This document shows positions 1 through 64,000 of a DNA stretch of 64,000 nt, piece after piece. Position 1 is the stretch's first letter; the number at the start of each line of letters is the position of its first letter. The notes beneath the pieces were generated by a model. The model searched no databases. It was not told where the DNA came from and saw nothing but the letters and a program-made list of their open reading frames with translations. The DNA is taken from NCBI GenBank assembly GCA_027310825.1, contig DAIDAC010000001.1, positions 1 to 64,000 on the forward strand. The letters run 5' to 3'. This DNA is from Candidatus Micrarchaeaceae archaeon. GTDB lineage: Archaea; Micrarchaeota; Micrarchaeia; Micrarchaeales; Micrarchaeaceae. Both the position numbers and the translations under genes were made by a program.

Positions 1-470
1 CTAATAGTATTTTTTAAGATCTCTTCAAAGAACTTTTCGAATTCGCTAAGGTCTCCGAGGCCGTGTTCCTTTGCTATTCGCTCTCTGAACTTTTCCTTCG
101 TTATCAAAACAATAACACCTATTGGATTTATCAGTTCTAGCTGCCGTTTCATAGCTTCTTCATACACTTTGAAAAAGGCTGGATTCCTCGTTAAGAGATA
201 GGCAATGTTTCCCGTATGCCATGTTTCTACCACCGGGAACAAGTTTGATCTCTGCAATTCTGCATCTCTGGAAACTTCCTTTCTCATTATTACAGATTCA
301 TAATCCTCTTTCGCATACATCGGATTGTAGCTTAGACTTTTACGCAGTTCGTCACCAATCTCAGGAAAGAACTCGAAGCCAAGCCCTGCCCGTCTAAGGA
401 GGTTTGCAATGGTTGTTTTTCCAGAAGCGTGGACGCCATTCATTACCAAAATCTGTTTTTTATTCGTCAT
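1..470 (-). CDS. P-loop nucleotide kinase-like protein (3' end outside window)
   Basis: An open frame starts at ATG 470 and runs off the left edge; 156 codons are visible. The N-terminus has a hydrophobic strand followed by a Walker A loop, GVHASGKTT (residues 13-21). This is typical of thymidylate-kinase-like or AAA_28-like small P-loop proteins. A later hydrophobic strand, PIGVIVLIT, precedes a lid-like basic stretch (KERFRERIAKEH). It starts only a few bases after the methyltransferase stop and is probably the last gene of the operon reading leftwards. The substrate cannot be told from sequence. A nucleotide or small-molecule kinase is an inference from the P-loop and the kinase-like neighbour at 2836-3549. 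Confidence 0.75.
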   Translation of the reverse strand, partial: MTNKKQILVMNGVHASGKTTIANLLRRAGLGFEFFPEIGDELRKSLSYNPMYAKEDYESVIMRKEVSRDAELQRSNLFPVVETWHTGNIAYLLTRNPAFFKVYEEAMKRQLELINPIGVIVLITKEKFRERIAKEHGLGDLSEFEKFFEEILKNTI

Positions 471-475
471 TTGAA

Positions 476-1138
476 TCAACCGGTTTCTATTTTCCTTGCC
501 ACGACTACGTGCCGCGGATAGTATTTGTTCTTGAACAGCTGATGATTCTCAAATGTCAGATTCTTCATTGATCTGAACCTAAAGCCGTTTCGTTTTAATA
601 ATTCGCGGATTTTGTCATGCAAAATAAGTTTAGGCATTTCCTCTTTCCACTTGTGCTCTTGCTTATAGCTGAAATGCCAATAGAATGGAAAAGCCAATTG
701 TGCCAAACGATTTGCTGCAATTCTATCTATTATGATAAGGCTGCCATCATTTTTTAAAATACGATGAGCCTCGCGAAGCCATTTGCTTTTGTCGCTGGTG
801 TGGTGTAGCGAAAACGACATGATTACAAAATCAGTAGACCGGCTAGGCAACCCGCTATCCGCAGCGTCACCAACCATGTACGTTATGTTCTTTGCATAGT
901 TGTGCTCTTTTGCCTGTTTTATCATTGCTTTCGATTCGTCTATGGCAAAAATGTGCCTGACCTTCTTATGGATTACGCCCTCTAAGTAGCCAAACCCGCA
1001 ACCAAAGTCCACCAATGTAGACCTAGGTTTTATTAACTCATACACTCGCGTAGCATCATATTTTTGGGCGTTGTAGTGCTTTTGCTTATCGTAGAATATT
1101 CTGGCGTCTTCGCCGTTTATAACGGAATCTTTCATCAT
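476..1138 (-). CDS. class I SAM-dependent methyltransferase (Methyltransf_11 type)
   Basis: This 220-residue protein has the Rossmann SAM-binding motif I, VDFGCGFGYLEG (residues ~43-54). The acidic end of strand 2 follows (FAIDESKAMIKQA), then motif II/III around SFSLHHTSDKSKWLREA, which leads into LKNDGSLIIIDR. This is the Methyltransf_11/UbiE-like layout for a small-molecule methyltransferase. The start ATG overlaps the stop of the CYTH gene by 4 nt (ATGA), so the two are translationally coupled. The C-terminal 60 residues carry aromatic, basic substrate-binding material and give no family clue. The substrate is unknown. Confidence 0.85.
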   Translation of the reverse strand: MMKDSVINGEDARIFYDKQKHYNAQKYDATRVYELIKPRSTLVDFGCGFGYLEGVIHKKVRHIFAIDESKAMIKQAKEHNYAKNITYMVGDAADSGLPSRSTDFVIMSFSLHHTSDKSKWLREAHRILKNDGSLIIIDRIAANRLAQLAFPFYWHFSYKQEHKWKEEMPKLILHDKIRELLKRNGFRFRSMKNLTFENHQLFKNKYYPRHVVVARKIETG

Positions 1139-1710
1139 TTACCTCCCCTTTCGTAATACTCCTTCAGCAAAAACCCAACTGCGGACTTTTGCCTATCGGC
1201 TTCGGAAAAGCCCAACTGTTTAGCGAACGCGTTGACCTTAGCCTCTGCAGATGTGGCTTGCTTTTCATTTTTGGCGAGTATTTCTATATCTACAAATGTG
1301 CCCACAATCGGATATTTATCTATACAGACGTTTATGTCTCCATATTCGTAGTTCCGGCTTTCCTTTTCTATTACTGGCGCAGGGTCCAGTTTTTTTATGC
1401 CGAGGTATGCAAAAATTTCCATTAGTTCTTCAGGCTTATCGACATAGACTTCGTACTCTTTTGTTTTCATCACTTTCGATATTTTATTGCCGGACGGTTT
1501 ATACGTTAGGATTCCTCCTTTTTTACCTTCTTTTACTCTTATTCGCAACGCTTCTACCGACACCCAAAAATTTCTGTTTTCTAGCGTGTAGTAGTGGTCG
1601 ATGGTTTTCCCTCCTCCAACATATTTTGCGCCTATGCTCGCCAGCTTTGCTTCCAGATCTGCTGGATTTTTTACATGGAACCTAGCCTCTACTTCTATGT
1701 TAACAGTCAG
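1135..1710 (-). CDS. CYTH domain protein (class IV adenylate cyclase / triphosphatase family), CTG start
   Basis: CYTH enzymes act on triphosphates or make cAMP, using acidic residues that line a beta-tunnel. The family signature ExExK/R lies at the very N-terminus (IEVEARFHVKN). It is included only if translation begins at the CTG at 1710-1708; the first ATG/GTG/TTG-type start, a GTG at 1563, would cut off the signature and some 50 residues. The CTG is preceded by AGGTGAT with 3 nt spacing, the same arrangement as at other genes in this window. Other tunnel residues are visible in EALRIRVKEG and in the central Asp/Glu stretch (FVDIEIL). With the CTG start the protein has 191 residues, a normal CYTH length. 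It overlaps the methyltransferase by 4 nt. Which triphosphate it cleaves is unknown. Confidence 0.8.
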   Translation of the reverse strand: MTVNIEVEARFHVKNPADLEAKLASIGAKYVGGGKTIDHYYTLENRNFWVSVEALRIRVKEGKKGGILTYKPSGNKISKVMKTKEYEVYVDKPEELMEIFAYLGIKKLDPAPVIEKESRNYEYGDINVCIDKYPIVGTFVDIEILAKNEKQATSAEAKVNAFAKQLGFSEADRQKSAVGFLLKEYYERGGK

Positions 1711-1714
1711 TTAA

Positions 1715-2842
1715 TCACCTCTTGTAGCACACATAAGACTTTTGCCTGTTGAATTGCATCACATAGAAAGTATATAAAGTGAGGCTCATTCCTACTACTT
1801 TCACAAGAATATGAACCGGCCAGAATAGAATTACGAATACGGGATGGTACTGCCTGATCTCTTTAACAGTGTATAGTATTAATGTAATTGTGATATAGAA
1901 GGAGAGCAGAAGATATGGATTGAATCCATTCAGCAATGCCAATGCGGTGCTAAGTGCCAATGCGATAGGAAAAACGTACCATATGTATATCAATCCAAAC
2001 CCTCCGAATTTTACTTTCGGTTCTGCATTTTTGAAAAAGAGTAGCCACTGTGGAGACATTTGAAGATGTCCTAAAAACCAGCGCGATATCTGCAATGACC
2101 ATGCAGTAAACGTCCCCTTTTCTAATTCGTACGCCAACGGTACAGGTATGCAGTCCAATTTAAGCATTTTCCTTTCATACGCTCTAAGCATAAGTTTTGA
2201 ATCGTCCACCATGCCTTCCCTGATGTTCGCAATAAGCTGTCGTCTCTTCGCTAAGTAAAATGCGCCAGGCAGATAATAGCCAAAGCCTAGTGCACCGCGT
2301 CCCTTCTGTAGTATGAATTGCCTCACCAATTTCTTGATTGAACAAAATCTGGAGAAGTTTGTAGTGTATTTTGGCAGAATCAAACCAAAACAGATGTCGG
2401 CGCCTGTCTGCTGCGCAAAACCTAGAAGAGTACTAATAGAATTATTGCGTAGTATGATGTCTGCGTTCAGTATGCAGACAAATTCCGTCTTTGCCGCGTT
2501 AAGACCAAGAATGCACGACCTGACCAGAGAGGGTGTTTCCCGATGTAATACGCGTATAGATTTGTATGATTTCCAGTAGCTTCGGATAAGTCTTTCCTGC
2601 TGCAGGTTTCTGCCGGTGAATATTACATAGAGATTTATGCGCCGTGGGTTCTGCTTTGACAAACTAGCCAGGCACGTTTTAACCAACTCTGTTTTCTCCT
2701 TGTAGATAGGAAGTATAACGCTGATTTCGTGTTCAGAATCTTTGGCTATGACGCGCTTTGGGGATTTGAGCAATCCGGCAGTAAATAGGATTAAGTATCC
2801 AATCCCTAGAACATCCATAAAAATTAGAATTTGGGCTAGCAT
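1715..2842 (-). CDS. membrane glycosyltransferase family 2
   Basis: The 375-residue protein starts with one membrane helix (residues ~5-25). A GT2 domain follows: ISVILPIYKE at the nucleotide-binding strand, an Asp motif in FVCILNADI, VDDSK in the acceptor region, and QISRW, the QxxRW-type motif of processive GT2 enzymes. Three or four membrane helices form the C-terminus. This is the layout of hyaluronan/cellulose-synthase-like or polyprenyl-linked glycosyltransferases at the cytoplasmic membrane. It overlaps the kinase gene upstream by 7 nt and ends 4 nt before the CYTH start, so it belongs to the same operon. The sugar and acceptor are unknown. Confidence 0.85.
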   Translation of the reverse strand: MLAQILIFMDVLGIGYLILFTAGLLKSPKRVIAKDSEHEISVILPIYKEKTELVKTCLASLSKQNPRRINLYVIFTGRNLQQERLIRSYWKSYKSIRVLHRETPSLVRSCILGLNAAKTEFVCILNADIILRNNSISTLLGFAQQTGADICFGLILPKYTTNFSRFCSIKKLVRQFILQKGRGALGFGYYLPGAFYLAKRRQLIANIREGMVDDSKLMLRAYERKMLKLDCIPVPLAYELEKGTFTAWSLQISRWFLGHLQMSPQWLLFFKNAEPKVKFGGFGLIYIWYVFPIALALSTALALLNGFNPYLLLSFYITITLILYTVKEIRQYHPVFVILFWPVHILVKVVGMSLTLYTFYVMQFNRQKSYVCYKR

Positions 2843-3549
2843 GTCGCGTCACAACCACATTGGGTTCGTATAAACTTCGATAATTCGGAAGCTATGTCCT
2901 CTGGACGTCTATCCGCATCTATGAGTTCCGTGTGTATGCCTTCTGTAAATTGAGTTTCTCCGCCATTAAAGAGTTTTAAGTATCTATCTTGGACAGTGGC
3001 TAAGCGCACCTTATCCGTATCGCTCAGATATTCGCCTTTGCTATTTAACCTGTGTTCAACAGTATTTAGTGATGTGTGGAGCAAGAAAGCCATGTCTGGC
3101 CTGAGGCTTCTTTTGAAAAGGCTTTGCCTCATTTCATCTGAAAGTTTTTTTCTGAGCCCGTCTTCTTTTCCTCCCGAATAAGCATAATTTGCAAGAACAC
3201 TGCGATCGCCAAGTATTATTAATGGTTGACTGGTTTTGTTTGCAATGTTCTGTCTCAGCTTCCGTTCAAAGAACAGGGTGTCTGCAGCTATTAAAAGAGT
3301 ATGGATTTCCGGAAATGACACATATATGAATTCTAGATATCCGGGAATTCTAAAAAGTGTCTTCAGAAGACTGGCCGTAAAGGTTTGCCCATATGCAGGA
3401 ATTTTGTAATCGATAGTCGGTATTCTCGCTTTTCTCAATTCTGTTCTGACAAGACCGAGAACGGTTGATTTTCCGACACCGTCCACTCCTTCTATCGATA
3501 CGAAAACTGGCTTTGCAAGGCTAGTCTTACTATACGGCATTAGATCCAA
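2836..3549 (-). CDS. thymidylate kinase-like (d)NMP kinase
   Basis: The 237-residue protein has a TMPK-type Walker A, EGVDGVGKST (residues ~20-29), and the DR motif of thymidylate kinases in GDRSVLANYAYSGG. A charged lid-like region lies around ERKLRQNIANK. The length is near that of TMPKs (about 205-230). It overlaps the radical-SAM-like gene upstream by 10 nt and the glycosyltransferase downstream by 7 nt. An operon of this kind makes a dedicated pathway kinase more likely than the housekeeping Tmk, so I give no symbol. Confidence 0.75.
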   Translation of the reverse strand: MDLMPYSKTSLAKPVFVSIEGVDGVGKSTVLGLVRTELRKARIPTIDYKIPAYGQTFTASLLKTLFRIPGYLEFIYVSFPEIHTLLIAADTLFFERKLRQNIANKTSQPLIILGDRSVLANYAYSGGKEDGLRKKLSDEMRQSLFKRSLRPDMAFLLHTSLNTVEHRLNSKGEYLSDTDKVRLATVQDRYLKLFNGGETQFTEGIHTELIDADRRPEDIASELSKFIRTQCGCDATC

Positions 3550-4793
3550 CCCAAGAAAGCTTCGTGGTTTAGCGATGTCCTCATGGCCTTTTCACAGAAG
3601 AATGGTCTGAGTCCAGAGCTCCTCACTATTTCCCCGTATCTTTTATAGAAACGCAAGGCATCTTCAGTTTTTGGTACACGGATTCCGGACGGCAGTGTAT
3701 TCCCGTGGTCCATGTGTAGTATGTTCGCTCCTGCTGCTACTCCCATAGAATTCAATTCTTCTATTCCGGAGAGCAAGCTTTCTGCAGGTTCAAGTCCAAA
3801 AACAAAACCTGCCCACACCTTTCCTTCCCCGACAAGGTCTAAAGCGTGTCTATATGCTTCTAGATAGTGCTCCCAAGAAACGTGCCTTTGTTTGCCCGGA
3901 GCCAGCTGCTTGAATAGTTCTCGGTGATACACCTCCGGATTGAAGGCAAATTGTACGCCGAAATCAGCTATCCTGTCTATCAAAGATAAGTCTCTTGGCG
4001 GAGTCAAAATTACAGTAGTTTCCAAGCCAGACAGTTTTGTGACGCGTTCGTTTACCGCCTTCATTACTTCGTAGTATATCGACCATTGGGGATCAGTATC
4101 TATGGAACTTCCGGCAGTAAAGATCAGGTGTTTGTGTCCGCCAAAATCATATTTCAGGGCCTCTGCAAGCGCAGCAACTGCGTTTTCTATCGTCCTTTCC
4201 CGTTTTTTCTGCCACCAGGCAGTAGACTCGTCTTTTGACATCCCAGTTATTTCTGAAATTCTAAGCAGATCTTGACCGGCGAATTTGTTGGCTATTGAAT
4301 TAATTCCGCAGAATTTGCAAGCTTCGTGCTCAGTATAGAATGCACAGTCGTGCCAGAGCCAAACGTTGACTTCGCATAAGCCGCAATTGCTTATCACTCT
4401 ATTCACTGGTGTGCCGTCTGGTGTTTTTGAATCCCTGAATGGTGGATGCTTGAGCAGCTCTACGCGAACTTGAAGATACTCGCCGGTATTTACGTCTTGA
4501 ATTCTTGGAGCCCCATCGACAAAAACTAATTTGTATGGGGTTGTGCGGTAGTTTACACAGCTTGCTGCAGATGTCCTACCAGCCAAGTCAGTCAGTAACA
4601 ATTCCTGGGGAACTAATTTTTTCTCCGCTTCGCTTATGTGGTGGCTACTGTTATAACCAAAATCCTCGCGTTTATAGCCGCTTAGATGGCGTATTGCATC
4701 GAAATCGATTCCAATTCCGTTTGTTAGCATCGCAGCTTTGGCGTACACTACAGACTCCTTGCTTATTTCCACATCTGTTGTCTTATTCGGCAT
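3540..4793 (-). CDS. radical SAM-like iron-sulfur enzyme
   Basis: About 417 residues. The cysteine-rich segment at residues ~130-160 reads CGLCEVNVWLWHDC and then CKFCGI, ending in a CxxC pair as in radical SAM enzymes, but with wider spacing than the classic CxxxCxxC. After it come TIM-barrel-like alternating strands: HLIFTAGSS, ETTVILTPP, QFAFNPEVYH, VWAGFVFGLEPAESLL and AGANILHMDHG. These fit the radical SAM barrel, with a GLEP motif late in the fold. I chose ATG 4793, which has GAGTGAT upstream, over the GTG at 4802. It is the first gene of the leftward operon. The reaction is unknown. Confidence 0.65.
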   Translation of the reverse strand: MPNKTTDVEISKESVVYAKAAMLTNGIGIDFDAIRHLSGYKREDFGYNSSHHISEAEKKLVPQELLLTDLAGRTSAASCVNYRTTPYKLVFVDGAPRIQDVNTGEYLQVRVELLKHPPFRDSKTPDGTPVNRVISNCGLCEVNVWLWHDCAFYTEHEACKFCGINSIANKFAGQDLLRISEITGMSKDESTAWWQKKRERTIENAVAALAEALKYDFGGHKHLIFTAGSSIDTDPQWSIYYEVMKAVNERVTKLSGLETTVILTPPRDLSLIDRIADFGVQFAFNPEVYHRELFKQLAPGKQRHVSWEHYLEAYRHALDLVGEGKVWAGFVFGLEPAESLLSGIEELNSMGVAAGANILHMDHGNTLPSGIRVPKTEDALRFYKRYGEIVRSSGLRPFFCEKAMRTSLNHEAFLGWI

Positions 4794-4811
4794 CGTAATC
4801 ACTCAGCATAA

Positions 4812-5183
4812 TCATCTCGAGGCGTAAGAGCCTGATATGTAGTCTCTGTCAGTGTGCTTGCATTTAGTACACGTGAATGTGACAACACCCTGCTCATCAT
4901 TCATCCTCGAAGCGCCTATCTCCCCCATAATGGCCCTATCATTTCCACAATGTTCACAAATTCTTTCCACTGTAGAGCTGTCGTTTCCACTAAGAATAAT
5001 GATTTTCCCCTTATCTTCAGCCGGCTCGCTAACCGTTATAGTGGCAGTGGGGGTAGATCCATCGTCTCTTCGTACGATTTCACTATAATCGCATGTGCCA
5101 CATGTCCTGAGAAGTCTGCCATCGATGCGTTTCGGCACTAGGAGTCGCTTGCAATTCGGGCAAAATGATGTCTTACTCTGCAT
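4812..5183 (-). CDS. transcription factor S-like zinc ribbon protein (TFS/RpoM family)
   Basis: Starting at ATG 5183 gives 123 residues, close to the ~110 of archaeal TFS. The N-terminal ribbon has FCPNCKRLL and TCGTC, as in RNA polymerase subunit M/Rpb9. The C-terminal ribbon has CEHCGNDRA and CTKCKHTDRDY, with the acidic pair DE in MNDEQG where TFS carries the catalytic DE that stimulates transcript cleavage. The longer frame upstream of 5183 is basic, AT-rich and has no conserved look. TFS helps stalled RNA polymerase cleave its transcript and restart. Paralogues of TFS can instead inhibit polymerase, so activity is not certain. Confidence 0.75.
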   Translation of the reverse strand: MQSKTSFCPNCKRLLVPKRIDGRLLRTCGTCDYSEIVRRDDGSTPTATITVSEPAEDKGKIIILSGNDSSTVERICEHCGNDRAIMGEIGASRMNDEQGVVTFTCTKCKHTDRDYISGSYASR

Positions 5184-5564
5184 AGAATTTTCACGTTTAT
5201 TATAATATTTATGGTTTTTGGTGATGGAAATACTGAGAGACAAAATATTTTTCATGATAATCAATCGTCAACGTTTTATCTGGCGTTAAAGGCTTGCTCG
5301 CTGGCTTGATGGTCGGTGTGGATCCAAGAACATTGAACAGAATAACCGGGGCAGCAAGAGCAAGACAAAAGGGTGGATTGCTCTGGCCCCGGCTTATTCA
5401 GCATTTCGTAGATTGGCGTATACTTCCCCACCGTAACATCCATGTGACTCTATCTATGAACGTACCAGATTTTAAACCATGTAAATTATATAACAAAAAT
5501 TATGCTTAGGATATACATGGCGAATTACTTATGAAAAAAATATAAGTTTCCTAATACAACCTAA
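5184..5564. other. non-coding stretch between TFS-like gene and operon promoter
   Basis: About 380 nt without a convincing gene. A 71-codon frame at 5294-5509 has no ribosome site, no domain and mixed composition; I treat it as chance or a decayed remnant. No tRNA or repeat structure was seen. Confidence 0.4.
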
Positions 5565-5577
5565 GGTATATATATTA
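5565..5577 (+). promoter_or_regulatory. TATA box of the ParB-like paralogue operon
   Basis: GGTATATATATTA is a strong archaeal TATA element. A transcript would start near 5595-5600, about 20-25 nt before the ATG at 5620, which has AAGTGAAGGG upstream. No equally clear TATA box precedes the three downstream genes, which supports one operon. Confidence 0.6.
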
Positions 5578-5619
5578 TGTAAATCCAAGATTTGTTATAG
5601 AATTTATGTAAGTGAAGGG

Positions 5620-6882
5620 ATGGAGAGAGACCGGAAGGAATTCTACAAGAGGTTTGTCAAGTCGTCGCTATTGGCTGGAGAATCTGATCGTCCACTCCTT
5701 CTGGATGGTGGAAAACATCATTTTATGATACCGATGACGTATGTTACTCCGAGCTATCTAGCAGTACAGAGGTTTGCAGTGGTCTCGGCATTGACGAATT
5801 TGGGCAACAGCGTATCAATATTCTTACACGACAACAACATACTTGCACACAAACATCCGAGACGAATGTCGCTGAAACGTACAAAAGTGTCACTGAGTAG
5901 TCACGTTGAAGACATAGTTGACGAGATAATGCTTTTGCTAGTTGTTCTTGGCGCAAATCTGACAAACGTGAAGATAATAAGATCATCTGATGCGTGGGCA
6001 ACTATATCCCAGAATAAGGCAGATTTTTTTGCGTTCTATGAACTCCTCGGAGAGGTAAAACTTGAGAAGATGGTAGAAGAAGAAGGCAAGTTTTATAGCG
6101 CAGCGTATCATGCTATCCAAAAGCCGTTCGACATGTACTTTGCAAATAACTGTGCAAGACTTTCCAAGGTTGTCGAAGACAATCCTGATTTCATAATAGC
6201 GCCAGCAGATAGAGCAGAAGTATACAAATACATAAGAAGTAAGATGCTAGTACTTCATAATGGGGGAGATGACGATAACATAGTTCCTGCACTCTGCCAC
6301 ACAAAACAACTTGCAAATCTGCAGCACAAGGATTCGTGGCCGTCATGCAACATGAGCCTTGGTGAGATAGGGGATATCGTAGGCAAGGCCAGATTGGCAG
6401 TATCAGAAAGGGCAAACGTCTCTTCTGCTTTTGTTGCTCCAATGTCTGAGTTTTTGCAGGAAACGTCGCTGTTGAAGAAGCCAGTACAGACACCAAAAAA
6501 TCCTTCTGATGCAGAGCTTGCAGAAGGCATACACACAATACTCAACGCAATAACATGTAAGGCAAGAGATTGCACAACGGAAAGTACAAAGGAGGTGCTC
6601 GTCAACGCTAAGTTCGACTTTCAGGAAGTCCGTACTATACTCGCAAGCAAAACGATGCTCAAAACCCTGCTTTACTGCAACGGAGAACTGACAAACTCAG
6701 AAATAGCAAGAAAGCTTGGCCTACAGCTAAGCAACGTCAGCACATACATAAACAAGATGAGGAAGCTTAGCCTAGTCACAACAGACACTAAACCTAAGAT
6801 AAAGTTCAGCCGCTTGATCATAGATGTAGATGCATTGATGAAAAATGAGGACAGCAACACAAAAGAACACAACAACTTTTAA
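5620..6882 (+). CDS. winged-helix protein with possible class I aminoacyl-tRNA-synthetase-like N-terminal domain
   Basis: The 420-residue protein ends in a clear helix-turn-helix (residues ~345-395): LLYCNGELTNSEIARKLG followed by LSNVSTYINKMRKL. The first ~290 residues match no family I can name with certainty. By eye, the order of elements follows the TrpRS in this same window (15854-16969): LGNSVSIFLHD against its LGARCYFGIAD, then VEDIVDEIMLLLVVLGAN against its AKQIAIDNATDVLALGVD. The HIGH and KMSKS motifs are absent, so an active synthetase is unlikely; a nucleotide-sensing fold is possible. It is the first gene of the operon, 8 nt before the Nudix paralogue's ATG, and may be its regulator. 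Confidence 0.6.
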   Translation: MERDRKEFYKRFVKSSLLAGESDRPLLLDGGKHHFMIPMTYVTPSYLAVQRFAVVSALTNLGNSVSIFLHDNNILAHKHPRRMSLKRTKVSLSSHVEDIVDEIMLLLVVLGANLTNVKIIRSSDAWATISQNKADFFAFYELLGEVKLEKMVEEEGKFYSAAYHAIQKPFDMYFANNCARLSKVVEDNPDFIIAPADRAEVYKYIRSKMLVLHNGGDDDNIVPALCHTKQLANLQHKDSWPSCNMSLGEIGDIVGKARLAVSERANVSSAFVAPMSEFLQETSLLKKPVQTPKNPSDAELAEGIHTILNAITCKARDCTTESTKEVLVNAKFDFQEVRTILASKTMLKTLLYCNGELTNSEIARKLGLQLSNVSTYINKMRKLSLVTTDTKPKIKFSRLIIDVDALMKNEDSNTKEHNNF

Positions 6883-6890
6883 TCGTGAAC

Positions 6891-8708
6891 ATGATGGGAG
6901 GAACAAAGCACTACGATATGCATATACCTAAGGATGAGCTTCTCAGCAAAATGGATGCTACGCCAAGACTGAGAAGACTCCTAGAAGAGGTTTATGCCGT
7001 TTTAACTCCGAGAGATCTCTATACCTTGGCCACTACAAAAGAACCTTCTGCTCTCGCCATACACCCGCTTAGCATAGAGGACGTTACTGCGATGCTTAGA
7101 GCAGTTACAGATCCGCACGGTGGAAAGCCGTATGCGCATGCTGAGATAGAGTTCGCTGATGTTCCGATATCGAAAAACACACTAAGCATACAGACAGTAG
7201 TTAACGTTGACAAGCTTGAGTCGCTTTGCAATGCACACGACACGCTGAAGACGGTCATGGCCAACGGAATCGCAGCACTCATCGTGCACCAGCCGTCTAG
7301 ATATGCAGCGTTTTATTTCCCGCCAGTAGTCAATTATTTCGATAGAGAAAGCTTCGAACCTGCATTGCAAAACCTTGAAGAAAGAATAAGGACAGGGCTC
7401 GACAAGCCGATAATAACGGTAAATTGCGATCCTTATCCCGAAGCTGGCTTGAAATTAATCATGCTAGCACCAATAAGGACAGGAAAAACTTTGTTATGTG
7501 CAACACGATTGCAAAGAAGCCTTGGATCGTTAGGTGCAGCGAATCAGGGATGTTATTCAAAAAATATTGCAGTGTTCGACGACATAGTGAAGAGAGCGAT
7601 GGATACTAAATTTCAATACGTTCCGCGACTCAATGGTCTACCATATGGTGACTTTACAGAGTTGTGGAAGAAGGACACGACAAGCATCCGCGATCGTATA
7701 CGCTCGATCTTTCAATTAACATCTGGCAGAGGGACCTATCCTACAAATGTGCACGGCCAAATAACAGAAGAGCAATTAGCCGAAATGTTCCTTTCTGGCG
7801 CTAGTGACCAGGAATACGCCCAAACATATGTGCTTCTTAGATATCTTGCACTCTTTGGAAAATGCCCGGCGAGAACAAACGAACTGATTACACGCGCGCT
7901 TGTGGATAGAGCAAAGCGAGAGGGATTCAATAGATTGTCTGTAGGCGCCGTGATAAAAAACGAAAAGGGAGTATTGGCTTTGAAACGCGCGGCACATGAT
8001 AGTTTTGCCGGTCAATTTGTTGTGCCTGGAGGAGGCATTGAAAACGGGGAAACAATCGAGCAGGCAATAGCACGTGAAGTGAAGGAGGAGACTGGCTTAG
8101 AAGTGACAAGCATAGAGGAGTATTTAGGTTGTATTGATTTAGCCTCCAGTGGGGGCAATCCGGTAAGAAAATTCAATTTCGCAGTTACTGTCAAACAGGG
8201 AGACATTAAACTATCGAAAGACCATGAGGAGTATGCATGGGTTGGACTCGACAACTTGACAAGAATCGGAATCAGAGAAAATGAATTATCGTTGTTCAGG
8301 AAGATTCTAACAGAAAAAGAGCGATGCTACGACCAATTTTTGACACTTGAACCCACCTTTAGTAAACATGGACGTGTTTTGTTTGCAGAACCAGAGGTAA
8401 TCGGCCATGGAAGTAGAGTTCAGATAGATCTTAACGATTATTTGCGTAGATTCGTAGCCGAAACCGAAGGACAACGTGTTGTTCCTGTCGTGAAAGATGG
8501 AACCCATAGAACATTTGCAGCGTTGGCGGCAGGAAGGCAAACCGAACCGAGTGTAGTAATCAGGCACTCTGAAGAAATACCGACAAACTTGCCGATTCCG
8601 TTCTCGGGAGTTCCACCAACAAGGCAGCTGCTGCGCAAACCTGAGATGTATCCGGGCCTGTTCAAAGAAGGCATAGGAGAACTGAAGAGCGTAGGGGTTG
8701 ATTCGTAA
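6891..8708 (+). CDS. ParB/DGQHR-like paralogue 1 with embedded Nudix hydrolase domain
   Basis: About 605 residues. The N-terminal ~170 residues carry the block shared with the next two genes: an SIQTVVN strand, then AFYFPPVVNYFDRESF and PALQNLEE. Residues ~345-480 form a Nudix hydrolase with a complete box (GX5EX7REVKEETG). Residues ~530-600 contain VVPVVKDGTHR, the counterpart of the 'DGHHR' motif in the two paralogues. That motif resembles the DG-x-HR loop of the ParB/sulfiredoxin and DGQHR (DndB-like) families. The Nudix domain is absent from the paralogues and lies between the two shared blocks, so it was gained by one copy or lost by the others. GTG 6885 is an alternative start. Function is unknown; nucleotide or NDP-X recognition is an inference. 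Confidence 0.75.
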   Translation: MMGGTKHYDMHIPKDELLSKMDATPRLRRLLEEVYAVLTPRDLYTLATTKEPSALAIHPLSIEDVTAMLRAVTDPHGGKPYAHAEIEFADVPISKNTLSIQTVVNVDKLESLCNAHDTLKTVMANGIAALIVHQPSRYAAFYFPPVVNYFDRESFEPALQNLEERIRTGLDKPIITVNCDPYPEAGLKLIMLAPIRTGKTLLCATRLQRSLGSLGAANQGCYSKNIAVFDDIVKRAMDTKFQYVPRLNGLPYGDFTELWKKDTTSIRDRIRSIFQLTSGRGTYPTNVHGQITEEQLAEMFLSGASDQEYAQTYVLLRYLALFGKCPARTNELITRALVDRAKREGFNRLSVGAVIKNEKGVLALKRAAHDSFAGQFVVPGGGIENGETIEQAIAREVKEETGLEVTSIEEYLGCIDLASSGGNPVRKFNFAVTVKQGDIKLSKDHEEYAWVGLDNLTRIGIRENELSLFRKILTEKERCYDQFLTLEPTFSKHGRVLFAEPEVIGHGSRVQIDLNDYLRRFVAETEGQRVVPVVKDGTHRTFAALAAGRQTEPSVVIRHSEEIPTNLPIPFSGVPPTRQLLRKPEMYPGLFKEGIGELKSVGVDS

Positions 8709-8719
8709 AGGTATAAAAT

Positions 8720-10012
8720 ATGGTAGACAAATCGGGATTTAGGTTCTGCAAACCGAAAGATGCTTTCCTGAATAGTGTGAACCATTCGAATGAACTTAGC
8801 AAGGCTGTTGCGAATGTAGATTATATGGTTCCACTAAGAAACCTAGTACGACTTACTACGCCGAGATGGACTGTAGATAGAAGCAGGGCAGTTAAGCGAA
8901 TCCCATTAAGTGACAGTAGCACTGTAGAACTTTTGAGATCGGCAAAACATTACGAAAATGCAAATATAGTGATTGACAATGAATTGCTCCACACAAGAAC
9001 GCTATGTATGCAGACTACAGTAACAGCTGAGAGATTCTTGACGCTATCAGACGACAGGGCCGATTGCAACCTAGTTGAGTCACCTGGTCATGCATACGTT
9101 ATGAGAGCCGAGATTGATGGCGAAACTCTCGCTGCACTTTATCTACCTCCGATCATGAACTACTTCAATAGAGAAAAATTCAATCCGGCGTTAGCGAACC
9201 TGGAAAGTCTGGCAGAAGCAAAAAAAAGAATGCCAGTTAGCATTGAGGCCGATGATTTGACAGAAACCACAATGAGTTGGATAATTTCCAGGTCACCACG
9301 GATACAAGTGCAGAAAGGATTTGGTCCGCAACATTTGCTCGAGATGAACCTTAGGGAAATAACAGATGAAATAATTAGTGAATTGGATAAATTGGATAGA
9401 ATCCGTGGCAGAGAGAACGCCATGTCAAATTTGGATGATATCGCTAAGGGAATATTTTTGAAGGTCAGAGGCATTGGAAACGACACGCGGTCATTCTATT
9501 TGGCCACAATGGCACTCAAAGCAGTAATAGACATACAGAGAGAATGTTCAGATAGTAAAACAGGAGAGCCTTTCCTCGAACACCTGCTAAGTGCGCTGTT
9601 AAGATATCAGAGATCACTGCATTTGTCAAAAACGACGCCGGTAAACGAGGCGTTTTTGGCAGAACACATATGGCTACTCGTATATAAGGACTTGCATAAA
9701 TCACGGTATGGCGGTATAGAACCGGGGATTGCTGCGCAAAGAATACTCAATGAAGCTTACGAAGACATTGGTGCTAGGAAAGTAATCCCGGTGATAAAGG
9801 ACGGGCACCACAGGGCAATCAGCTCCATGCTAATGGGCTGGTCAAAACTCAGGTTTGTGAAGATACGCGAATCGACAGAGGCCCCATCTAGCGTTCCCAC
9901 TAGACTGATGTACCTGAGGCTTACTGCACACGATACAGAAAAGGCGTACAAATATCCAGGTATCTACGAATCTGAAAAGACGGAACTGTCCGAAATATGT
10001 GCCGACGCCTAG
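8720..10012 (+). CDS. ParB/DGQHR-like paralogue 2
   Basis: 430 residues, starting at ATG 8720 behind GGTATAAA and 11 nt after paralogue 1. It has the shared N-terminal block: an LCMQTTVTAERF strand, then LYLPPIMNYFNREKF at ~140 and PALANLESL. The middle is helical, and a stretch containing AVIDIQRE and FLEHLL is similar to paralogue 3. The C-terminal motif KVIPVIKDGHHRAISSM (~355-371) is followed by VKIRESTEAPSSVP. The DGHHR loop is like those of ParB-type CTPases and DGQHR proteins, where it binds phosphates; this assignment rests on the motif alone. No catalytic domain of known type was seen. Confidence 0.7.
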   Translation: MVDKSGFRFCKPKDAFLNSVNHSNELSKAVANVDYMVPLRNLVRLTTPRWTVDRSRAVKRIPLSDSSTVELLRSAKHYENANIVIDNELLHTRTLCMQTTVTAERFLTLSDDRADCNLVESPGHAYVMRAEIDGETLAALYLPPIMNYFNREKFNPALANLESLAEAKKRMPVSIEADDLTETTMSWIISRSPRIQVQKGFGPQHLLEMNLREITDEIISELDKLDRIRGRENAMSNLDDIAKGIFLKVRGIGNDTRSFYLATMALKAVIDIQRECSDSKTGEPFLEHLLSALLRYQRSLHLSKTTPVNEAFLAEHIWLLVYKDLHKSRYGGIEPGIAAQRILNEAYEDIGARKVIPVIKDGHHRAISSMLMGWSKLRFVKIRESTEAPSSVPTRLMYLRLTAHDTEKAYKYPGIYESEKTELSEICADA

Positions 10013-10031
10013 AGCATACAGGTATGAGAAC

Positions 10032-11465
10032 ATGGTAAACAGACAAGCAACCGATGCGCCCGGATATAAATTCCAGTATCGGGGAAGGGACTTTCTCAAC
10101 AGGGTCAATTGCCCAGTAAGCATCAGACACGCAATAATAGATGACACGCTAATAATCCCTTTGAGGAGTCTTGTCCAGATAATAAGAGCTTACAAAGAAA
10201 ATGGCCATGATTACCCGCTTGAACGTTATTCTATGCACGAGTCAGAACTCGTTGACTTCTTAAGGCCGATTGAACAGTACAAAAATGCAGAAATAACTTT
10301 AGAACGTGTGCAACTCCGGCCGAGAACCTTGTGCATGCAGACAGTCGTAAACTCAAAGAAATTTTTTAACTTGACAAATGGCGGGGCTGACCTTGAAAAT
10401 TTGGATAAGCCGGGACAACCTTGCATGATACGTTACTCGCCTGCCGGTCCGATACTGGCTGCTTTCTATCTGCCACCTATAATTAATTATTTCGATAGGA
10501 GTTCGTTCGAACCTGCACTGCAGAATCTAGAGAAGTTCGCACAAGCAGATAGAAGAGTAATTTTGTCTAACGGCGAGGAAGGGATTTTTGATGTGGCGAA
10601 AAAATGGAGTGAAAGGAAACAAATGAAAGCAAGCAATTTGCATTATGTTGTAGAAGGTGCAGAACAAGACAGAATCGACGGCATAGGGCTTGAGTTACTG
10701 CGCGACCCTTCTATGTTCGCTGAGACACCGCCGTCACAGTCTGAAAAAGCAAAGGAGTTCATGGAGCGCGCAAGGCGTGCATTTGGTATGATCGAGAGCT
10801 TATATACCGGCATGAAGCGTCCCAGCAAAGCGGAGGAAAGTAAGGTGTTTGATGCGTTGATGAAAACATTGCCGCGAGAGCATGCAGGCACTGTCATCAA
10901 AGCATTCATTGATATAGAGCAAGAAACTGAAGGCAATGCGCACTTGGAAGCGTTCTTGGAGCGTCTTCTCAATATGGCAGTGAAGCGAACGAGAAGCCTC
11001 AGGTACATGACCCCTCCAATCGATGAGGCTTTCCATTCTCAACAGATAGCGTTTGCCTTGTATAATGAATTGAAGTGGGCAGCTGCAAAAAGAGTTACAC
11101 AAAATACAGAGGCACCAAAGCAAAAGCCTTCAATGTGGCGCGATGTGGCAAAAGATAAAGACAGATTTACGATAAGTGTTGATCCGCGACGTCTTTTGCG
11201 GGAAGCCAGAGAAGAGCTCGACGGAAAAAAGACGATTCCGGTGATAAAAGATGGCCACCACAGAGCAATCAGCGCGTTCCTCACAGGCTGGCCAGAACTT
11301 AGGTTCATTGCAATAAGAAACTCGACAGAGATCCCGTCTGGAGTTCCGGTTCGCCTGATGAACCTGAGAATGGTTGACTACGATCCTGCAGAGCGCGAGT
11401 TCAAGTATCTGGGCGCTTACGAGAAAGGCATAGCTGACCTGACAAAGATCGGTGCAGACCCTTAA
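10032..11465 (+). CDS. ParB/DGQHR-like paralogue 3
   Basis: About 477 residues from ATG 10032, preceded by AGGTATGAG. A GTG at 9999 would overlap the previous gene and is an alternative start. The shared block reads LCMQTVVNSKKFF and FYLPPIINYFDRSSF, then PALQNLEKF. The helical middle contains AFIDIEQETEG and FLERLL, matching paralogue 2. The C-terminal block has KKTIPVIKDGHHRAISAF, then IAIRNSTEIPSGVPVRLM, with conservation continuing to the end. Paralogues 2 and 3 are closer to each other than either is to paralogue 1. No gene follows on the same strand before the HMG-CoA synthase promoter, so this ends the operon. Confidence 0.7.
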   Translation: MVNRQATDAPGYKFQYRGRDFLNRVNCPVSIRHAIIDDTLIIPLRSLVQIIRAYKENGHDYPLERYSMHESELVDFLRPIEQYKNAEITLERVQLRPRTLCMQTVVNSKKFFNLTNGGADLENLDKPGQPCMIRYSPAGPILAAFYLPPIINYFDRSSFEPALQNLEKFAQADRRVILSNGEEGIFDVAKKWSERKQMKASNLHYVVEGAEQDRIDGIGLELLRDPSMFAETPPSQSEKAKEFMERARRAFGMIESLYTGMKRPSKAEESKVFDALMKTLPREHAGTVIKAFIDIEQETEGNAHLEAFLERLLNMAVKRTRSLRYMTPPIDEAFHSQQIAFALYNELKWAAAKRVTQNTEAPKQKPSMWRDVAKDKDRFTISVDPRRLLREAREELDGKKTIPVIKDGHHRAISAFLTGWPELRFIAIRNSTEIPSGVPVRLMNLRMVDYDPAEREFKYLGAYEKGIADLTKIGADP

Positions 11466-11491
11466 TCGTCAATCGTCTAGGCACCGCTCGG

Positions 11492-11502
11492 CATATATAT
11501 AC
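11492..11502 (+). promoter_or_regulatory. TATA box of HMG-CoA synthase gene
   Basis: CATATATATAC lies about 50 nt before ATG 11547. A start site near 11522 would leave a short leader containing GGTCAGGTAATA. This makes the TTG at 11508 unlikely as the start, because it would lie upstream of the expected transcript. Confidence 0.5.
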
Positions 11503-11546
11503 CTTATTTGTTCACTCTTCCTTCGGCGATTGGTCAGGTAATATCA

Positions 11547-13286
11547 ATGTCGATGGCAGAGGCTAGACCTAGAAGCAAAATTGGCATCAATAAAATGATA
11601 GTAACAACGCCGGGCATAACACTTTCCCCAATGGCGCTTGCAGAATCCATAACGCACGATCAGATGGCTGCAAAAGGCAAGGAGTACCATAGGGCGCGCG
11701 ACGCCGTTAGAAAGGAACATTCAATGATACAGGAGTGGGAAATAGACGAACACGTAAAGCCTGCTATGGAGAGCGAGACCGAAGGCAAGATCAGGAAAGG
11801 CCTTGGTGTCGATTTAATAAGAATGCCTGGCTACTCGGAGAGCAATGTCACATTTGTCGCCAACATGCTTTATGAATTTATGAAAAAGCTTGCCGATGAC
11901 AAAGAATCGATGGGAAGGATTTCACAAACTCCGATCAGAACAATTTATTACGGAACAGAAAGCAACCCAGACAGAAGCAGGCCAGAGATCGAGCCTGCGC
12001 TGCTTCTTGCGGGATCAAAGCTTCTTGCTGAGAACGAGGCAAAGTACCGCCCGATTATGGAAATGATGAGGTCTGCTGCCGTGGTGCCAGTCACATTCGC
12101 ATGCGTTGGTGGAGTGCTCTCGTTAAACGAGGCAGTCTCAAGAGTTAGGTACTCTGCAGAGAACGGCCACAGAGAATCTGCTTTAGTTGTCACTGCCGAC
12201 ACAGCGCTATACAATTCCAAGTCGGCTCCAGGAGCAGAGCCAACCCAGGGTGCTGCAGGAGCATTGATGTGGGTCACGAACATGCCAAACCTTGTCGAGA
12301 TATTCGACAGATGGGCAGGCTATCATCTTCCTCTCTCTGATTTCACAAAGTTCCAAGAAGAAACTCCTGTTGTCCACGGAAAATTCTCTGAAATCGTTTA
12401 CGTTTATACAGTAGGAAAGGCGCTCCAAAGACTTGAAGAGGAGTATAGCAGCCTCGGCAACGGAAACAGCAAAATACTCGAAGAGATAGATTTCTTCATT
12501 TGCCACGTGCCATTCCCGAAGCAGGCAATCTATCTTGCAAGCTTTTTGTTCGCGCACCATATGAAGAACAAAAATCCTGCGCTTTTCGCTGCAATGCAGT
12601 CCAGGCCAGAAGTGGGGCCGGATCCGCTTATAGGATATGCGAAGCTTACAGAACTTATCGAAGCGCGGTTCAGAGAATTCAACACCAACGGCCACGGGGT
12701 TCAGCATGAACACGCAGTCATAGCTTACATAGAGAACGAACCTATGATCAAGGCATACTGGGATTGGTTGAAGAGGGTGAGAGAAACGCCTGAATTCGAG
12801 AAGTTTGTTGAAGGCCTTCACATAAAGGAGGCGCTAAAGCTTCCTTCTTTGGTTGGCAACTCTTACACAACATCTGTGACTATGAGCCTTGCAAGCCTGG
12901 TTGTCAACGGATTCGGAAGAAAAACATGGCATGCAAACAACCTCGGAGTGCTCGCCGGCTACGGAAGCGGAGCACAGGCCATGGTATTCCCAATAAGAAT
13001 AGTTGCAAGGCCTGACCTGATTGCAGACCATCTTTCCGTCGACATAGACGTAGATGGAAAGTATCAACTTGATGCAGCTGGGTACAGAGAACTCCATGGA
13101 GTGCACCTCCACGGCGATTCGGCTCGTATGCTTACTGGAGAAGACCTTGTGGAAAAGGACAAGAAGCTTCTGAGGAGCGAGACGCTTCCGAAAGGATTCC
13201 ATGTAGTGCGAAGGAATCCGAACGGAACAGGAGAATACGTCTACTCCGACGGAATGCACATAGAACCAGTCAAAATCAGGTTTTAG
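11547..13286 (+). CDS. hydroxymethylglutaryl-CoA synthase family protein
   Basis: HMG-CoA synthase condenses acetyl-CoA with acetoacetyl-CoA in the mevalonate pathway that feeds archaeal lipids. The thiolase-like fold shows IRTIYYGTESNPD, the catalytic cysteine region VTFACVGGVLSLNEAV, SALVVTADTALY, and GAEPTQGAAGALMW, which matches the conserved GAGA-type segment of the family. A later segment, FFICHVPFPKQA, carries the catalytic histidine (HxPFxK pattern). The chosen ATG gives 579 residues, longer than the usual 350-520; the C-terminal ~150 residues with GNSYTTSVTMSLASLV keep the family's NxYT motif. It stands alone on the plus strand, with its own promoter. Confidence 0.85.
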   Translation: MSMAEARPRSKIGINKMIVTTPGITLSPMALAESITHDQMAAKGKEYHRARDAVRKEHSMIQEWEIDEHVKPAMESETEGKIRKGLGVDLIRMPGYSESNVTFVANMLYEFMKKLADDKESMGRISQTPIRTIYYGTESNPDRSRPEIEPALLLAGSKLLAENEAKYRPIMEMMRSAAVVPVTFACVGGVLSLNEAVSRVRYSAENGHRESALVVTADTALYNSKSAPGAEPTQGAAGALMWVTNMPNLVEIFDRWAGYHLPLSDFTKFQEETPVVHGKFSEIVYVYTVGKALQRLEEEYSSLGNGNSKILEEIDFFICHVPFPKQAIYLASFLFAHHMKNKNPALFAAMQSRPEVGPDPLIGYAKLTELIEARFREFNTNGHGVQHEHAVIAYIENEPMIKAYWDWLKRVRETPEFEKFVEGLHIKEALKLPSLVGNSYTTSVTMSLASLVVNGFGRKTWHANNLGVLAGYGSGAQAMVFPIRIVARPDLIADHLSVDIDVDGKYQLDAAGYRELHGVHLHGDSARMLTGEDLVEKDKKLLRSETLPKGFHVVRRNPNGTGEYVYSDGMHIEPVKIRF

Positions 13287-13328
13287 CTACTTTTAAATAT
13301 ATGAATGGTCTGAGCCTTTCCAGATATC

Positions 13329-13775
13329 ATGCCACTGAAGCTAATCGCTCTTGAGAGAAAGCCTAAGTCGTTGGACCAGCTTGAGCTGCGCGGAGAACAG
13401 ATAGACAAGGGCATAGAAAGGCTTGTCAAGGCACTGCAGTTCATGGGATTGCCCACATATTCGTCTTGCGAAGGGCATATCGGCGACGACAGGCACCCGT
13501 ATCCATGGGTGACGATAGCGTTCTTCAACGGTGCAGACCCAAAGGCAATAGATGTGCTGAATGAAAAAATTAGAAAATACAACGACAGGAGCCAGCTTCC
13601 ATGGCAGGTAATAAAGCTTCATTCAAACGTCAAAATATACCAACTGCTGCCTATGTTCGAAGCTGCGAACCGGGTGACGCTGGAAATGATGCAGAAGAAC
13701 TGCGAGATGCTTGCGGAATCGCTCTTCTTCTCGGAAACGATGAGAAGAAAACTGACGCTGCACAGAAAAAATTAG
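13329..13775 (+). CDS. conserved hypothetical protein with SCEGH motif
   Basis: 148 residues, not recognised as a named family. The N-terminal half has a helix (EQIDKGIERLVKALQFMG) and then LPTYSSCEGHIGDD. A Ser-Cys-Glu-Gly-His motif after a predicted helix, followed by YPWVTIAFF, looks like a conserved active or metal-binding site. The rest is helical and charged. The gene is monocistronic and convergent with the DUF2666 gene. Function is not known. Confidence 0.65.
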   Translation: MPLKLIALERKPKSLDQLELRGEQIDKGIERLVKALQFMGLPTYSSCEGHIGDDRHPYPWVTIAFFNGADPKAIDVLNEKIRKYNDRSQLPWQVIKLHSNVKIYQLLPMFEAANRVTLEMMQKNCEMLAESLFFSETMRRKLTLHRKN

Positions 13776-13787
13776 ATTAATTGCTAA

Positions 13788-14279
13788 TTACGCGTCGGCT
13801 TCGTCTGCAACATCTGTCTTTTTCTTTCCAGAACCAGGCAGTCTGCCCTTCGGTTTTGGAAGCTTGAGTTCTTTCCACACCTTCGACATGGCCGCCTGTG
13901 ATATCGATGTTTCGAATCCCAATGTTGCGATGAGCTGGTTTAGAAGATAAGCTTCTGCGAATCTCTGAAGATCCTTATTGCCTGCGGTTGCCTGTTCGAC
14001 TGCGGATCTGGCTGCGCTCTCTTTGTACTTTGAAACCGCAGTGACAAGCGCATCGTTGCTTTTGCCGAGTCCCTTTGTAGCCTCTTTGACATAGTTGTCG
14101 ATAGGCGCCGTGTTTATTCCGAGAATCGTGTATGCCTTTCTGTCGATGGAGCCACGGATTCCTGCTAAATAGAATGCGATTTCATTTGGCTTTGTGTCAG
14201 GCCTTATTCCTATTCTTTTTATCGCTACCCAGTCCTTGTACTTCGCCATGAAATCGATGTACTGATCTGGTTCGTCCAA
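13788..14279 (-). CDS. DUF2666 family protein
   Basis: About 163 residues. The segment IDFMAKYKDWVAIKRIGI with TKPNEIAFYLAGIRGSIDRKAY is the hallmark of the archaeal DUF2666 family, whose function is not known. The C-terminus is basic and Gly/Lys-rich (PKPKGRLPGSGKKK). I chose TTG 14279, three bases past GGTGTG; GTG 14285 is the alternative. The preceding winged-helix gene overlaps or touches this start, so they are co-transcribed. Confidence 0.8.
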   Translation of the reverse strand: MDEPDQYIDFMAKYKDWVAIKRIGIRPDTKPNEIAFYLAGIRGSIDRKAYTILGINTAPIDNYVKEATKGLGKSNDALVTAVSKYKESAARSAVEQATAGNKDLQRFAEAYLLNQLIATLGFETSISQAAMSKVWKELKLPKPKGRLPGSGKKKTDVADEADA

Positions 14280-14281
14280 GC

Positions 14282-14503
14282 TCACACCTGTGCGAGTATG
14301 TAATAGCCAGAAGCCTTTTCGCGGGCTACCCTCTTGATTACGCCTTTGTTGACAAGAGCTACAAGAACGTTGTTGACCATGCCCTTTGGACGGTTGGTCT
14401 TCTTCATTATGTCGTCTGCAGTCTTTATCTGAGTGTCCTTTGTGGCGCCGAGCTCCTTCATCGCATTGATTACGAGCTGCTCATTTGCATCAAGATCTAC
14501 CAT
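14282..14503 (-). CDS. small winged-helix DNA-binding protein
   Basis: 73 residues that make up a single winged-helix domain: LVINAMKELGATKDTQIKTADDIMKKT, then the recognition helix MVNNVLVALVNKGVIKR and a short wing (EKASGYYIL). The start ATG follows TTGGTGATGTA, the standard GGTGAT plus 3 nt arrangement. Its stop overlaps the DUF2666 start region. It sits just downstream of the L40e gene and may regulate this small cluster; the target is unknown. Confidence 0.75.
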   Translation of the reverse strand: MVDLDANEQLVINAMKELGATKDTQIKTADDIMKKTNRPKGMVNNVLVALVNKGVIKRVAREKASGYYILAQV

Positions 14504-14524
14504 TACATCACCAAATTAGCGCAA

Positions 14525-14677
14525 TCACTTTCTTGCCTTTACGTCCTTCTTCTTTGGTCGAAGGACTCCATAGCCGCAGCTACGGCATTTCTCTGAGCCA
14601 GCCTTGCTCCTCGCCTTGCATCTCTTGCAGATCCAGATCTTTGATATCTCGGCATCTGCAATCGGAAACTTTCCCAT
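14525..14677 (-). CDS. rpl40e: 50S ribosomal protein L40e
   Basis: A 50-residue protein starts at ATG 14677. It begins MGKFPIADAEISK, continues IWICKRCKARSK and CRSCGYGVLRPKKKD, and has two CxxC pairs. This is the zinc ribbon and FP..EA start of archaeal L40e, at its normal length of ~50. L40e is a component of the large ribosomal subunit. The gene is immediately upstream of the small winged-helix gene on the same strand. Confidence 0.92.
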   Translation of the reverse strand: MGKFPIADAEISKIWICKRCKARSKAGSEKCRSCGYGVLRPKKKDVKARK

Positions 14678-14766
14678 GTTAAAACCTCTAAGTAGTATTA
14701 CATTCTTGCTCTCTATAAAAAGAACAGATTTTATTTATTGGCTAAGTATTTAAAGGTTGCTGTGCT

Positions 14767-15087
14767 CTATCGGTGGTGGCGCAGCTTCGTCTGCCCCCGC
14801 CTTCTTCGCTTTGTCTGCGCATTGAAGCCTATCTCCGCAAATTTGTCTATTATCTTCTCGTAGTGAGAAACCACGACTATCGCAAGGAAGAGCACAAGCG
14901 AGACTATAAATATTGCGCTGAGCGCGTAGTTGAGAAGCACCTGAAGGCCGGAGAGCTGGTGGCTGCCGTTGTTCGCGGACAGAAGAGTGACAATCGTTAT
15001 CGCCATGTCTATTCCGAGCGAGCCGTATGCCACATACTCGAAGATTCGCTTCATGTGCTCTACGTGATGGAGATCTGTTTCGGCCAT
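14767..15087 (-). CDS. hypothetical two-helix membrane protein
   Basis: 106 residues with two hydrophobic segments, residues ~20-40 (YGSLGIDMAITIVTLL) and ~55-75 (NYALSAIFIVSLVLFLAIV). The tail is very basic, KRRRRGQTK, and would be cytoplasmic. No family is recognised. It is a plausible small membrane protein, encoded alone between the L40e cluster and the divergent FMN-binding gene. Confidence 0.55.
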   Translation of the reverse strand: MAETDLHHVEHMKRIFEYVAYGSLGIDMAITIVTLLSANNGSHQLSGLQVLLNYALSAIFIVSLVLFLAIVVVSHYEKIIDKFAEIGFNAQTKRRRRGQTKLRHHR

Positions 15088-15215
15088 GGGTTCACGGAGC
15101 TATGTTCTCTGGTCAAGCCATAAAAGGTTTTTGTGTGCTTCGACATAGCGCAATGCGGTGTGCAAAGCACAACTGTGTTATAAAGGTTTTAAAGATGTCG
15201 TTTCCATTATAAAGC

Positions 15216-15788
15216 ATGGGAGCCAGCGAGGTAAATAGGTATTTTTCACAGTTCCCTGAGAACACGACTACAAGGAAGGAAGCTGAGCTGAGGGTTGCGC
15301 TTGGAAGAAGCCTGATGAACAGGGCAAAGGAAGCGCGGACCGCGAGGAAGATAATGAATGATATAGTCTACATAACGGTAGCCACGGTCAACAACGACGG
15401 GACTCCGTGGAACTCGCCAGTCTTCTGCGCCTACGACAGCAAGTACAATTTCTACTGGATATCATCGAAAAACTGCGTTCACTCCGCAAACATAGAGCAG
15501 AACCACAACGTGGCGTTGGTGATATACGATTCCACTGTGCCGGAAGGCGAAGGCGTGGGCGTCTATGTCAAGGCGAAAGCAGACATTGTGACTAACAGGA
15601 GAGAGATGGAGAAGGCATTGGGCTTGATATACAAAAGAAAGCGGCAAAAGGCGCCGCCGGACCTGGACGAGTTCATCGATAGCCCCAGAGCAGTCTACAA
15701 GGCGAAGCCTGTAACATTCTGGGTAAACGACCTCGGCAGGAAGGGCGTACCAAGAAGATATCTGAGGCTTGAAGTCAGGATAAAGTAA
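15216..15788 (+). CDS. pyridoxamine 5'-phosphate oxidase-like FMN-binding protein
   Basis: 190 residues with the split-barrel flavin fold. VYITVATVNNDGTPWNSPV at ~50-68 is the classic N-terminal strand pair. FYWISSKNCVHSANIEQN follows, where PPOX proteins bind FMN phosphate, then VALVIYDS. The C-terminal part (PVTFWVNDLG) completes the barrel. TATA-like TTATAAAGG lies ~30 nt upstream, so the mRNA is nearly leaderless. The substrate is unknown; the family includes F420- or FMN-dependent reductases. Confidence 0.75.
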   Translation: MGASEVNRYFSQFPENTTTRKEAELRVALGRSLMNRAKEARTARKIMNDIVYITVATVNNDGTPWNSPVFCAYDSKYNFYWISSKNCVHSANIEQNHNVALVIYDSTVPEGEGVGVYVKAKADIVTNRREMEKALGLIYKRKRQKAPPDLDEFIDSPRAVYKAKPVTFWVNDLGRKGVPRRYLRLEVRIK

Positions 15789-15853
15789 ACAGCGGGGCAT
15801 CGGCAGAGCACAAAACCAATAAAAGCCTTGGTTATCAATAGCCTCTGAACAAC

Positions 15854-16969
15854 ATGGCCAGCGAGAAGATTGAGATCGACGCGTGGAAGTCGGCTGTTCC
15901 TGACACTGAGAACAAAGAGGTAGTCGACAGACTGATAAAGCAGTTCGGACTGGGCACGTTCTCTGAATCGGAAAGGAAATCTTTCGACAACTTATTGTTC
16001 AGAAGGAACATAGTGATTGCGCACAGGGACTTCAAGCTTGTGGAAGAGAGGATAAAGCAGAAGAAACCGTTCATACAGATGACCGGCGTTGCTTGCTCTG
16101 GGCCAATGCACATAGGCCACAAAGTCGACATAGATCTCTTTTTGTACTTCAAGAGCCTGGGAGCGAGATGCTACTTCGGAATAGCCGACATCGACGGATA
16201 TGTGTCTAGGCCAGACGAAAAGGTGCCGAGCCTGGAAAAGGCGAAGCAGATTGCAATCGACAACGCAACAGACGTTCTTGCACTCGGTGTCGATGAAAAA
16301 GACATCTACGTGCAGAGCAGAAAGGAGCAGAGATACTACGAATTCACGTTCGAATTGACCAAGAAGTTCACGTTCAACACGCTTTTCGGAATTTACGGAG
16401 AGGATTACAATCCCGGAAAGAACTCGGCTAACATGCTGCAGTACGCAGACATAATCCATCAGCAGCTAAAGGAGTTCAACGGGCCTATGCCGTCGTTGAC
16501 AGGAATCGGAGTCGACCAAGACCCCCACGCAAGAGCAGTCCGCGACGTCGCTACAAAACTGCCTTACAAGATGTTCGCTCCGTCGTTCATATACTTCTCG
16601 TTTCAGCCAAGCCTGCAGTTGGGAAAGAAGATGAGCTCTTCTGACCCGGACTCGACGATTATGTTGACCGACACTCCTGAATCGGCGAAGAAGAAAATAA
16701 AGAATGCATTCTCAGGCGGAAGGGACACGCTTGCAGAGCACAAGAAGCTGGGAGGAGTTCCGGAGATCGACAGGGCATTTCAGATACTTAGATACCATCA
16801 TCCTGACGACAAGCTAGTCAACGATGTCTACAAAAGGTTCAAGGAAGGATCGATGACTTCTGGCGAGCTGAAGGACATAACCATAGAGTTTGTCAACGAA
16901 TTCTTGAAGAAGCACCAGGAGAAAAGGAAGAAGTTCGCGAAGACTGCTGAAAAGATAGTTCTGGGTTAA
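15854..16969 (+). CDS. trpS: tryptophanyl-tRNA synthetase
   Basis: This class I synthetase charges tRNA-Trp. The 371 residues show GPMHIGHK (HIGH motif) at ~80 and KKMSSSDPDS (KMSKS-type) at ~258. GVDQDPHARAVRDVA is the counterpart of the archaeal/eukaryotic TrpRS segment GxDQDPHFRLTRD and separates it from TyrRS. The region AFSGGRDTLAEHKKLGG also matches TrpRS. The C-terminal helical domain binds the anticodon. It ends 3 nt before the flippase gene. Confidence 0.88.
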   Translation: MASEKIEIDAWKSAVPDTENKEVVDRLIKQFGLGTFSESERKSFDNLLFRRNIVIAHRDFKLVEERIKQKKPFIQMTGVACSGPMHIGHKVDIDLFLYFKSLGARCYFGIADIDGYVSRPDEKVPSLEKAKQIAIDNATDVLALGVDEKDIYVQSRKEQRYYEFTFELTKKFTFNTLFGIYGEDYNPGKNSANMLQYADIIHQQLKEFNGPMPSLTGIGVDQDPHARAVRDVATKLPYKMFAPSFIYFSFQPSLQLGKKMSSSDPDSTIMLTDTPESAKKKIKNAFSGGRDTLAEHKKLGGVPEIDRAFQILRYHHPDDKLVNDVYKRFKEGSMTSGELKDITIEFVNEFLKKHQEKRKKFAKTAEKIVLG

Positions 16970-16972
16970 TCC

Positions 16973-18541
16973 ATGCCAGGCGAAGAGGTAGACAAAGAGG
17001 TTCAGGAGATAGGCCTCAGCACTGCGAAAAGAGGCGTCATATTTCTGCTTGGGAAGTTCGCTTCCTCGCTGGTCGTCCTTTTCCTCTTGGTATTCCTTGC
17101 ACGATATCTCCAGCCTGCCGACTACGGAATATACAGCATAGCCGTGGCTTTCTCAGGTCTTCTTGGCATCGGAAGCGCGTTCGGGATAGGCACAGCATTC
17201 AGGAAGATGCTGCCAGAGATTAAGAAGGACCACAAACTCGTCAACGAGATAATAAGCAACGGCTACGTCCTTGCTTCTGGCATTGGATTGGCAATAGGGA
17301 TAGCAGGCTACCTTGCGAGCGGATACATAGCTACCTCGCTGTATGGAAATGCCGCACTCACGTTTCCGCTCCAGCTTGCGTCGATAGCAGAGTTCATAGG
17401 CGTGCTCTTCAACCTTGCATTGGCTGCGCTTGTCGGATTGAACCTGGTGAAGGAGGCGACCATCAGCAATATCGCATATTCAATCTTCAACCTGATCGCA
17501 TCGGTAGGACTTGTGATCGCAGGCTATGGAGTAGTCGGCGCAGTGGCTGGAATGCTGGTTGGCCTCCTGGCAGGCTCGCTCGTCGGCCTTGCCTACATAG
17601 TAATCCAAAAGTGGCACAGGCTTGTAAGCCCCACAAGGAAAGCCATGAAGAAACTGACAGGCTTTTCAATACCAGTCGTCACGTCGCACGTGGCCACTCT
17701 TGGCGCGCAGAACCTCGCCGTGATGCTCCTCGGGCTGTTCGCCACTTCGGTTATAGTCGGAAACTACAGCGCGGCGTTCAAGCTGGCCAGGTTCATAGAG
17801 CTAAGCATAACGTCGATAACTTTTGTGCTTCTGCCGGCTTTCTCTAGCACGCTCTCCAGCGAGAACGTAGCGCACAAAATAGGCAGCATATACAACAAAA
17901 GCCTCTACTACACTGCCTTGATTCTATTCCCGTTGGTGGCTTACATGGCATCGACTGCAACACCGTGGCTCAAACTGCTGGTCTCGTCGGGATACACACT
18001 CGCCCCGCAGTATTTCGTGATCATAATAGCAGGCATGGCGCTTGGACTAATAGGCACCTATGCAGGCACGCTTGTGGTCGGACAGGGAGATGTGAAGAGA
18101 TTTATGAAATACCAGGTGCTAGCGGTTGTGATACAGGTTGCCTTGCTGCTGGCGCTCACTCCGTATCTGCAGGCCGTCGGAGTCCTGGTGGCGCTGTTCG
18201 CGATAACGCCGATAGTTCTTGACATAATCTATATGAAAGCGCTTGAAGACCAGTTCAAGTTCAAGCACCAGCTCAGGCAGTTCTCGATAGTAGCAGTGTC
18301 GTCGATAGCGATAGGGTTGGCGCTTTACGCGCTTTCGATCTACCTGCAGCAGCACAGCTACCTCATAGCGGTCAACGCAGTGCTTGCCCTCCTGCTTTTC
18401 CCGCCAGTAATTGGGCTGCTCGGAGGCATCAAGGCGAAGGACATAAAGTTCATCAGGGATACAGCGGAAAGGCTGAAGCCGATAAGATGGCTTGTCCACC
18501 CGATTGTGTCCTACGCAGCGATCTTCGCAAGAAAAGATTAA
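16973..18541 (+). CDS. polysaccharide/lipid-linked sugar flippase (MOP superfamily)
   Basis: 522 residues with 12-14 hydrophobic helices, starting after a charged N-terminus (GVIFLLGKFASSLVVLFLLV). The YLQPADYGIYSIAVAFSGLL segment is typical of Wzx-like flippases, which move polyprenyl-linked sugars across the membrane. Its partners may be the sulfoquinovose synthase at 20.9 kb and GT2 enzymes; this link is an inference. It follows trpS with a 3-nt gap, and the tRNA-Thr gene follows it. Confidence 0.8.
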   Translation: MPGEEVDKEVQEIGLSTAKRGVIFLLGKFASSLVVLFLLVFLARYLQPADYGIYSIAVAFSGLLGIGSAFGIGTAFRKMLPEIKKDHKLVNEIISNGYVLASGIGLAIGIAGYLASGYIATSLYGNAALTFPLQLASIAEFIGVLFNLALAALVGLNLVKEATISNIAYSIFNLIASVGLVIAGYGVVGAVAGMLVGLLAGSLVGLAYIVIQKWHRLVSPTRKAMKKLTGFSIPVVTSHVATLGAQNLAVMLLGLFATSVIVGNYSAAFKLARFIELSITSITFVLLPAFSSTLSSENVAHKIGSIYNKSLYYTALILFPLVAYMASTATPWLKLLVSSGYTLAPQYFVIIIAGMALGLIGTYAGTLVVGQGDVKRFMKYQVLAVVIQVALLLALTPYLQAVGVLVALFAITPIVLDIIYMKALEDQFKFKHQLRQFSIVAVSSIAIGLALYALSIYLQQHSYLIAVNAVLALLLFPPVIGLLGGIKAKDIKFIRDTAERLKPIRWLVHPIVSYAAIFARKD

Positions 18542-18574
18542 TGTTTAAAAGGATGCCGACAAATAAGATAGCAT

Positions 18575-18646
18575 GCCTCAGTAGCTCAATGGCAGAGCGC
18601 CAGTTTTGTAAACTGGATGTTGAGGGTTCGATTCCCTTCTGAGGCT
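18575..18646 (+). tRNA. tRNA-Thr (anticodon TGT)
   Basis: A 72-nt cloverleaf without CCA. The acceptor GCCTCAG pairs fully with CTGAGGC. The D arm is GCTC...GAGC, the anticodon arm is CCAGT-TTTGTAA-ACTGG, and the T arm has GTTCGAT. The discriminator is T. The anticodon TGT reads ACA. No intron was seen. A TATA-like TTTAAAAGG lies ~28 nt upstream. Confidence 0.95.
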
Positions 18647-18694
18647 TTCTACTTTTGAAAAGCCTTATATATCTGACAGAAGTGAGAGATATTT

Positions 18695-19390
18695 ATGCAG
18701 AGAGCCAATCCTATGAATGCAAAACATGTTGTTAGTCTAGCTGATGAAACATTGAGTCACGCCCAAAACACGACAAGTTTACGCAGGACACACGGAGTAG
18801 GCATAGAAAGCGGAAGTGAGCTGAGAGCGTTTGTAGACCGTATCTATGTTGACGTAGAAAAATACTGGTTCGCGCCGCAGCTCAGCGAACACGACATATT
18901 GCTAATGCTCCAGGGAGAGGTCTCTGAGCTAGGTCAATGGTTCGGAAAAGAGAAACGAGACAGCAAGAGCTACACAGACAAGGTAGCATTGGAATTCGTC
19001 GACATATTGTTTTTCTTTGCAAAGGTAGTAAAGGTACTAGAATTCGACATTGAGAAGGAATGGAACATATTGATGGATGATCCTTCAAGCTGGAAAGCCC
19101 TGCTGTGGTTCACAGAAGAAAAAAGCAATGAGGAAATTGCACAATTCATGTCTTTCCTGTCCGACTGCATAGGAATACTGAGGCGCTTTGGAGAAAATCA
19201 CGGCGTTACAGTAACAAGATGGGACGGTTACACAGGAGTAGACTTCCCTACAATTGACATGCGCACAGCAGTCTGTTCGCTGCTTTATCTGTCGCTCAAG
19301 CTAATGGAAAAGCTTGACATAGACCTCGACGATGCGTGGCAGAAGAAGATGGAGATAAACTCGCAGAGATTTGCGCAATTGAAGAGGTAA
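18695..19390 (+). CDS. MazG-like nucleotide pyrophosphohydrolase
   Basis: 231 residues, mainly helical. LLMLQGEVSELGQWFGKEKRD followed by ALEFVDILFFFAKVVKVL gives the paired acidic motifs (ExxE, then ExxD) that hold Mg in all-alpha NTP pyrophosphohydrolases. The C-terminal end (LDIDLDDAWQKKMEIN) is like the KxxxN end of MazG domains. The second half seems to repeat the helical pattern without the full metal motif. The likely role is cleansing of damaged or excess (d)NTPs. The start at 18695 is the first ATG after a TATA-like TTATATATC. Confidence 0.7.
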   Translation: MQRANPMNAKHVVSLADETLSHAQNTTSLRRTHGVGIESGSELRAFVDRIYVDVEKYWFAPQLSEHDILLMLQGEVSELGQWFGKEKRDSKSYTDKVALEFVDILFFFAKVVKVLEFDIEKEWNILMDDPSSWKALLWFTEEKSNEEIAQFMSFLSDCIGILRRFGENHGVTVTRWDGYTGVDFPTIDMRTAVCSLLYLSLKLMEKLDIDLDDAWQKKMEINSQRFAQLKR

Positions 19391-19491
19391 ACGACGCCAT
19401 ACAAGCCTATAGGAAGCTCTTTATATTATGGCATTTGATATATAGTGAAGAAAGAAGACAGACTAGTTTTTCTTATTTTCAGATGATAAAC

Positions 19492-20895
19492 ATGACAGAA
19501 TTCACAGAGATGAACCTCAAGCCTGAGCTAGTAGAAGCGCTCAGAAGGATAGGATTCACACAAACGACAGAAGTGCAAACAGCCGCGATACCGGAAATGC
19601 TTGCAGGAAAGAACATGGTAGTGCGAGCGAAGACAGGCTCCGGAAAAACAGGAGCGTTCATGATACCGATAGTGCAGAAGATAAAGGGATCACACCATCT
19701 TGATGCGCTTGTTCTTGTCCCAACAAGAGAGCTTGCCCTTCAAGTGGAAAAGTTCGCGGCAAGCTTCTGCGCACCACTTGGAATACGCACGGTGACAGTA
19801 TACGGCGGAGCATCGATAAACATGCAGATGCAGGCCATAGACAGAGGAGTCAACGTTGTAGTGGGAACTCCTGGAAGGATAATTGACTTATTGGAAAGGA
19901 GAGCGCTAGACATAGGCGAGATAAAGTACATGGTCCTCGACGAAGCAGACCAGATGCTTGACATGGGATTCATAGAAGATGTTGAATACATAATGCAAAG
20001 AGCTCCTCCAGATAAGCAGCTCGTTATGTTCTCGGCAACTATGCCAAAGGAAATAATGCACCTCGCAGACAGATACACCGACAACAACAATGTCAAGATA
20101 AGAATCGGCGAAGAAGAGGACATAACTGTGAACACGATCCAGCACTTCTACACATACGCTCCGGGAAAGATGAAGTTCTCGGCGCTTTTGGCGTACATCG
20201 ATGAGTACAAGCCTAAGAAGGCGATAATATTTGCAAGGACAAAGCACGATGCTGATGTGATTCACAAAGTTCTTGTCAAGAGCAACCACAATGCAATACT
20301 TCTCCACGGAGGGTTGACACAGGCGAAGAGAGAAAGATCACTCCACCACTTCAGAGAAGGGGCGCAGTTCATGATTGCGACCAACGTAGCGGCAAGAGGG
20401 CTAGACATAGCTGACGTAACTGACATAATCAACTTCGGGACCCCAGACGCGCCGAACGTCTACGTCCACAGAGTTGGGCGAAGCGCAAGAATGGGCAAAG
20501 AGGGAAGGGCATTTACAATTGCTGAAAACTACGAGAGAGAGCAGATAAAGGACATACAGTTCTACGCAAACGTAAAGTTGAATCAGATAACACTCAACCT
20601 CGACAAGTTCCGCGACGTGCAGCTACCTTCAAGGGAAGAGATGTACCGAGACAGAGAACCAAACAGATCCGGCGGAGGTGGACGCGGAATGAGACCGCGC
20701 GGAAGACGCTTCAGCGGTGGAGGCGGAGAAAGAGGAGGCCAACATCATGGCGGCGGAGAGCACCGTGGCAGCGGCGAACATCGTGGTGGTGAACACCATG
20801 GTGGCGGCGGAGGACATCGTAGTGGTGGCGGATTTAGAGGAGGACGAGGCAGACGCGGAGGCTTCGGCCCAAGGCAGCACGACAGGAATTTCTAA
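19492..20895 (+). CDS. DEAD-box ATP-dependent RNA helicase with Gly/Arg-rich tail
   Basis: About 467 residues. The Q motif region (MNLKPELVEALRRIGFTQTTEVQ...IP) is followed by motif I AKTGSGKTGAF, motif II VLDEADQMLD, motif III FSATMP, motif V ATNVAARGLDIADV and motif VI HRVGRSARMG. The last ~75 residues are Gly-, Arg- and His-rich with repeated GGGEHRG-like units, a likely RNA-binding disordered tail. I chose ATG 19492; the longer frame back to 19336 overlaps the MazG gene and looks non-conserved. A TATA element (CTTTATATTAT, near 19420) gives it its own promoter. Confidence 0.9.
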   Translation: MTEFTEMNLKPELVEALRRIGFTQTTEVQTAAIPEMLAGKNMVVRAKTGSGKTGAFMIPIVQKIKGSHHLDALVLVPTRELALQVEKFAASFCAPLGIRTVTVYGGASINMQMQAIDRGVNVVVGTPGRIIDLLERRALDIGEIKYMVLDEADQMLDMGFIEDVEYIMQRAPPDKQLVMFSATMPKEIMHLADRYTDNNNVKIRIGEEEDITVNTIQHFYTYAPGKMKFSALLAYIDEYKPKKAIIFARTKHDADVIHKVLVKSNHNAILLHGGLTQAKRERSLHHFREGAQFMIATNVAARGLDIADVTDIINFGTPDAPNVYVHRVGRSARMGKEGRAFTIAENYEREQIKDIQFYANVKLNQITLNLDKFRDVQLPSREEMYRDREPNRSGGGGRGMRPRGRRFSGGGGERGGQHHGGGEHRGSGEHRGGEHHGGGGGHRSGGGFRGGRGRRGGFGPRQHDRNF

Positions 20896-20943
20896 TAGAC
20901 AAAAGCGCTTTAAAGCTTCAAGCAACAGTTGGATGGTGATTCC

Positions 20944-23151
20944 TTGAAGGTAATGATACTTGGGATAGATGGATATCTTGGATGGGCTCTTGCCCTAAGG
21001 CTGTCGAAAAAACACGAAGTCTCCGGAGTCGACAACCAGTTCACAAGAAAGGCAGTAGTCGAAGTAGAATCTGATTCTGGATTACCGATACTTACACCAC
21101 GAGAGAGAGTCAAGGCTGCAAAGGAGCTTAAGGGAGTGAACATTTCTTATCACGAATGCGACGTCACGAGCTACAAACTTCTTCATGACATCATAAAGAA
21201 GGAAAAGCCGGAAGCGATTGTCCACTTTGCAGAAGAAAGGTCAGCACCGTATTCGATGAGGGACCACACGCACGCAGCTTACACAATGCAGAACAATATC
21301 GTCGGATCGATTAACCTAATTTATGCAGTCAAGGAGCTCAATCCAAAGATACATATTGTCAAGATGGGTTGCTACAGCGAAGATACTGAAGTTTTGACAG
21401 AGGAAGGCTGGAAGAGGTTTTACGATTTAAAGTATACGGACAAAGTTTGCTGCCTCGATCCAAAGACTGACAGCATTGTATACAGTGAACCAACTGCGAT
21501 CGTAAGGTATCCCTACGAGGGCAAGATGATGAGAATAAACACATCTAATATGGACTTCTTAATAACGCCAAACCATAGAGTCGCATATAGGCGTACTGGA
21601 ATACAATACAAGAATAATTTAGGTCCTGTATGCATAGACACTGCAGAAAATATTTACGGTAAGAATTTTGCAATCCCGAAGACTGGTGATTGGACAGCAG
21701 AGGAAGTAGAGTATTTCGAAGTTCCGGTAATGTCAGTAAGAACGTATGGCGGAAGACACGTAACGGCACAGGCACAACGCTATAAGATGGATGAATGGTT
21801 GGCGTTCTTTGGTTGGTATATTTCGGAAGGTTGTGTGCGAAGCAGAGGTGAAGAGCCAACAGGTGTGTGCATTTCACAAAAAACAACGTCCGGTAAACTT
21901 CATGTGCTTAGAGAAGCAATAAATCGCCTTGGACCAAATTTCGTAGCGACTGTAAAACAGGATAAACGAAGAAAAGATATCGTCATGTGCACTTTTGAGA
22001 TTTCAAACAATCACCTGGCCAATTACTTATCAAAATTTGGCAAATCGGGTGATAAATTCATACCTACGGAACTCAAAAAGCTAAGTAGGCGACAACTTGA
22101 TATCCTATTCAGAGCCCTTATGCTTGGTGATGGGCACATAAACAAAGATACTGGATCTATGTACTATTACAGCAAATCTGAAAAATTACTCTCTGATGTT
22201 CAGGAAATAGCAATAAAGCTAGGCTATGGGGCAACAATATGTGTCCATAGACGAAAGAACAGAGAAAATGAGAAATACCTGTGCTTATCTAGGCACCCTA
22301 CTGGACACATTAGAAAGGAGGCACAGACATGGGAGAACTATAAAGGATTTGTCCATTGCTGCACTGTACCAACTGGCATCATAATGGTGAGAAGAAACGG
22401 TAAAGCGGGTTTTAGCGGTAATACTATGGGTGAATACGGAACTCCTGAGTTCGACATTCCAGAGTCACCTTACATGGATGCAAAAATAAATGGAAAAGAC
22501 GACAAGATTACAACTCCTAAGTGGGGAGGATCTTGGTATCATTGGTCAAAGGTTCACGACACAAACAACCTTCTCTTTGCAAACAAGCTTTGGGGACTCA
22601 CTGCAACAAATATCATGCAGGGTCCGGTCTACGGAACAAGAACAACAGACATAACAGACGAAAGACTTTTCACACGTTTCGACTTTGACGAGACGTGGGG
22701 CACAGTCATCAACAGATACTGCGTGGAAGCTGTTCTTGGAATGCCACTTACTCCTTATGGAAAAGGCGGACAAACCCGTGGATTCCTTTCTCTTGAAGAC
22801 AGCGTAGAGGCGCTTCGACTACTGATCGAAAATCCTGCAGAGCAAGGTTCATTCAGAACGGTGAACCAATTCAGAGAATTATTCACAGTCATGCAGCTTG
22901 CAGAATCTGTCCAGAAAGCTGCGAAGAGCGTTGGAATAGATGCGAAGATCGAAAGTGTGAAGAATCCTCGTGTCGAGAAGGAACAGCATTATTACAATGT
23001 AGAAAGGAAAGTTCTTCCTTCTCTTGGCTTCGACAAGCTGAAGCGCAACATGGAGGAAGAGCTTAAAGGAATGCTTTCTGATCTTAAAGCGCAGAGATCG
23101 CGCCTCGAGAAGTACAGGAGCACGATAATGCCAAAAACGGTGTGGAGATAA
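20944..23151 (+). CDS. UDP-sulfoquinovose synthase (SQD1/Agl3 type) containing an intein
   Basis: The host protein is an extended short-chain dehydrogenase that makes UDP-sulfoquinovose from UDP-glucose and sulfite. It has the NAD-binding start VMILGIDGYLGWALALRLS. After intein removal the sequence KMG-TMGEYGTPEFDIPE restores the SQD1 signature around the catalytic Thr; later come WYHWSKVHD with the Tyr/Lys pair region and GPVYGTRT. In archaea this sugar is known from N-glycans (Agl3 in Sulfolobus). The spliced protein would have ~384 residues, a normal length. I chose the TTG at 20944, which is preceded by GGTGAT with 3 nt spacing. It is followed 1 nt later by a zinc-finger gene. Confidence 0.88.
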   Translation: MKVMILGIDGYLGWALALRLSKKHEVSGVDNQFTRKAVVEVESDSGLPILTPRERVKAAKELKGVNISYHECDVTSYKLLHDIIKKEKPEAIVHFAEERSAPYSMRDHTHAAYTMQNNIVGSINLIYAVKELNPKIHIVKMGCYSEDTEVLTEEGWKRFYDLKYTDKVCCLDPKTDSIVYSEPTAIVRYPYEGKMMRINTSNMDFLITPNHRVAYRRTGIQYKNNLGPVCIDTAENIYGKNFAIPKTGDWTAEEVEYFEVPVMSVRTYGGRHVTAQAQRYKMDEWLAFFGWYISEGCVRSRGEEPTGVCISQKTTSGKLHVLREAINRLGPNFVATVKQDKRRKDIVMCTFEISNNHLANYLSKFGKSGDKFIPTELKKLSRRQLDILFRALMLGDGHINKDTGSMYYYSKSEKLLSDVQEIAIKLGYGATICVHRRKNRENEKYLCLSRHPTGHIRKEAQTWENYKGFVHCCTVPTGIIMVRRNGKAGFSGNTMGEYGTPEFDIPESPYMDAKINGKDDKITTPKWGGSWYHWSKVHDTNNLLFANKLWGLTATNIMQGPVYGTRTTDITDERLFTRFDFDETWGTVINRYCVEAVLGMPLTPYGKGGQTRGFLSLEDSVEALRLLIENPAEQGSFRTVNQFRELFTVMQLAESVQKAAKSVGIDAKIESVKNPRVEKEQHYYNVERKVLPSLGFDKLKRNMEEELKGMLSDLKAQRSRLEKYRSTIMPKTVWR
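21370..22422 (+). mobile_element. LAGLIDADG homing-endonuclease intein in sulfoquinovose synthase
   Basis: In-frame insertion of 351 codons. It starts with Cys (CYSEDTEVLTEEGWKRF, the block A splicing motif). A block B-like segment follows (LITPNHRVAYRR), then two LAGLIDADG motifs, LAFFGWYISEGCV and LFRALMLGDGHI. It ends at GFSGN, followed by Thr as the +1 extein residue. The penultimate residue is Gly, not the common His. Codon use is visibly more AT-rich than in the extein, suggesting transfer. The insertion is directly before the host's catalytic Thr. Confidence 0.9.
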
Positions 23152-23152
23152 C

Positions 23153-23380
23153 ATGAGTATATTCGACGATAAGTGTGATGTCTGCCAGGAAGAGCTAAAC
23201 ACTGAGAACTATTACTACATATACTCCGGGCGCATGCAGCAGAGCGTGCACAGCGACCCCAAGGCGACAAGAGAGTTCAAGCTTTGCACAAACTGCTACA
23301 ACAGAATCAGCGCCGAGCTGCTCGCCTCTGTGATGAAGTACAAGCTGAAGCACCAGGAAGAGGATAAGCCAAAGGCGTAG
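23153..23380 (+). CDS. small zinc-finger-like protein
   Basis: 75 residues with two CxxC pairs, CDVCQEEL near the start and CTNCYNRI at ~45, separated by a polar segment with NYYYIYSGRMQ. The C-terminus is helical and charged. The pattern suggests a single zinc ribbon. It begins 1 nt after the sulfoquinovose synthase stop, so they are co-transcribed. Function is unknown. Confidence 0.6.
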   Translation: MSIFDDKCDVCQEELNTENYYYIYSGRMQQSVHSDPKATREFKLCTNCYNRISAELLASVMKYKLKHQEEDKPKA

Positions 23381-23415
23381 ATAGTTATTAAAGTTTAGTC
23401 TTCTCTTTATTCACG

Positions 23416-24984
23416 ATGTCAGAGAGCGTTCGCGGGCAATCCGCGCTAGAATACCTGTCGACCTATGCATGGGCTATACTGATACTTGCGATAATATTAG
23501 GACTTCTTCTGTATTTCGTTTCGCTCCCTCAGTCGTTGGTTCAAAACAGCTGTACAGTCAACAGCGGAGTGTCCTGTCAGGATATTGTCTTAGGTTCAAA
23601 CGCCTCAACAACAGTAGTCACAGTGCGCATGATAAATCAGCTCAACACACAGATACAGAATCCTAGAATAACAATAAACTTTGACAATGCCAACCTGTCT
23701 GGTGCATGCACACCAATCAGCGCGAACCCAGGCAAACAATTAACATGCACAGTAAATCTCAACACGGTTAAAAAGGAGGGCACATTCCTTGCAGGCGCAT
23801 TCTACATCACAGTAGGCAACTGCGGACTGTCAGCAAATTATCTTTCCACGAAAACCTGCATCAACCCAACAGCCCAGACGTTCACCGGAACATTCAGCGG
23901 CCATACTGAATCGCCAATACCTTATTTGGCGTATGTTGCCAACTACGGTGGCGGTGCAGTTAATGTGATAAATACTGCGACCGGAACAGTCGTAAACACC
24001 ATATCCCTTGGAGGCCATCCAAGCCTGCTTGCCATTTCTCCGGACGGAACCAGGCTTGCTGTTATGAATCCTGGCACAAACTCGGTAAGCATAATCAACG
24101 CCACAAATGATGTTGTGATAAAAACGGTGGTTGTTGGGCCTAGCCTTACTGGGCTGGCATATTCGCCTGACGGGTCTAAGATAATTGCGCTTAATGAGCT
24201 TGCTGGAACCGGAATAGCGAACATAATAAGCACTGTCAATTACACAGTAAAATCAATCCAGGTGGGATCTGACCCGTTTGCAGATGCATTCACGCCAGAC
24301 GGGACGAAAGCTTATATCGTTAACAACGCGAACGGAGGTGTGGCCACTGTGAGCGTGATAAATCTTGCTTCGTACACAGTGACAAAAACCATAAACCTGA
24401 ATAACAATGATGGCCCTTACGACATTGCAATGGCGCCGCAAGGAACGCAGGCGTTCGTATCATTTGAAGCAGGGACATCGACTGGATTAGCAGTCATAAA
24501 TGTGACCAACGATGTACTAACAAATACAATAAATGTCCAGGCATACCCCTATGACGTGGCGGTTACTCCAGACGGATCAAAAGCGTTTGTAACAGACGGG
24601 GGCAGCGGCGGATCTTACACAAAGGTCAGTTCAGTAGTTACTTCGAATGCTGCTGTCGCACTGATTTCAGTAGGCACAAATCCGCATGGCTTAGCAGTGA
24701 CTCCTGATGGATCAAGGGTGTTTGTTGTCAATGAAGGAAGCGGAACTGTAAGCGTGATAAACACCACCACCTTGACAGTAGTAGCTACAGTATCTGTTGG
24801 TTCTTCCCCTCAGTATATAACAATAACACCAGACAGCCAAAAAGCCCTAGTCACAAACTTCGGCAGCGGAACGGTGACACTGATAAATACGAATACCTAT
24901 GGAACAACCACAATCTCTGGATTCAGCCAGCCTGCAGGAGTAGTAACAACTGTCTACTCGCTGGACTCTGCACCAAGCTCTTAG
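23416..24984 (+). CDS. surface protein with class III-like signal and YVTN beta-propeller
   Basis: 522 residues. The N-terminus, RGQSALEYLSTYAWAILIL, is a pilin-like class III signal: a short charged leader, then QSALEY before a hydrophobic helix. Residues ~170-500 hold seven or so YVTN-type blades, with recurring 'IxxTPDGSKAFV' and 'GSGTVSVINTTT' units, a beta-propeller common in archaeal surface-layer proteins. It is probably displayed outside the cell on a membrane or pilus anchor. TATA is not obvious. Confidence 0.8.
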   Translation: MSESVRGQSALEYLSTYAWAILILAIILGLLLYFVSLPQSLVQNSCTVNSGVSCQDIVLGSNASTTVVTVRMINQLNTQIQNPRITINFDNANLSGACTPISANPGKQLTCTVNLNTVKKEGTFLAGAFYITVGNCGLSANYLSTKTCINPTAQTFTGTFSGHTESPIPYLAYVANYGGGAVNVINTATGTVVNTISLGGHPSLLAISPDGTRLAVMNPGTNSVSIINATNDVVIKTVVVGPSLTGLAYSPDGSKIIALNELAGTGIANIISTVNYTVKSIQVGSDPFADAFTPDGTKAYIVNNANGGVATVSVINLASYTVTKTINLNNNDGPYDIAMAPQGTQAFVSFEAGTSTGLAVINVTNDVLTNTINVQAYPYDVAVTPDGSKAFVTDGGSGGSYTKVSSVVTSNAAVALISVGTNPHGLAVTPDGSRVFVVNEGSGTVSVINTTTLTVVATVSVGSSPQYITITPDSQKALVTNFGSGTVTLINTNTYGTTTISGFSQPAGVVTTVYSLDSAPSS

Positions 24985-24989
24985 AAGGA

Positions 24990-26447
24990 CTACGGCTTGT
25001 GCCAGACTACTCCGTCTTTCGTGTCCTCTAAAACGATGTGGTACTTCTCGCCTAGCAGCTTCCTTATTTCGTCAGCCTTTTTGAAGTCCTTGCTTTTCCT
25101 TGCAGTCTCTCTTTCATCGACAAGTTTCTTTATCTCTGCGGCAAGCGGTTCCTTCTTTGCGCTGACGTGCTCTGCAAAATTAAGCCCGAGTACCTCATCG
25201 AATGTGAGCATTACTTTTGCAACGAATCGTGCCTCTGCTTTGTTGAGTTTTCCTGATTCTTTTCTCGAGTTAGTCTCGCTGATCACAGCGTGCATCTCTG
25301 CGAGTGACTGTGGCGTGTTGATGTCGTCGTTGAGTGCTTTGAAGAAAAGTTTTTTGTGAGTAGTTATGGCTTTCTTGAAGTCGTTCGTATCCAGATTTTT
25401 CGCAGTGTTCTTTACTTCGCCGAGCCTTTCCAGGAACGAGTACATGCCATTGAGCGTCTTGACGGCGTTGTCTAGTCCTTCAAACGTGAAGTTTAGTATT
25501 TGTCTGTAATGCCCAGACATCATGAACAGTCTAAACGCCAGTGGATTATATCCCCTGCCGAGTATGTCCTGCACTGTGAAGATGTTGCGAAGCGACTTCG
25601 ACATCTTTTGGCCTTCTACAACAAGGAAGTTCATGTGCATCCAGTAATTGACGAACTTCTGGCCAGTCGCTGCTTCTGACTGCGCTATTTCGTTCGTGTG
25701 GTGTATTGCTATGTGATCTACGCCTCCGGTGTGGATGTCGAAGTGCTCTCCCAGATATTTCATGCTCAGGGCGCTGCATTCGATGTGCCAACCAGGAAAG
25801 CCTCTTCCCCACGGGCTATCCCATATCATCTCTTTTTCGTCTCCGTGGGCGAATCTCCAGACTACAAAGTCGGTGATATTCTTCTTTCCCTTCACCACGT
25901 CTACTCTTGCGCCTGCCTTAAGGTTGTCCAGCAGTTCCTTCAGTGTCATGCCAGTAAGCTCGCCGTAGCTCTTGAACTTCGCGGTGTCGAAGTACATGCC
26001 ATCTTCAGCTTTGTAAAGGAAACCTTTCTCGTCGATCCTCTTTATCAGAGAAATTATCTCTGGAATGTGTTCGGACGGCTTCGGCATCAGGCTCGGCATA
26101 AGAATGTTGAGAGACTCCATGTCGTCTGTGAACATCTTTGTGTAGAAATCTGCAATCGACCGCATAGTTCTGTGCTCTTTCTCTGCTGCAAGCCTCAGTT
26201 TGTCTTCTCCGGTGTCTGCATCGCTGACAAGATGACCGACGTCAGTAACGTTCTGTATGTGCGTGACAGAATATCCGTTGCGCTGAATCACTCTCCTTAT
26301 CACGTCTTCGTTGATGTATGTTCTCATGTTGCCTATATGCGGCGAATAATAAGCGGTGATGCCGCAGGTGTAAAGGCCTACCAGCTTGTCGTGGATTGGC
26401 TTGAATGGCATCTTCTTGCGAATAAGAGTGTTGTAAAGCTTTAGCAT
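24990..26447 (-). CDS. cysS: cysteinyl-tRNA synthetase
   Basis: Class I synthetase for tRNA-Cys. From ATG 26447 it has 485 residues, near the usual ~460-480. [20 protein letters not shown] carries a zinc-binding Cys and the HIGH motif. WHIECSAL carries further zinc ligands, and KMSKSLRNI is the KMSKS loop. The C-terminal region has the family helical domain ([13 protein letters not shown]). A 15-codon longer frame begins at 26492 but lacks conservation. Confidence 0.93.
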
Positions 26448-26511
26448 CGTATCGCTATCTAATTCGAATAGACGTATAAAAGCCTTTTGCATTCGAGTTG
26501 TTCGCCGAATA

Positions 26512-27381
26512 TTACTTTACAACGAGCTTCACATTGTTGCTGAAATTGGCGGTGTTTTGCACTGCCGTTAGGTTAAGCGTCTGTTTGTTGTACACCACAG
26601 TTGCGGTGATGTTGTCCTTTAGGGTGTAGCTTGTGATGAATGTGCCGTTGTAGTCAATCGAATATGTTCCGGAGTATGTTTTCTTTGTTTGGTTGAGCAG
26701 CGTTGACGACGTATGCGTCACTTCGAATAGACTGCACGCCACTGTGTCGTTTATCCCGAGCGGTATCACGATGTTACAGAACTGTGGCGGCGTTGTTGCA
26801 GTGTCGGTCATTATCATCTTGACAGACGATTGGCTCGGGCGCCCGGAATTGTAAGAAGCGCTGACAAGGTTCATGGTCAATAGATGGCCGAAGTACGAGT
26901 ATGTAGTCACGTTCGATGGATATAACTGCGCTTCATAAGCCCCTTGCCGCCATGGATAATACGCATACAGCGAGGTGTTTGTTATGTTGACATCTGCATA
27001 ATAGCCGCTTGAGACAGTGATGAGCGTGGCTTGGAACTGATTGCACGTGTCAGTCTGGCCTATGATTAATGTGACCTCTGTGTTGCATCCGTTAGCCGGC
27101 GGAGGTGGTATCGTTGTTGTGGCTATTGTGGTCGATGTAAAGGTAGTGCTTGCTGTGCTGCTTGTTGTGGTGTTGGCTGTTGTTGCCGCAATCGATGTTG
27201 TGGCTGTAGTAGTTGCTGTGGTCGTTGCTGATGTAGTTGGCGCTGTGCTGGCTGCGCTTGTTGAATACGAAGCGGTAGATCCGAGAATCGTGGTCTTTGT
27301 GAGTATGTTCGTGCCTGCCGCGGCTGCGAATACTACTATCCCCACTATCAAAAGGATCTCTATTGGTGTGATGCGCGCCAT
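26512..27381 (-). CDS. secreted or membrane-anchored Thr/Ser-rich protein
   Basis: 289 residues. One N-terminal hydrophobic helix (IEILLIVGIVVFAAAAG) acts as signal or anchor. A ~60-residue Thr/Ser/Ala low-complexity stretch (residues ~35-95) ends in IPPPPANG and is a likely glycosylated stalk. The globular part has many N-x-S/T sequons (NITNTS, NVTTYS, NGTFITS). The sequons and the stalk fit a glycosylated archaeal surface protein. No enzyme family is seen. Confidence 0.7.
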   Translation of the reverse strand: MARITPIEILLIVGIVVFAAAAGTNILTKTTILGSTASYSTSAASTAPTTSATTTATTTATTSIAATTANTTTSSTASTTFTSTTIATTTIPPPPANGCNTEVTLIIGQTDTCNQFQATLITVSSGYYADVNITNTSLYAYYPWRQGAYEAQLYPSNVTTYSYFGHLLTMNLVSASYNSGRPSQSSVKMIMTDTATTPPQFCNIVIPLGINDTVACSLFEVTHTSSTLLNQTKKTYSGTYSIDYNGTFITSYTLKDNITATVVYNKQTLNLTAVQNTANFSNNVKLVVK

Positions 27382-27587
27382 GCATTGTGCTAATCACTCA
27401 AGATATAAAGCCTTTGCGGGTGCGCATTCGGAAATTCGCACACACGCCTTAAAAGGAAATCCACGTCATCAATACTGTGATTGCGTGAGTGGTCCATTCC
27501 AAACAGCATAGCTGCGAAGCACAGCAACAGCAGTAGCCTTTTTAATCTATTTCTTCTTATCAGTAATGTCTTTCTTTACGTGAGTCT

Positions 27588-29288
27588 ATGAAGATCCTCC
27601 AGAGCGATGCGAATAAGATAGAGTGGGAGCTCATTAAGCCAGAGGCAGCATCGTACGACAAAGATGCTGAGAAGAAAGGCTCGGTAGAAGACGCTCTTGT
27701 GCTTATGGTGGCAGTTGAGAAAGGGGACACAGAAGAGCTCGCGAGCAAGGCGGTGAAAGAAGCAGTGGCCTTCGCCGACAAGCTGAAAAGGCAGAATCTT
27801 GTAGTTTATCCGTTCGCTCACATCAGCAGCAACCTTGAGAAGCCAGACAAGGCCATGGCGCTTTTCCATTTCATGATAAACGAGGCCAAGAAATCGAAGA
27901 TAACAGTTTTCAACTCTGCATTCGGATGGAACAAGGCCTGGTCAATGGACGTCAAGGGGCATCCTATGGCAGAGCAGTACAAGGCTTACGGCGAAAGCGC
28001 ATCAAAGAAGGTAGAAACCGCAAGGCCAAAGAAAAAGGATATCGACACTTCCATTGTCAGGAAGAGCACATGGGTGGACCTTCCGGAGGGAGACCACAGG
28101 CTTATCGGAGAGCGGCAGGATCTCTTCAGTTTCCAGGAAGTCAGCCCAGCAATGGTATACTGGCACCCGAACGGGTTTATCATATATCAGGAAGTGCTAA
28201 AGTTCATAAGAGAAAAGGAGGCAGAGTATGGTTACCAGGAAGTCAGCACTCCGATAGTGAACAACATCGCGCTCTACAAGGTGAGCGGACACAGCGACCA
28301 CTTCGCCGACAACATGTTCCTGTTCGAGAACGGCAACGAGACGCTTGGGCTCAAGCCGATGAACTGCCCGCCGACAATACTTATTTACAAATCGAGAAAG
28401 TGGAGCTACCGCGAACTTCCGTTCAGGACTGCGATATTCGACAAGCTCTACAGAAGCGAACTGAGCGGAGTAACGACAGGGCTCTTCAGAGTAAGGGAGA
28501 TGACGCAGGACGACGGCCACATTTTCGTCAGGGAAGACCAGCTCCAAGAAGAGTTGAAGAGCTTTATCAAAATGGTCACTGAAATTTATGCGGTGTTCGG
28601 GATTCCGTACAAGGTTTGTCTGTCGACAATGCCAGACGACCACGCCGGCGACGAAGAGGTATGGGAGAAGGCGATCGCGGTGCTCAAGGAGACCCTCAGG
28701 CTTAACAAGATAAAATACGAAGTCAAGGAGAAAGAGGGAGCGTTCTACGGCCCGAAGCTCGAGTTCCACATTACGGATAGCCTTGGAAGATCGTGGCAGT
28801 GCGGAACTGCGCAGGTCGACTACAACATGCCTAGATCATTCCAGATGGAGTACACCGGCGAAGACGGAAAAGCGCACACTCCTGTCAACATACACAGGGC
28901 TGCGCTCGGCACTCTAGAGCGATTCCTTGGAGTAATGATTGAGCACTACAAAGGAAAGTTCCCGACTTGGCTTGCTCCGGTGCAAGTCAAAGTTTTGTCG
29001 ATATCAGACCAATCGAGCAAGTATGCAGAGCAAGTTTATGAAGAGATGAAGAAGAACGGCATACGCGCGGAGTTGGACATTTCCGACAAGACCCTCGAGC
29101 ACAAGATACGCGACGGCCAGCTGCTGCAGATACCATACATGATAATTCTTGGACGGAAGGAGATGGACGCAAAGAACATTTCTGTCCGAAGCAGATCTGG
29201 AAAGCAGAAGATGGGGATTGGCATTCAAGACTTCGTGGCTCCACTAAAGGAAGAAATACAAAAAAGAAAGAAAGACCAGATGCTCTGA
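27588..29288 (+). CDS. thrS: threonyl-tRNA synthetase, archaeal type
   Basis: Class II synthetase. The N-terminal ~140 residues (MKILQSDANKIEWELIKP...) are the archaeal D-aminoacyl-tRNA-deacylase-like editing domain in place of the bacterial one. The class II core follows: GLKPMNCPPTILIYK (motif 2 and the zinc Cys), FRVREMTQDDGHIF, and motif 3 around HRAALGTLERFLGV. A C-terminal anticodon domain starts near LAPVQVKVLSIS. 566 residues is shorter than the ~610-640 usual for the archaeal type. The start ATG has GTGAGTCT just upstream. Confidence 0.92.
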   Translation: MKILQSDANKIEWELIKPEAASYDKDAEKKGSVEDALVLMVAVEKGDTEELASKAVKEAVAFADKLKRQNLVVYPFAHISSNLEKPDKAMALFHFMINEAKKSKITVFNSAFGWNKAWSMDVKGHPMAEQYKAYGESASKKVETARPKKKDIDTSIVRKSTWVDLPEGDHRLIGERQDLFSFQEVSPAMVYWHPNGFIIYQEVLKFIREKEAEYGYQEVSTPIVNNIALYKVSGHSDHFADNMFLFENGNETLGLKPMNCPPTILIYKSRKWSYRELPFRTAIFDKLYRSELSGVTTGLFRVREMTQDDGHIFVREDQLQEELKSFIKMVTEIYAVFGIPYKVCLSTMPDDHAGDEEVWEKAIAVLKETLRLNKIKYEVKEKEGAFYGPKLEFHITDSLGRSWQCGTAQVDYNMPRSFQMEYTGEDGKAHTPVNIHRAALGTLERFLGVMIEHYKGKFPTWLAPVQVKVLSISDQSSKYAEQVYEEMKKNGIRAELDISDKTLEHKIRDGQLLQIPYMIILGRKEMDAKNISVRSRSGKQKMGIGIQDFVAPLKEEIQKRKKDQML

Positions 29289-29298
29289 TTCTATTCTG

Positions 29299-29748
29299 TT
29301 ACCAGTCGCTCTGTTCTCTGAGTGGGAATTCTCCGGTCACTGCGTAGGTCGTTTTGCCCCTAAAGGTTCCCACCTTGATCCTGTCGTCTACACCAGAGCT
29401 TACTGGCAGAGATTGCGACCCGATTATTATTTCCGATCCTGCGACTATCCCTTGCTCTACATTGCCGCAGCCGTCGCAAACCTGTTCCATTGTAACTTCA
29501 TCAAGACTGAAGGTTTCAGAGCCACAGTCTGCACATCTTTCGACTCCGTCTACGTCGTCCCTTATGCTTGGCTCTTTCCTCTGCAGCTTTGCCGGCGCTC
29601 TCTCTACTATTGGTTCTATTCTTGACATTGGCCTGTAGTATTGCGAGAACGCCTCTTCTTCGCTCATCTGCGTCCTTAGCGTGTTCTGCGTAGGTGCCCT
29701 TTCAATTAGTCTTGTGTACAAAACCAGCGGGGAGAAAGCTAGTGCCAT
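29299..29748 (-). CDS. TFIIB-type zinc-ribbon protein without cyclin repeats
   Basis: 149 residues. Residues ~70-110 read ERCADCGSETFSLDEVTMEQ and VCDGCGNVEQGIVAGSEI, a TFIIB-type ribbon (CxxC...CxxCG, then an acidic turn). The cyclin-fold repeats of TFB are absent. The full-length TFB is at 39504-40682, so this is a second, ribbon-only protein that might touch RNA polymerase. The start follows GGCGATAAC. The C-terminus (RGKTTYAVTGEFPLRE) is not recognised. Confidence 0.65.
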   Translation of the reverse strand: MALAFSPLVLYTRLIERAPTQNTLRTQMSEEEAFSQYYRPMSRIEPIVERAPAKLQRKEPSIRDDVDGVERCADCGSETFSLDEVTMEQVCDGCGNVEQGIVAGSEIIIGSQSLPVSSGVDDRIKVGTFRGKTTYAVTGEFPLREQSDW

Positions 29749-29795
29749 GTTATCGCCTAAAACGATTGAGAAAATAAGTTTTTATTCCTTTCTTT

Positions 29796-30455
29796 TCAGA
29801 ATCCCAGCTGGCCTCTGAGCGGCACGAACGCGAATATGCCGAAATCCTTCTCTCTAGACCTTGTCTCCGAAGTCTTTTCTATCACTTTGAGCGTCTGAGT
29901 GACCTGCGTCCCGACTGGAGCGACTATTCTTCCGTTTGTCTTTAGCTGGACAAGCATCTGCTTCGGCACTTCAGGAGCAGCAGCGGTGTAGATTATCCCG
30001 TCGTATGGAGCCTCATCTATGAACCCGATAGAGCCGTCGCCTACCAGAGCTCTTATGTTGTTTGAGCGCTGCGCCCTTATGTTGTCGACCGCAAACTTGT
30101 CGACGACTGGATCAATCTCTATTGTAACTATTCTGCCATTATCGCCGACTATCTTTGAAAGAAGGCACGACTGAAAACCAGAACCTGTTCCTATCTCAAG
30201 TATTTTGTTGCCCTTCATCGGGTGAAGCAGCTCGAGCATTGTCGCCACAGTAGACGGCTGCGATATCGTAGATTTGTTGATTGTCGGTATTGCTATGTCG
30301 TCGTAGGCCATGTCCAGGTATTCTTCCAATACAAACATGTGCCGCGGCACGCTTCTGAACGCTTCTGCTATCTCTTTGCTTCTTATGAACCCTCCTGCTT
30401 CTAGGTATTTGACAAGCTGCTCGCGTTTCTGCTTGTACGTCTCTGCACTGTCCAC
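29796..30455 (-). CDS. pcm: protein-L-isoaspartate O-methyltransferase
   Basis: Repairs isoaspartyl residues using SAM. The 219-residue protein has the PCMT hallmarks: AYDDIAIPTINKSTISQP ahead of the SAM domain, then LEIGTGSGFQSCLLSKIVG (motif I) and DGIIYTAAAPEVPKQMLVQL. The C-terminal LRGQLGF corresponds to the family's 'PLRG..G' ending. The start at 30455 is GTG. It is monocistronic. Confidence 0.92.
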   Translation of the reverse strand: MDSAETYKQKREQLVKYLEAGGFIRSKEIAEAFRSVPRHMFVLEEYLDMAYDDIAIPTINKSTISQPSTVATMLELLHPMKGNKILEIGTGSGFQSCLLSKIVGDNGRIVTIEIDPVVDKFAVDNIRAQRSNNIRALVGDGSIGFIDEAPYDGIIYTAAAPEVPKQMLVQLKTNGRIVAPVGTQVTQTLKVIEKTSETRSREKDFGIFAFVPLRGQLGF

Positions 30456-30561
30456 AAGGTGTAATTAACAGAGCGTCTTTAAAGCGCTTGCTCGAATGTG
30501 GCAGTTGGCGTTGCATGCATAGCTATTAAATATCAGGCAAAACAGAGGGCTTTGGAGGGCA

Positions 30562-31167
30562 ATGCCAACTCCTGAGACTAGAGATAGACTAAGTCACGTT
30601 TTGACGACAAGCAGTGCTATTAACGCCCTGGTGAGGAAGGAGCATGAGCTGTGCGTTCTGAACGGTGGCACGAATTACATCGACAGAAGACAGCTTTTCC
30701 ACACGCGAGACGACATGAGAAGGCATCTCGAAAGGATCCTGCTCGGCGTCGGCGGGATAAAGAATAAGCACATTGCTGATTATCTTCTGCCTGCAGGAAT
30801 CGAATCTTTGCTCAAGGGAAAGGATTCGATCAGGTTCAGAGATGACGTCGTGGAAAAGGTCGAAGGGTTTGGCCTGACGGAACCAGACAAAAGAAGGCTT
30901 GCAATGCTTGCCCACGTTTATTACCTGACCAGAGAGGAACTTTCGCTCGCAGCTTCTATATTCGAGCACCACAGCCTCCAGATAGTGAAGCTTCTCAGAT
31001 GTGCAGCAAGGGCCAACGTATCCGCCAGTGGGCGTGAAGACCTGGATCTGATGCATAGGTTGAACGAAGAGTATCTTTCGTTGGGCGCAAAGATGCCTGA
31101 TTTCCAGTTGCTCATGGCCATGATAAGCCAGAGAAACCTGTCCGTAAGAGGAGCTTTTGAGCCTTGA
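30562..31167 (+). CDS. hypothetical helical protein
   Basis: 201 residues, almost all predicted helix and charged, with no cysteine cluster, membrane segment or familiar motif. Segments such as LSHVLTTSSAINALVRKE and DDMRRHLERILLGVGGI have amphipathic spacing. It is divergent from pcm and upstream of the heat-shock operon, but has its own upstream region. Not recognised. Confidence 0.6.
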   Translation: MPTPETRDRLSHVLTTSSAINALVRKEHELCVLNGGTNYIDRRQLFHTRDDMRRHLERILLGVGGIKNKHIADYLLPAGIESLLKGKDSIRFRDDVVEKVEGFGLTEPDKRRLAMLAHVYYLTREELSLAASIFEHHSLQIVKLLRCAARANVSASGREDLDLMHRLNEEYLSLGAKMPDFQLLMAMISQRNLSVRGAFEP

Positions 31168-31199
31168 ATTTATGAGAGAAATGCCATATTCCAGCTATA

Positions 31200-31220
31200 A
31201 TGTCTAATATTTCTTGACAT
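31200..31220. promoter_or_regulatory. inverted repeat upstream of the heat-shock operon TATA box
   Basis: ATGTC and GACAT face each other across 11 nt, about 22 nt upstream of the TATA box. This is a possible operator for the winged-helix regulator encoded first in the operon. The short arms make it weak evidence. Confidence 0.3.
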
Positions 31221-31241
31221 ATCAACTAAAAGATAGAAAGG

Positions 31242-31253
31242 TATTTATATTTA
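31242..31253 (+). promoter_or_regulatory. TATA box of heat-shock operon
   Basis: TATTTATATTTA, preceded by the purine-rich GAAAGG (possible BRE), lies ~25 nt before ATG 31272. This implies a leaderless transcript. Confidence 0.65.
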
Positions 31254-31271
31254 TTGTTTCATAATAAAAGC

Positions 31272-31688
31272 ATGGAAATCGTAATCAAGGCCATAGAAAG
31301 CCCCAACGCAAACAACCCAGAGGACATGGTAAAGTGGTTTTGCGAAGTGTTTGGTCTTGCTTCACAGAACGAGGAAAACAGCATAGAGGAACAATTGCTT
31401 AAAAGATTCATAGTCGCAGCGCACGAAAACCAGGGCATATCAAGCTCTGAGATAAAGCTCGAGCAGCCGCTTGCAAGGAGCACAACAATCTACCACTTGA
31501 ACAGACTGATCGACGCTGGCCTGATAGTCAAGAAGGGAAGAAAATACTATTTGAGGGCAACAGACCTTTCGAAGGTAATAGAGGAAATAGAATACGACAT
31601 GGAAAGAGAAATGAGAAAAATGATGGACCTTGCAAAACTGTTCGATCAAATGATGCAGAACGCTATGGAAGATGGCAATAGAAGGTGA
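31272..31688 (+). CDS. winged-helix regulator of the GrpE-DnaK-DnaJ operon
   Basis: 138 residues. A winged helix spans ~45-95 (LKRFIVAAHENQGISSSEI, then TTIYHLNRLIDAGLIVKKG, with the wing RKYYL). A long helical tail (EIEYDMEREMRKMMDLAKLF) likely dimerises. The layout is ArsR/HTH_20-like. As the first gene of the chaperone operon, its position suggests a heat-shock regulator analogous to archaeal Phr/HSR1; that role is inferred from context. Its stop codon is part of the GGTGAT site of grpE. Confidence 0.75.
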   Translation: MEIVIKAIESPNANNPEDMVKWFCEVFGLASQNEENSIEEQLLKRFIVAAHENQGISSSEIKLEQPLARSTTIYHLNRLIDAGLIVKKGRKYYLRATDLSKVIEEIEYDMEREMRKMMDLAKLFDQMMQNAMEDGNRR

Positions 31689-31692
31689 TATT

Positions 31693-32190
31693 TTGGCAGA
31701 TGAAAAAGAAAACAAAGAAGCAGAGCAAACAGCAGTCAGCAGCGACGGAGACTACAAGGAACGCCTGATGAGGCTTGCAGCAGAGTTCGACAACTACAAG
31801 AAAAAAACAAGGAACGACATCGAAACGGCGAAGATAATCGGAAAGGCAGAACTGATGAAGAAAATGCTGACGGTTTTGGACGAATTCGAGGTCGCTATCG
31901 TCGCAACAGAAAAGGCAAAGGACGAAGGAATGGTCAAGGGATTCGCACTTTTGTACTCGAATTTCCTGGATTTGCTGAAAAAGGAAGGCCTCAAGGAAAT
32001 ACCAGCCAAGGGAATGCTCAATCCATACATGCACGAAGCGCTGATGACAATGGATTCAGAAAAACCGGATGGAACGATACTCGAAGTGGTTAAGAAAGGA
32101 TACATGCTCAATGAAATTCTGCTTAGGCCTGCAGCGGTTATCGTTGCAAAGCACGAAGAGAAAAAGAAAGAAGAAAAAGATGACATTTAA
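31693..32190 (+). CDS. grpE: GrpE nucleotide exchange factor
   Basis: About 165 residues from TTG 31693, which follows GGTGATATT. The long N-terminal helix (YKERLMRLAAEFDNYKKKT) is the GrpE dimer coiled coil. The C-terminal beta wing has NPYMHEALMTM and ILEVVKKGYMLNEILLRPA, matching the HEAv and GY.l..r.lRpA conserved segments. GrpE releases ADP from DnaK. The gene is 9 nt before dnaK. An ATG at 31672 exists but overlaps the regulator gene. Confidence 0.92.
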   Translation: MADEKENKEAEQTAVSSDGDYKERLMRLAAEFDNYKKKTRNDIETAKIIGKAELMKKMLTVLDEFEVAIVATEKAKDEGMVKGFALLYSNFLDLLKKEGLKEIPAKGMLNPYMHEALMTMDSEKPDGTILEVVKKGYMLNEILLRPAAVIVAKHEEKKKEEKDDI

Positions 32191-32199
32191 GGTGATATA

Positions 32200-34047
32200 A
32201 TGGCAAGAATCATAGGAATAGACCTCGGAACATCCAACTCAGCAGCAGCAGTGCTTGAAGGAGGACGCCCAGTCATAATACCGAGCAGTGAAGGAGTGAC
32301 GCTTTACGGAAAAGCATTTCCAAGCTGCGTCGCTTTCACAAAAGAGGGAGAAAGGCTAGTCGGAGAACCGGCTCGAAGGCAAGCGGTTGCCAACCCTGAT
32401 GGAACAGCCGCGGCCTTCAAGAGGAAGATGGGCTCAGATTTCGTCTACAAAATCATGGGGAAGCAGTACAAGCCGCAGGAGCTTTCTGCAATGCTCCTCC
32501 AGAAAATAAAGAAAGACGCAGAAGCGTATCTTGGAGAACCGGTAACAAAAGCAGTCATAACTGTACCTGCAAACTTCAACGACAACCAAAGGCAGGCGAC
32601 GAAAGACGCAGGAGAGATTGCAGGCCTTGAAGTTGTGCGACTTGTCAACGAACCGACGGCGGCTGCGCTGGCCTACGGACTTGACAAAGCAGGAAAAGAG
32701 ATGAAGATACTTGTCTACGACTTGGGAGGAGGTACTCTCGACGTAACAATCATGGAATTCGGAAACGGAGTTTTCGAGGTAAAGTCTACTGCAGGAGTGA
32801 GTGAACTCGGAGGAACAGATATGGACAACGCAATTGTGCAATACCTTGTTGGAGAGGTCAAGGCAAAGCACGGCGTTGATCTGTCAAAGGACACGCAGGC
32901 AATGCAGAGGTTGAAGGAAGCGGCAGAGAAGGCAAAGATCGAGTTGTCTACATCGACGACAACAGAGATCAACCTGCCGTTCCTTTCAAAGGACGGGAAG
33001 GGAAACCCGATCAACTTTGCCCAGCAGATGACAAGAGCAAAGCTCGAAAGCCTAGTTGTCCCGATCATAGAAAAATCGGCGACAGCGGTAAGAAGGGCGT
33101 TGAGCGATGCAAAGATGGAGGCAAGCCAGCTCGACAAAGTGATTCTTGTAGGAGGGCCAACGCGTATGCCGATAGTCCAGCGATATGTGGAGCAGCTCCT
33201 TAGCAAGAAAGTCGAGAGAGGGATAGACCCTATGGAAGCTGTGGCTTTTGGAGCTGCGGTGCAGGCAGGAGTGCTAAGCGGAGAAGTCAAGGACATAATT
33301 CTTCTTGACGTGACTCCGTTGTCGCTGTGCATAGAGACGCTCGGAGGAGTGGCGACAAAGCTTATCGACAGGAACACGACTATACCGATAAAGAAGTCGC
33401 AGATATTCACCACTGCGGAAGACATGCAGACAAGCGTGGACATCCACGTAGTCCAGGGAGAGCGCCCGCTAGCCCGCGACAACATCGATCTAGGAAAGTT
33501 CACCCTGACAGGAATCCCGCCATCGAGAAGGGGAGTGCCGCAGATAGAGGTGACATTCGACATCGACTCCAACGGAATACTTCACGTAACTGCGAAGGAC
33601 AAAGGTTCAGGAAAGTCGCAAAGCCTCGACATAATCGCTCCGCACAAGATGAGCAAAGAGGACATAGAGAAGAAGATGGACGAAGCCAAGCAGTACGAAG
33701 AGGAAGACAAGAAAATCCGCGAGATGATAGAGCTGAAGAACAGCGCTGAATCGTTGATATACACTGCGGAAAGGACCCTAGAGGAATATAAAGGCAAGAT
33801 ATCAAAAGATATAGAAAAGAAAGTCAACGAGGCAAAGGATGCGCTAAAGGACGCATTGACAAAAGAGGACGGCGATGCGATAAAGTCGTGCACAGAGCAG
33901 CTCAAGAGCGCGCTCGAAGAGATCGGAAGCTCGATGTATGGAAAGCAGGGGCCAGAGCAAGGACAAGGTCCTGGCCCTGACGACTCTGGGCAAGGCAGTG
34001 CAGGAGACCCAAACGCGACCGATGCCGAGTACAAAGTAGAGAAGTGA
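32200..34047 (+). CDS. dnaK: molecular chaperone DnaK (Hsp70)
   Basis: 615 residues. The ATPase domain starts [14 protein letters not shown]. Phosphate-2 is [13 protein letters not shown], and adenosine-binding is [12 protein letters not shown]. The linker and substrate domain ([19 protein letters not shown]) are normal. The lid ends in a Gly/Pro/Gln-rich tail without the bacterial EEVD-like end. It has a perfect GGTGATATA start site. Hsp70 systems in archaea are thought to come from bacteria; this operon layout (regulator-grpE-dnaK-dnaJ) agrees. Confidence 0.97.
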
Positions 34048-34051
34048 ACTG

Positions 34052-35194
34052 ATGGCTAAGGACTATTACGAAGCCCTGGGAATAAAGAAGGATTCATCTC
34101 AAGACGAGATAAAGCGAGCGTATAGAGAGCTTGTGATAAAATTTCATCCTGACAGGAACAAGGATCCGAAAGCAACGGACAAGATGAAGGAGATCAACGA
34201 AGCCTATGCAGTGCTAAGCGATCCGCAAAAGCGCCAGCAGTACGACACCTATGGCTCAGACGCGTTCCACCAAAGATACACGCAAGATGACATATTCAGA
34301 AACTTTGACATAAATGAAGTGCTGCGGCAGATGGGCTTCAACTTCGGGTTCGGCGATGACAGCGATATCTTCAGCATGTTCGACATGGGGCAGGGAAGAC
34401 GCCAAGTCAGAATGGAAGACGTCGGAAACGATATCCTTACAAGAGTGAATGTTAGCCTTGAGGAAGCCGCGAAGGGAACAGAGAAAAAGATAACGCTCAA
34501 CCACATAAAGGCATGCGAGCACTGCAAAGGAAACGGAGCAGAGCCAGGAAGCAAGACGATAAAATGCCCCCAGTGCAACGGTAGCGGAAGAGTAGGCACT
34601 GCAAGGAGGACTCCTTTCGGAATAATGCAGACCATAACGACTTGCGGGAAGTGCGGTGGTTCTGGAAAATCGTTCGAGAAGAGCTGCAAGGTTTGCAACG
34701 GCCACGGAAGGGTCGCAGGCCAGGACAAGATAGACGTTAAGATTCCGCGGGGCGTAGACACTGGAACAAGACTGCGCGTCAGAGGCATGGGTGACTTCGG
34801 AGCAGACCATACTGGTGATCTTTACGTCGACATTGCAATAGAGGGCAACAAAAACTTTACACGTCAGGGGGATGACCTTTACTACGATCTGCGAATTCCA
34901 TTCCACACGGCTGCGATAGGCGGAATAGCCACAGTGCAGACGCTCGACGGAACAGAAACAGTGAAGATAGATGCAGGAACACAGAATGGCGACACGATAT
35001 ACCTGAAGGGCAAGGGAATGCCGCGCATGAACGGCTCCGGCAGCGGCAACGAGATAATAAGAGTTGTCATTGATGTCCCAAGGCATCTTAGCTCAGAGCA
35101 AAAGGAGCTGATCAAGAAGCTCGCGGATATGGATTCTGGAAAAGAGGAGAAAAAAGAAGGGAAGAAGAGCGGAAGGTTCTTTGGATTCCTTTGA
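34052..35194 (+). CDS. dnaJ: molecular chaperone DnaJ (Hsp40), type A
   Basis: 380 residues. The J domain (DYYEALGIKKDSSQDEIKRA) has the HPD motif in FHPDRNKDP. The G/F linker is short and acidic. Four CxxCxGxG zinc repeats follow: CEHCKGNG, CPQCNGSG, CGKCGGSG and CKVCNGHG. The C-terminal substrate domains have IPRGVDTGTRLRVRGMG. It stimulates DnaK ATPase. It begins 4 nt after dnaK and ends next to the convergent kinase-like gene. Confidence 0.96.
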   Translation: MAKDYYEALGIKKDSSQDEIKRAYRELVIKFHPDRNKDPKATDKMKEINEAYAVLSDPQKRQQYDTYGSDAFHQRYTQDDIFRNFDINEVLRQMGFNFGFGDDSDIFSMFDMGQGRRQVRMEDVGNDILTRVNVSLEEAAKGTEKKITLNHIKACEHCKGNGAEPGSKTIKCPQCNGSGRVGTARRTPFGIMQTITTCGKCGGSGKSFEKSCKVCNGHGRVAGQDKIDVKIPRGVDTGTRLRVRGMGDFGADHTGDLYVDIAIEGNKNFTRQGDDLYYDLRIPFHTAAIGGIATVQTLDGTETVKIDAGTQNGDTIYLKGKGMPRMNGSGSGNEIIRVVIDVPRHLSSEQKELIKKLADMDSGKEEKKEGKKSGRFFGFL

Positions 35195-35821
35195 TCAGTA
35201 GCACGCCGTTACTGTGACCCCGTTCATAAGGTTCACAATAAACTTTTCGACAAGCTCGTTTTCTCTCTCTGCCTGATATTCGACGTGTTCCGGCCTTGGG
35301 TCTATCAAAACGAATCTGTACCCATTTTCTGTCTTGACAAAAAGCATATTGCTGCATGTGACATCGCAATGATAGAATCCTTTTTCGTGAAGACGTGCGA
35401 ACGCGCTTCTTATCTCGTCAGCTATACAATAAGCGACATTGGCTGGAAGCATGCCATTTGCCCGTAGCCTTGCTAAATCAACTATTGTGATCGGATCATT
35501 TATTTCTTCGAGAGCTATGCCGCCCTTTTTTATTCCTTGGAAATCGAACAGGTATAGAGGCTTTGGCGAGTGTTCTGGAATTATTGCATGCATATCCTCG
35601 TACCTTTTGAACTGTATTGGAGCAGTTGCCGGAGACGAAGTGAAATATTTGTAGTACTCGCCGTTCTTCCCAGGCATGGATATCGTTTCTTGCCTCAACT
35701 TCACAGGAATGCCAGGAGGGACATGGGCCATTACAGTTTTGACTCTAAGAAGAGCCTCAGTGACGTGTGCCGGAGGCTGCACAGCAGCGTACGCTCTTAG
35801 CGCAGACTCTGATATTGACAC
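35195..35821 (-). CDS. kinase-like protein with degenerate DFG
   Basis: 208 residues. The C-terminal part has a protein-kinase-type catalytic loop, LHEKGFYHCDVTCSN (HxD...N), and then FVLIDPRPEH, where DPRP stands in place of DFG. Upstream, LYLFDFQGIKKGGIALEEI looks like a kinase hinge. The N-lobe is short, and no clear glycine loop is seen. The fold is probably RIO/Bud32/APH-like. The start is GTG 35821, close to 25 nt after a TATA-like CTTTTTATATC, so the transcript may be leaderless. Substrate unknown. Confidence 0.65.
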   Translation of the reverse strand: MSISESALRAYAAVQPPAHVTEALLRVKTVMAHVPPGIPVKLRQETISMPGKNGEYYKYFTSSPATAPIQFKRYEDMHAIIPEHSPKPLYLFDFQGIKKGGIALEEINDPITIVDLARLRANGMLPANVAYCIADEIRSAFARLHEKGFYHCDVTCSNMLFVKTENGYRFVLIDPRPEHVEYQAERENELVEKFIVNLMNGVTVTACY

Positions 35822-35869
35822 GTATAATTTGCGTCAATGCTGATATAAAAAGCTTCTTTTTTAGTGGAA

Positions 35870-36005
35870 TATCCTAACCCACAATTCGGCATTTCGTGCG
35901 CTGCCTCGAGGCCCCGCGGGGCGAAGGATCAAAATTAGCTCGATGGGGAGATGGAGATGACCCTTCTACGCACCTTGACCCCTGGAGCCATGGCGACCAC
36001 GCCAC
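35870..36005 (-). ncRNA. candidate structured RNA, unidentified
   Basis: The ~320 nt between the kinase gene and aCPSF1 have no gene. A GC-rich patch contains nested complementarity: GGCTC/GAGC plus GGGG/CCCC around a ~30 nt interior, the palindrome GCCCCGCGGGGC, the palindrome GCCTCGAGGC, and the hairpin GGCA...TGCC. On the minus strand, TTTAAATAT (36027-36035) sits ~25 nt before the patch, like a promoter. I compared it with tRNA, 5S, SRP and box C/D RNAs and found no match. Strand and ends are guesses. Confidence 0.35.
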
Positions 36006-36143
36006 AGTATTAATGGGATTTTGATATTTAAACGAGGTTTGAAACCCTTCGGTTTTCGCCGTCAAGACCTTCCTTTTCTCTCGTCTTCTATCTGCCGCCC
36101 ACTATTAACGAACCTGCTGAACAGTATAAAAAGGTGCGCTAAT

Positions 36144-38099
36144 TTATTTCAGCCTTATTGAATCGAGGTTCATCGGAGCCCTTCCGTCTGCGTGCAGCAT
36201 ACGTCCTGCTGTCCTCGCGAGGTCTTCGCACTTCGATTCTTCTCCGTGCATAGTGTATATCGCCTTTGGCCTTGGCCTCAGGTTTTCCAGGAAGGCTAGG
36301 AGCTGCCTCCTGTCGCTGTGGCCTGAGAACCCTTCGATTGTCTTTACCCCGATCTTGACCTTGTGCGGAGTGAGGTGTCCGTCTTCGTCTGGAAGAGCCA
36401 CTTCGCTCATTCCATTCTGCAGCCTTCTTCCAAGGCTGTTTGTGCTGTTGTATCCTACGAATATCAGCTGGTTCTTCTCGCTGTCGCAAAGCCTCTTGAA
36501 GTACTCTACACTCGCCCCTCCGTTCATCATTCCTCCGCTTGCTAGGATGACTGCCGGGCCTTTGTCAAAGACCTGTTCTCGCTCTCCTTTGACGACTTCG
36601 AACATAGGGTTTTCGAACGGGCTTCTGTTGTTGAGTATCCTGTTCCTTATTCCCTCTTTGAGATACTCTGGATAAGCAGTGTGGATTGCAGTCGCATCTA
36701 GTATCATTCCGTCGAGATACACTGGAATGTTCTCGTGGTTTCCTTCGCCGCCAAGCAGGCTTTCGAGAACTAGCATTATTTCCTGGCTTCTTCCGAGCGC
36801 GAAAAGCGGCATAAGCACCTTTCCTCCGTTTGCTATAGTCCTCTTTATCTGATTGACGAGCTCTGGCTCTGAGTCCTTTCTGTTCGGAGTCATGTCTCCA
36901 GGACCTCCGTATGTGCTTTCGGTGAAAAGCGCGTCTATCCTTGGGTACTTGACAACAGCAGAATCAAGAAGCCTTGTGAATCCGTACTTCATGTCGCCGG
37001 TGTGGACTATGTTGTACATGCCCTCGCCTACGTGGAGATGAACAGTGGCGCTGCCGAGCACGTGGCCTGCGTTGTGGTATGTAAGCTTCAGTTCGTCTGT
37101 GATGTTCGTGACTTCGTTGAAGTCTCTTGTTATCGTGTGCGTGAGCATTTTCCTGACGTCTTTCTCGTCGTAGAGAGGAGTTCCTCCGCTTCTCTGAACC
37201 AGCTTTATGTAATCGTTGAGAAGGAGCGCAGCAAGATCCCTTGTCGCCGGCGTGCAGTAAACCGGTCCGCTGTATCCGAACTTGAAAAGATAAGGAACGA
37301 ATCCTATGTGGTCCATGTGCGCGTGCGTCAGTATAACCGCATCGAGTTCGTTGATTGAGAAGTTCGCGCTGTCAAGATACGGGAATGCCTTGTTGTCGCC
37401 GTTGTTGTTGGCATCCATGCCCTTTGCAGAAGGCTCTGGGCTGAGACCGCAGTCGATAATCACTTTTGACGACGGCGTTTCAAGCAGCAGAGAGCTTCTT
37501 CCGACTTCTCTGAAGCCCCCTAGAGCTGTAGCCTTCAGCCATTCGCTCTTCATTATGGTTCTGTTTATGTTTTTGCCTACTCCGAGAAGGAATTTCTTCC
37601 TGAAGTCTGCTTCGTTGAACATCAGTTGTCGCACTCCGGCTATTGTGTCGCTGTGCATAGTCGGGGTTCTCAATGCCTTCGGAGTCCAGTTTGTCTGGAT
37701 AGCTATCGCCTTGAGGGTGCTTCCACCCTTTCCGATGACAAGTCCTGGCTTGAGGGCTTCTATGTAGACCTCGCTGAACTCTGGCATGAACCTTACGTTG
37801 CCGATTGTAGCCTCGACTGGAATGAGCTGCTTTATTATTTCGAGCGCCTTCTCCGGCTGCATCAGCACAGATCCGTCGCTCCTTAGTATGAGTTTCTTCT
37901 TGATGGATGAAGCTATGTTCCTGATTACGAAGTCGTCGTCGTATATCCTCTTCGGATTCTTCACGTATACGACTATGTCAGGTCCCTCGAACTCTGCCTT
38001 TACGAAGTTGGCCTCGGCAGGCAGCATGGACTCTATCTTTTTGAAGATCTCGTCGTTGTGCTTTTTCTCGTTTCCGTTGCCGTTCTTTTTCTCCTCCAA
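36144..38099 (-). CDS. KH-domain beta-CASP ribonuclease aCPSF1 (FttA)
   Basis: 651 residues. The N-terminal ~150 hold KH-type RNA-binding domains (GLVIGKGGSTLKAIA with its GxxG loop). The metallo-beta-lactamase domain follows, with LTHAHMDHIGF (HxHxDH). The beta-CASP domain has ALGRSQEIMLVLESLL and SGHSDRRQLLAFLENL near the C-terminus. This is archaeal CPSF1, the endoribonuclease that terminates transcription by cutting after U-rich tracts. The start is TTG 38099 behind GTGATTCA. The length is normal (~635-650). Confidence 0.95.
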   Translation of the reverse strand: MEEKKNGNGNEKKHNDEIFKKIESMLPAEANFVKAEFEGPDIVVYVKNPKRIYDDDFVIRNIASSIKKKLILRSDGSVLMQPEKALEIIKQLIPVEATIGNVRFMPEFSEVYIEALKPGLVIGKGGSTLKAIAIQTNWTPKALRTPTMHSDTIAGVRQLMFNEADFRKKFLLGVGKNINRTIMKSEWLKATALGGFREVGRSSLLLETPSSKVIIDCGLSPEPSAKGMDANNNGDNKAFPYLDSANFSINELDAVILTHAHMDHIGFVPYLFKFGYSGPVYCTPATRDLAALLLNDYIKLVQRSGGTPLYDEKDVRKMLTHTITRDFNEVTNITDELKLTYHNAGHVLGSATVHLHVGEGMYNIVHTGDMKYGFTRLLDSAVVKYPRIDALFTESTYGGPGDMTPNRKDSEPELVNQIKRTIANGGKVLMPLFALGRSQEIMLVLESLLGGEGNHENIPVYLDGMILDATAIHTAYPEYLKEGIRNRILNNRSPFENPMFEVVKGEREQVFDKGPAVILASGGMMNGGASVEYFKRLCDSEKNQLIFVGYNSTNSLGRRLQNGMSEVALPDEDGHLTPHKVKIGVKTIEGFSGHSDRRQLLAFLENLRPRPKAIYTMHGEESKCEDLARTAGRMLHADGRAPMNLDSIRLK

Positions 38100-38232
38100 T
38101 GAATCACAGCTGTAGCTTGGTGTTGTGTAGTTGTTTGCAATGTCACTTTGCGTTTAGTATTATTTCTCTGGCAGGTCTTGTTGTGCTCTGCTTCACCCAT
38201 GCAGAAAAATTGAAAAATAAATGTGATTTGGT

Positions 38233-38886
38233 TTAGTTTTCCTTCTTCGGGCCTGCTATCTTTTCCAGATCCTTGCCTGTGTACTCCGTGTAGCCGTTCT
38301 TGGTCATCACTGCTATGAGCGGAGTTCCTCCTGTTGCGGCGTCTCTCCTCATCGCGATTTCAAGTGCGCGGGCGACTCCCTTGATGGCATCTTTTGTCGT
38401 CACTCCTTTCTTGTACATGTCTTCGAGGTAGCCCATTGCAGTGAGCGAGCCGCTGCCTGTTGCAGAGAACTTCGCCTCCTCTACATAGCCGCCGATCGCG
38501 TCTATGTTGTAGAGCTGTGGTTCCTCTCCGTCCATGCCAGCTATCATTAGCTGCACTTCGTAAGGCATCATCTTGTTGCCCTGTAGTATAATCGATAATA
38601 GAGAAGTTGCAGACTTTGGAGAAAGCGAACGGTCTTCGTTCATCTTGTATATCTCGTTCTGCGCCTTTAGCACGCGGATTAGCTCCTGCGCGTCGCCGAC
38701 CGCTCCTGCGATCGTCATTGCGAGGTTTGCATCTATCTTGTATACCTTCCTCACGTCTTGGCTTGCTATGAAATAACCGCCAGTAGCTCTTGAATCTGCT
38801 CCGACTACCACTCCGTCTGTGCAAACTATTCCGACTGTTGTGGTGCCCTTTAAGTATTTCTTTCTCTCTATGTCGCTATTATCCAT
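38233..38886 (-). CDS. psmB: proteasome beta subunit
   Basis: About 217 residues from ATG 38886, which follows GGTGAAAA. A short propeptide ending in YLKG is followed by TTTVGIVCTDGVVVGADSRA; the first Thr becomes the catalytic N-terminal nucleophile after self-cleavage. The conserved GSGSLTAMGYLE and the Asp and Ser of the family are present. The product forms the inner rings of the 20S proteasome. The alpha subunit is not in this window. Confidence 0.95.
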   Translation of the reverse strand: MDNSDIERKKYLKGTTTVGIVCTDGVVVGADSRATGGYFIASQDVRKVYKIDANLAMTIAGAVGDAQELIRVLKAQNEIYKMNEDRSLSPKSATSLLSIILQGNKMMPYEVQLMIAGMDGEEPQLYNIDAIGGYVEEAKFSATGSGSLTAMGYLEDMYKKGVTTKDAIKGVARALEIAMRRDAATGGTPLIAVMTKNGYTEYTGKDLEKIAGPKKEN

Positions 38887-39014
38887 TTTTTCACCCACGT
38901 GAAGAAACATTATTAGGAAAATTATCGCCCAAAACGAGCAAAAAAGAAAATTGGTCGTGTAACTGAAGTTAATGGTTAGGCAAGGTATATAAGGCTTTTT
39001 GTCATGACACGCCT

Positions 39015-39266
39015 TTACGCAAAGTCGATTACGCTTCCGTTGCCTATGAACTTGTGAGCCTTGTCAGCAAGTTCGGCGTAGGCAAAGGTTCTGTAGACTT
39101 TTGTCACTTTTACCTTATAGATGTTTCCTATCCTGGTCTTGGCATTCTTGACAAAGATGACGAAGTCACCTACTCTGCCAATTCCTTCATCCCGCGCCCC
39201 TTTGGCGTCAACCCGGAGGTCGTGTACTGACCCCAATCCCACTTCTTCCGCTATGATTTCACTCAT
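39015..39266 (-). CDS. TRAM domain protein
   Basis: 83 residues with a single TRAM beta-barrel: VGRVGDFVIFVKNAKTRIG, then VYKVKVTKV-like strands and FAYAELAD. Archaeal one-domain TRAM proteins bind RNA and have been described as RNA chaperones. The N-terminal ~20 residues are acidic. It is an isolated gene between psmB and TFB, with a good TATA-like TTTATAAA upstream (on the minus strand). Confidence 0.8.
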   Translation of the reverse strand: MSEIIAEEVGLGSVHDLRVDAKGARDEGIGRVGDFVIFVKNAKTRIGNIYKVKVTKVYRTFAYAELADKAHKFIGNGSVIDFA

Positions 39267-39463
39267 TTCGTTCCACCCCTAATGATAATTTATGAAATGC
39301 AATCTTTATAAACCTGTTATACAAACTTCAGTTTCTTCCACATTTGACGAAGTGCCTTTTTCAAAAACATTTTTTCGGCGACAAAACAGAAATTTTCGCA
39401 GCAATATTTTTCGCTGCAGGATTTACCAAAACGGTTATTTGCAAAAACAGAAAAAGAAATTTT

Positions 39464-39481
39464 GCGGGCAAAAGAGCCCGC
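39464..39481 (-). terminator. hairpin and T-rich tract after the TFB gene
   Basis: GCGGGC and GCCCGC form a perfect 6-bp stem with a 6-nt loop. On the minus strand, the T-rich run TTTTTTCTTTTTA (39483-39495) lies between the TFB stop and the hairpin. Archaeal termination needs the U-tract, not the hairpin, so the tract is the likely terminator. Confidence 0.45.
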
Positions 39482-39503
39482 GTAAAAAGAAAAAAGTGAA
39501 CCC

Positions 39504-40682
39504 TTACAGGTTCACGTCGATGTTGAGCTGCTCCTTGAGTTCGCGGTATCTGTTCCTGATAGTTACTTCTGTGACTCCAGCAACGTCTGCGACCTCTTTC
39601 TGGGTACGCCTCTCTCCTGCGAGCGCTCCTGCAATGTATACTGCAGCTGCACTAACTCCGGTCGGGCTTCTTCCAGATACAAGCCCTTTCTTCATCGCGT
39701 CCTTGAGCAGTTCGATTGACTTCTCTTGCGCTTCTCCGCTCAGCTTTAGCGCGTTGATGTAACGCGGAACATAGCTGATCGGGTCGGTGAGCGGGATCTT
39801 GAGGCCCAGCTCGTGCGAAATCACACGGTATGCTCTTCCGATTTCCTTCTTTGGAAGTCCGCTTATGTTAGAAATCTCATCGAGAGTCCTTGGCATTCCT
39901 GCTTCTCTGCAAGCTGCGTAGATGACTGCCTGGACTACTGTCTCTATTGGTCTTCCTCTTATCAGATTGTTCTGCACGCACTTTCTGTATAGAAGGGCTG
40001 CGCTTTCTCTGATGTTGTCTGGAAGTCCAAGATAGCTAGCTACCCTGTTGAGCTCTGGCAATGCGATCAAGTAGTTCCTCTCGGATGAGCTGGCTATGCT
40101 TGCTCTCTTGTGCCACTTTCTCATTCTGTAAAGCTGTGCTTGCCTCTTTGATGGAATGCGAACTCCTCTTATGTCCTTGTTGTAGAGGTCGATCTCGGTT
40201 ACAAGGCCTCTGTTCGGTTTTGTGTACTTTATAGGAGCGCCTGTTCTTGCACGTGCGTTCCTCTGATCGGTGTCGAATGCTCTCCATTCCGGACCAGTAT
40301 CGGTTACGTTTTCCTCGATAACAAGGCCGCATGCGTTGCACACAAGCTCTCCCTTTTCGTTGTCGAAAATGAGGTCTGTGCTTCCGCAGCTCGGGCATTT
40401 GTTTACCCTTTCGTGGGTTCTTGTCGACGGCGCAGGTCCAGGAGTTATTGTCTGTGGCACTCCGGACATTCCACGCTGTGGCTCGAATTCCTCTTCTGCG
40501 CCCATAAGGGTGCTTCTTGGCCTGCCCTGCTTTGCCGGGCCTTCTATGTTGAGCTTATTGTCCTTTACTACAATCCTCTTAACATTCAACTCTGCAGGAG
40601 GCTTTGCCTGCTGCTTTGCTTTCTTTGCCGGCTTTGCCGACATCTTCTTCATCTTTTTTTTCGCGGTTTTAGACTTCGCCAT
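39504..40682 (-). CDS. tfb: transcription initiation factor B (TFB)
   Basis: 392 residues. The first ~90 residues are Lys/Ala-rich and basic, an extension not usual in TFB. The zinc ribbon is at ~95-120 (KCPSCGSTDLIF and CNACGLVI), and the B-finger/reader region follows with EWRAFDTDQRNARARTG. Two cyclin repeats contain YLGLPDNIRESAALLY and RRTQKEVADVAGVTEVTIRNRYRE. TFB recruits RNA polymerase to TBP on the TATA box. The start ATG follows GGTGAATA. Confidence 0.95.
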   Translation of the reverse strand: MAKSKTAKKKMKKMSAKPAKKAKQQAKPPAELNVKRIVVKDNKLNIEGPAKQGRPRSTLMGAEEEFEPQRGMSGVPQTITPGPAPSTRTHERVNKCPSCGSTDLIFDNEKGELVCNACGLVIEENVTDTGPEWRAFDTDQRNARARTGAPIKYTKPNRGLVTEIDLYNKDIRGVRIPSKRQAQLYRMRKWHKRASIASSSERNYLIALPELNRVASYLGLPDNIRESAALLYRKCVQNNLIRGRPIETVVQAVIYAACREAGMPRTLDEISNISGLPKKEIGRAYRVISHELGLKIPLTDPISYVPRYINALKLSGEAQEKSIELLKDAMKKGLVSGRSPTGVSAAAVYIAGALAGERRTQKEVADVAGVTEVTIRNRYRELKEQLNIDVNL

Positions 40683-40882
40683 CTATTCACCAATTCACCA
40701 GTTTTTAGCAGTAACGGGCACGTGCCCAGGTAAAGATTTTTAAAAGTAGATAGTAGTAATTGTAGACAATCAGATATTTAAACCTTTCGGTCAGTTTCCC
40801 TCTACAACCTTGGAAACCTTTATAAAGGGCACGTAGGTGAGATCCGATTCCAGCGGCGGATGCGCTGTGTCGTCGTAGATGC

Positions 40883-41021
40883 GAAAATCCGAAATAGCCA
40901 TGCGGATTTTCTTGATTTTCGATGCGTATATAAACATCAAAACCCATTATATTTACTGTAGGGGTTAAAGTTCTAATTTAACACCAACCCTACAACCATC
41001 CACCCGGGGGGTAAAACCCCC
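40883..41021. other. structured non-coding stretch upstream of the bPH gene
   Basis: About 440 nt (40683-41123) lie between TFB and the next gene. They contain three inverted repeats. GAAAATCCG/CGGATTTTC is at 40883-40891 and 40903-40911, and another GATTTTC follows a few bases later and could compete for the first arm. GTAGGG plus GTTAAA pairs with TTTAAC plus CCCTAC (40958-40993) with one bulge. GGGGGT/ACCCCC is at 41007-41021. TTTATAAAG near 40820 could be a promoter for an RNA. Unidentified. Confidence 0.4.
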
Positions 41022-41123
41022 ACCCTTTAACACCATAGCCTAAGCACTGGGCAAGGTATAAATATCTTGGAAAAGAAGCGGTAGTGGATTCCTATACTGT
41101 TGGGGACTCGGATCCGTGAGGGA

Positions 41124-42311
41124 ATGAATTACGAGGAATCTTCGGGTAGTAGCGCATTGCTGCCGGAAGAGAGAGTGCTTTATACTGCTAGACACGGCAG
41201 GCTCTCAGCCGTAGGCTTTTTCCCAGCTCCGGTAGTTGTCGCTACAAACAAAAGATTCATAATCACGGAAGGCATCGGACCATGGAAATCAAAGTCGGTG
41301 CTTTTCCACGACAAGATCGCTTCTATGGACGTAAAGAAGGGATTGATGGGGGCAAGCTTCACAATAAACAGCATGGCAGGGCCATACGCAAGCAAGACAA
41401 TCAACTTTTCAAAGTCATCGCAGGCTCTAGCAGTGTTCAGCATTGCCAGCTCCCAGATAATGGGAAAAGGCAGGGGCGACTTCGTGATGCCAGCAATAGA
41501 CCTCAACAAAAAGAGGGCGGTTGGATTGAAGAGGTCGCCGTTCCAGGAGCAGTCGCAGCCGGCTAGGGCAAAGCCGATTGTGATGAAGCCTGTTGTGCAG
41601 CAGCAGCAACAGATGCCGCAGCAGCCTGTCGCAGTCGTAAAGCCGAAGACGATCACAAACACATTTGTCCAGCAGCAGAAACCGCAACAGATCATGAGGG
41701 AGCGAGAGTTCAGGCCAATTCTGATAAAACCGGTTGTGCCTCCGCAGGCCATGCAGACGTTGCAAGGCCTACAGATAAAGCTCAAGCCGTACGCTGCGCT
41801 GGTGCAGAAGCACGGAAGCATTGCATTGTCCATAGCAGGCGAAGAATTTTTCAACGCTGTAAGGAAGCTGGCAGGCGTAGCGTCTAACGCGTACGAAGCG
41901 AGGCCAAGAACACTGCAGGAAATAAATCTCGACGTTTTGAAGAGCTCTATCTACTTCCTTAAGGACAAGGGCAGCGCAGTTGCAAGGACTGCAAAGACCA
42001 TCGTGCTTACACAGAGCCTGACCCGCGAAATGCAAAATGGTGGAGAAATGGCGGCTGAGATAGAAGGGGCGCACTTCGCCGACGGAGCCATGTTCAGCCT
42101 GGGAAATGCAGGAGTGAGAATGGGAGAGTCGACGCTTGTTGTCCAGAAGACAGCAGGCAAAGAGAAGAAGAGGCACATTGGCACAGGAAACAGCAAGCTT
42201 GTTCCAGAGAGGGATTTGAAGATTTTCAGAGTGCGAAGCATAAGAGCAAACCACAAGGCGCACGAAGGAAGGTTTCGCAATCTGTTAAATAACTTAAGCA
42301 ACAATAAATAA
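41124..42311 (+). CDS. bacterial-PH-domain protein with Gln/Pro-rich linker
   Basis: About 395 residues from ATG 41124 behind GTGAGGG. The N-terminal ~120 residues are PH-like beta strands (ERVLYTARHGRLSAVGFFPA, VVATNKRFIITEGIG), similar to bacterial PH-domain proteins. A Gln/Pro/Val-rich low-complexity linker (~150-210) follows, with runs such as VVQQQQQMPQQP. The C-terminal half is alpha/beta with no family call. A TATA-like GGTATAAATATC (41055-41066) precedes it. It ends 2 nt before the helicase gene. Function unknown. Confidence 0.6.
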   Translation: MNYEESSGSSALLPEERVLYTARHGRLSAVGFFPAPVVVATNKRFIITEGIGPWKSKSVLFHDKIASMDVKKGLMGASFTINSMAGPYASKTINFSKSSQALAVFSIASSQIMGKGRGDFVMPAIDLNKKRAVGLKRSPFQEQSQPARAKPIVMKPVVQQQQQMPQQPVAVVKPKTITNTFVQQQKPQQIMREREFRPILIKPVVPPQAMQTLQGLQIKLKPYAALVQKHGSIALSIAGEEFFNAVRKLAGVASNAYEARPRTLQEINLDVLKSSIYFLKDKGSAVARTAKTIVLTQSLTREMQNGGEMAAEIEGAHFADGAMFSLGNAGVRMGESTLVVQKTAGKEKKRHIGTGNSKLVPERDLKIFRVRSIRANHKAHEGRFRNLLNNLSNNK

Positions 42312-42313
42312 AG

Positions 42314-44446
42314 ATGGATCTTCTCTCCTTAAAGGGCGTAATTCCTAACGAGATAATCGAATCATTGTCAGCCAGAGGCATAAAGGAATTCACGCCGCCG
42401 CAGGCGCAGGCAATCGAGAAGGGGCTTCTGAAGAATGAGAACATTGTGGTGGCTGCGCCCACGGCAAGCGGAAAGACACTCATTGCAGAACTGGCTTGCG
42501 CAAAGACAATCATCGAAGAGCGAAAGAAAGCGATCTACATTGCTCCGATGAGAGCACTAGTGACAGAAAAGTTCAACGAGTTCAAGGAAAGCTATCCGTA
42601 TCTGAAGAGCGCGATGTCGATAGGAGACCTTGACGGAAACGACAACTGGCTGCACAACTACGACATGCTTTTTGTATCGACTGAAAAGTTCGACAGCCTT
42701 CTTCGTCACGGGATCAACTGGCTTCCAGAAATAGGCTGTATAATATTCGATGAAGTCCACATGCTGGGAGACCAATCGAGGGGACCAACTCTGGAAGTCC
42801 TAATAACAAAGCTTGCAATGCAGTGCAACGCGCAGATGATCGGTCTCAGCGCTACAGTTGGAAACGCATCCGAGTTTGCAAAGTGGTTGAACGCGAAGCT
42901 TGTCACAAGCGAATGGAGGCCGATAAAGCTGAAGAAGGGAGTTGTCAACAACGGGACACTGTTCTACACTGACGACAACCGGCCATTGGACGTTGCAGAA
43001 GAAGAACTGAACGGAAAAAGCAAGATTCCAGAAATACGGGTGTTGGAAGACACGCTTCAAAGAAGGAAGCAGGTGCTTTTCTTCTACGCGACAAAAAGGA
43101 ACGCAGAAGCAGGAGCAGTGAAGCTAGCAGAACACACAGAAAGCATGCTTAGCAGAGAGGAGAAGGCAGAACTTTCAATTCTCGGCGACAGAGTACTGAA
43201 CACTCTTGAGCGGCCGACAGAGCAGTGCATAAAACTTTCAAATCTTGTGAAGAAAGGAATCGCATTCCACCATGCAGGGCTTCTCAACCAGCAAAGAAAC
43301 GCAATCGAAGACGCATTCAGGAAGAATTTGATCAAAGCGATTTGCTCGACGACCACTTTGGGCTTGGGTGTGAATATGCCAGCACACACTGTTCTTGTCA
43401 GGGACGTAACAAGATTTGACGGTGCAGGCAGTGAGATGATGGGCGTGAACGTCGTCACACAGCTTTTCGGAAGAGCCGGCCGTCCAAAGTACGACACAGA
43501 AGGGAGGGCATTGCTGATCGCATCGTCAAAAGAGAAAGTAGCAGAGCTTTACAAGAACTACATTCTTGCGCGGCCAGAAGACGTTGACTCGAATCTCGGA
43601 GTCATTCCTGTTCTGAGGACACACGTCCTTTCTTTCATAGCAGAAAACTTCCTCAACGACAAAAAGGCGATCGAAAACTTCCTCATGAGAACGTTTTATG
43701 GATTCCAGTATGGAAACAGGAGGCACATCTCCAATCTTATTGACGAGATATTGGAGGAACTGGCCACCTACGAGTTCATAGAAAACAACAGAGACAATCT
43801 GATCGCAACAAAGCTGGGAAAGAGGGTGAGCGAACTTTACATAGATCCAGTTTCAGCAAGGTGGATGATAAATTCGCTCGACACGGTAAAAGACGACGCA
43901 GAAATACTTTTCATGATAACAAACACTATGGAAATGAGGCCGTACGTGAGGGCCACTGAAGAGGCATATGCCATGTATGCCGCTCGAACATTCTCGAAAG
44001 AGGAGCACAAAATAGTCAAGGATTATGAGAGCATGGAATACGGCTACTATGATCCGGTAAGAGCGTACAGCACTGCACTCATGTTGAGAGACTGGGTAAG
44101 CGAAAAGAAAGAGCAGGAGATAATCAAAGAATATCGATCAACTCCTGGAGAGCTTTACATAAAGATAAGCAATGCGGACTGGCTGATATATTCTGCAATC
44201 GAGCTGGCAAAGCTGCTGCACAAGCCCCAGAGAAGCCTGATTGACGTTAGAGTGCGTTTGAAGTACGGAATAAAAGAAGAGCTTCTCGATCTCACTCGCT
44301 TGCAGCAGATAGGAAGAGTGAGGGCACGCATGCTATACACAAATGGGATAAAAAGGGTATCAGACATAAGCAAGAACAAGGACACGGTAATAAAACTACT
44401 TGGCAAAGAGATATCTGGTAAGGTGTTCGAGCAAATCGGTGAATGA
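42314..44446 (+). CDS. Ski2-like DNA helicase, Hel308 type
   Basis: 710 residues, the usual Hel308 length. Motif I is APTASGKTLIAEL, and motif II is CIIFDEVHMLGD. Motif III is GLSATVGN; FHHAGLLNQQRN and TTTLGLGVNMPAHTVLVRD are typical of the Hel308/Ski2 second RecA domain. QLFGRAGRP is motif VI. The C-terminus (LQQIGRVRARMLYTNGIK) is a helix-hairpin-helix-like region as in Hel308 domain 5. It acts on stalled replication forks in archaea. Confidence 0.9.
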   Translation: MDLLSLKGVIPNEIIESLSARGIKEFTPPQAQAIEKGLLKNENIVVAAPTASGKTLIAELACAKTIIEERKKAIYIAPMRALVTEKFNEFKESYPYLKSAMSIGDLDGNDNWLHNYDMLFVSTEKFDSLLRHGINWLPEIGCIIFDEVHMLGDQSRGPTLEVLITKLAMQCNAQMIGLSATVGNASEFAKWLNAKLVTSEWRPIKLKKGVVNNGTLFYTDDNRPLDVAEEELNGKSKIPEIRVLEDTLQRRKQVLFFYATKRNAEAGAVKLAEHTESMLSREEKAELSILGDRVLNTLERPTEQCIKLSNLVKKGIAFHHAGLLNQQRNAIEDAFRKNLIKAICSTTTLGLGVNMPAHTVLVRDVTRFDGAGSEMMGVNVVTQLFGRAGRPKYDTEGRALLIASSKEKVAELYKNYILARPEDVDSNLGVIPVLRTHVLSFIAENFLNDKKAIENFLMRTFYGFQYGNRRHISNLIDEILEELATYEFIENNRDNLIATKLGKRVSELYIDPVSARWMINSLDTVKDDAEILFMITNTMEMRPYVRATEEAYAMYAARTFSKEEHKIVKDYESMEYGYYDPVRAYSTALMLRDWVSEKKEQEIIKEYRSTPGELYIKISNADWLIYSAIELAKLLHKPQRSLIDVRVRLKYGIKEELLDLTRLQQIGRVRARMLYTNGIKRVSDISKNKDTVIKLLGKEISGKVFEQIGE

Positions 44447-44449
44447 TTA

Positions 44450-45016
44450 ATGAAAGTAACTGCAAAAGGCTTCAATGCCTATCTGTCTGATTTGCAGATG
44501 GCAGACGCTGACGAAATGGCCAGGCTTGCTAACGACAGAGAGATGTCGCGGGGCCTTGCAACAGAGTTTCCATATCCTTACGACAGGAACAACGCTGTCT
44601 CGTTCATTGAAAGCGCGACAGAACTGATGATGCGCGGCATTGGATTCCACCTTGCGATAAGAAGGGCATCTGACGGCGCATTCCTTGGAGTAATCGGCGC
44701 AGAACACAATCCACTTAGCAAAAGGTGCAAGATCGGATTCTGGCTTGGCAAAGAGCATTGGGGAAAGGGATACGGGAAAGAGGCGGCGAAACTTATGCTG
44801 CATCTGTGCTTTACTGAGCTCGAAGCGAACAGGGTGGTCGGAGAAGTCCACACATTCAACGAAAGGTCTATGGTGCTGCTTTCGAAGCTTGGTTTCAAGA
44901 AAGAAGGAATCCTGAGGCAGGAATCGTTCATCGATGGGGTGTATGTTGACGACGTGGTTCTGAGCATTTTGAAAGAAGAGTATAAAGACATTTCTGGCGT
45001 GCAGCTTTCAAGATAA
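44450..45016 (+). CDS. GNAT acetyltransferase, RimJ/RimL-like
   Basis: 188 residues. KIGFWLGKEHWGKGYGKEAAKLML carries the GNAT acetyl-CoA loop (xGKGYGxEA), followed by ANRVVGEVHTFNERSMVLLSKLGFKKEG. This layout matches RimJ/RimL-type N-terminal acetyltransferases of proteins or small amines. It begins 3 nt after the helicase stop, so it is in the same operon. Confidence 0.85.
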   Translation: MKVTAKGFNAYLSDLQMADADEMARLANDREMSRGLATEFPYPYDRNNAVSFIESATELMMRGIGFHLAIRRASDGAFLGVIGAEHNPLSKRCKIGFWLGKEHWGKGYGKEAAKLMLHLCFTELEANRVVGEVHTFNERSMVLLSKLGFKKEGILRQESFIDGVYVDDVVLSILKEEYKDISGVQLSR

Positions 45017-45101
45017 GCAAACTTCCGCTTTTCGAATTTTGCAGTTCGTTTAAATACTTTATCTAGCGTTCATCTACTCTTGCAGTTTGCAGGGTGACAA
45101 T

Positions 45102-45305
45102 TTGTACATTAAAAGAAACACGATCAAGAAGATGTTGAAGGATGCCGGCGCAGAGCGCGTCAGCGATGAAGCTGTTGCCGTTCTTTACACGAACATGAAT
45201 AAGATGGTATTCTCCTTTGCAAGTAGAACGGCGAAGCTTGCGAAGCATGCAAAGCGAAAGACGATCATTGGATCCGACGTGAAGCTTGCTATGCATACTC
45301 AGTGA
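45102..45305 (+). CDS. archaeal histone
   Basis: 67 residues with one histone fold: IKKMLKDAGAERVSDEAV, then LYTNMNKMVFSFASRTAKLA, then HAKRKTIIGSDVKLAM, whose RKTI and the helix-3 Asp/Lys match HMfB-like histones. I chose TTG 45102, preceded by GGTGACAAT; a TTG at 45087 is 5 codons upstream. The usual N-terminus before helix 1 (MaelPlAPv) is missing, replaced by a short LYIKRNT. It wraps DNA as dimers. Confidence 0.9.
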   Translation: MYIKRNTIKKMLKDAGAERVSDEAVAVLYTNMNKMVFSFASRTAKLAKHAKRKTIIGSDVKLAMHTQ

Positions 45306-45307
45306 GT

Positions 45308-45351
45308 CGGAAAGCTTTTTATTATCTGTTTCTGATTGAATCAGCATGGCG
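45308..45351 (+). repeat. duplicated promoter copy 1 (LamG gene 1)
   Basis: 44 bp that match 48459-48502 at all but one position, including the TATA-like CTTTTTATTATC, the spacer and the ATGGCG start. The TATA box is 26 nt before the ATG, so transcripts are leaderless. Confidence 0.8.
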
Positions 45352-46236
45352 CAAAGAAGGAGCTCGGCACAGTCGGCGATGGAATACCTGATGACGTACG
45401 GATGGGCTATTCTGATTATTGCGGTTGTGCTTGCAGTCCTATTCCAGCTTGGTGTTTTCTCCGGCGGAAACTTTACTCCGAAAGCACAGGCCGGAGCATG
45501 CCAAGTCCAAAAGACCGCAGTTGGTTCGTCTTTGGTAGGAGAATGCCAAGGGCAACTTCCGGAATTTGTCGCAAAATTCGAGGGCAATGGCGCTATAATC
45601 GTATCAAAACCGTCAGAGAATGACGGTTTTCCTAACGGGTACACAATGAGTGCTTGGGTTTCGTATGTAAGCCCGGTAAGCGTGTGCGGATATGCTGTCG
45701 GGATCGAAGACAGCAGCGCGCTGCCGCGTGGAGGAGCGGTGCTGTCATGCAATAGCCAACCCTCTCCATATGGCGAGACAATCAACCAGGCAAACTATGC
45801 TGCCAGTGCGCCAGGGAGCCAGCCAACTCTCCCATTCGGCACATGGGAGTTCATAGCAGTTGCCTGGAATCCAACCGCACAGACGATAACATTTTACCTA
45901 AATGGCGCGCAGTACGGAGCGTCGGTTTCCGATACCGTGCTGCCTGTGAATATGATAATGACTACTCCGCACTATGTTGTGGGCGGACAGACAAACGGCG
46001 GCTCCTGGAATGGCTACGAAGCAGACGCACAGATGTACAACACCTCGCTTTCATCTAACGAAATCCAATCCTTGTACCAGGAGGGCATTGGAGGTGCGCC
46101 AATTAGGCCACAGAATATAGTTGGATGGTGGCCCCTTAACGGAAATGCGAATGACTACTCCGGAAACAATAACAATGGCGCTGGGACAAATGTAGGTTAC
46201 AGCAGTTCTTGGCAGAGCGGATACACCGCGCCCTAA
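45346..46236 (+). CDS. pilin-like surface protein with LamG/concanavalin-like domain, copy 1
   Basis: 296 residues. The N-terminus SSAQSAMEYLMTYGWAIL is a class III (pilin-like) signal before a hydrophobic helix. Residues ~75-250 form a LamG-like jelly roll: YTMSAWVSY, WEFIAVAWNPTAQTITFYLN, then AQMYNTSLSSNEIQSLYQEG. The ending GWWPLNGNANDYSGNNNNGA matches copy 2. N- and C-terminal parts are nearly identical to the 48497 gene, while the middle has diverged, as expected of surface ligand binders. Confidence 0.8.
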   Translation: MAQRRSSAQSAMEYLMTYGWAILIIAVVLAVLFQLGVFSGGNFTPKAQAGACQVQKTAVGSSLVGECQGQLPEFVAKFEGNGAIIVSKPSENDGFPNGYTMSAWVSYVSPVSVCGYAVGIEDSSALPRGGAVLSCNSQPSPYGETINQANYAASAPGSQPTLPFGTWEFIAVAWNPTAQTITFYLNGAQYGASVSDTVLPVNMIMTTPHYVVGGQTNGGSWNGYEADAQMYNTSLSSNEIQSLYQEGIGGAPIRPQNIVGWWPLNGNANDYSGNNNNGAGTNVGYSSSWQSGYTAP

Positions 46237-46241
46237 ATCTA

Positions 46242-46514
46242 TTATAGTATTCCAAGCACGTGTAGGATTATTATAACGAAAACAGCCGGAAGGCCAAACA
46301 GTGCTATGACTATCCACATCCAAAGCGATATTACAATCCCCAATCCAAAAATGGCGTTGACAGCGAATATGGAGATCAGACCGAGCATGCTGTTCACCAG
46401 CAGCATCATGATGAGCTTGCCGAACCTGTAGATAAGATAGACGACTGCGAGTATCAACACAACCGTTACTATTTCGCTGACTATGGCGCCCAACGCTGCA
46501 AGTTCCAGTAACAT
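46242..46514 (-). CDS. BofA-like integral membrane protein
   Basis: About 90 residues, all hydrophobic in three helices. The segment LLVNSMLGLISIFAVNAIFG with WMWIVIALFGLPAVFVIIIL follows the pattern of the pro-sigma-K processing inhibitor (BofA) family, which also occurs in archaea without sporulation. The role here is unknown. It is convergent with LamG copy 1. Confidence 0.6.
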   Translation of the reverse strand: MLLELAALGAIVSEIVTVVLILAVVYLIYRFGKLIMMLLVNSMLGLISIFAVNAIFGLGIVISLWMWIVIALFGLPAVFVIIILHVLGIL

Positions 46515-46565
46515 GAATCTATATTCCAATCAGTCTTTAAATAACATTTGGAATCGTTCGCATTA

Positions 46566-46931
46566 TCAGCAGCCAAGAGCGGCAGCGTTGGCCAGAACCG
46601 CCTGGCCATGCGAACCTGCCAGCAACTGGAATATGTAGGGAGCCATGACTGCAATTATCACTCCGATTATTCCTCCAAGAATCATGCCCGTTGCATATCC
46701 CTGAAGCGTTCCTTTGCTCTGCCCAGGCATGATGTGAGAAGCAGCAAATATCACTCCACCTAGAATCATCAGCAGAATCGCAATCACGTATATTGCTGTT
46801 TGTGTTGTAGCATAAATTGCATACAACTGGCATATCACAGTGTTTCCGGTCGACGATATGGTCGATGCTGCGCTTAAGTTAGCGAACATCACTGCAGATA
46901 GCAATGCCATTATGACGGTTGTTCTCTCCAT
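46566..46931 (-). CDS. VirB2/TrbC-like small membrane protein
   Basis: About 121 residues from ATG 46931. A signal-peptide-like N-terminus (VIMALLSAVMFANLSAAS) is followed by two membrane helices (IYVIAILLMILGGVIFAAS and MILGGIIGVIIAVMAPYIF) separated by a short polar turn, the layout of VirB2/TrbC conjugative pilins. The final Cys is unusual. No other type IV secretion genes are visible nearby, so its function is unclear. Confidence 0.55.
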   Translation of the reverse strand: MERTTVIMALLSAVMFANLSAASTISSTGNTVICQLYAIYATTQTAIYVIAILLMILGGVIFAASHIMPGQSKGTLQGYATGMILGGIIGVIIAVMAPYIFQLLAGSHGQAVLANAAALGC

Positions 46932-47029
46932 AATGCAGTTTCTGAACCGCGACATTTACTTCTTGCGGAACGCTTCGGTTTCACGAAGCGCAATCCTTAA
47001 TAATCTGAACATCTGCTATATTACAGACG

Positions 47030-47259
47030 GTGGCAGGCGGACAGCCAACCGAAAGGAGGAAGCTCCTCTCATACAGAGCGCATTTGGCCTAAGGCCTTAT
47101 TCGGAGCAGAAACGATACCAAAGCAGCATACAAGCGATGACGCGACGAGCTTGCTGTGATGGATGAAACGAGCCGATGAATGCACGATGAGTATGCAAGT
47201 CGACTATCGACGCTCAGTCTAATGCTGTCTAAAACAGAAAGGGGGCTACGGCCTGCCAC
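47030..47259 (+). ncRNA. rnpB: RNase P RNA
   Basis: The RNA subunit of RNase P, which trims tRNA 5' ends. The 5' end GTGGCAGGC and the 3' end GCCTGCCAC form a perfect 9-bp P1 helix 230 nt apart. Near the 5' side, GAAAGGAGGAAGCTCC resembles the universal CR-I region (GAGGAAxxUCC). Near the 3' side, ACAGAAAGGGGGCTACGG resembles CR-V (ACAGAA...GGCU). A GGCCTAAGGCC hairpin lies between. TATA-like CTTAATAAT is ~30 nt upstream. The length is short for archaea, so the specificity domain is probably reduced. Ends are approximate. Confidence 0.78.
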
Positions 47260-47316
47260 TGCCCTTGATTAGATTAGGATTAAATAGCTAATCACAGAAT
47301 ATCTACAGGTGAGATG

Positions 47317-47658
47317 ATGTCTAAGGCTGGGAAGACAAAAGTTCATGTTGGCCAGGAAGGAGGAAGCGCAGGCATCGCCATTTCTATTATCGAGCTCAAG
47401 AGAAGAAGCGCAGAGTGGATACTTGACAAGATTTATGCTGCGGAGGAGGCACAGGACTATCGTTTGGGGGAAGACTGGAGACGTGCTGCAGCTGCCAAGA
47501 ACGCTGAACTTGTCCCGCTCATATTCAGAGATGACTTCGAGCCGATAGAGGCTACTTTTACAACAAATAAGATGCGAAGGCAGGAACCCCGCTCGCTCTC
47601 TGAGCACGAAGAAGGGATAGGGCTTATAGAGTCCTCAGAGGACACGAACAACCATTGA
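47317..47658 (+). CDS. hypothetical protein
   Basis: 113 residues, start ATG 47317 with GGTGAGATG upstream. It is highly charged and helical in the middle (SIIELKRRSAEWILDKIYAA), with an acidic, Ser-rich C-terminus. No membrane segment or family is recognised. It lies 58 nt after the RNase P RNA. Confidence 0.55.
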   Translation: MSKAGKTKVHVGQEGGSAGIAISIIELKRRSAEWILDKIYAAEEAQDYRLGEDWRRAAAAKNAELVPLIFRDDFEPIEATFTTNKMRRQEPRSLSEHEEGIGLIESSEDTNNH

Positions 47659-47727
47659 CGTGTTGCCGTCGCAGATGAAATCGCAAACCTTTTTAAAGGC
47701 ACGCTTTGTATGAATTAGCGTGATTCA

Positions 47728-48408
47728 ATGGGAATCGTAGACGACCTTCAAGCAGGCTTTGGAGTAATGCTTAGGCCGACAGAGAACACGAAGAAGACTA
47801 TGGACATAGGAAAGGCATTTGGATGGTACTTTAGGGTAACATTCATACCGCTGATAGCCTTGATCATAGTCTCATTGGCTTTGGTAGGCGCTCTCGCCGC
47901 ATCGCCGGTCTTTGGGGTTTTCGGATCGACCTTTGCAACGATAGGGATTGTGGCAGCGATAATAGTGCCGCTTGTGTTCCTATGGGCATTGATACCAGTG
48001 ACCATATTCATAAGCGCAGGGCTGTACCATCTGGTAGGCACATGGACTAAGACATTCAAGGGAGACTTCAACAAAACATTCACAGCAACGATGTTCAGCA
48101 AGCTTCCGACGATGATCTTCCTTTGGGTGCTTTTGATACCGGCAACAAGCGCATTCTACGTGATATTCGTAGTCTGGGAATTGATAGTGCTTCTTTTGGC
48201 GCTCTCGAACCAGCAGAAGATCAAGTGGAACGTGGCTCTTGGAACTGTTATCATAACAGATGTGATAGTAACCGCAGTGCTCGCTCTGCTGTTGACATTG
48301 TTCGGAATTGCAATAAACGGCGCGATCGCAGGCGCAGTGCTTCCGCACATACTTGGCAACAACGGATACAGCAACCCGATACTTCCATTCAGCGGCTCTG
48401 CACCATAA
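47728..48408 (+). CDS. multi-helix membrane protein, Yip1-like
   Basis: 226 residues. After a soluble ~30-residue N-terminus, five or so membrane helices follow: FIPLIALIIVSLALVGALA, VAAIIVPLVFLWALIPVTIF, MIFLWVLLIPATSAFYVIF and others. GLYHLVGTWTKTFKGDFNKT in between is the pattern of the Yip1/DUF1282 family of membrane proteins. Substrate or partner unknown. T-rich tracts follow the stop. Confidence 0.6.
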   Translation: MGIVDDLQAGFGVMLRPTENTKKTMDIGKAFGWYFRVTFIPLIALIIVSLALVGALAASPVFGVFGSTFATIGIVAAIIVPLVFLWALIPVTIFISAGLYHLVGTWTKTFKGDFNKTFTATMFSKLPTMIFLWVLLIPATSAFYVIFVVWELIVLLLALSNQQKIKWNVALGTVIITDVIVTAVLALLLTLFGIAINGAIAGAVLPHILGNNGYSNPILPFSGSAP

Positions 48409-48417
48409 GCAGACATT

Positions 48418-48450
48418 GTTTTTTTCTTTTCTATTTCTTTTTATTTTTTA
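48418..48450 (+). terminator. T-rich terminator
   Basis: Directly after the Yip1-like gene comes a 33-nt pyrimidine tract, with runs such as TTTTTTTCTTTT and TTTTTATTTTTTA. This is a strong archaeal U-tract terminator and would be a target for aCPSF1-type termination. Confidence 0.65.
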
Positions 48451-48458
48451 CTGCCGAG

Positions 48459-48502
48459 CGGAAAGCTTTTTATTATCTGTTTTTGATTGAATCAGCATGG
48501 CG
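48459..48502 (+). repeat. duplicated promoter copy 2 (LamG gene 2)
   Basis: Matches 45308-45351 with a single base difference over 44 bp. Similarity continues into the first ~230 bp of the coding region. Confidence 0.8.
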
Positions 48503-49369
48503 ATGAGGCGGAGCAAACAGCAGTCAGCTATGGAGTATCTGATGACCTACGGATGGGCCATTCTGATTATTGCAGTTGTGCTTGCAGTCCTATTCCAGCT
48601 CGGAGTCTTTTCTGGAGGGAATTTCACCCCGAAGGCACAGGCAGGTGCATGCCAAGTGCAGAAGACTGCAGTTGGTTCTTCGTTGGTTGGTGAATGCCAA
48701 GGACAACTTCCGGAATTTGTAGGACAGTTCAACGGGCAGAATGCCTATATATCGATTCCGGATTCCACAACCATAGATTCTGCAGCTTTCACTGTTTCGT
48801 TTTGGGTGAAATTTTCTCAGAATTTTCCAGGCGGGTGCTGCTACAGCCTTGTTAATAAAGGATGGGGTGTGAACGACCAGCGCCAGTGGTATTTCATAGC
48901 TGCGGATACTGGTGGCGGGAGCGTGCGGTACGGCACCGATACGACAATAGGTGCAAATTCAGAATACGATTACCAGTGGAATGACCTAAATTGGCACTTT
49001 GTGACAGGAACATTCTCGGGAGGCACGATGACACTCTATACTGACGCCAAACAGAGACAACAAGCGAGCGGCCTAGGCAACATTTTGATGAATACACAAT
49101 CGATTTATGTTGGCACTGCTGTTGGATACAGTTCCTATTTCCCTGGAGAAATAGCAGACATTCAAGTTTACAACACCTCGCTGTCGGCAAACGAAATCCA
49201 GGCACTTTACATAGAAGGCATCGGAGGTGCACCGGTAAGGCCGCAGAACCTTACCGGATGGTGGCCACTCAACGGTGATTCGAAGGACTACAGCGGAAAC
49301 AACAACAACGGGAATACTAACAATGCAGTATTTTCCAGCTCACGGGGGAGCGGATATACTGCTCCTTGA
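48497..49369 (+). CDS. pilin-like surface protein with LamG/concanavalin-like domain, copy 2
   Basis: 290 residues. The N-terminus (QQSAMEYLMTYGWAIL) is the same class III signal as copy 1. The LamG domain begins AYISIPDSTTIDSAAFTVSF and has LNWHFVTGTFSGGTMTLYTD and ADIQVYNTSLSANEIQALYI. The C-terminal GWWPLNGDSKDYSGNNNNGN matches copy 1. The middle differs from copy 1 in both sequence and length. Probably exported and anchored by the N-terminal helix. Confidence 0.8.
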   Translation: MAMRRSKQQSAMEYLMTYGWAILIIAVVLAVLFQLGVFSGGNFTPKAQAGACQVQKTAVGSSLVGECQGQLPEFVGQFNGQNAYISIPDSTTIDSAAFTVSFWVKFSQNFPGGCCYSLVNKGWGVNDQRQWYFIAADTGGGSVRYGTDTTIGANSEYDYQWNDLNWHFVTGTFSGGTMTLYTDAKQRQQASGLGNILMNTQSIYVGTAVGYSSYFPGEIADIQVYNTSLSANEIQALYIEGIGGAPVRPQNLTGWWPLNGDSKDYSGNNNNGNTNNAVFSSSRGSGYTAP

Positions 49370-49418
49370 ACCTGCAGTTTCAATAGGCTTTTAAGCGTTC
49401 TTTTCGTTAGATAGCATT

Positions 49419-49913
49419 ATGATCGGCGCGCGAATCTCCGAATCAGTAAGAAGGATACCAATCAATCTCAGAGAGTTGTCACTCAGGCTCTCTGCTACAG
49501 ACACTCCAAAGTCATGGTTCAGGGGAAGCTACAGCAGGATAAAGACATTGAGGCTTTCGCTGTGCCTTGCCGCTCTTCTGAGTTATTCCGCTTTCTCGCT
49601 TGGAACAGATTTCACCACCGCTTCATTCATCAACCTGTGGTTCGGGCTCGCTTCTTCCGGCTACATAATAATCGCATTCATATACCTTCTTGGATTCAGG
49701 ATGTGGTATGCACCCACTACGCTTTTCATGATAGTGAGCGCGCTGATCAACTTTGCGATCAATATAAATGGAGGTCCTCTCGGCGTTGGAACTGCAACTT
49801 CGGTGTTCACAACAGCCACGATGCTGCTGTGGCTCTACCTTTTGGTTGTGGGAGTCGTGGCGATGCGCTACGATCGTGGCTCGAAGATAAACGAGATGCT
49901 GAAGCAGAGCTGA
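49419..49913 (+). CDS. hypothetical membrane protein with four helices
   Basis: 164 residues. A basic N-terminal ~45 residues is followed by four hydrophobic segments (SLCLAALLSYSAFSLGT, GLASSGYIIIAFIYLLGF, TTLFMIVSALINFAININ, TATMLLWLYLLVVGVVAM) and a short basic tail (RYDRGSKINE). No family recognised. Convergent with the thioredoxin gene (5-nt gap). Confidence 0.6.
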   Translation: MIGARISESVRRIPINLRELSLRLSATDTPKSWFRGSYSRIKTLRLSLCLAALLSYSAFSLGTDFTTASFINLWFGLASSGYIIIAFIYLLGFRMWYAPTTLFMIVSALINFAININGGPLGVGTATSVFTTATMLLWLYLLVVGVVAMRYDRGSKINEMLKQS

Positions 49914-49918
49914 TCATC

Positions 49919-50239
49919 TCATTGAATTTTTCCCAGGAACTCTTTTAGGTCAGCCTCGGTTAAGCCAATATAAAGCTGTGCTGTCTTCTTCGCAAGCTGC
50001 TTTCCGTTCTGGAATGCGATTATGGTTGGTACTGCCTCGATTGCGAACCTGTCCCACAGAGGATTCTCGTCTTCGTTGATTTTTGATTCTGCAAAACTCA
50101 CCCCTTCCGGAGCGTTGTAGGAATCGAAAATTGGCTTGAACTTTCTGCAATATGGGCACCAGTCAGCCCAGAAAAGTATTACAGTCTTGTTCTTTGAGGA
50201 GATGGCCTTATCTATCGTTTTCCCATCATAGCTGTCCAC
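49919..50239 (-). CDS. thioredoxin
   Basis: 106 residues, full thioredoxin length. VILFWADWCPYCRKFKPIFD carries the CPYC active site, where thioredoxins usually have CGPC; CPYC is also the active site of glutaredoxins and some archaeal thioredoxins. EAVPTIIAFQNGKQL supplies the cis-Pro loop (VPT). It reduces protein disulfides. It lies 14 nt downstream of the DUF218 gene on the same strand. Confidence 0.88.
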   Translation of the reverse strand: MDSYDGKTIDKAISSKNKTVILFWADWCPYCRKFKPIFDSYNAPEGVSFAESKINEDENPLWDRFAIEAVPTIIAFQNGKQLAKKTAQLYIGLTEADLKEFLGKIQ

Positions 50240-50253
50240 AGTTCCACCCGTTT

Positions 50254-50922
50254 TTATTTGCTGCGCAGCCCTTCTGGATGCCTGGCTATATCAGACTTTA
50301 CGAACCTCTGCTCATTCGTCATTATCAGCTCATCGTAGAGCTGCTTGTTGTAAAGGGCGGAGACGTCAACTAGCGATATCAGCTGCTGCGCGAGCGCAGA
50401 TTCGACAGTGGGAGTTACAGGCACTGCGTGCACCTCTACGTTTTCATAGAACAGGCCATCATGCAACATGCTCTTTCCCATGTCTTTTATGCCCTTTCGC
50501 TTTGAGAAGAAAAGCCCGATGTAATTGAGTGCATCGCGCTCTATCTCGGCCCTGTCGAGGCCGAACCAGTAGTGCATAATGAACCACATCACTTTTACGG
50601 ATATAGAGAACTTGCAGAACACTGTTATGTCATCGCTCTTCTTCAGCGAAATAAGCGGCTTTGTGTTCTTTATCGATTGTAACGAGTTGATGGATTTCGT
50701 TTCGACCAGTATTGCAGGAGGCTTCTTCAAAAGTGGAAGCAGAAGTTCCTTCATTGATTCCGCTTCATTGAATTTGCTGCCGGCTTTTCTTCCTCCAGAT
50801 ATGATAACGCTGTCTACGTTGTTCTTGTTTACAAAATCAGCGAACTCTCCGATGTATTTCTTATAGTCGTCTGCATCTGCATCGAAGACTCCGTGCCCCA
50901 ACAGTACCGCAATTCTTGCCAT
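50254..50922 (-). CDS. DUF218 (YdcF/SanA-like) family protein
   Basis: 222 residues. SVIISGGRKAGSKFNEAESM (~40-60) is the DUF218 pattern (SGG, then SEaxxM), followed by PPAILVETKSINSLQSIKNT, where the family has E..S.nT.eN. These enzymes have a Rossmann-like fold of unclear function in envelope metabolism. The first strand (IAVLLGHGVF) is not membrane-anchored, so it is cytosolic. Followed by thioredoxin. Confidence 0.75.
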   Translation of the reverse strand: MARIAVLLGHGVFDADADDYKKYIGEFADFVNKNNVDSVIISGGRKAGSKFNEAESMKELLLPLLKKPPAILVETKSINSLQSIKNTKPLISLKKSDDITVFCKFSISVKVMWFIMHYWFGLDRAEIERDALNYIGLFFSKRKGIKDMGKSMLHDGLFYENVEVHAVPVTPTVESALAQQLISLVDVSALYNKQLYDELIMTNEQRFVKSDIARHPEGLRSK

Positions 50923-50989
50923 AAAAACACCCCAAACAGTATATGCTCAGGCTCGGTTTTTATAGCTTTGCAGAACTGCAATAAGCTTG

Positions 50990-51766
50990 TTATCGTTTTC
51001 CTTGTCTTCTGTATATAAGATAAAGGAAGTTTACAAGCAGTAGAGCAAGCAGTAACGGGTACGACACCCTGAAAAATGCAAACCCGAAGTATAGGAAAGC
51101 CGCGGCAGCGCCATATCCGATCTGTGCATACCTGTTATTCGGGGAGGTTTTTGGTTCTACAAGCATGACGAATGCAAAGTAATAGTTTACACTGAAAAGC
51201 AGGGTTACTACAGCATTAAAGGACATCAAGTTTGAAAGTCCGCCCAATACCAGATTAAACAACAGAACTATGCCGATAAAAGAGAATGCAGTTGTGAGCC
51301 TGCGGGTCTCGTATGCCAATATTATCAGTATAGGCGTTAGCGATATGGCTAGGCTATACATGTTGTAGTTGCTCGCAGCCCACCATTCATCGCCGACTCC
51401 GAATATTGCAAGTGCCACGACCAACCCAAGAGACGCAGGATTGAAGATGTTTGAGCTCTTGTATTGTATGAAGAACTTTGATAGTATCGCAATTGTTACT
51501 GCGGTTGTAATCAAAAGCAGGGAAGCATTTATCGGCGCAACAGAACCAATGATAAGGCCCGTGATTATCCCTGAGAACGGGATTTTCGATTTATGTTTCA
51601 GATAAATCTTTCTTATTAACATCTCGATTAAAGCCGCTGCGATAACGGCAAAAATCAATGCCGCTGGGAAGGTATGTAAGGTATAACTCGAAGTTATAAC
51701 CAATAAAGAGAGAAGCAAAACTGCCCATAAATACATGGGGCTGACTGGTTGGTTTAATATCTTCAT
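50990..51766 (-). CDS. RnfD/NqrB-like membrane protein
   Basis: About 258 residues from ATG 51766, which follows GGTGGC. Nine or so hydrophobic helices are seen. SGIITGLIIGSVAPINA and SNIFNPASLGLVVALAIFG are the family's SGxITGL and hiFNPAalG motifs, and FVMLVEPKTSPNNRY is the fmltEPxTsP motif. NqrB/RnfD carry covalent FMN; the usual Thr of the attachment motif is not evident. No other Rnf/Nqr genes are present, so it may be an orphan member. It follows a small anchored protein. Confidence 0.72.
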   Translation of the reverse strand: MKILNQPVSPMYLWAVLLLSLLVITSSYTLHTFPAALIFAVIAAALIEMLIRKIYLKHKSKIPFSGIITGLIIGSVAPINASLLLITTAVTIAILSKFFIQYKSSNIFNPASLGLVVALAIFGVGDEWWAASNYNMYSLAISLTPILIILAYETRRLTTAFSFIGIVLLFNLVLGGLSNLMSFNAVVTLLFSVNYYFAFVMLVEPKTSPNNRYAQIGYGAAAAFLYFGFAFFRVSYPLLLALLLVNFLYLIYRRQGKR

Positions 51767-51785
51767 TGGCCAGCCACCATAGGTG

Positions 51786-52247
51786 CTATGCAACATAGCC
51801 ATTCGGGTCGACGACAACGAACCCGTCATCGCCAAGCGAGGAATCGAAATGGAAGCCGTCATCACCGAAAGTCGTTTCTATTATGTAGAGCTTGTAGTTA
51901 GGCCTCAAGGCTATTGATTGGTTCTGATTGGTGCCTAAGAAGGTAAGCGTCACTTTTGCCGTGTTATTTGGAAGCACAAAAGAGGTAATGTTGAAGCCAG
52001 CCAGCGCTGATTGTGCCTGCTGCGACATTGGTCCGGGATAAACCTGATATGCATATTGGGAGTATTGGGTGCTGGAAAACAGGGTTTTTGAAGAGTTTAT
52101 ATTTTGGCCTCCAGTCGCAGTTGCGTTGATTTGTGCCCCTGGTGCTGCGCTGTGCCCGTTAAAAGCAATTAGCCCTGCTACAATGATGACTATGAATAAA
52201 ACGATTATTGATGGAATTAGGGATTTAGCATTCATGAAATCGTTCAA
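51786..52247 (-). CDS. anchored extracytoplasmic protein
   Basis: 153 residues. A single hydrophobic helix (LIPSIIVLFIVIIVAGLIAF) near the N-terminus is followed by an Ala/Thr/Asn/Gln-rich polar domain with many N-x-S/T sites (NATATG, NQS, NITSF). The C-terminus has a repeated GDDGF motif (TFGDDGFHFDSSLGDDGF). It ends 19 nt before the RnfD-like gene, so they form an operon. No family recognised. Confidence 0.6.
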   Translation of the reverse strand: MNDFMNAKSLIPSIIVLFIVIIVAGLIAFNGHSAAPGAQINATATGGQNINSSKTLFSSTQYSQYAYQVYPGPMSQQAQSALAGFNITSFVLPNNTAKVTLTFLGTNQNQSIALRPNYKLYIIETTFGDDGFHFDSSLGDDGFVVVDPNGYVA

Positions 52248-52320
52248 TACAGGGGAGTTGTAACTTTATAACTTTTGTGTTAGGCGCGTAGGCTTAAAAA
52301 TCTAAGAAGTTGGTACAGAT

Positions 52321-52361
52321 GGCAAGTACACCTGAAAGTCAACGCAATCGGTGTGGACTAG
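52321..52361 (+). repeat. dispersed ~38-bp repeat, copy 1
   Basis: A diverged copy: AAGTACACCTGAAAGTCAAC and then CAATCGGTGTGGACTAG. The family pattern is GTCCACCTGGAAGTCCA, a short spacer, then ATCGATGTGGAC, with GTCCAC/GTGGAC at the two ends in inverted order. Confidence 0.65.
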
Positions 52362-52379
52362 GGCTGTTACGAAGGACTG

Positions 52380-52979
52380 TCAAAATGATCCAGTTTTAAT
52401 GTCTCCGGCTCGCACATATGTGGCTGCTATGACGCCTTTAGTTGAAGTTTTGCAATCTTTTAGCTTGAATTCCGCAGGAATCGTCCCATCTCCGAAGAGG
52501 CGCTTTCCCGTACCGATTGTGATAGGGTATATCTTCAGCCAAAGTTCATCGACAAGATCATTTTTTAAGAGGGTCTGCACCAGATTCGCACTTCCGTGAA
52601 CTTGTAGGTTGGGACCTTTCTGCTTTTTGAGCTTTTTTATTTGTTCCACAACATTGCTGCTGATGAGCTCAGATGGTTTCCAGTCGAGCTCTTTGAGAGT
52701 TGTGGAAACAACATATTTTTTGGCCTTGTTGAATGCGTCTGCCGGTTCGTGCTTCTGCTTCGACCAGTAAGGTGCGAATATTTCATACGTTTTGCGGCCG
52801 AGCAGCAGATCGTATGGAGGTTTTATTTGCTTACCCATAATTTTGCCAATAGCTTCATCCCAATAGCCGAAGGACCAACCACCATACTTGAAGCCTCCGC
52901 TCGTATCTTCCTTTGGACCGCCAGGAGCCTGGATGACACCGTCAAGGGTTACAAAGGACAACACAATTATCTTTCTCAT
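52380..52979 (-). CDS. dihydrofolate reductase-like protein (RibD C-terminal domain family)
   Basis: 199 residues from ATG 52979. IIVLSFVTLDGVIQAPGG is the N-terminal motif of the RibD_C/YwjB family (xSLDGxIA-type), and DLLLGRKTYEIFAPYW follows. GPNLQVHGSANLVQTLLKN (the GS.nL.q.Ll motif) and DELWLKIYPITIGTGKRLFG complete the fold. These are NADPH-binding reductases; a specific substrate is not known. The longer frame back to 53060 is not conserved. Confidence 0.82.
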   Translation of the reverse strand: MRKIIVLSFVTLDGVIQAPGGPKEDTSGGFKYGGWSFGYWDEAIGKIMGKQIKPPYDLLLGRKTYEIFAPYWSKQKHEPADAFNKAKKYVVSTTLKELDWKPSELISSNVVEQIKKLKKQKGPNLQVHGSANLVQTLLKNDLVDELWLKIYPITIGTGKRLFGDGTIPAEFKLKDCKTSTKGVIAATYVRAGDIKTGSF

Positions 52980-53040
52980 TTGCTCATCACTTAAAGTAAT
53001 AATTGTAATCTTTATATGTTTATATTTTTTGTTGATGCGG

Positions 53041-53080
53041 TCAGCAAACCGGAAGTCCATCTCAACCGGTGTGTAGTAAG
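53041..53080 (+). repeat. dispersed ~38-bp repeat, copy 2 (diverged)
   Basis: CCGGAAGTCCATCTCAACC and then GGTGTGTAG, matching the centre and right end of the family but without the left GTCCAC. Confidence 0.5.
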
Positions 53081-53093
53081 GCGATGATGGTTT

Positions 53094-53255
53094 TTATTGT
53101 TTGCTGTGGGAATAAACTTTCTTGGCTTGCTTCCAGACATTCCAAGCAATGGCGAATGTTGTTATTTCCACCTCCCTCCCGCTTGTTGCTTTTGCTAGAG
53201 TTATTTTATACTCCTTTTCCATGTAGTCCAAAAACTCTTTGTCGTAGTTTTCCAT
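53094..53255 (-). CDS. small hypothetical protein
   Basis: 53 residues, start ATG 53255. It is charged and helical: LDYMEKEYKITLAKATSGRE, then ITTFAIAWNVWKQAKKVYS. No membrane segment or family is clear. It reads in the same direction as the copper cassette but lies downstream beyond a repeat copy. Coding status is plausible, not certain. Confidence 0.45.
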   Translation of the reverse strand: MENYDKEFLDYMEKEYKITLAKATSGREVEITTFAIAWNVWKQAKKVYSHSKQ

Positions 53256-53310
53256 ATTGGAGATTAAAGTTTCAAGTTATATATTCCTTCTGTGCGGGGC
53301 TATGAAAGAT

Positions 53311-53332
53311 CATTTGGACCGATGTGGACTAG
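53311..53332 (+). repeat. dispersed ~38-bp repeat, copy 3 (right half only)
   Basis: CATTTGGACCGATGTGGACT, the right half of the element, matching copy 5 closely. It overlaps the stop codon of the small copper-binding gene. Confidence 0.55.
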
Positions 53333-53427
53333 CCCTTGGATAACACTAGATCCATGCCGCATTCCGGACATTTGCCAGGCTTCTTGGAGCGCACTTTTGG
53401 ATGCATCGGACATACATATATTGCCAT
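53329..53427 (-). CDS. standalone heavy-metal-binding peptide (CPMHP...CPECGM)
   Basis: 32 residues. YVCPMHPKV followed by PGKCPECGMDLV matches the heavy-metal-binding domain that normally forms the N-terminus of CopB-type ATPases and of some efflux proteins. Here it is a gene of its own, with AAGGTGTAATA before the ATG. It follows the 25-residue membrane peptide and the copper ATPase on the same strand, so it likely carries copper to or from the pump. Confidence 0.75.
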   Translation of the reverse strand: MAIYVCPMHPKVRSKKPGKCPECGMDLVLSKG

Positions 53428-53436
53428 TATTACACC

Positions 53437-53514
53437 TTATTTTAGCTTTAACGCCCAGTTGTAGACAACGCCTATGATTGCACCAGCAATCGCCCAAACA
53501 AACATATTAAACAT
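53437..53514 (-). CDS. 25-residue membrane peptide
   Basis: The ATG shares one base with the copper-ATPase stop (TAATG overlap). The peptide is a single hydrophobic helix with FVWAIAGAIIGVVYNWAL and a KLK tail. The strict coupling and matching size to one membrane helix suggest a real small subunit, possibly of the pump. Function inferred from context only. Confidence 0.5.
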   Translation of the reverse strand: MFNMFVWAIAGAIIGVVYNWALKLK

Positions 53515-55580
53515 TATACCTTGAACCTGTTCAGCAGCAAGGAATTTGTTACTACTGTGACAGAGCTGAACGCCATCGCAAACGCAGCAAGCAACGGAAG
53601 GAAACTGTATATGCTCGTCGTGTAGATTGGAATCAGCACGCCAGCAGCGACAGGAATAAGCACTATGTTGTAACCGAATGCCCAAAAGAGGTTCTGCCTT
53701 ATCTTGCCCATCGTCGCCTTCCCGAGCTCAAGCGCTATGAATGCATCATAAACCTTGTTCTGCACCAATATTATCCCGCCCGCCTGGATCGCCACGTCTG
53801 TGCCGGCGCCTACGGCAATTCCAAGGTCCGCTTTTGTAAGCGCTGGCGCGTCGTTGACACCGTCTCCGACCATCGCAACAATGTGCCCTTCTTTCTGTAG
53901 AGCGGTTATCCTCTTCAATTTTTCTTGCGGCTTTGCCTCGGCGATTAGGTTTGTTATTCCGAGCTTTCTTGCTATCGCGGAAGCTACGCGCTGGTTATCG
54001 CCAGTAATCAGCCAGACGTCCCTGTTTGTGCGCTTGAATGCGTCAATCGCCCTTTTGCTGTCTTCCTTCAGAACATCTGCAAGCGCAATCAGCCCGATAG
54101 GTCTTCCATTCACGCCAACGATTAGCGTCGTCTTGCCGTCAAGTTCAAGAGCCTGGATCTTTTTCTCAAGAGGTGCGAGCTTCTCTTTTGTAAATAAGTC
54201 CCTGCTCCCCACTGCAATCCTTTTGCCGCTATTGTCTGTGGCGATTATCCCGCTGCCTTGCTTATAAGAAAACTTTTTTGGAAATGCGACTCTTATCCGG
54301 TTTCTTCTCGCCTTCTCCGCGACTGCCCTTCCAAGAACATGCTCAGAATTAATTTCTGCTGTCACGGCGAATCGCAAAACTTCGTTGTTGCTATAGCCAT
54401 GCACTGCAACAATTTCTGTGACCTCCGGTTTTCCTTTGGTGAGCGTTCCTGTCTTGTCAAGCACTACCGTATCTACTTTGCTAGCCATCTGCAGACTTTC
54501 ACCACTCTTGACAAGTATGCCGTTCTTTGCAGCCTTTCCAGACGATACGAGCAACGCTGCAGGGGTTGCAATTCCGAGCGCGCACGGACAGGCGATTATG
54601 AGCACGCTTACAAATATCAACACCGCAAAGTTCGCGCCTACTCCCCAAAATGCATACCATGCAACAGACGAACCAATCCCTATCAGCACTACAACCGGAA
54701 CAAAATATGAGGATATTTTATCGGCAAGTTTCTGTATCGGCACCTTGCTGGAAGCCGCATCTTGAACTATCTTTATTATCTGCGCGAGAGCCGTGTCTTG
54801 GCCCACCTTTGTGGCCTTTATCTTTAGCGAGCCGCCCATGTTCATAGTTCCGCCTATAACTTTGTCAGCTATCTTCTTTTCGACAGGTATGCTTTCTCCT
54901 GTTATCGTAGACTCATCGACGGAGCTGCTACCTCCGATGACAACGGAATCCGTAGGTATTTTTTCGCCTGGCTTCACGAGCATTATGTCTCCGGTTTTTA
55001 CCTGTTCGATAGGTACATCGATTACTCTTGCCCCTTTGACAACGTGTGCGATTTTCGGCTGTATGGCTATGAGTGCAGACACTGCTGTTGATGCTTTTGT
55101 CTCTGCAAGCCTTTGCATGTAAGTGCCTGTCAATATAAGCGAGATGATAATCGTGGAGGTATCGAAGTAGATTCCGCTTGCCGGAAAGGCGCTAGGGAAG
55201 AACACAATAACGGTGCTGTAAGCCCATGCCGCGGTAGTGCCTATTGCAATCAGCGTATCCATGTTGCTTGACCTGTTTTTGATTGCGTCGGCTATCCCAG
55301 CATAGAACCTCTGGCCTGAATAGAACTGAACCACGCTAGCTAGGATGAACATGACATAATTTCCATATGGCAATGACACTGCATAGGTAAGCACAGCAAC
55401 TATGACGGTCAGTGGCCATGAAACAAGCAGTGCGTTCCTCAAACCACGCATTTCGCGCTCAGGTTTTTCAAATTGAATCTTGCAAGACGTGCTGCAGAAG
55501 TAGTATTTCTTTCCGGCCCTTGCTGCAGTGATGGAAGTATGTTCATCAACATTCATTCCGCAGACTGGATCCGTTGCCAT
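53514..55580 (-). CDS. copper-type P1B ATPase with N-terminal YHS domain
   Basis: 688 residues. A YHS metal domain (DPVCGMNVDEHTS, YYFCSTSCKIQFEKP) replaces the usual HMA domains. Eight membrane helices follow, with the CPC transport motif in IACPCALGIATPAALLVSSG. The phosphorylation site is DKTGTLTKGKPE, the nucleotide domain has the HP-like GSEH-variant (EINSEHVLG), and the hinge is GDGVNDAPALTKAD. It exports copper or a similar soft metal. It is the first gene of a three-gene cassette. Confidence 0.9.
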   Translation of the reverse strand: MATDPVCGMNVDEHTSITAARAGKKYYFCSTSCKIQFEKPEREMRGLRNALLVSWPLTVIVAVLTYAVSLPYGNYVMFILASVVQFYSGQRFYAGIADAIKNRSSNMDTLIAIGTTAAWAYSTVIVFFPSAFPASGIYFDTSTIIISLILTGTYMQRLAETKASTAVSALIAIQPKIAHVVKGARVIDVPIEQVKTGDIMLVKPGEKIPTDSVVIGGSSSVDESTITGESIPVEKKIADKVIGGTMNMGGSLKIKATKVGQDTALAQIIKIVQDAASSKVPIQKLADKISSYFVPVVVLIGIGSSVAWYAFWGVGANFAVLIFVSVLIIACPCALGIATPAALLVSSGKAAKNGILVKSGESLQMASKVDTVVLDKTGTLTKGKPEVTEIVAVHGYSNNEVLRFAVTAEINSEHVLGRAVAEKARRNRIRVAFPKKFSYKQGSGIIATDNSGKRIAVGSRDLFTKEKLAPLEKKIQALELDGKTTLIVGVNGRPIGLIALADVLKEDSKRAIDAFKRTNRDVWLITGDNQRVASAIARKLGITNLIAEAKPQEKLKRITALQKEGHIVAMVGDGVNDAPALTKADLGIAVGAGTDVAIQAGGIILVQNKVYDAFIALELGKATMGKIRQNLFWAFGYNIVLIPVAAGVLIPIYTTSIYSFLPLLAAFAMAFSSVTVVTNSLLLNRFKV

Positions 55581-55657
55581 AAGCGAGCTCCTTTGAGAAA
55601 ATCCATATCACTATTCTTCGTTATGCATGGGCGGCATTGACGTCTGACGCCAGCATC

Positions 55658-56887
55658 TTAAATTCCCTTAAACAGATTGCTGAAGAACGCCGCTATCGCA
55701 TTGATTATTGCAGTTATTGGGTTGCTCTGAGTAGAATTTGGTATGGTGGTCGTTCCGTTCACTGTGGTTCCGCTTATTGTTGAAGTCACAGGTATGGATG
55801 TCTGTGTTGTTCCGGTTGTCGTCTGCTGTGGAGTAGTTGTCGTTGCTGATGACGATGGAGGTGTACGGATTTTCGGCAGCTGTGATGTTGGCTTGATTCC
55901 GAATATCGACTGCCCCATAGGGCCGTTGACGTAGACCAACAGCGAGCCGTCCGGCGCTAGCATAGCTGCGGGGTCGCCGAGCGTCGAAGTATTTATTGCA
56001 GAACCGTTCGATGAATTTGTAATGGCTACAGGATATATCTCATCGGACCAGTTAGTGCCATCGTTTGACACTGCCATGAGCAACACATCCTGATTCATAT
56101 TCTGATTGGGGACGAAGTTTGACGGAGCCATAAAGAACATGTAGTATGTGCCGTTCAGTTCTATGGTGCTGCTATCGTGGCCTACTCCAAACACGGATCC
56201 AATTACCTGCCAGTTGACAAAGTTGGTGGACTGTGCCATGAAGATTCCAGATACAGTTTGGCAACATCCAGTGTAGTACATTACGTACTTGCCGCCTAGC
56301 TTCAGGATGTCTGCGCTGGAGGTGAACCCGCCAGTTTGGCTGGGATCAGAAAAGTTGTAATTGTCTTTTGTCCAGTTCAGGTCATCAGTCGATGATGCAA
56401 ATACTATCTTGTGGAAATATGCGCCAGGAGGTGCACCAGGTATCGCCTGCCTGCCAGTGTACGCCATGAGATACGTGCCATTGTATCCTTGGATGACATC
56501 AGGCTCTCCTATCTGCCAATCAATAGAGGATTGTGAAGGGCCATGCTGCACCCTTATGCCAGAGTCGTAAGTCCAATGAACCCCATCTGTCGAGGTTGCA
56601 CTCATAACATTGACATAACCGCTTTGGGCCCTAGACTGGAAATACATCCGGTAAGCTCCATTTGGAAGGCGTATTATGGTTGGACCAACTATGTTGGTCG
56701 CATTTGGCTGGTTAAGGCCGACCTGCGCACCTTGGACAGTTGTAAAGTTGACTGCGCCGCCAAAGCTGACATTTTGAGAGGTTACTGTAGATAGCGCGTT
56801 CGACTGGCCAATAAGCAAGAAAAGAATAAATAGTGACATCGATGCAGCAAGCAGTGGACTGCCAGATGCGGAATAGTTATGGCTCAT
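55658..56887 (-). CDS. secreted five-bladed beta-propeller protein (GH43/32-like)
   Basis: 409 residues. The signal peptide has a hydrophobic core, LLAASMSLFILFLLIG. The propeller has recurring units: IVGPTIIRLPNGAYRMYFQS, EPDVIQGYNGTYLMAYTG, SSADILKLGGKYVMYYTG and DPAAMLAPDGSLLVYVNG, with 'STDDLNW'-like strands. This is the GH43/GH32 fold; catalytic acids could not be confirmed. A Thr/Ser/Pro-rich linker (~330-385) and a hydrophobic C-terminus (IINAIAAFFSNLFKG) may anchor it to the cell. Confidence 0.75.
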   Translation of the reverse strand: MSHNYSASGSPLLAASMSLFILFLLIGQSNALSTVTSQNVSFGGAVNFTTVQGAQVGLNQPNATNIVGPTIIRLPNGAYRMYFQSRAQSGYVNVMSATSTDGVHWTYDSGIRVQHGPSQSSIDWQIGEPDVIQGYNGTYLMAYTGRQAIPGAPPGAYFHKIVFASSTDDLNWTKDNYNFSDPSQTGGFTSSADILKLGGKYVMYYTGCCQTVSGIFMAQSTNFVNWQVIGSVFGVGHDSSTIELNGTYYMFFMAPSNFVPNQNMNQDVLLMAVSNDGTNWSDEIYPVAITNSSNGSAINTSTLGDPAAMLAPDGSLLVYVNGPMGQSIFGIKPTSQLPKIRTPPSSSATTTTPQQTTTGTTQTSIPVTSTISGTTVNGTTTIPNSTQSNPITAIINAIAAFFSNLFKGI

Positions 56888-56957
56888 GAATTTGATATGG
56901 AAAGTTGCATATTTAAATGCGTCCCTTTCAAAATTAGGAGCGTTATCGCCTTGCCTG

Positions 56958-56997
56958 GCCCACTTGGAAGTTCAGTTGGGACGATGTGGAGTCTATG
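56958..56997 (+). repeat. dispersed ~38-bp repeat, copy 4 (diverged)
   Basis: GGCCCACTTGGAAGTTCAG followed by GGGACGATGTGGAGTC. Both ends are recognisable, with several substitutions. Confidence 0.55.
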
Positions 56998-57000
56998 GGT

Positions 57001-57026
57001 GACTACATATTCTAGATTTTGTAGTC
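57001..57026. repeat. inverted repeat hairpin
   Basis: GACTACA and TGTAGTC, 7-bp perfect arms with a 12-nt AT-rich loop. It sits between repeat copy 4 and the fic cassette and could act as a terminator or a protein site. Confidence 0.4.
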
Positions 57027-57053
57027 ACATCAACTAACGATTCCGACGTGATT

Positions 57054-57101
57054 ACCCTTACAAATATGTGGATATCTATTTTTCCTTTAAAATGTAAGGG
57101 T
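57054..57101. repeat. IR-bounded 48-bp repeat, left copy (flanks fic)
   Basis: It begins ACCCTTACA and ends TGTAAGGGT, perfect 9-bp inverted ends. The centre matches the right copy at ATTTTTCCTTTAAA. The copies lie on either side of the fic gene. Confidence 0.75.
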
Positions 57102-57106
57102 ATGAA

Positions 57107-57997
57107 TTACATTTCTAGATATTCCTTATTCTCTTTCACGTACCGCTTGAAGAACCATTGAACAAACGCTGTTTCGTCTTCCTTGACGTTCGACTTTTCG
57201 AGTGCTTTGTAGTAATCCCTCCTATTTGTATATTTTATATCCAACATCGGATAACCATTATGATGCAAAACGAAATTCATGATCATCCGCCCTATTCTGC
57301 CGTTACCGTCCCCAAATGGATGTATTGTCTCAAATTTTAAGTGCAAGAGCGCAGCAAGCTCTACAGGGTTCATCTTACCAGATTCCTTTGAATACCATTT
57401 GAAGAGCTCTGACATGCGCATTTCTACCTCTTCTGGCGGCGGCGGTTTATGCAAGCTTCCTGATATGTATACTCTGTAATAACGCAGTTTTCCTGCAAGA
57501 TCTTTTTTTGTTTCATCAAACAATTCTCTATGCCATTTAAGCGTAATGCCTAGTGATAAGTCACCTTTAAAGCTGAGCATTTCATAGAATACTTTCTTGT
57601 GGGCCTCCGCCTCTTTGATATCCCACAGAGGTTTATCTTTTGGGCTTACGCCTCTCTCAAGAAGCTGGACGACATTTTTGTACGATAGGGAGGATCCCTC
57701 GATTCTGTTTGTGTCGTATGTGAATTTTGATGCAAATCTTTCCAGTTCTTTTTCCTTTGCCGCTACTGGCATTATCCTTTGCTCTTTAGAGTACCCTTTT
57801 TTTATCTTATCGAATACTGTAAACCATTTCTCTTTGTAGATATCCAGAAGGAATTTACTCTTTATTCCGATGATATCACTAGGTACTGTTGTACCTAAAT
57901 AAACCTCTTTGTATTTTACCTTGTCTTTCTCCCTGTAAGTGTGGCTAAGATAGTAGTAGGTTTTATCACCGACCTTCTTCGTCTTTAATGATACCAT
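57107..57997 (-). CDS. Fic family protein (AMPylase, class II-like autoinhibited)
   Basis: 296 residues. The catalytic Fic motif is FETIHPFGDGNGRIGRMIMN, complete with His, Asn and the last Arg. Upstream, YDTNRIEGSSLS contains the inhibitory [S/T]xxxE[G/N] helix (TNRIEG), which in class II Fic proteins sits N-terminal and blocks ATP. The first ~60 residues look like a separate small domain. The enzyme transfers AMP to target hydroxyls. On the minus strand, the upstream copy of the 48-bp repeat contains a TATA-like ATTTATATATTTG, so promoter and operator may be in the repeat. Confidence 0.88.
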   Translation of the reverse strand: MVSLKTKKVGDKTYYYLSHTYREKDKVKYKEVYLGTTVPSDIIGIKSKFLLDIYKEKWFTVFDKIKKGYSKEQRIMPVAAKEKELERFASKFTYDTNRIEGSSLSYKNVVQLLERGVSPKDKPLWDIKEAEAHKKVFYEMLSFKGDLSLGITLKWHRELFDETKKDLAGKLRYYRVYISGSLHKPPPPEEVEMRMSELFKWYSKESGKMNPVELAALLHLKFETIHPFGDGNGRIGRMIMNFVLHHNGYPMLDIKYTNRRDYYKALEKSNVKEDETAFVQWFFKRYVKENKEYLEM

Positions 57998-58008
57998 ACT
58001 ATTTCTTT

Positions 58009-58056
58009 ACCCTTACAAATATATAAATATTTCGTTTTTCCTTTAAATGTAAGGGT
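58009..58056. repeat. IR-bounded 48-bp repeat, right copy (fic promoter)
   Basis: Same length and ends as 57054-57101. It lies directly upstream of the fic ATG and contains its likely TATA box, so the terminal ACCCTTACA sites flank the promoter like an operator. Confidence 0.75.
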
Positions 58057-58070
58057 ATACCTCCTATTCT

Positions 58071-58107
58071 ATCGTCGATTTGTCGTCAGGGATGGCGGGG
58101 GCGTTAG
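58071..58107. repeat. GC-rich element, copy a (GTCGTC...GGCGGGGGCG)
   Basis: GTCGATTTGTCGTCAGG followed by GATGGCGGGGGCGTTAG. Nearly the same as copy b (62512-62550) and partly as copy c (60070-60106). Confidence 0.65.
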
Positions 58108-58186
58108 CCGGGAAGAAATACTGACGTAGATACTGTATTGATTAGTATACTTCGATATTGATGCGTACCCCGCATGTTATACTGTT

Positions 58187-58744
58187 CTATATTTCATTCA
58201 GATGCGATAATACCAATCTTACCCTTTCTGGTATGGATAAAGGAGGAATGCGAATCACCCTATATCCTAAATCCGTATAGGTCTCATACAACAAGCGGCT
58301 TAGTTTGGTACGAACATCATCAGTTTCTGTTCTCGCGTAATCCTTCTCGTACGGTAATAGCTCCAAATAGAAGACTGTTTTGTATCTATTTCTTGCGTAT
58401 GTTTTTATCGAATCCGAATTGAGGCCAGCAATAATGAAGTAGGGAATGCTGTCAGGAACACCGCGCTCAAAGATAGTAAGGCGTCCGCTTTCCGTTTGTG
58501 TTTCTATTTGCAACTTCATCTGTAAAACTTTCTTTTGGAATTCACTTTCATCCCTTCTTAGTTCCGTAGCAGGAATTCCTCTTCCTCTTGCCTCGTCTAT
58601 TAATGTTCTTGCGGCTTCCGGAACTGTTTTGTCAACATGAGGGCGCAGGGCATTCACAAGTGTTGTAATCCCCGATGATGGTGCACCAGTAACTACATAC
58701 CAATTGGGCGTCTCTCGCAAAATAGCCTTGTTTGCACTCGACAT
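58187..58744 (-). CDS. P-loop protein with altered Walker A
   Basis: 185 residues. WYVVTGAPSSGITTLV has the position of a Walker A loop, but with Ile where the catalytic Lys is expected. Otherwise it resembles AAA_28-type small kinases/ATPases (ERGVPDSIPYFIIAGLN). A basic lid-like region (YARNRYKTVFYLELLPYEKD) follows. Loss of the Lys predicts poor or no hydrolysis unless another residue compensates. I chose ATG 58744, after AAGGGG. An ATG at 58771 is possible. Confidence 0.6.
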   Translation of the reverse strand: MSSANKAILRETPNWYVVTGAPSSGITTLVNALRPHVDKTVPEAARTLIDEARGRGIPATELRRDESEFQKKVLQMKLQIETQTESGRLTIFERGVPDSIPYFIIAGLNSDSIKTYARNRYKTVFYLELLPYEKDYARTETDDVRTKLSRLLYETYTDLGYRVIRIPPLSIPERVRLVLSHLNEI

Positions 58745-58883
58745 GGCATATCCCCTTCCTGTTGTTATCATCTTTTAAGTTCTTAAGCCTTTTCTCCGAA
58801 AACAGATCACTTTCACAAATCACGAAGCCGGTAGTTAAGTCTAAATAATATGGAAGAAAAGGTCTATTGTGGAAACAAGATTG

Positions 58884-59276
58884 ATGAGATTTTCAGAGCT
58901 TAGTCCATCAAGTCGCATCAAGGCGCTGGAGGCACTGAAAATAGAAAAGCGGATTGAACGCCAATACGAAATAGAGAGTGCGTTTAGCACCGCTGTTTAT
59001 GGGATATCTGAAAGGCTGGCAGACAAAAGGTACATTAGAAGGTTGATTACCGCGCTTTTGGAAGATAAGCAAGGGTTGATGCATGAGTTCGAAAAAAGGT
59101 CTATCGAGAAGGGCTGGCACGCTGACTTTAAAAGACTCAAGAACAGCATGAGAAGATATGCATCCGTACACCGTAGAGAGTATACGGAGTCTACTATTGA
59201 GAATTGTTTGAACACCAAGGATAGAAATGTCAAAGAGGTACTAGCGCGAGACATTGCACTTATTCTTCGATCTTAG
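58884..59276 (+). CDS. hypothetical charged helical protein
   Basis: 130 residues from ATG 58884; a GTG at 58869 is 5 codons upstream. The sequence starts RFSELSPSSRIKALEAL, a motif that hints at phage- or plasmid-borne helical proteins, then ERLADKRYIRRLITALLED. It has a convergent end 1 nt from the hicB stop. No catalytic motif. Possibly an antitoxin or accessory protein, by position only. Confidence 0.55.
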   Translation: MRFSELSPSSRIKALEALKIEKRIERQYEIESAFSTAVYGISERLADKRYIRRLITALLEDKQGLMHEFEKRSIEKGWHADFKRLKNSMRRYASVHRREYTESTIENCLNTKDRNVKEVLARDIALILRS

Positions 59277-59277
59277 G

Positions 59278-59571
59278 CTAATGTCTTAGTGATGGTGTTT
59301 TCTTCTTGGCGTTGACCTCGGCGTTGTATTCGAGGGAAAGCTCCAACGCCTCCACCACATTCTTTTCTAATTCCTTCATGGTACCACCTGTGGTTGTAAC
59401 GTGAACCTTTAGATCCCCTTTTTCGTAATTAATTATACCACCGAAACTATCTTTTCCATCTATGGTTTCATGTAAAACCTTAACTGGGAATATGACGTGC
59501 CCTACCTGCACAAAGTAACGTTTTGTACCCTTGTATTCTACTGTAGCTAATCTCATTATCTCACGCGTCAA
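59278..59571 (-). CDS. HicB-like antitoxin
   Basis: 97 residues. The order of segments (RYFVQVGHVIFPVKVLHETI, then GGTMKELEKNVVEALELSLE) matches the partial RNase-H-like fold of HicB antitoxins, in which GxTxEEaxxnvxEAlxl is conserved. It overlaps hicA by 4 nt (ATGA). The usual C-terminal DNA-binding domain is absent, so it would be a short HicB. Confidence 0.7.
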   Translation of the reverse strand: MTREIMRLATVEYKGTKRYFVQVGHVIFPVKVLHETIDGKDSFGGIINYEKGDLKVHVTTTGGTMKELEKNVVEALELSLEYNAEVNAKKKTPSLRH

Positions 59572-59918
59572 AGATATTTCTTAACATCATTGTTGAAGTC
59601 CAATTTAAGTTGCTTCATTATGCTTCTTAGAAGTTTCGCTGATAGCGGTTCATCGTGCATCGGAATCACACCAGTACGAATAATGCCATTTTCATCCCTT
59701 CTCTTTAAAATCACATGACTGCCCTTTTGTCTTACCTGTTCACAACCAAGGTCATTAGTCAATACATTTTTGAGTGCTCTCGGAGTGACAACCGTTTCTG
59801 TAGGCTTTGCGCCCTCCCTGTCCTGCCTAAGCAACTGCTTCTCTCTCTGCGTTACGACGTGCCCCGTTATAGGCACTGTTTTCGACACTGGACCCCACCC
59901 AGTAATAATATACGTCAT
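59568..59918 (-). CDS. HicA-like mRNA interferase toxin
   Basis: 116 residues. The C-terminal ~60 residues form a double-stranded-RNA-binding-like HicA fold: CEQVRQKGSHVILKRRDENG, with the catalytic-type GSH, then VIPMHDEPLSAKLLRSIMKQ. The N-terminal ~45 residues are an extra segment not usual for HicA (~60-85 residues), so the true start may be further in. A TATA-like TCTATAAATATTTCC lies ~15 nt before the ATG. Toxin before antitoxin is the normal hicAB order. Confidence 0.72.
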   Translation of the reverse strand: MTYIITGWGPVSKTVPITGHVVTQREKQLLRQDREGAKPTETVVTPRALKNVLTNDLGCEQVRQKGSHVILKRRDENGIIRTGVIPMHDEPLSAKLLRSIMKQLKLDFNNDVKKYL

Positions 59919-60004
59919 AGGAAATATTTATAGATGTCTTTTGCGTACGTTTATAGAAGGAAATCGGAGTTCTGAATAGCAGGATGGATGCTATTCCATA
60001 AAAG

Positions 60005-60031
60005 TAAAAATGGCAGGATTTGAACCCGCGA
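60005..60031 (-). other. tRNA 3'-end remnant (T arm), possible attachment site
   Basis: On the minus strand, GTCGCGGGTTCAAATCC and then TGCCA form a perfect T arm (GCGGG / TTCAAAT / CCTGC). The matching acceptor, D arm and anticodon arm are not found beside it. A lone T arm and 3' end is the footprint left by tRNA-targeting integrases. Confidence 0.5.
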
Positions 60032-60069
60032 CTTTTTTCGACGACAAGACTTTTCTTGCTGAAAGGCCT

Positions 60070-60106
60070 CTCGACGACAAATTCTGGTGATGGCGGGGGC
60101 GCTATT
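60070..60106. repeat. GC-rich element, copy c
   Basis: TCGACGACAAATTCTGGTGA followed by TGGCGGGGGCGC. The left half is inverted relative to the GTCGTC of copies a and b, and the right half is the same. It lies 40 nt from the tRNA remnant. Confidence 0.55.
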
Positions 60107-60181
60107 CAGCCCACTTTGCCCGTGTAAAACCGATAGCAATTAATATACATTGATATTCTTCGATATCAGTCCAATCGAGCT

Positions 60182-60220
60182 AGTCCACCTTAAAGTCCAC
60201 TTGGACCGATGTGGACTAAA
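60182..60220 (+). repeat. dispersed ~38-bp repeat, copy 5
   Basis: AGTCCACCTTAAAGTCCAC followed by TTGGACCGATGTGGACTA. Full-length, with both terminal GTCCAC and GTGGAC. Confidence 0.75.
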
Positions 60221-60251
60221 ACAATAAATATGCCATCTGTCCTATTCTCTT

Positions 60252-60614
60252 ATGTCAGATTTAGTTTACCCTACCACAGACGAGATAATCAAGATTAACA
60301 AGCGGTTGGGAGAAAATGGCACTTTGGTCAATGAGAGTAACCTAAAGTCAGTATGTGAAAAGGCAGAATATTCAAAGTCAATAGAAGAGGCAGCAACGAC
60401 TTATTTGTATGACTTCATTCATGCGCACCCATTTCTCAACGGGAATAAAAGAACGGCATTCCATACAATGCTGTATTTTCTCGAGTTGAATAAGAGAAAG
60501 TTTAAATATAAGACCGGCTATGAATATAATGTAGAAGAGCTTGTGTACGGAATTGCTATAGATGCGATTAAACGGCCACAAGTTAAGAAATTCATTGAAG
60601 ATGGTTTGATATGA
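60252..60614 (+). CDS. Doc-type Fic toxin (death-on-curing)
   Basis: 120 residues. FIHAHPFLNGNKRTAFHTM carries the Doc motif (HPFxxGNKRT), whose last residues differ from the Fic HxFx(D/E)GNGRxxR. Doc proteins phosphorylate EF-Tu in bacteria. Doc normally has an upstream Phd antitoxin; none is here. Downstream is a 51-residue basic protein overlapping by 4 nt. Upstream is repeat copy 5. Confidence 0.88.
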   Translation: MSDLVYPTTDEIIKINKRLGENGTLVNESNLKSVCEKAEYSKSIEEAATTYLYDFIHAHPFLNGNKRTAFHTMLYFLELNKRKFKYKTGYEYNVEELVYGIAIDAIKRPQVKKFIEDGLI

Positions 60615-60766
60615 TCCACAAGGAGTTCAATGCGATAGTGAGCAGGAACCTCAAAATCTGGAGGAAGCTTACTGAGAGGTTGGCAAACGAGAGGCTGGCC
60701 AAGAAGCTCAGGAATGGCGAGCTTACTGTAAGCAAGCTGAAGCATGATGTAATAGCAGCACACTAA
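60611..60766 (+). CDS. small basic protein downstream of doc, possible antitoxin
   Basis: 51 residues, ATG within the doc stop (ATGA overlap). It is helical and rich in Lys/Arg: SRNLKIWRKLTERLANERL, then KKLRNGELTVSKLKHD. There is no Phd or HTH motif. Tight coupling to doc suggests a partner, though the order toxin then antitoxin would be reversed. Short length makes the function uncertain. Confidence 0.5.
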   Translation: MIHKEFNAIVSRNLKIWRKLTERLANERLAKKLRNGELTVSKLKHDVIAAH

Positions 60767-60782
60767 TCCTTCTTAGCTTAAG

Positions 60783-60820
60783 CAAGTCCACCTGGAAGTC
60801 CAGCTCAATCGATGTTGACA
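60783..60820 (+). repeat. dispersed ~38-bp repeat, copy 6
   Basis: CAAGTCCACCTGGAAGTCC followed by AGCTCAATCGATGTTGAC. Nearly the same as copy 7 with an altered right end. Confidence 0.7.
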
Positions 60821-60845
60821 TCAAACATTCTCAGCCTAAATGCAT

Positions 60846-61625
60846 TCAGTATCCATTTCGGAGTTGAAGCCCGGGAAGAAAGTCCTCTCTAAGAAATCTA
60901 CCGACTTGAGTGCTGGAAGGTTCTGTTACAACAAGAACTAATCTGGCACAAAAATCTGGTGGATAATATCCCAAAGTAACCGCCTGTTTATCTGCATCCC
61001 CATAAACCACCACTGGACCTACGCTTGCCACTTCGCTAATCCAGGCCATGGCTGCTCTTTCCGGGTAGTTCTTCCTCAACCCGTCCATTACTGCTCTGTC
61101 CACTTCTTCAAATGTTCCATCTTCATTAAGCTCGCACCACTTTGATCGTTCTGGTGCTTTTGTGCTAATCCTCAGGGTTTCCATGTCTGGCATTATAATC
61201 ACTTCTTCAGGTCCTTCCACTATCGCCTTCGGGACAAAGGTTAGCAATGTACAATTGGTTCCATCTGGGAGCTCATTGAGATCTAGTTTTATCCTCCTTC
61301 CTCTGCTGTCACATTCGTCCGAGGCAAATATACCCCTGCTAAAAACTTTACCAAGTCCTGAGGTAGCTGCCCACTCCCTAGCAAAGTACTGCTTTTTACC
61401 GAAGTTCTGGTCATTTTCAACTATCATTGCGTGCCTGATCTCAAGTAGAGAAGCTTGTCTGAGCGCAGCCGCAACTGAAGATCTAAGTCCAAAAGGACCA
61501 GGACCGCCATGCTGACCATCCTGCTGCCATGCAGTTATCGCATTGGTTCTCATGGCCACTATCAAACCGCGTGACTCATTCAAAACTGTTGCGTCCTCTT
61601 TTGCACGTATGGAATTTGTTGCCAT
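60846..61625 (-). CDS. hypothetical protein divergent from TrmB regulator
   Basis: 259 residues from ATG 61625, which follows GGTGAGAAA. It is soluble, alpha/beta, without known motif. Segments include RSSVAAALRQASLLEIRHAM, VEGPEEVIIMPDMETLR and GPVVVYGDADKQAV. The GxPF-like GGPGPFGLR and PPDFCARLVLVVTEPSS stretches look conserved in character. It shares its promoter region with the TrmB gene, so TrmB probably controls it. Not recognised. Confidence 0.6.
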   Translation of the reverse strand: MATNSIRAKEDATVLNESRGLIVAMRTNAITAWQQDGQHGGPGPFGLRSSVAAALRQASLLEIRHAMIVENDQNFGKKQYFAREWAATSGLGKVFSRGIFASDECDSRGRRIKLDLNELPDGTNCTLLTFVPKAIVEGPEEVIIMPDMETLRISTKAPERSKWCELNEDGTFEEVDRAVMDGLRKNYPERAAMAWISEVASVGPVVVYGDADKQAVTLGYYPPDFCARLVLVVTEPSSTQVGRFLREDFLPGLQLRNGY

Positions 61626-61653
61626 TTTCTCACCTTTTACTTCAATATATATT

Positions 61654-61667
61654 ATGAAGTTCTTCAT
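61654..61667. promoter_or_regulatory. palindromic operator 1 of TrmB region
   Basis: ATGAAG-TT-CTTCAT, a perfect 6-bp palindrome with 2-nt centre in an AT-rich spacer between the divergent genes. A likely site for the TrmB protein. Confidence 0.5.
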
Positions 61668-61683
61668 ATTAATAAGTTATTAT

Positions 61684-61696
61684 TCACTATAAGTGA
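61684..61696. promoter_or_regulatory. palindromic operator 2 of TrmB region
   Basis: TCACT-ATA-AGTGA, ending 4 nt before the TrmB ATG. Binding here would block its own start, which suggests autoregulation. Confidence 0.5.
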
Positions 61697-61699
61697 TTA

Positions 61700-62455
61700 A
61701 TGACATTAATAGACGACCTTAAAACTGCCGGTTTGAGTGAATATGAGGCGAAGGTGTACCAGTCTCTGCTTCAGGGCGGAGAACAGACAGGTAGACAGGC
61801 TTCCGAAAAATCAGGCGTGCCCAAAACACGGGTTTTTGACACATTGGAGAGGCTCAAGGAAAAGGGTCTAGTTCAACTGGTCTCGCAAAGGCCATTGCTC
61901 TGGAGCCCATTAAAGCCTGAAGTCGGTATAAAACTGTTCATTGAACGGAGGATAGAGAGTTACAACCAGATAGAAAGGCAATTATTGGAAACTACAAAGA
62001 AGATTCAACGACTGCCAGAAGAGCGTATTGAAGAGAAGTTGATAACAGTTAGCGGTTTTGAAGCTGTATTCTCTTTGATAACAGACGCTTACAAGAAGGC
62101 TATGAAGAGCATCGTTGTCTACTCCGTAGGTGAAAAGATACCATATAGCGCTGAGGTGGAGGCAGCACGGGCCATAAAACGTGGCGTAGATTATAGAATG
62201 ATTGCCACAAAGTACGATGAGGAAAACAAAGAGATATTAGAGCGTTGGATTAAGGATGGCTGGAAGATAAAGCACTTTAAGGGATCGATGGAATATACTT
62301 TTGTCGCGGTCGACAGCAAGCATCTCATAATAGTAGTAAAGAATCCAGTAGTGAAAAATGAACGTATGGCGATATTGTTTGAGAATCCTGATCTTACTCA
62401 TGCTCTGACGGAGTATTTTGGTTTGGTGTGGAAGAAAGCGAAGTCTGTCAGATGA
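61700..62455 (+). CDS. TrmB family transcriptional regulator
   Basis: 251 residues. The winged helix is at ~15-70 (LSEYEAKVYQSLLQGGEQTG, then VPKTRVFDTLERLKEKGLVQ), the TrmB N-terminal pattern. A coiled helix (~85-115) links it to a C-terminal domain of TrmB/phospholipase-D-like type (FEAVFSLITDAYKKAMKSIV, YRMIATKYDEENKE, HFKGSMEYTFVAVDSKHLII). TrmB proteins sense sugars and control transport or metabolism. It is divergent from the hypothetical gene at 60846-61625, with palindromes between. Confidence 0.88.
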   Translation: MTLIDDLKTAGLSEYEAKVYQSLLQGGEQTGRQASEKSGVPKTRVFDTLERLKEKGLVQLVSQRPLLWSPLKPEVGIKLFIERRIESYNQIERQLLETTKKIQRLPEERIEEKLITVSGFEAVFSLITDAYKKAMKSIVVYSVGEKIPYSAEVEAARAIKRGVDYRMIATKYDEENKEILERWIKDGWKIKHFKGSMEYTFVAVDSKHLIIVVKNPVVKNERMAILFENPDLTHALTEYFGLVWKKAKSVR

Positions 62456-62511
62456 TATCCTTTCCTATTAATTAATATCATACCGCCACAGGATGTGGCG
62501 TTCACTTTAGG

Positions 62512-62550
62512 TTTGTCGTCGATTTGTCGTCGGGGATGGCGGGGGCGTTC
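62512..62550. repeat. GC-rich element, copy b
   Basis: TTTGTCGTCGATTTGTCGTC followed by GGGGATGGCGGGGGCGTTC, with an internal direct repeat of TTTGTCGTC. Matches copy a. Confidence 0.65.
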
Positions 62551-62624
62551 ATTGATGGTGATGCTCGATGTACCAACGCTATGCTTTAATATCTAAGAAT
62601 AGTGTTCGATATTGGTCCAGAAGG

Positions 62625-62662
62625 GCAAGTCCACCTGGAAGTCCAGCTGGATCGATGTGGAC
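62625..62662 (+). repeat. dispersed ~38-bp repeat, copy 7
   Basis: CAAGTCCACCTGGAAGTCCA followed by GCTGGATCGATGTGGAC. This is the most regular copy, with perfect GTCCAC/GTGGAC ends. It is 75 nt after GC-rich element b. Confidence 0.8.
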
Positions 62663-62664
62663 AA

Positions 62665-62868
62665 TCACGGTCTAAGTAGATACTCTCTATACTGGGGAGT
62701 GTTCCTAATTAGTTCACGGGCTCTTTCCCGTCTTTCCGCCTTCCCTCGTTCTAGGTCGGCCTCGACTTTGTTGAACCATTCCCTTCGTTCTGGAGGAACC
62801 GCGAACAGACTAGCCGGGTCGATTACGTGTCTTACTACCTTAACATCCTTCTTCGTCCAATCCCTCAT
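62665..62868 (-). CDS. small hypothetical protein
   Basis: 67 residues from ATG 62868. Charged: VVRHVIDPASLFAVPPERRE, then helical EADLERGKAERRERARELIR. A longer frame to 63027 overlaps the ATPase gene and looks non-coding. The ribosome site is weak. Function unknown. Confidence 0.5.
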   Translation of the reverse strand: MRDWTKKDVKVVRHVIDPASLFAVPPERREWFNKVEADLERGKAERRERARELIRNTPQYREYLLRP

Positions 62869-62923
62869 GCTATGATGTTTCACATAAGATAATTTAAACT
62901 TTCCGTGCCCGAGCGGAGCAGGG

Positions 62924-64000
62924 CTAATACAGGAATCCAAACAGAAACAATGGTATTTTGTTTTCGCTGGCTGCCAGGCCGTCGAGTGCCAGATAGTCTG
63001 CCTTTGCAAATTTCTTATTCGCGCCACCTACCTCTATTATTTTCCCTTCAACATTGAAATCAGGGGTCTTCTCGCCGCGCGCGGTTTTGAAATAGCATAT
63101 AGAATCTGTGTGATTCACTAGAAATTCTTCCCTAACCACTCCAATATTTAATGGGATCTTTCTCATCTGATTAAGCACATACCTAAATGGTGGTCTGATG
63201 TATATTTTGGGTTCTTTCTGCTGTTTCCCACCGCATGGTAAAAGTGTTCTGAGAAGACCAACTTTCACTAAATCTTCAATCAACTTTATTACGGTTGATT
63301 TATTTAGCCCCAAACTGTTTGCTAAGTTGGAGTAGTTTGTCTCATACGGTCCTGATGCTGCTATCTCAAACAATATTTTGTAAATATCATTTTCGATCTT
63401 CACGTCTATGCTTCTCAGATATGCCAGATCAACAGTGACTATCTTATCGATGCTGTTTTCAGCGGCTTTTAGAAGGTCTTCACTTTTACCATCGTACAGC
63501 ACCCCACCATATTGCATGTATTCTTCCAGGTAAATCTTCCACTTAGAATTTGTAAATGCCAGCTCTTTCCTGCTTTTTTCATTGAAGAGGTCTTTTATTT
63601 TAACTGGTTCAATATTTGCGCCTCTCTTGATGTTCAGATACTCTCTGAATGAAGCAGGTTTTAACTCATAAATTAACGCTCTTCTGCTGAGATCGGCACC
63701 TTTCCTAAGCTCAAAAGATGATGAACCTGTGAAAAAGATGTTCAACCCACCCTCATCGTACAGCGTCTTTAGGTCAACCGTCCAGTCAGGGCGGGTATGT
63801 ATTTCATCTATGAAAAGATTAGTATAACCTTTATCTCTCGCATATGAGGCAATCTCATAAATGCTATATTTTACGAGCTCCTTCGCGTCAGCTGGTATAT
63901 AGAGCGCGTTTTGCTTCTCTGCAGCGAGCTGTAAGAGCATGATAGTTTTGCCAACACCCCGTAGGCCATGTATTCCCCTATAGAAATTGCCATCTGCATC
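62924..64000 (-). CDS. AAA ATPase with DUF4143-type C-terminus (5' end outside window)
   Basis: The frame is open to the right edge. Walker A is GLRGVGKT near the edge (codons at ~63943-63966), and Walker B is TNLFIDEIH with sensor FFTGSSSFEL. The C-terminal half has a winged helix (ANSLGLNKSTVIKLIEDLVK) and then the DUF4143-like DPD-type nuclease-fold region, with CYFKTARGEKTPDFNVEGKI holding D and E/K residues. These archaeal ATPases are common, mobile and of unclear function. Confidence 0.82.
   Translation of the reverse strand, partial: DADGNFYRGIHGLRGVGKTIMLLQLAAEKQNALYIPADAKELVKYSIYEIASYARDKGYTNLFIDEIHTRPDWTVDLKTLYDEGGLNIFFTGSSSFELRKGADLSRRALIYELKPASFREYLNIKRGANIEPVKIKDLFNEKSRKELAFTNSKWKIYLEEYMQYGGVLYDGKSEDLLKAAENSIDKIVTVDLAYLRSIDVKIENDIYKILFEIAASGPYETNYSNLANSLGLNKSTVIKLIEDLVKVGLLRTLLPCGGKQQKEPKIYIRPPFRYVLNQMRKIPLNIGVVREEFLVNHTDSICYFKTARGEKTPDFNVEGKIIEVGGANKKFAKADYLALDGLAASENKIPLFLFGFLY

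Follow-up and report, generated by a model that had tools for sequence, protein, structure and literature searches.

Three tandem paralogues, likely distant relatives of the ParB/sulfiredoxin superfamily, in a four-gene archaeal cluster with a nested NUDIX domain

We analysed 64,000 nucleotides (the window) from the start of contig C7 in the genome of a Candidatus Micrarchaeaceae archaeon (975 kb, ~92% complete). Four open reading frames on the + strand occupy positions 5620-6882, 6885-8708, 8720-10012 and 9999-11465 and are spaced by +2, +11 and -14 nt. This tight packing on one strand supports co-transcription of genes 1 to 4 and bears out the original prediction of a single operon. TATA-like stretches are found ahead of gene 1 and, at ~11493-11502, ahead of the next gene, so that 5565-11465 is a sensible unit. 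The features of the region are:

2836..3549, - strand: divergent neighbour, thymidylate-kinase-like P-loop kinase (PF02223, E 5e-15)
3540..4802, - strand: divergent neighbour, variant radical SAM protein (NF045502, 195 bits)
4812..5264, - strand: divergent neighbour, zinc-ribbon (TFS-like) protein, which also adjoins gene-1 relatives
5567..5578, + strand: TATA-like stretch TATATATATTAT, 42-53 nt 5' of gene 1, predicted from sequence only
5620..6882, + strand: gene 1, 420 aa, ~340-residue N-terminal region and C-terminal winged helix
6658..6813, + strand: winged-helix DNA-binding domain of gene 1 (aa ~347-398; PF13412, E 1.3e-6)
6885..8708, + strand: gene 2, 607 aa, ParB-like family copy with nested NUDIX
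7320..7395, + strand: first shared block of gene 2, PPVVNYFDRESFEPALQNLEERIR..., proposed Box I (from a relative's model)
7932..8267, + strand: NUDIX hydrolase domain of gene 2 (aa 350-461; PF00293, E 9.2e-20)
8496..8510, + strand: DGTHR motif of gene 2, proposed Box II / P motif (from sequence)
8720..10012, + strand: gene 3, 430 aa, family copy with all-helical insert
9137..9217, + strand: first shared block of gene 3, LPPIMNYFNREKFNPALANLE, proposed Box I (from sequence and model)
9227..9721, + strand: helical insert of gene 3 (aa ~170-334), partly similar in gene 4; relatives have no insert
9800..9814, + strand: DGHHR motif of gene 3, in a modelled strand-turn-helix-strand (aa 355-383)
9999..11465, + strand: gene 4, 488 aa, family copy with helical insert; 14 nt overlap with gene 3
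10461..10553, + strand: first shared block of gene 4, LPPIINYFDRSSFEPALQNLE, proposed Box I (from sequence)
11250..11264, + strand: DGHHR motif of gene 4 (from sequence)

The G+C content is 0.41-0.45 across the first 11 kb of the window and ~0.47-0.50 further on. The cluster adjoins a block comprising an HMG-CoA-synthase-like gene, a TyrRS-type gene and a gene at 16973. Congeners retain this block in part, but none of the six that were examined has the cluster upstream of it. Because it is missing there and its G+C content is lower, the cluster is probably an accessory segment. The HMG-CoA-synthase-like gene (11508-13286, 592 aa) is diverged and common to part of the genus, and its product scores 118 versus 800 bits, far under the family cut-offs. 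The - strand between 476 and 5264 encodes a zinc ribbon, a variant radical SAM protein, a thymidylate-kinase-like kinase, a glycosyltransferase, a CYTH protein and a methyltransferase, and gene-1 relatives have similar flanking sets. The kinase falls under the dTMP-kinase cut-off (TIGR00041, 65.7 vs 83.25), and the cyaB match of the CYTH protein (62.9 bits) is over its cut-off.

Genes 2, 3 and 4 are paralogues. BLASTP comparisons gave 226 bits for genes 3 and 4, 75 bits for genes 2 and 4 and 62 bits for genes 2 and 3, and a search of the organism's own genome gave E values of 2e-31 and 6e-11. The two shared blocks from which the paralogy had been predicted are kept in all three copies. The first block had been described as N-terminal; it is indeed shared, but it starts ~140-160 residues in and is preceded by a conserved region of ~140 residues. 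The proteins had otherwise been assigned to no recognised family, which missed the NUDIX domain between the two blocks of gene 2. This domain scores 71.4 bits against the PF00293 cut-off of 21.1, and its Nudix box GX5EX7REUXEEXGU is intact (aa 383-405). In all three copies the inserts sit between the two boxes. Gene 2 has the NUDIX domain with its flanks there, and gene 3 has helices (AF2 model, pLDDT 71, pTM 0.72), to which part of the gene 4 insert is similar. The likeness between these last two extends over ~65 residues; the insert of gene 2 has no clear similarity to either. Neither gene 3 nor gene 4 matched Pfam.

Using a profile model of the family (A3), we found single-copy relatives of ~285 aa in 24 other genomes, or 25 of the 164 genomes of the order when the present one is included (a few of the hits are fragments). 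The relatives' genomes are from GTDB and carry the names Micrarchaeota, Mancarchaeum or Marsarchaeota. A profile search of 301 genomes of the phylum added no genome beyond the order. Genes 2-4 match the profile over their full length with E values of 1e-77 to 1e-100, in a model that contains the genes themselves; independent BLAST comparisons with relatives gave 26-75 bits. Three copies, or inserts, occur only in the present genome among the family carriers, the others having a single gene. Genes 2, 3 and 4 form a clade in the tree (UFBoot 90), within which genes 3 and 4 are sisters (UFBoot 100). In one genus (L066, L067, L070-L072 and L074) the neighbours of the DGxHR gene are constant and, judged by eye, include primase small subunit-like, DUF373-like and ribosomal protein genes.

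The family of genes 2-4 is likely to be distantly related to the ParB/sulfiredoxin (Srx) superfamily, and the link runs via the relatives. PF24392 (Parb-CE) was listed for 9 of 18 family members at E<=1 (best 1.3e-6), and at least two members exceeded its curated cut-off of 23 across the DGxHR region (L085, 28.9 bits; L021, 27.6 bits). In contrast, genes 2-4 had no match to PF24392 at E<=1, the best stretches span ~40-55 of the 147 profile positions, and the family differs from PF24392 by its extra N-terminal region and inserts.

To compare structures, we used the model of a relative (L082; pLDDT 91, pTM 0.88). From residue 152 onwards this model consists of a strand, a long helix, two strands, a helix, a strand leading into DG, a helix starting at THR and a strand. 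In the models of L082 and gene 3, a GxxR-type P motif, DG[TH]HR, lies between a strand and a helix. We infer that the first strand and helix may correspond to ParB Box I and DGTHR to Box II. PDB proteins with DGxHR include SerK (IVDGHHRW) and SbnI (VIDGVHRY); the catalytic residue of SerK is Glu30. A Foldseek search with the L082 core against 350,542 PDB chains placed SerK first (E 0.34) and Srx third (E 0.81), both with low TM, and the top 50 also held ParB-CDP and archaeal ParB-N, none of them individually significant. Among the 50 matches listed in the viral search, ~12 were named ParB or ParB/Sulfiredoxin. No Foldseek search gave a significant match (E ~0.1 or worse throughout, low TM), and with the gene 3 model, where the helical insert dominates, no ParB appeared in the top 50.

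Profile comparisons by sequence gave a similar picture. The family profile had no match in the PDB, and HHalign against ten plasmid ParB proteins gave a probability of 1.4%, not clearly over controls; identity with classical ParB was rejected. Canonical ParB of ParABS systems has in common with genes 2-4 a possible Box I and Box II of the CTPase fold, whereas genes 2-4 have no ParA neighbour, ParB HTH, dimerisation domain or significant profile match. DndB and DGQHR proteins likewise contain a DG-x-HR loop and belong to the ParB superfamily; the motif here, however, is DG[TH]HR, no DndB/DGQHR model in Pfam or NCBIfam matched and no dnd genes were noticed nearby. Of the ParB/DGQHR likeness first suggested for these genes, a distant ParB/Srx relationship is supported, the DndB/DGQHR part is not. 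The non-significant Foldseek and HHalign scores would also be expected if the proteins had an unrelated fold and a DGxHR motif of independent origin, in which case no nucleotide function would be implied. This is rather improbable, given that L085 and L021 exceed the PF24392 cut-off, that ParB/Srx entries recur at the top structural ranks and that the modelled order of strand, DGxHR, helix and strand is that of ParB Box II.

In the relatives, the family gene is paired with a gene for a HAD phosphatase. At 14 loci the HAD gene starts inside the last part of the family gene, with an overlap of 1-17 nt; at one locus it lies 9 nt downstream and at another (G098) nearby upstream. The partner is a stand-alone protein of ~180 aa with weak and mixed Pfam matches. 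The sole PDB match of its profile is to residues 211-294 of Pnkp1 (E 9e-6), a bacterial RNA-repair kinase-phosphatase, from which it differs in standing alone. A single-sequence search with one relative as query found no HAD partner in the window or in the rest of this ~92% complete genome. In one genome (G022, L024:3826-4814) a free NUDIX gene and a GNAT-like acetyltransferase gene lie 3' of the DGxHR-HAD pair on the same strand.

The archaeal protein SerK was formerly annotated as ParB and is an ADP-dependent serine kinase (PMC5120207). By analogy, the core of genes 2-4 could phosphorylate a small molecule, for example an amino acid, in a metabolic kinase-phosphatase pair in which HAD or NUDIX completes or reverses the step. 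Such a pair would be in keeping with the first rank of SerK for the core model and with the DGHHR that the two have in common, and the free serine kinases SerK and SbnI resemble the family also in having no ParB-type HTH. Nevertheless, we consider it quite unlikely: the matches are not significant by structure or sequence, the HAD partner is closer to polynucleotide phosphatase than to known phosphoserine phosphatase, and the NUDIX domain indicates nucleotide-type substrates. The coupled HAD gene of the relatives and the separation of Box I and Box II by inserts here are further differences from SerK and SbnI.

The explanation that we prefer for the paralogy, operon packing, nested NUDIX, family membership and HAD pairing in relatives has, in our estimate, about an even chance of being correct. 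It states that genes 2-4 encode ParB/Srx-like nucleotide-binding enzymes of phosphoryl chemistry that work with a phosphohydrolase, HAD in the relatives and NUDIX here. Each copy would combine the conserved N-terminal region with one ParB-like core carrying Box I (PPxxNYFxRxxFxPALxNLE) and Box II (KDGxHR). The core would most likely bind an NTP or NDP and perform phosphoryl transfer or hydrolysis on a nucleotide or nucleic-acid end. In the relatives, the translationally coupled Pnkp1-type HAD phosphatase would act as the phosphohydrolase partner in trans. Here, the gene would have been triplicated and the copies would all have gained their inserts at a single position, between the two boxes; the NUDIX pyrophosphohydrolase of gene 2 may replace HAD in cis. 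Gene 1 would contribute its winged helix and might control the cluster in response to a ligand. A bolder version, which we regard as very unlikely, holds that DGxHR and HAD proteins form a new nucleic-acid end-healing pair, with a ParB/Srx-fold kinase in place of the P-loop kinase of polynucleotide kinase-phosphatase, rewired here with NUDIX inside the kinase fold.

The view is gaining ground that the ParB fold serves as a general module for NTP binding, well past DNA segregation. ParB folds with lineage-specific fused domains and versatile NTP binding have been described, and SerK/Srx-type enzymes fall within the fold (PMC12704722). Nudix is not named in the main text of this survey, and in comparison with the fusions described there the NUDIX domain of gene 2 is nested inside the core, not appended. 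Under our preferred explanation, the family would add to the fold an archaeal branch that has diverged deeply and is regularly partnered by a phosphatase, as well as a NUDIX enzyme nested between two proposed nucleotide-binding boxes. With the overlapping gene pairs, the biochemistry can be tested directly on two small proteins.

The cluster had originally been proposed to be a defence, modification or element-control system. In its most explicit form, this would be a conflict or anti-virus module in which nucleotide-degrading effectors of the ParB-CE type have multiplied and diverged under the control of a winged-helix sensor. The name of PF24392, Parb-CE, and the suggestion in the Dnd literature that ParB proteins of conflict systems may degrade nucleotides (PMC10853773) are in line with such a module, as are the tandem diverged copies with different inserts and the fact that congeners have the conserved HMG-CoA-synthase/TyrRS block but not the accessory segment next to it. 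The distribution is also patchy, and near-identical family copies occur in two families of the order (G027/G076) and point to lateral transfer, with cross-contamination of draft genomes as an alternative. PADLOC detected a weak resemblance of the gene 1 winged helix to the Csa3/CasR type (E ~1e-5) and a match of gene 2 that was confined to the NUDIX part (PDC-S07), yet it returned no defence model for genes 3-4. Moreover, most neighbours of the relatives look like housekeeping genes and, across one genus, they are constant; there is no linked nuclease, protease or membrane effector; and the viral contigs searched contained no relative of the DGxHR family or of the gene 1 family. The earlier claim is not borne out by the PADLOC result and the housekeeping-like context. 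We judge the conflict module unlikely, and a defence role in general possible but not favoured.

The operon had been described as led by a winged-helix protein. Gene 1 does contain a winged helix, but only within aa ~347-398 of 420. CARF/Csa3-type matches fell at aa ~285-399, which is essentially the winged-helix end, and profiles of gene 1 found only winged-helix and chance matches in the PDB. A TyrRS/TrpRS-like domain at the N-terminus was considered and rejected (HHalign probability 1.1%, p 0.05). The gene 1 family is present in 10 of the 164 genomes of the order, where a divergent MoaA-like radical SAM gene (7), thymidylate- or uridine-kinase-like genes, CYTH-like proteins, NUDIX and zinc ribbons recur nearby. 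Comparable genes near gene 1 here encode a zinc ribbon, a different radical SAM protein, a kinase and CYTH. This recurrence suggests that gene 1 may be part of a nucleotide-related neighbourhood that adjoins the DGxHR genes here. Since gene 1 is a member of another family, which has neighbours of its own, it does not have to be a regulator dedicated to genes 2-4. The idea that it forms one conserved system with the DGxHR family was also considered and rejected: the two families co-occur in only 3 genomes, on separate contigs in the other two. The link may therefore be particular to this genome.

One gene-1 relative (L034 and L035, in G044) is apparently split across two contig ends, and its neighbourhood is incomplete. 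Four MoaA-like radical SAM proteins (L100:7370-8398, L104:912-1928, L032:2682-3713 and L034:973-1980) score far under the MoaA cut-offs. They contain a spaced C-x3-C-x9-C motif and match prokaryotic viperin weakly (L100, E 1e-7), and their genes adjoin a winged-helix gene and nucleotide-kinase-like genes.
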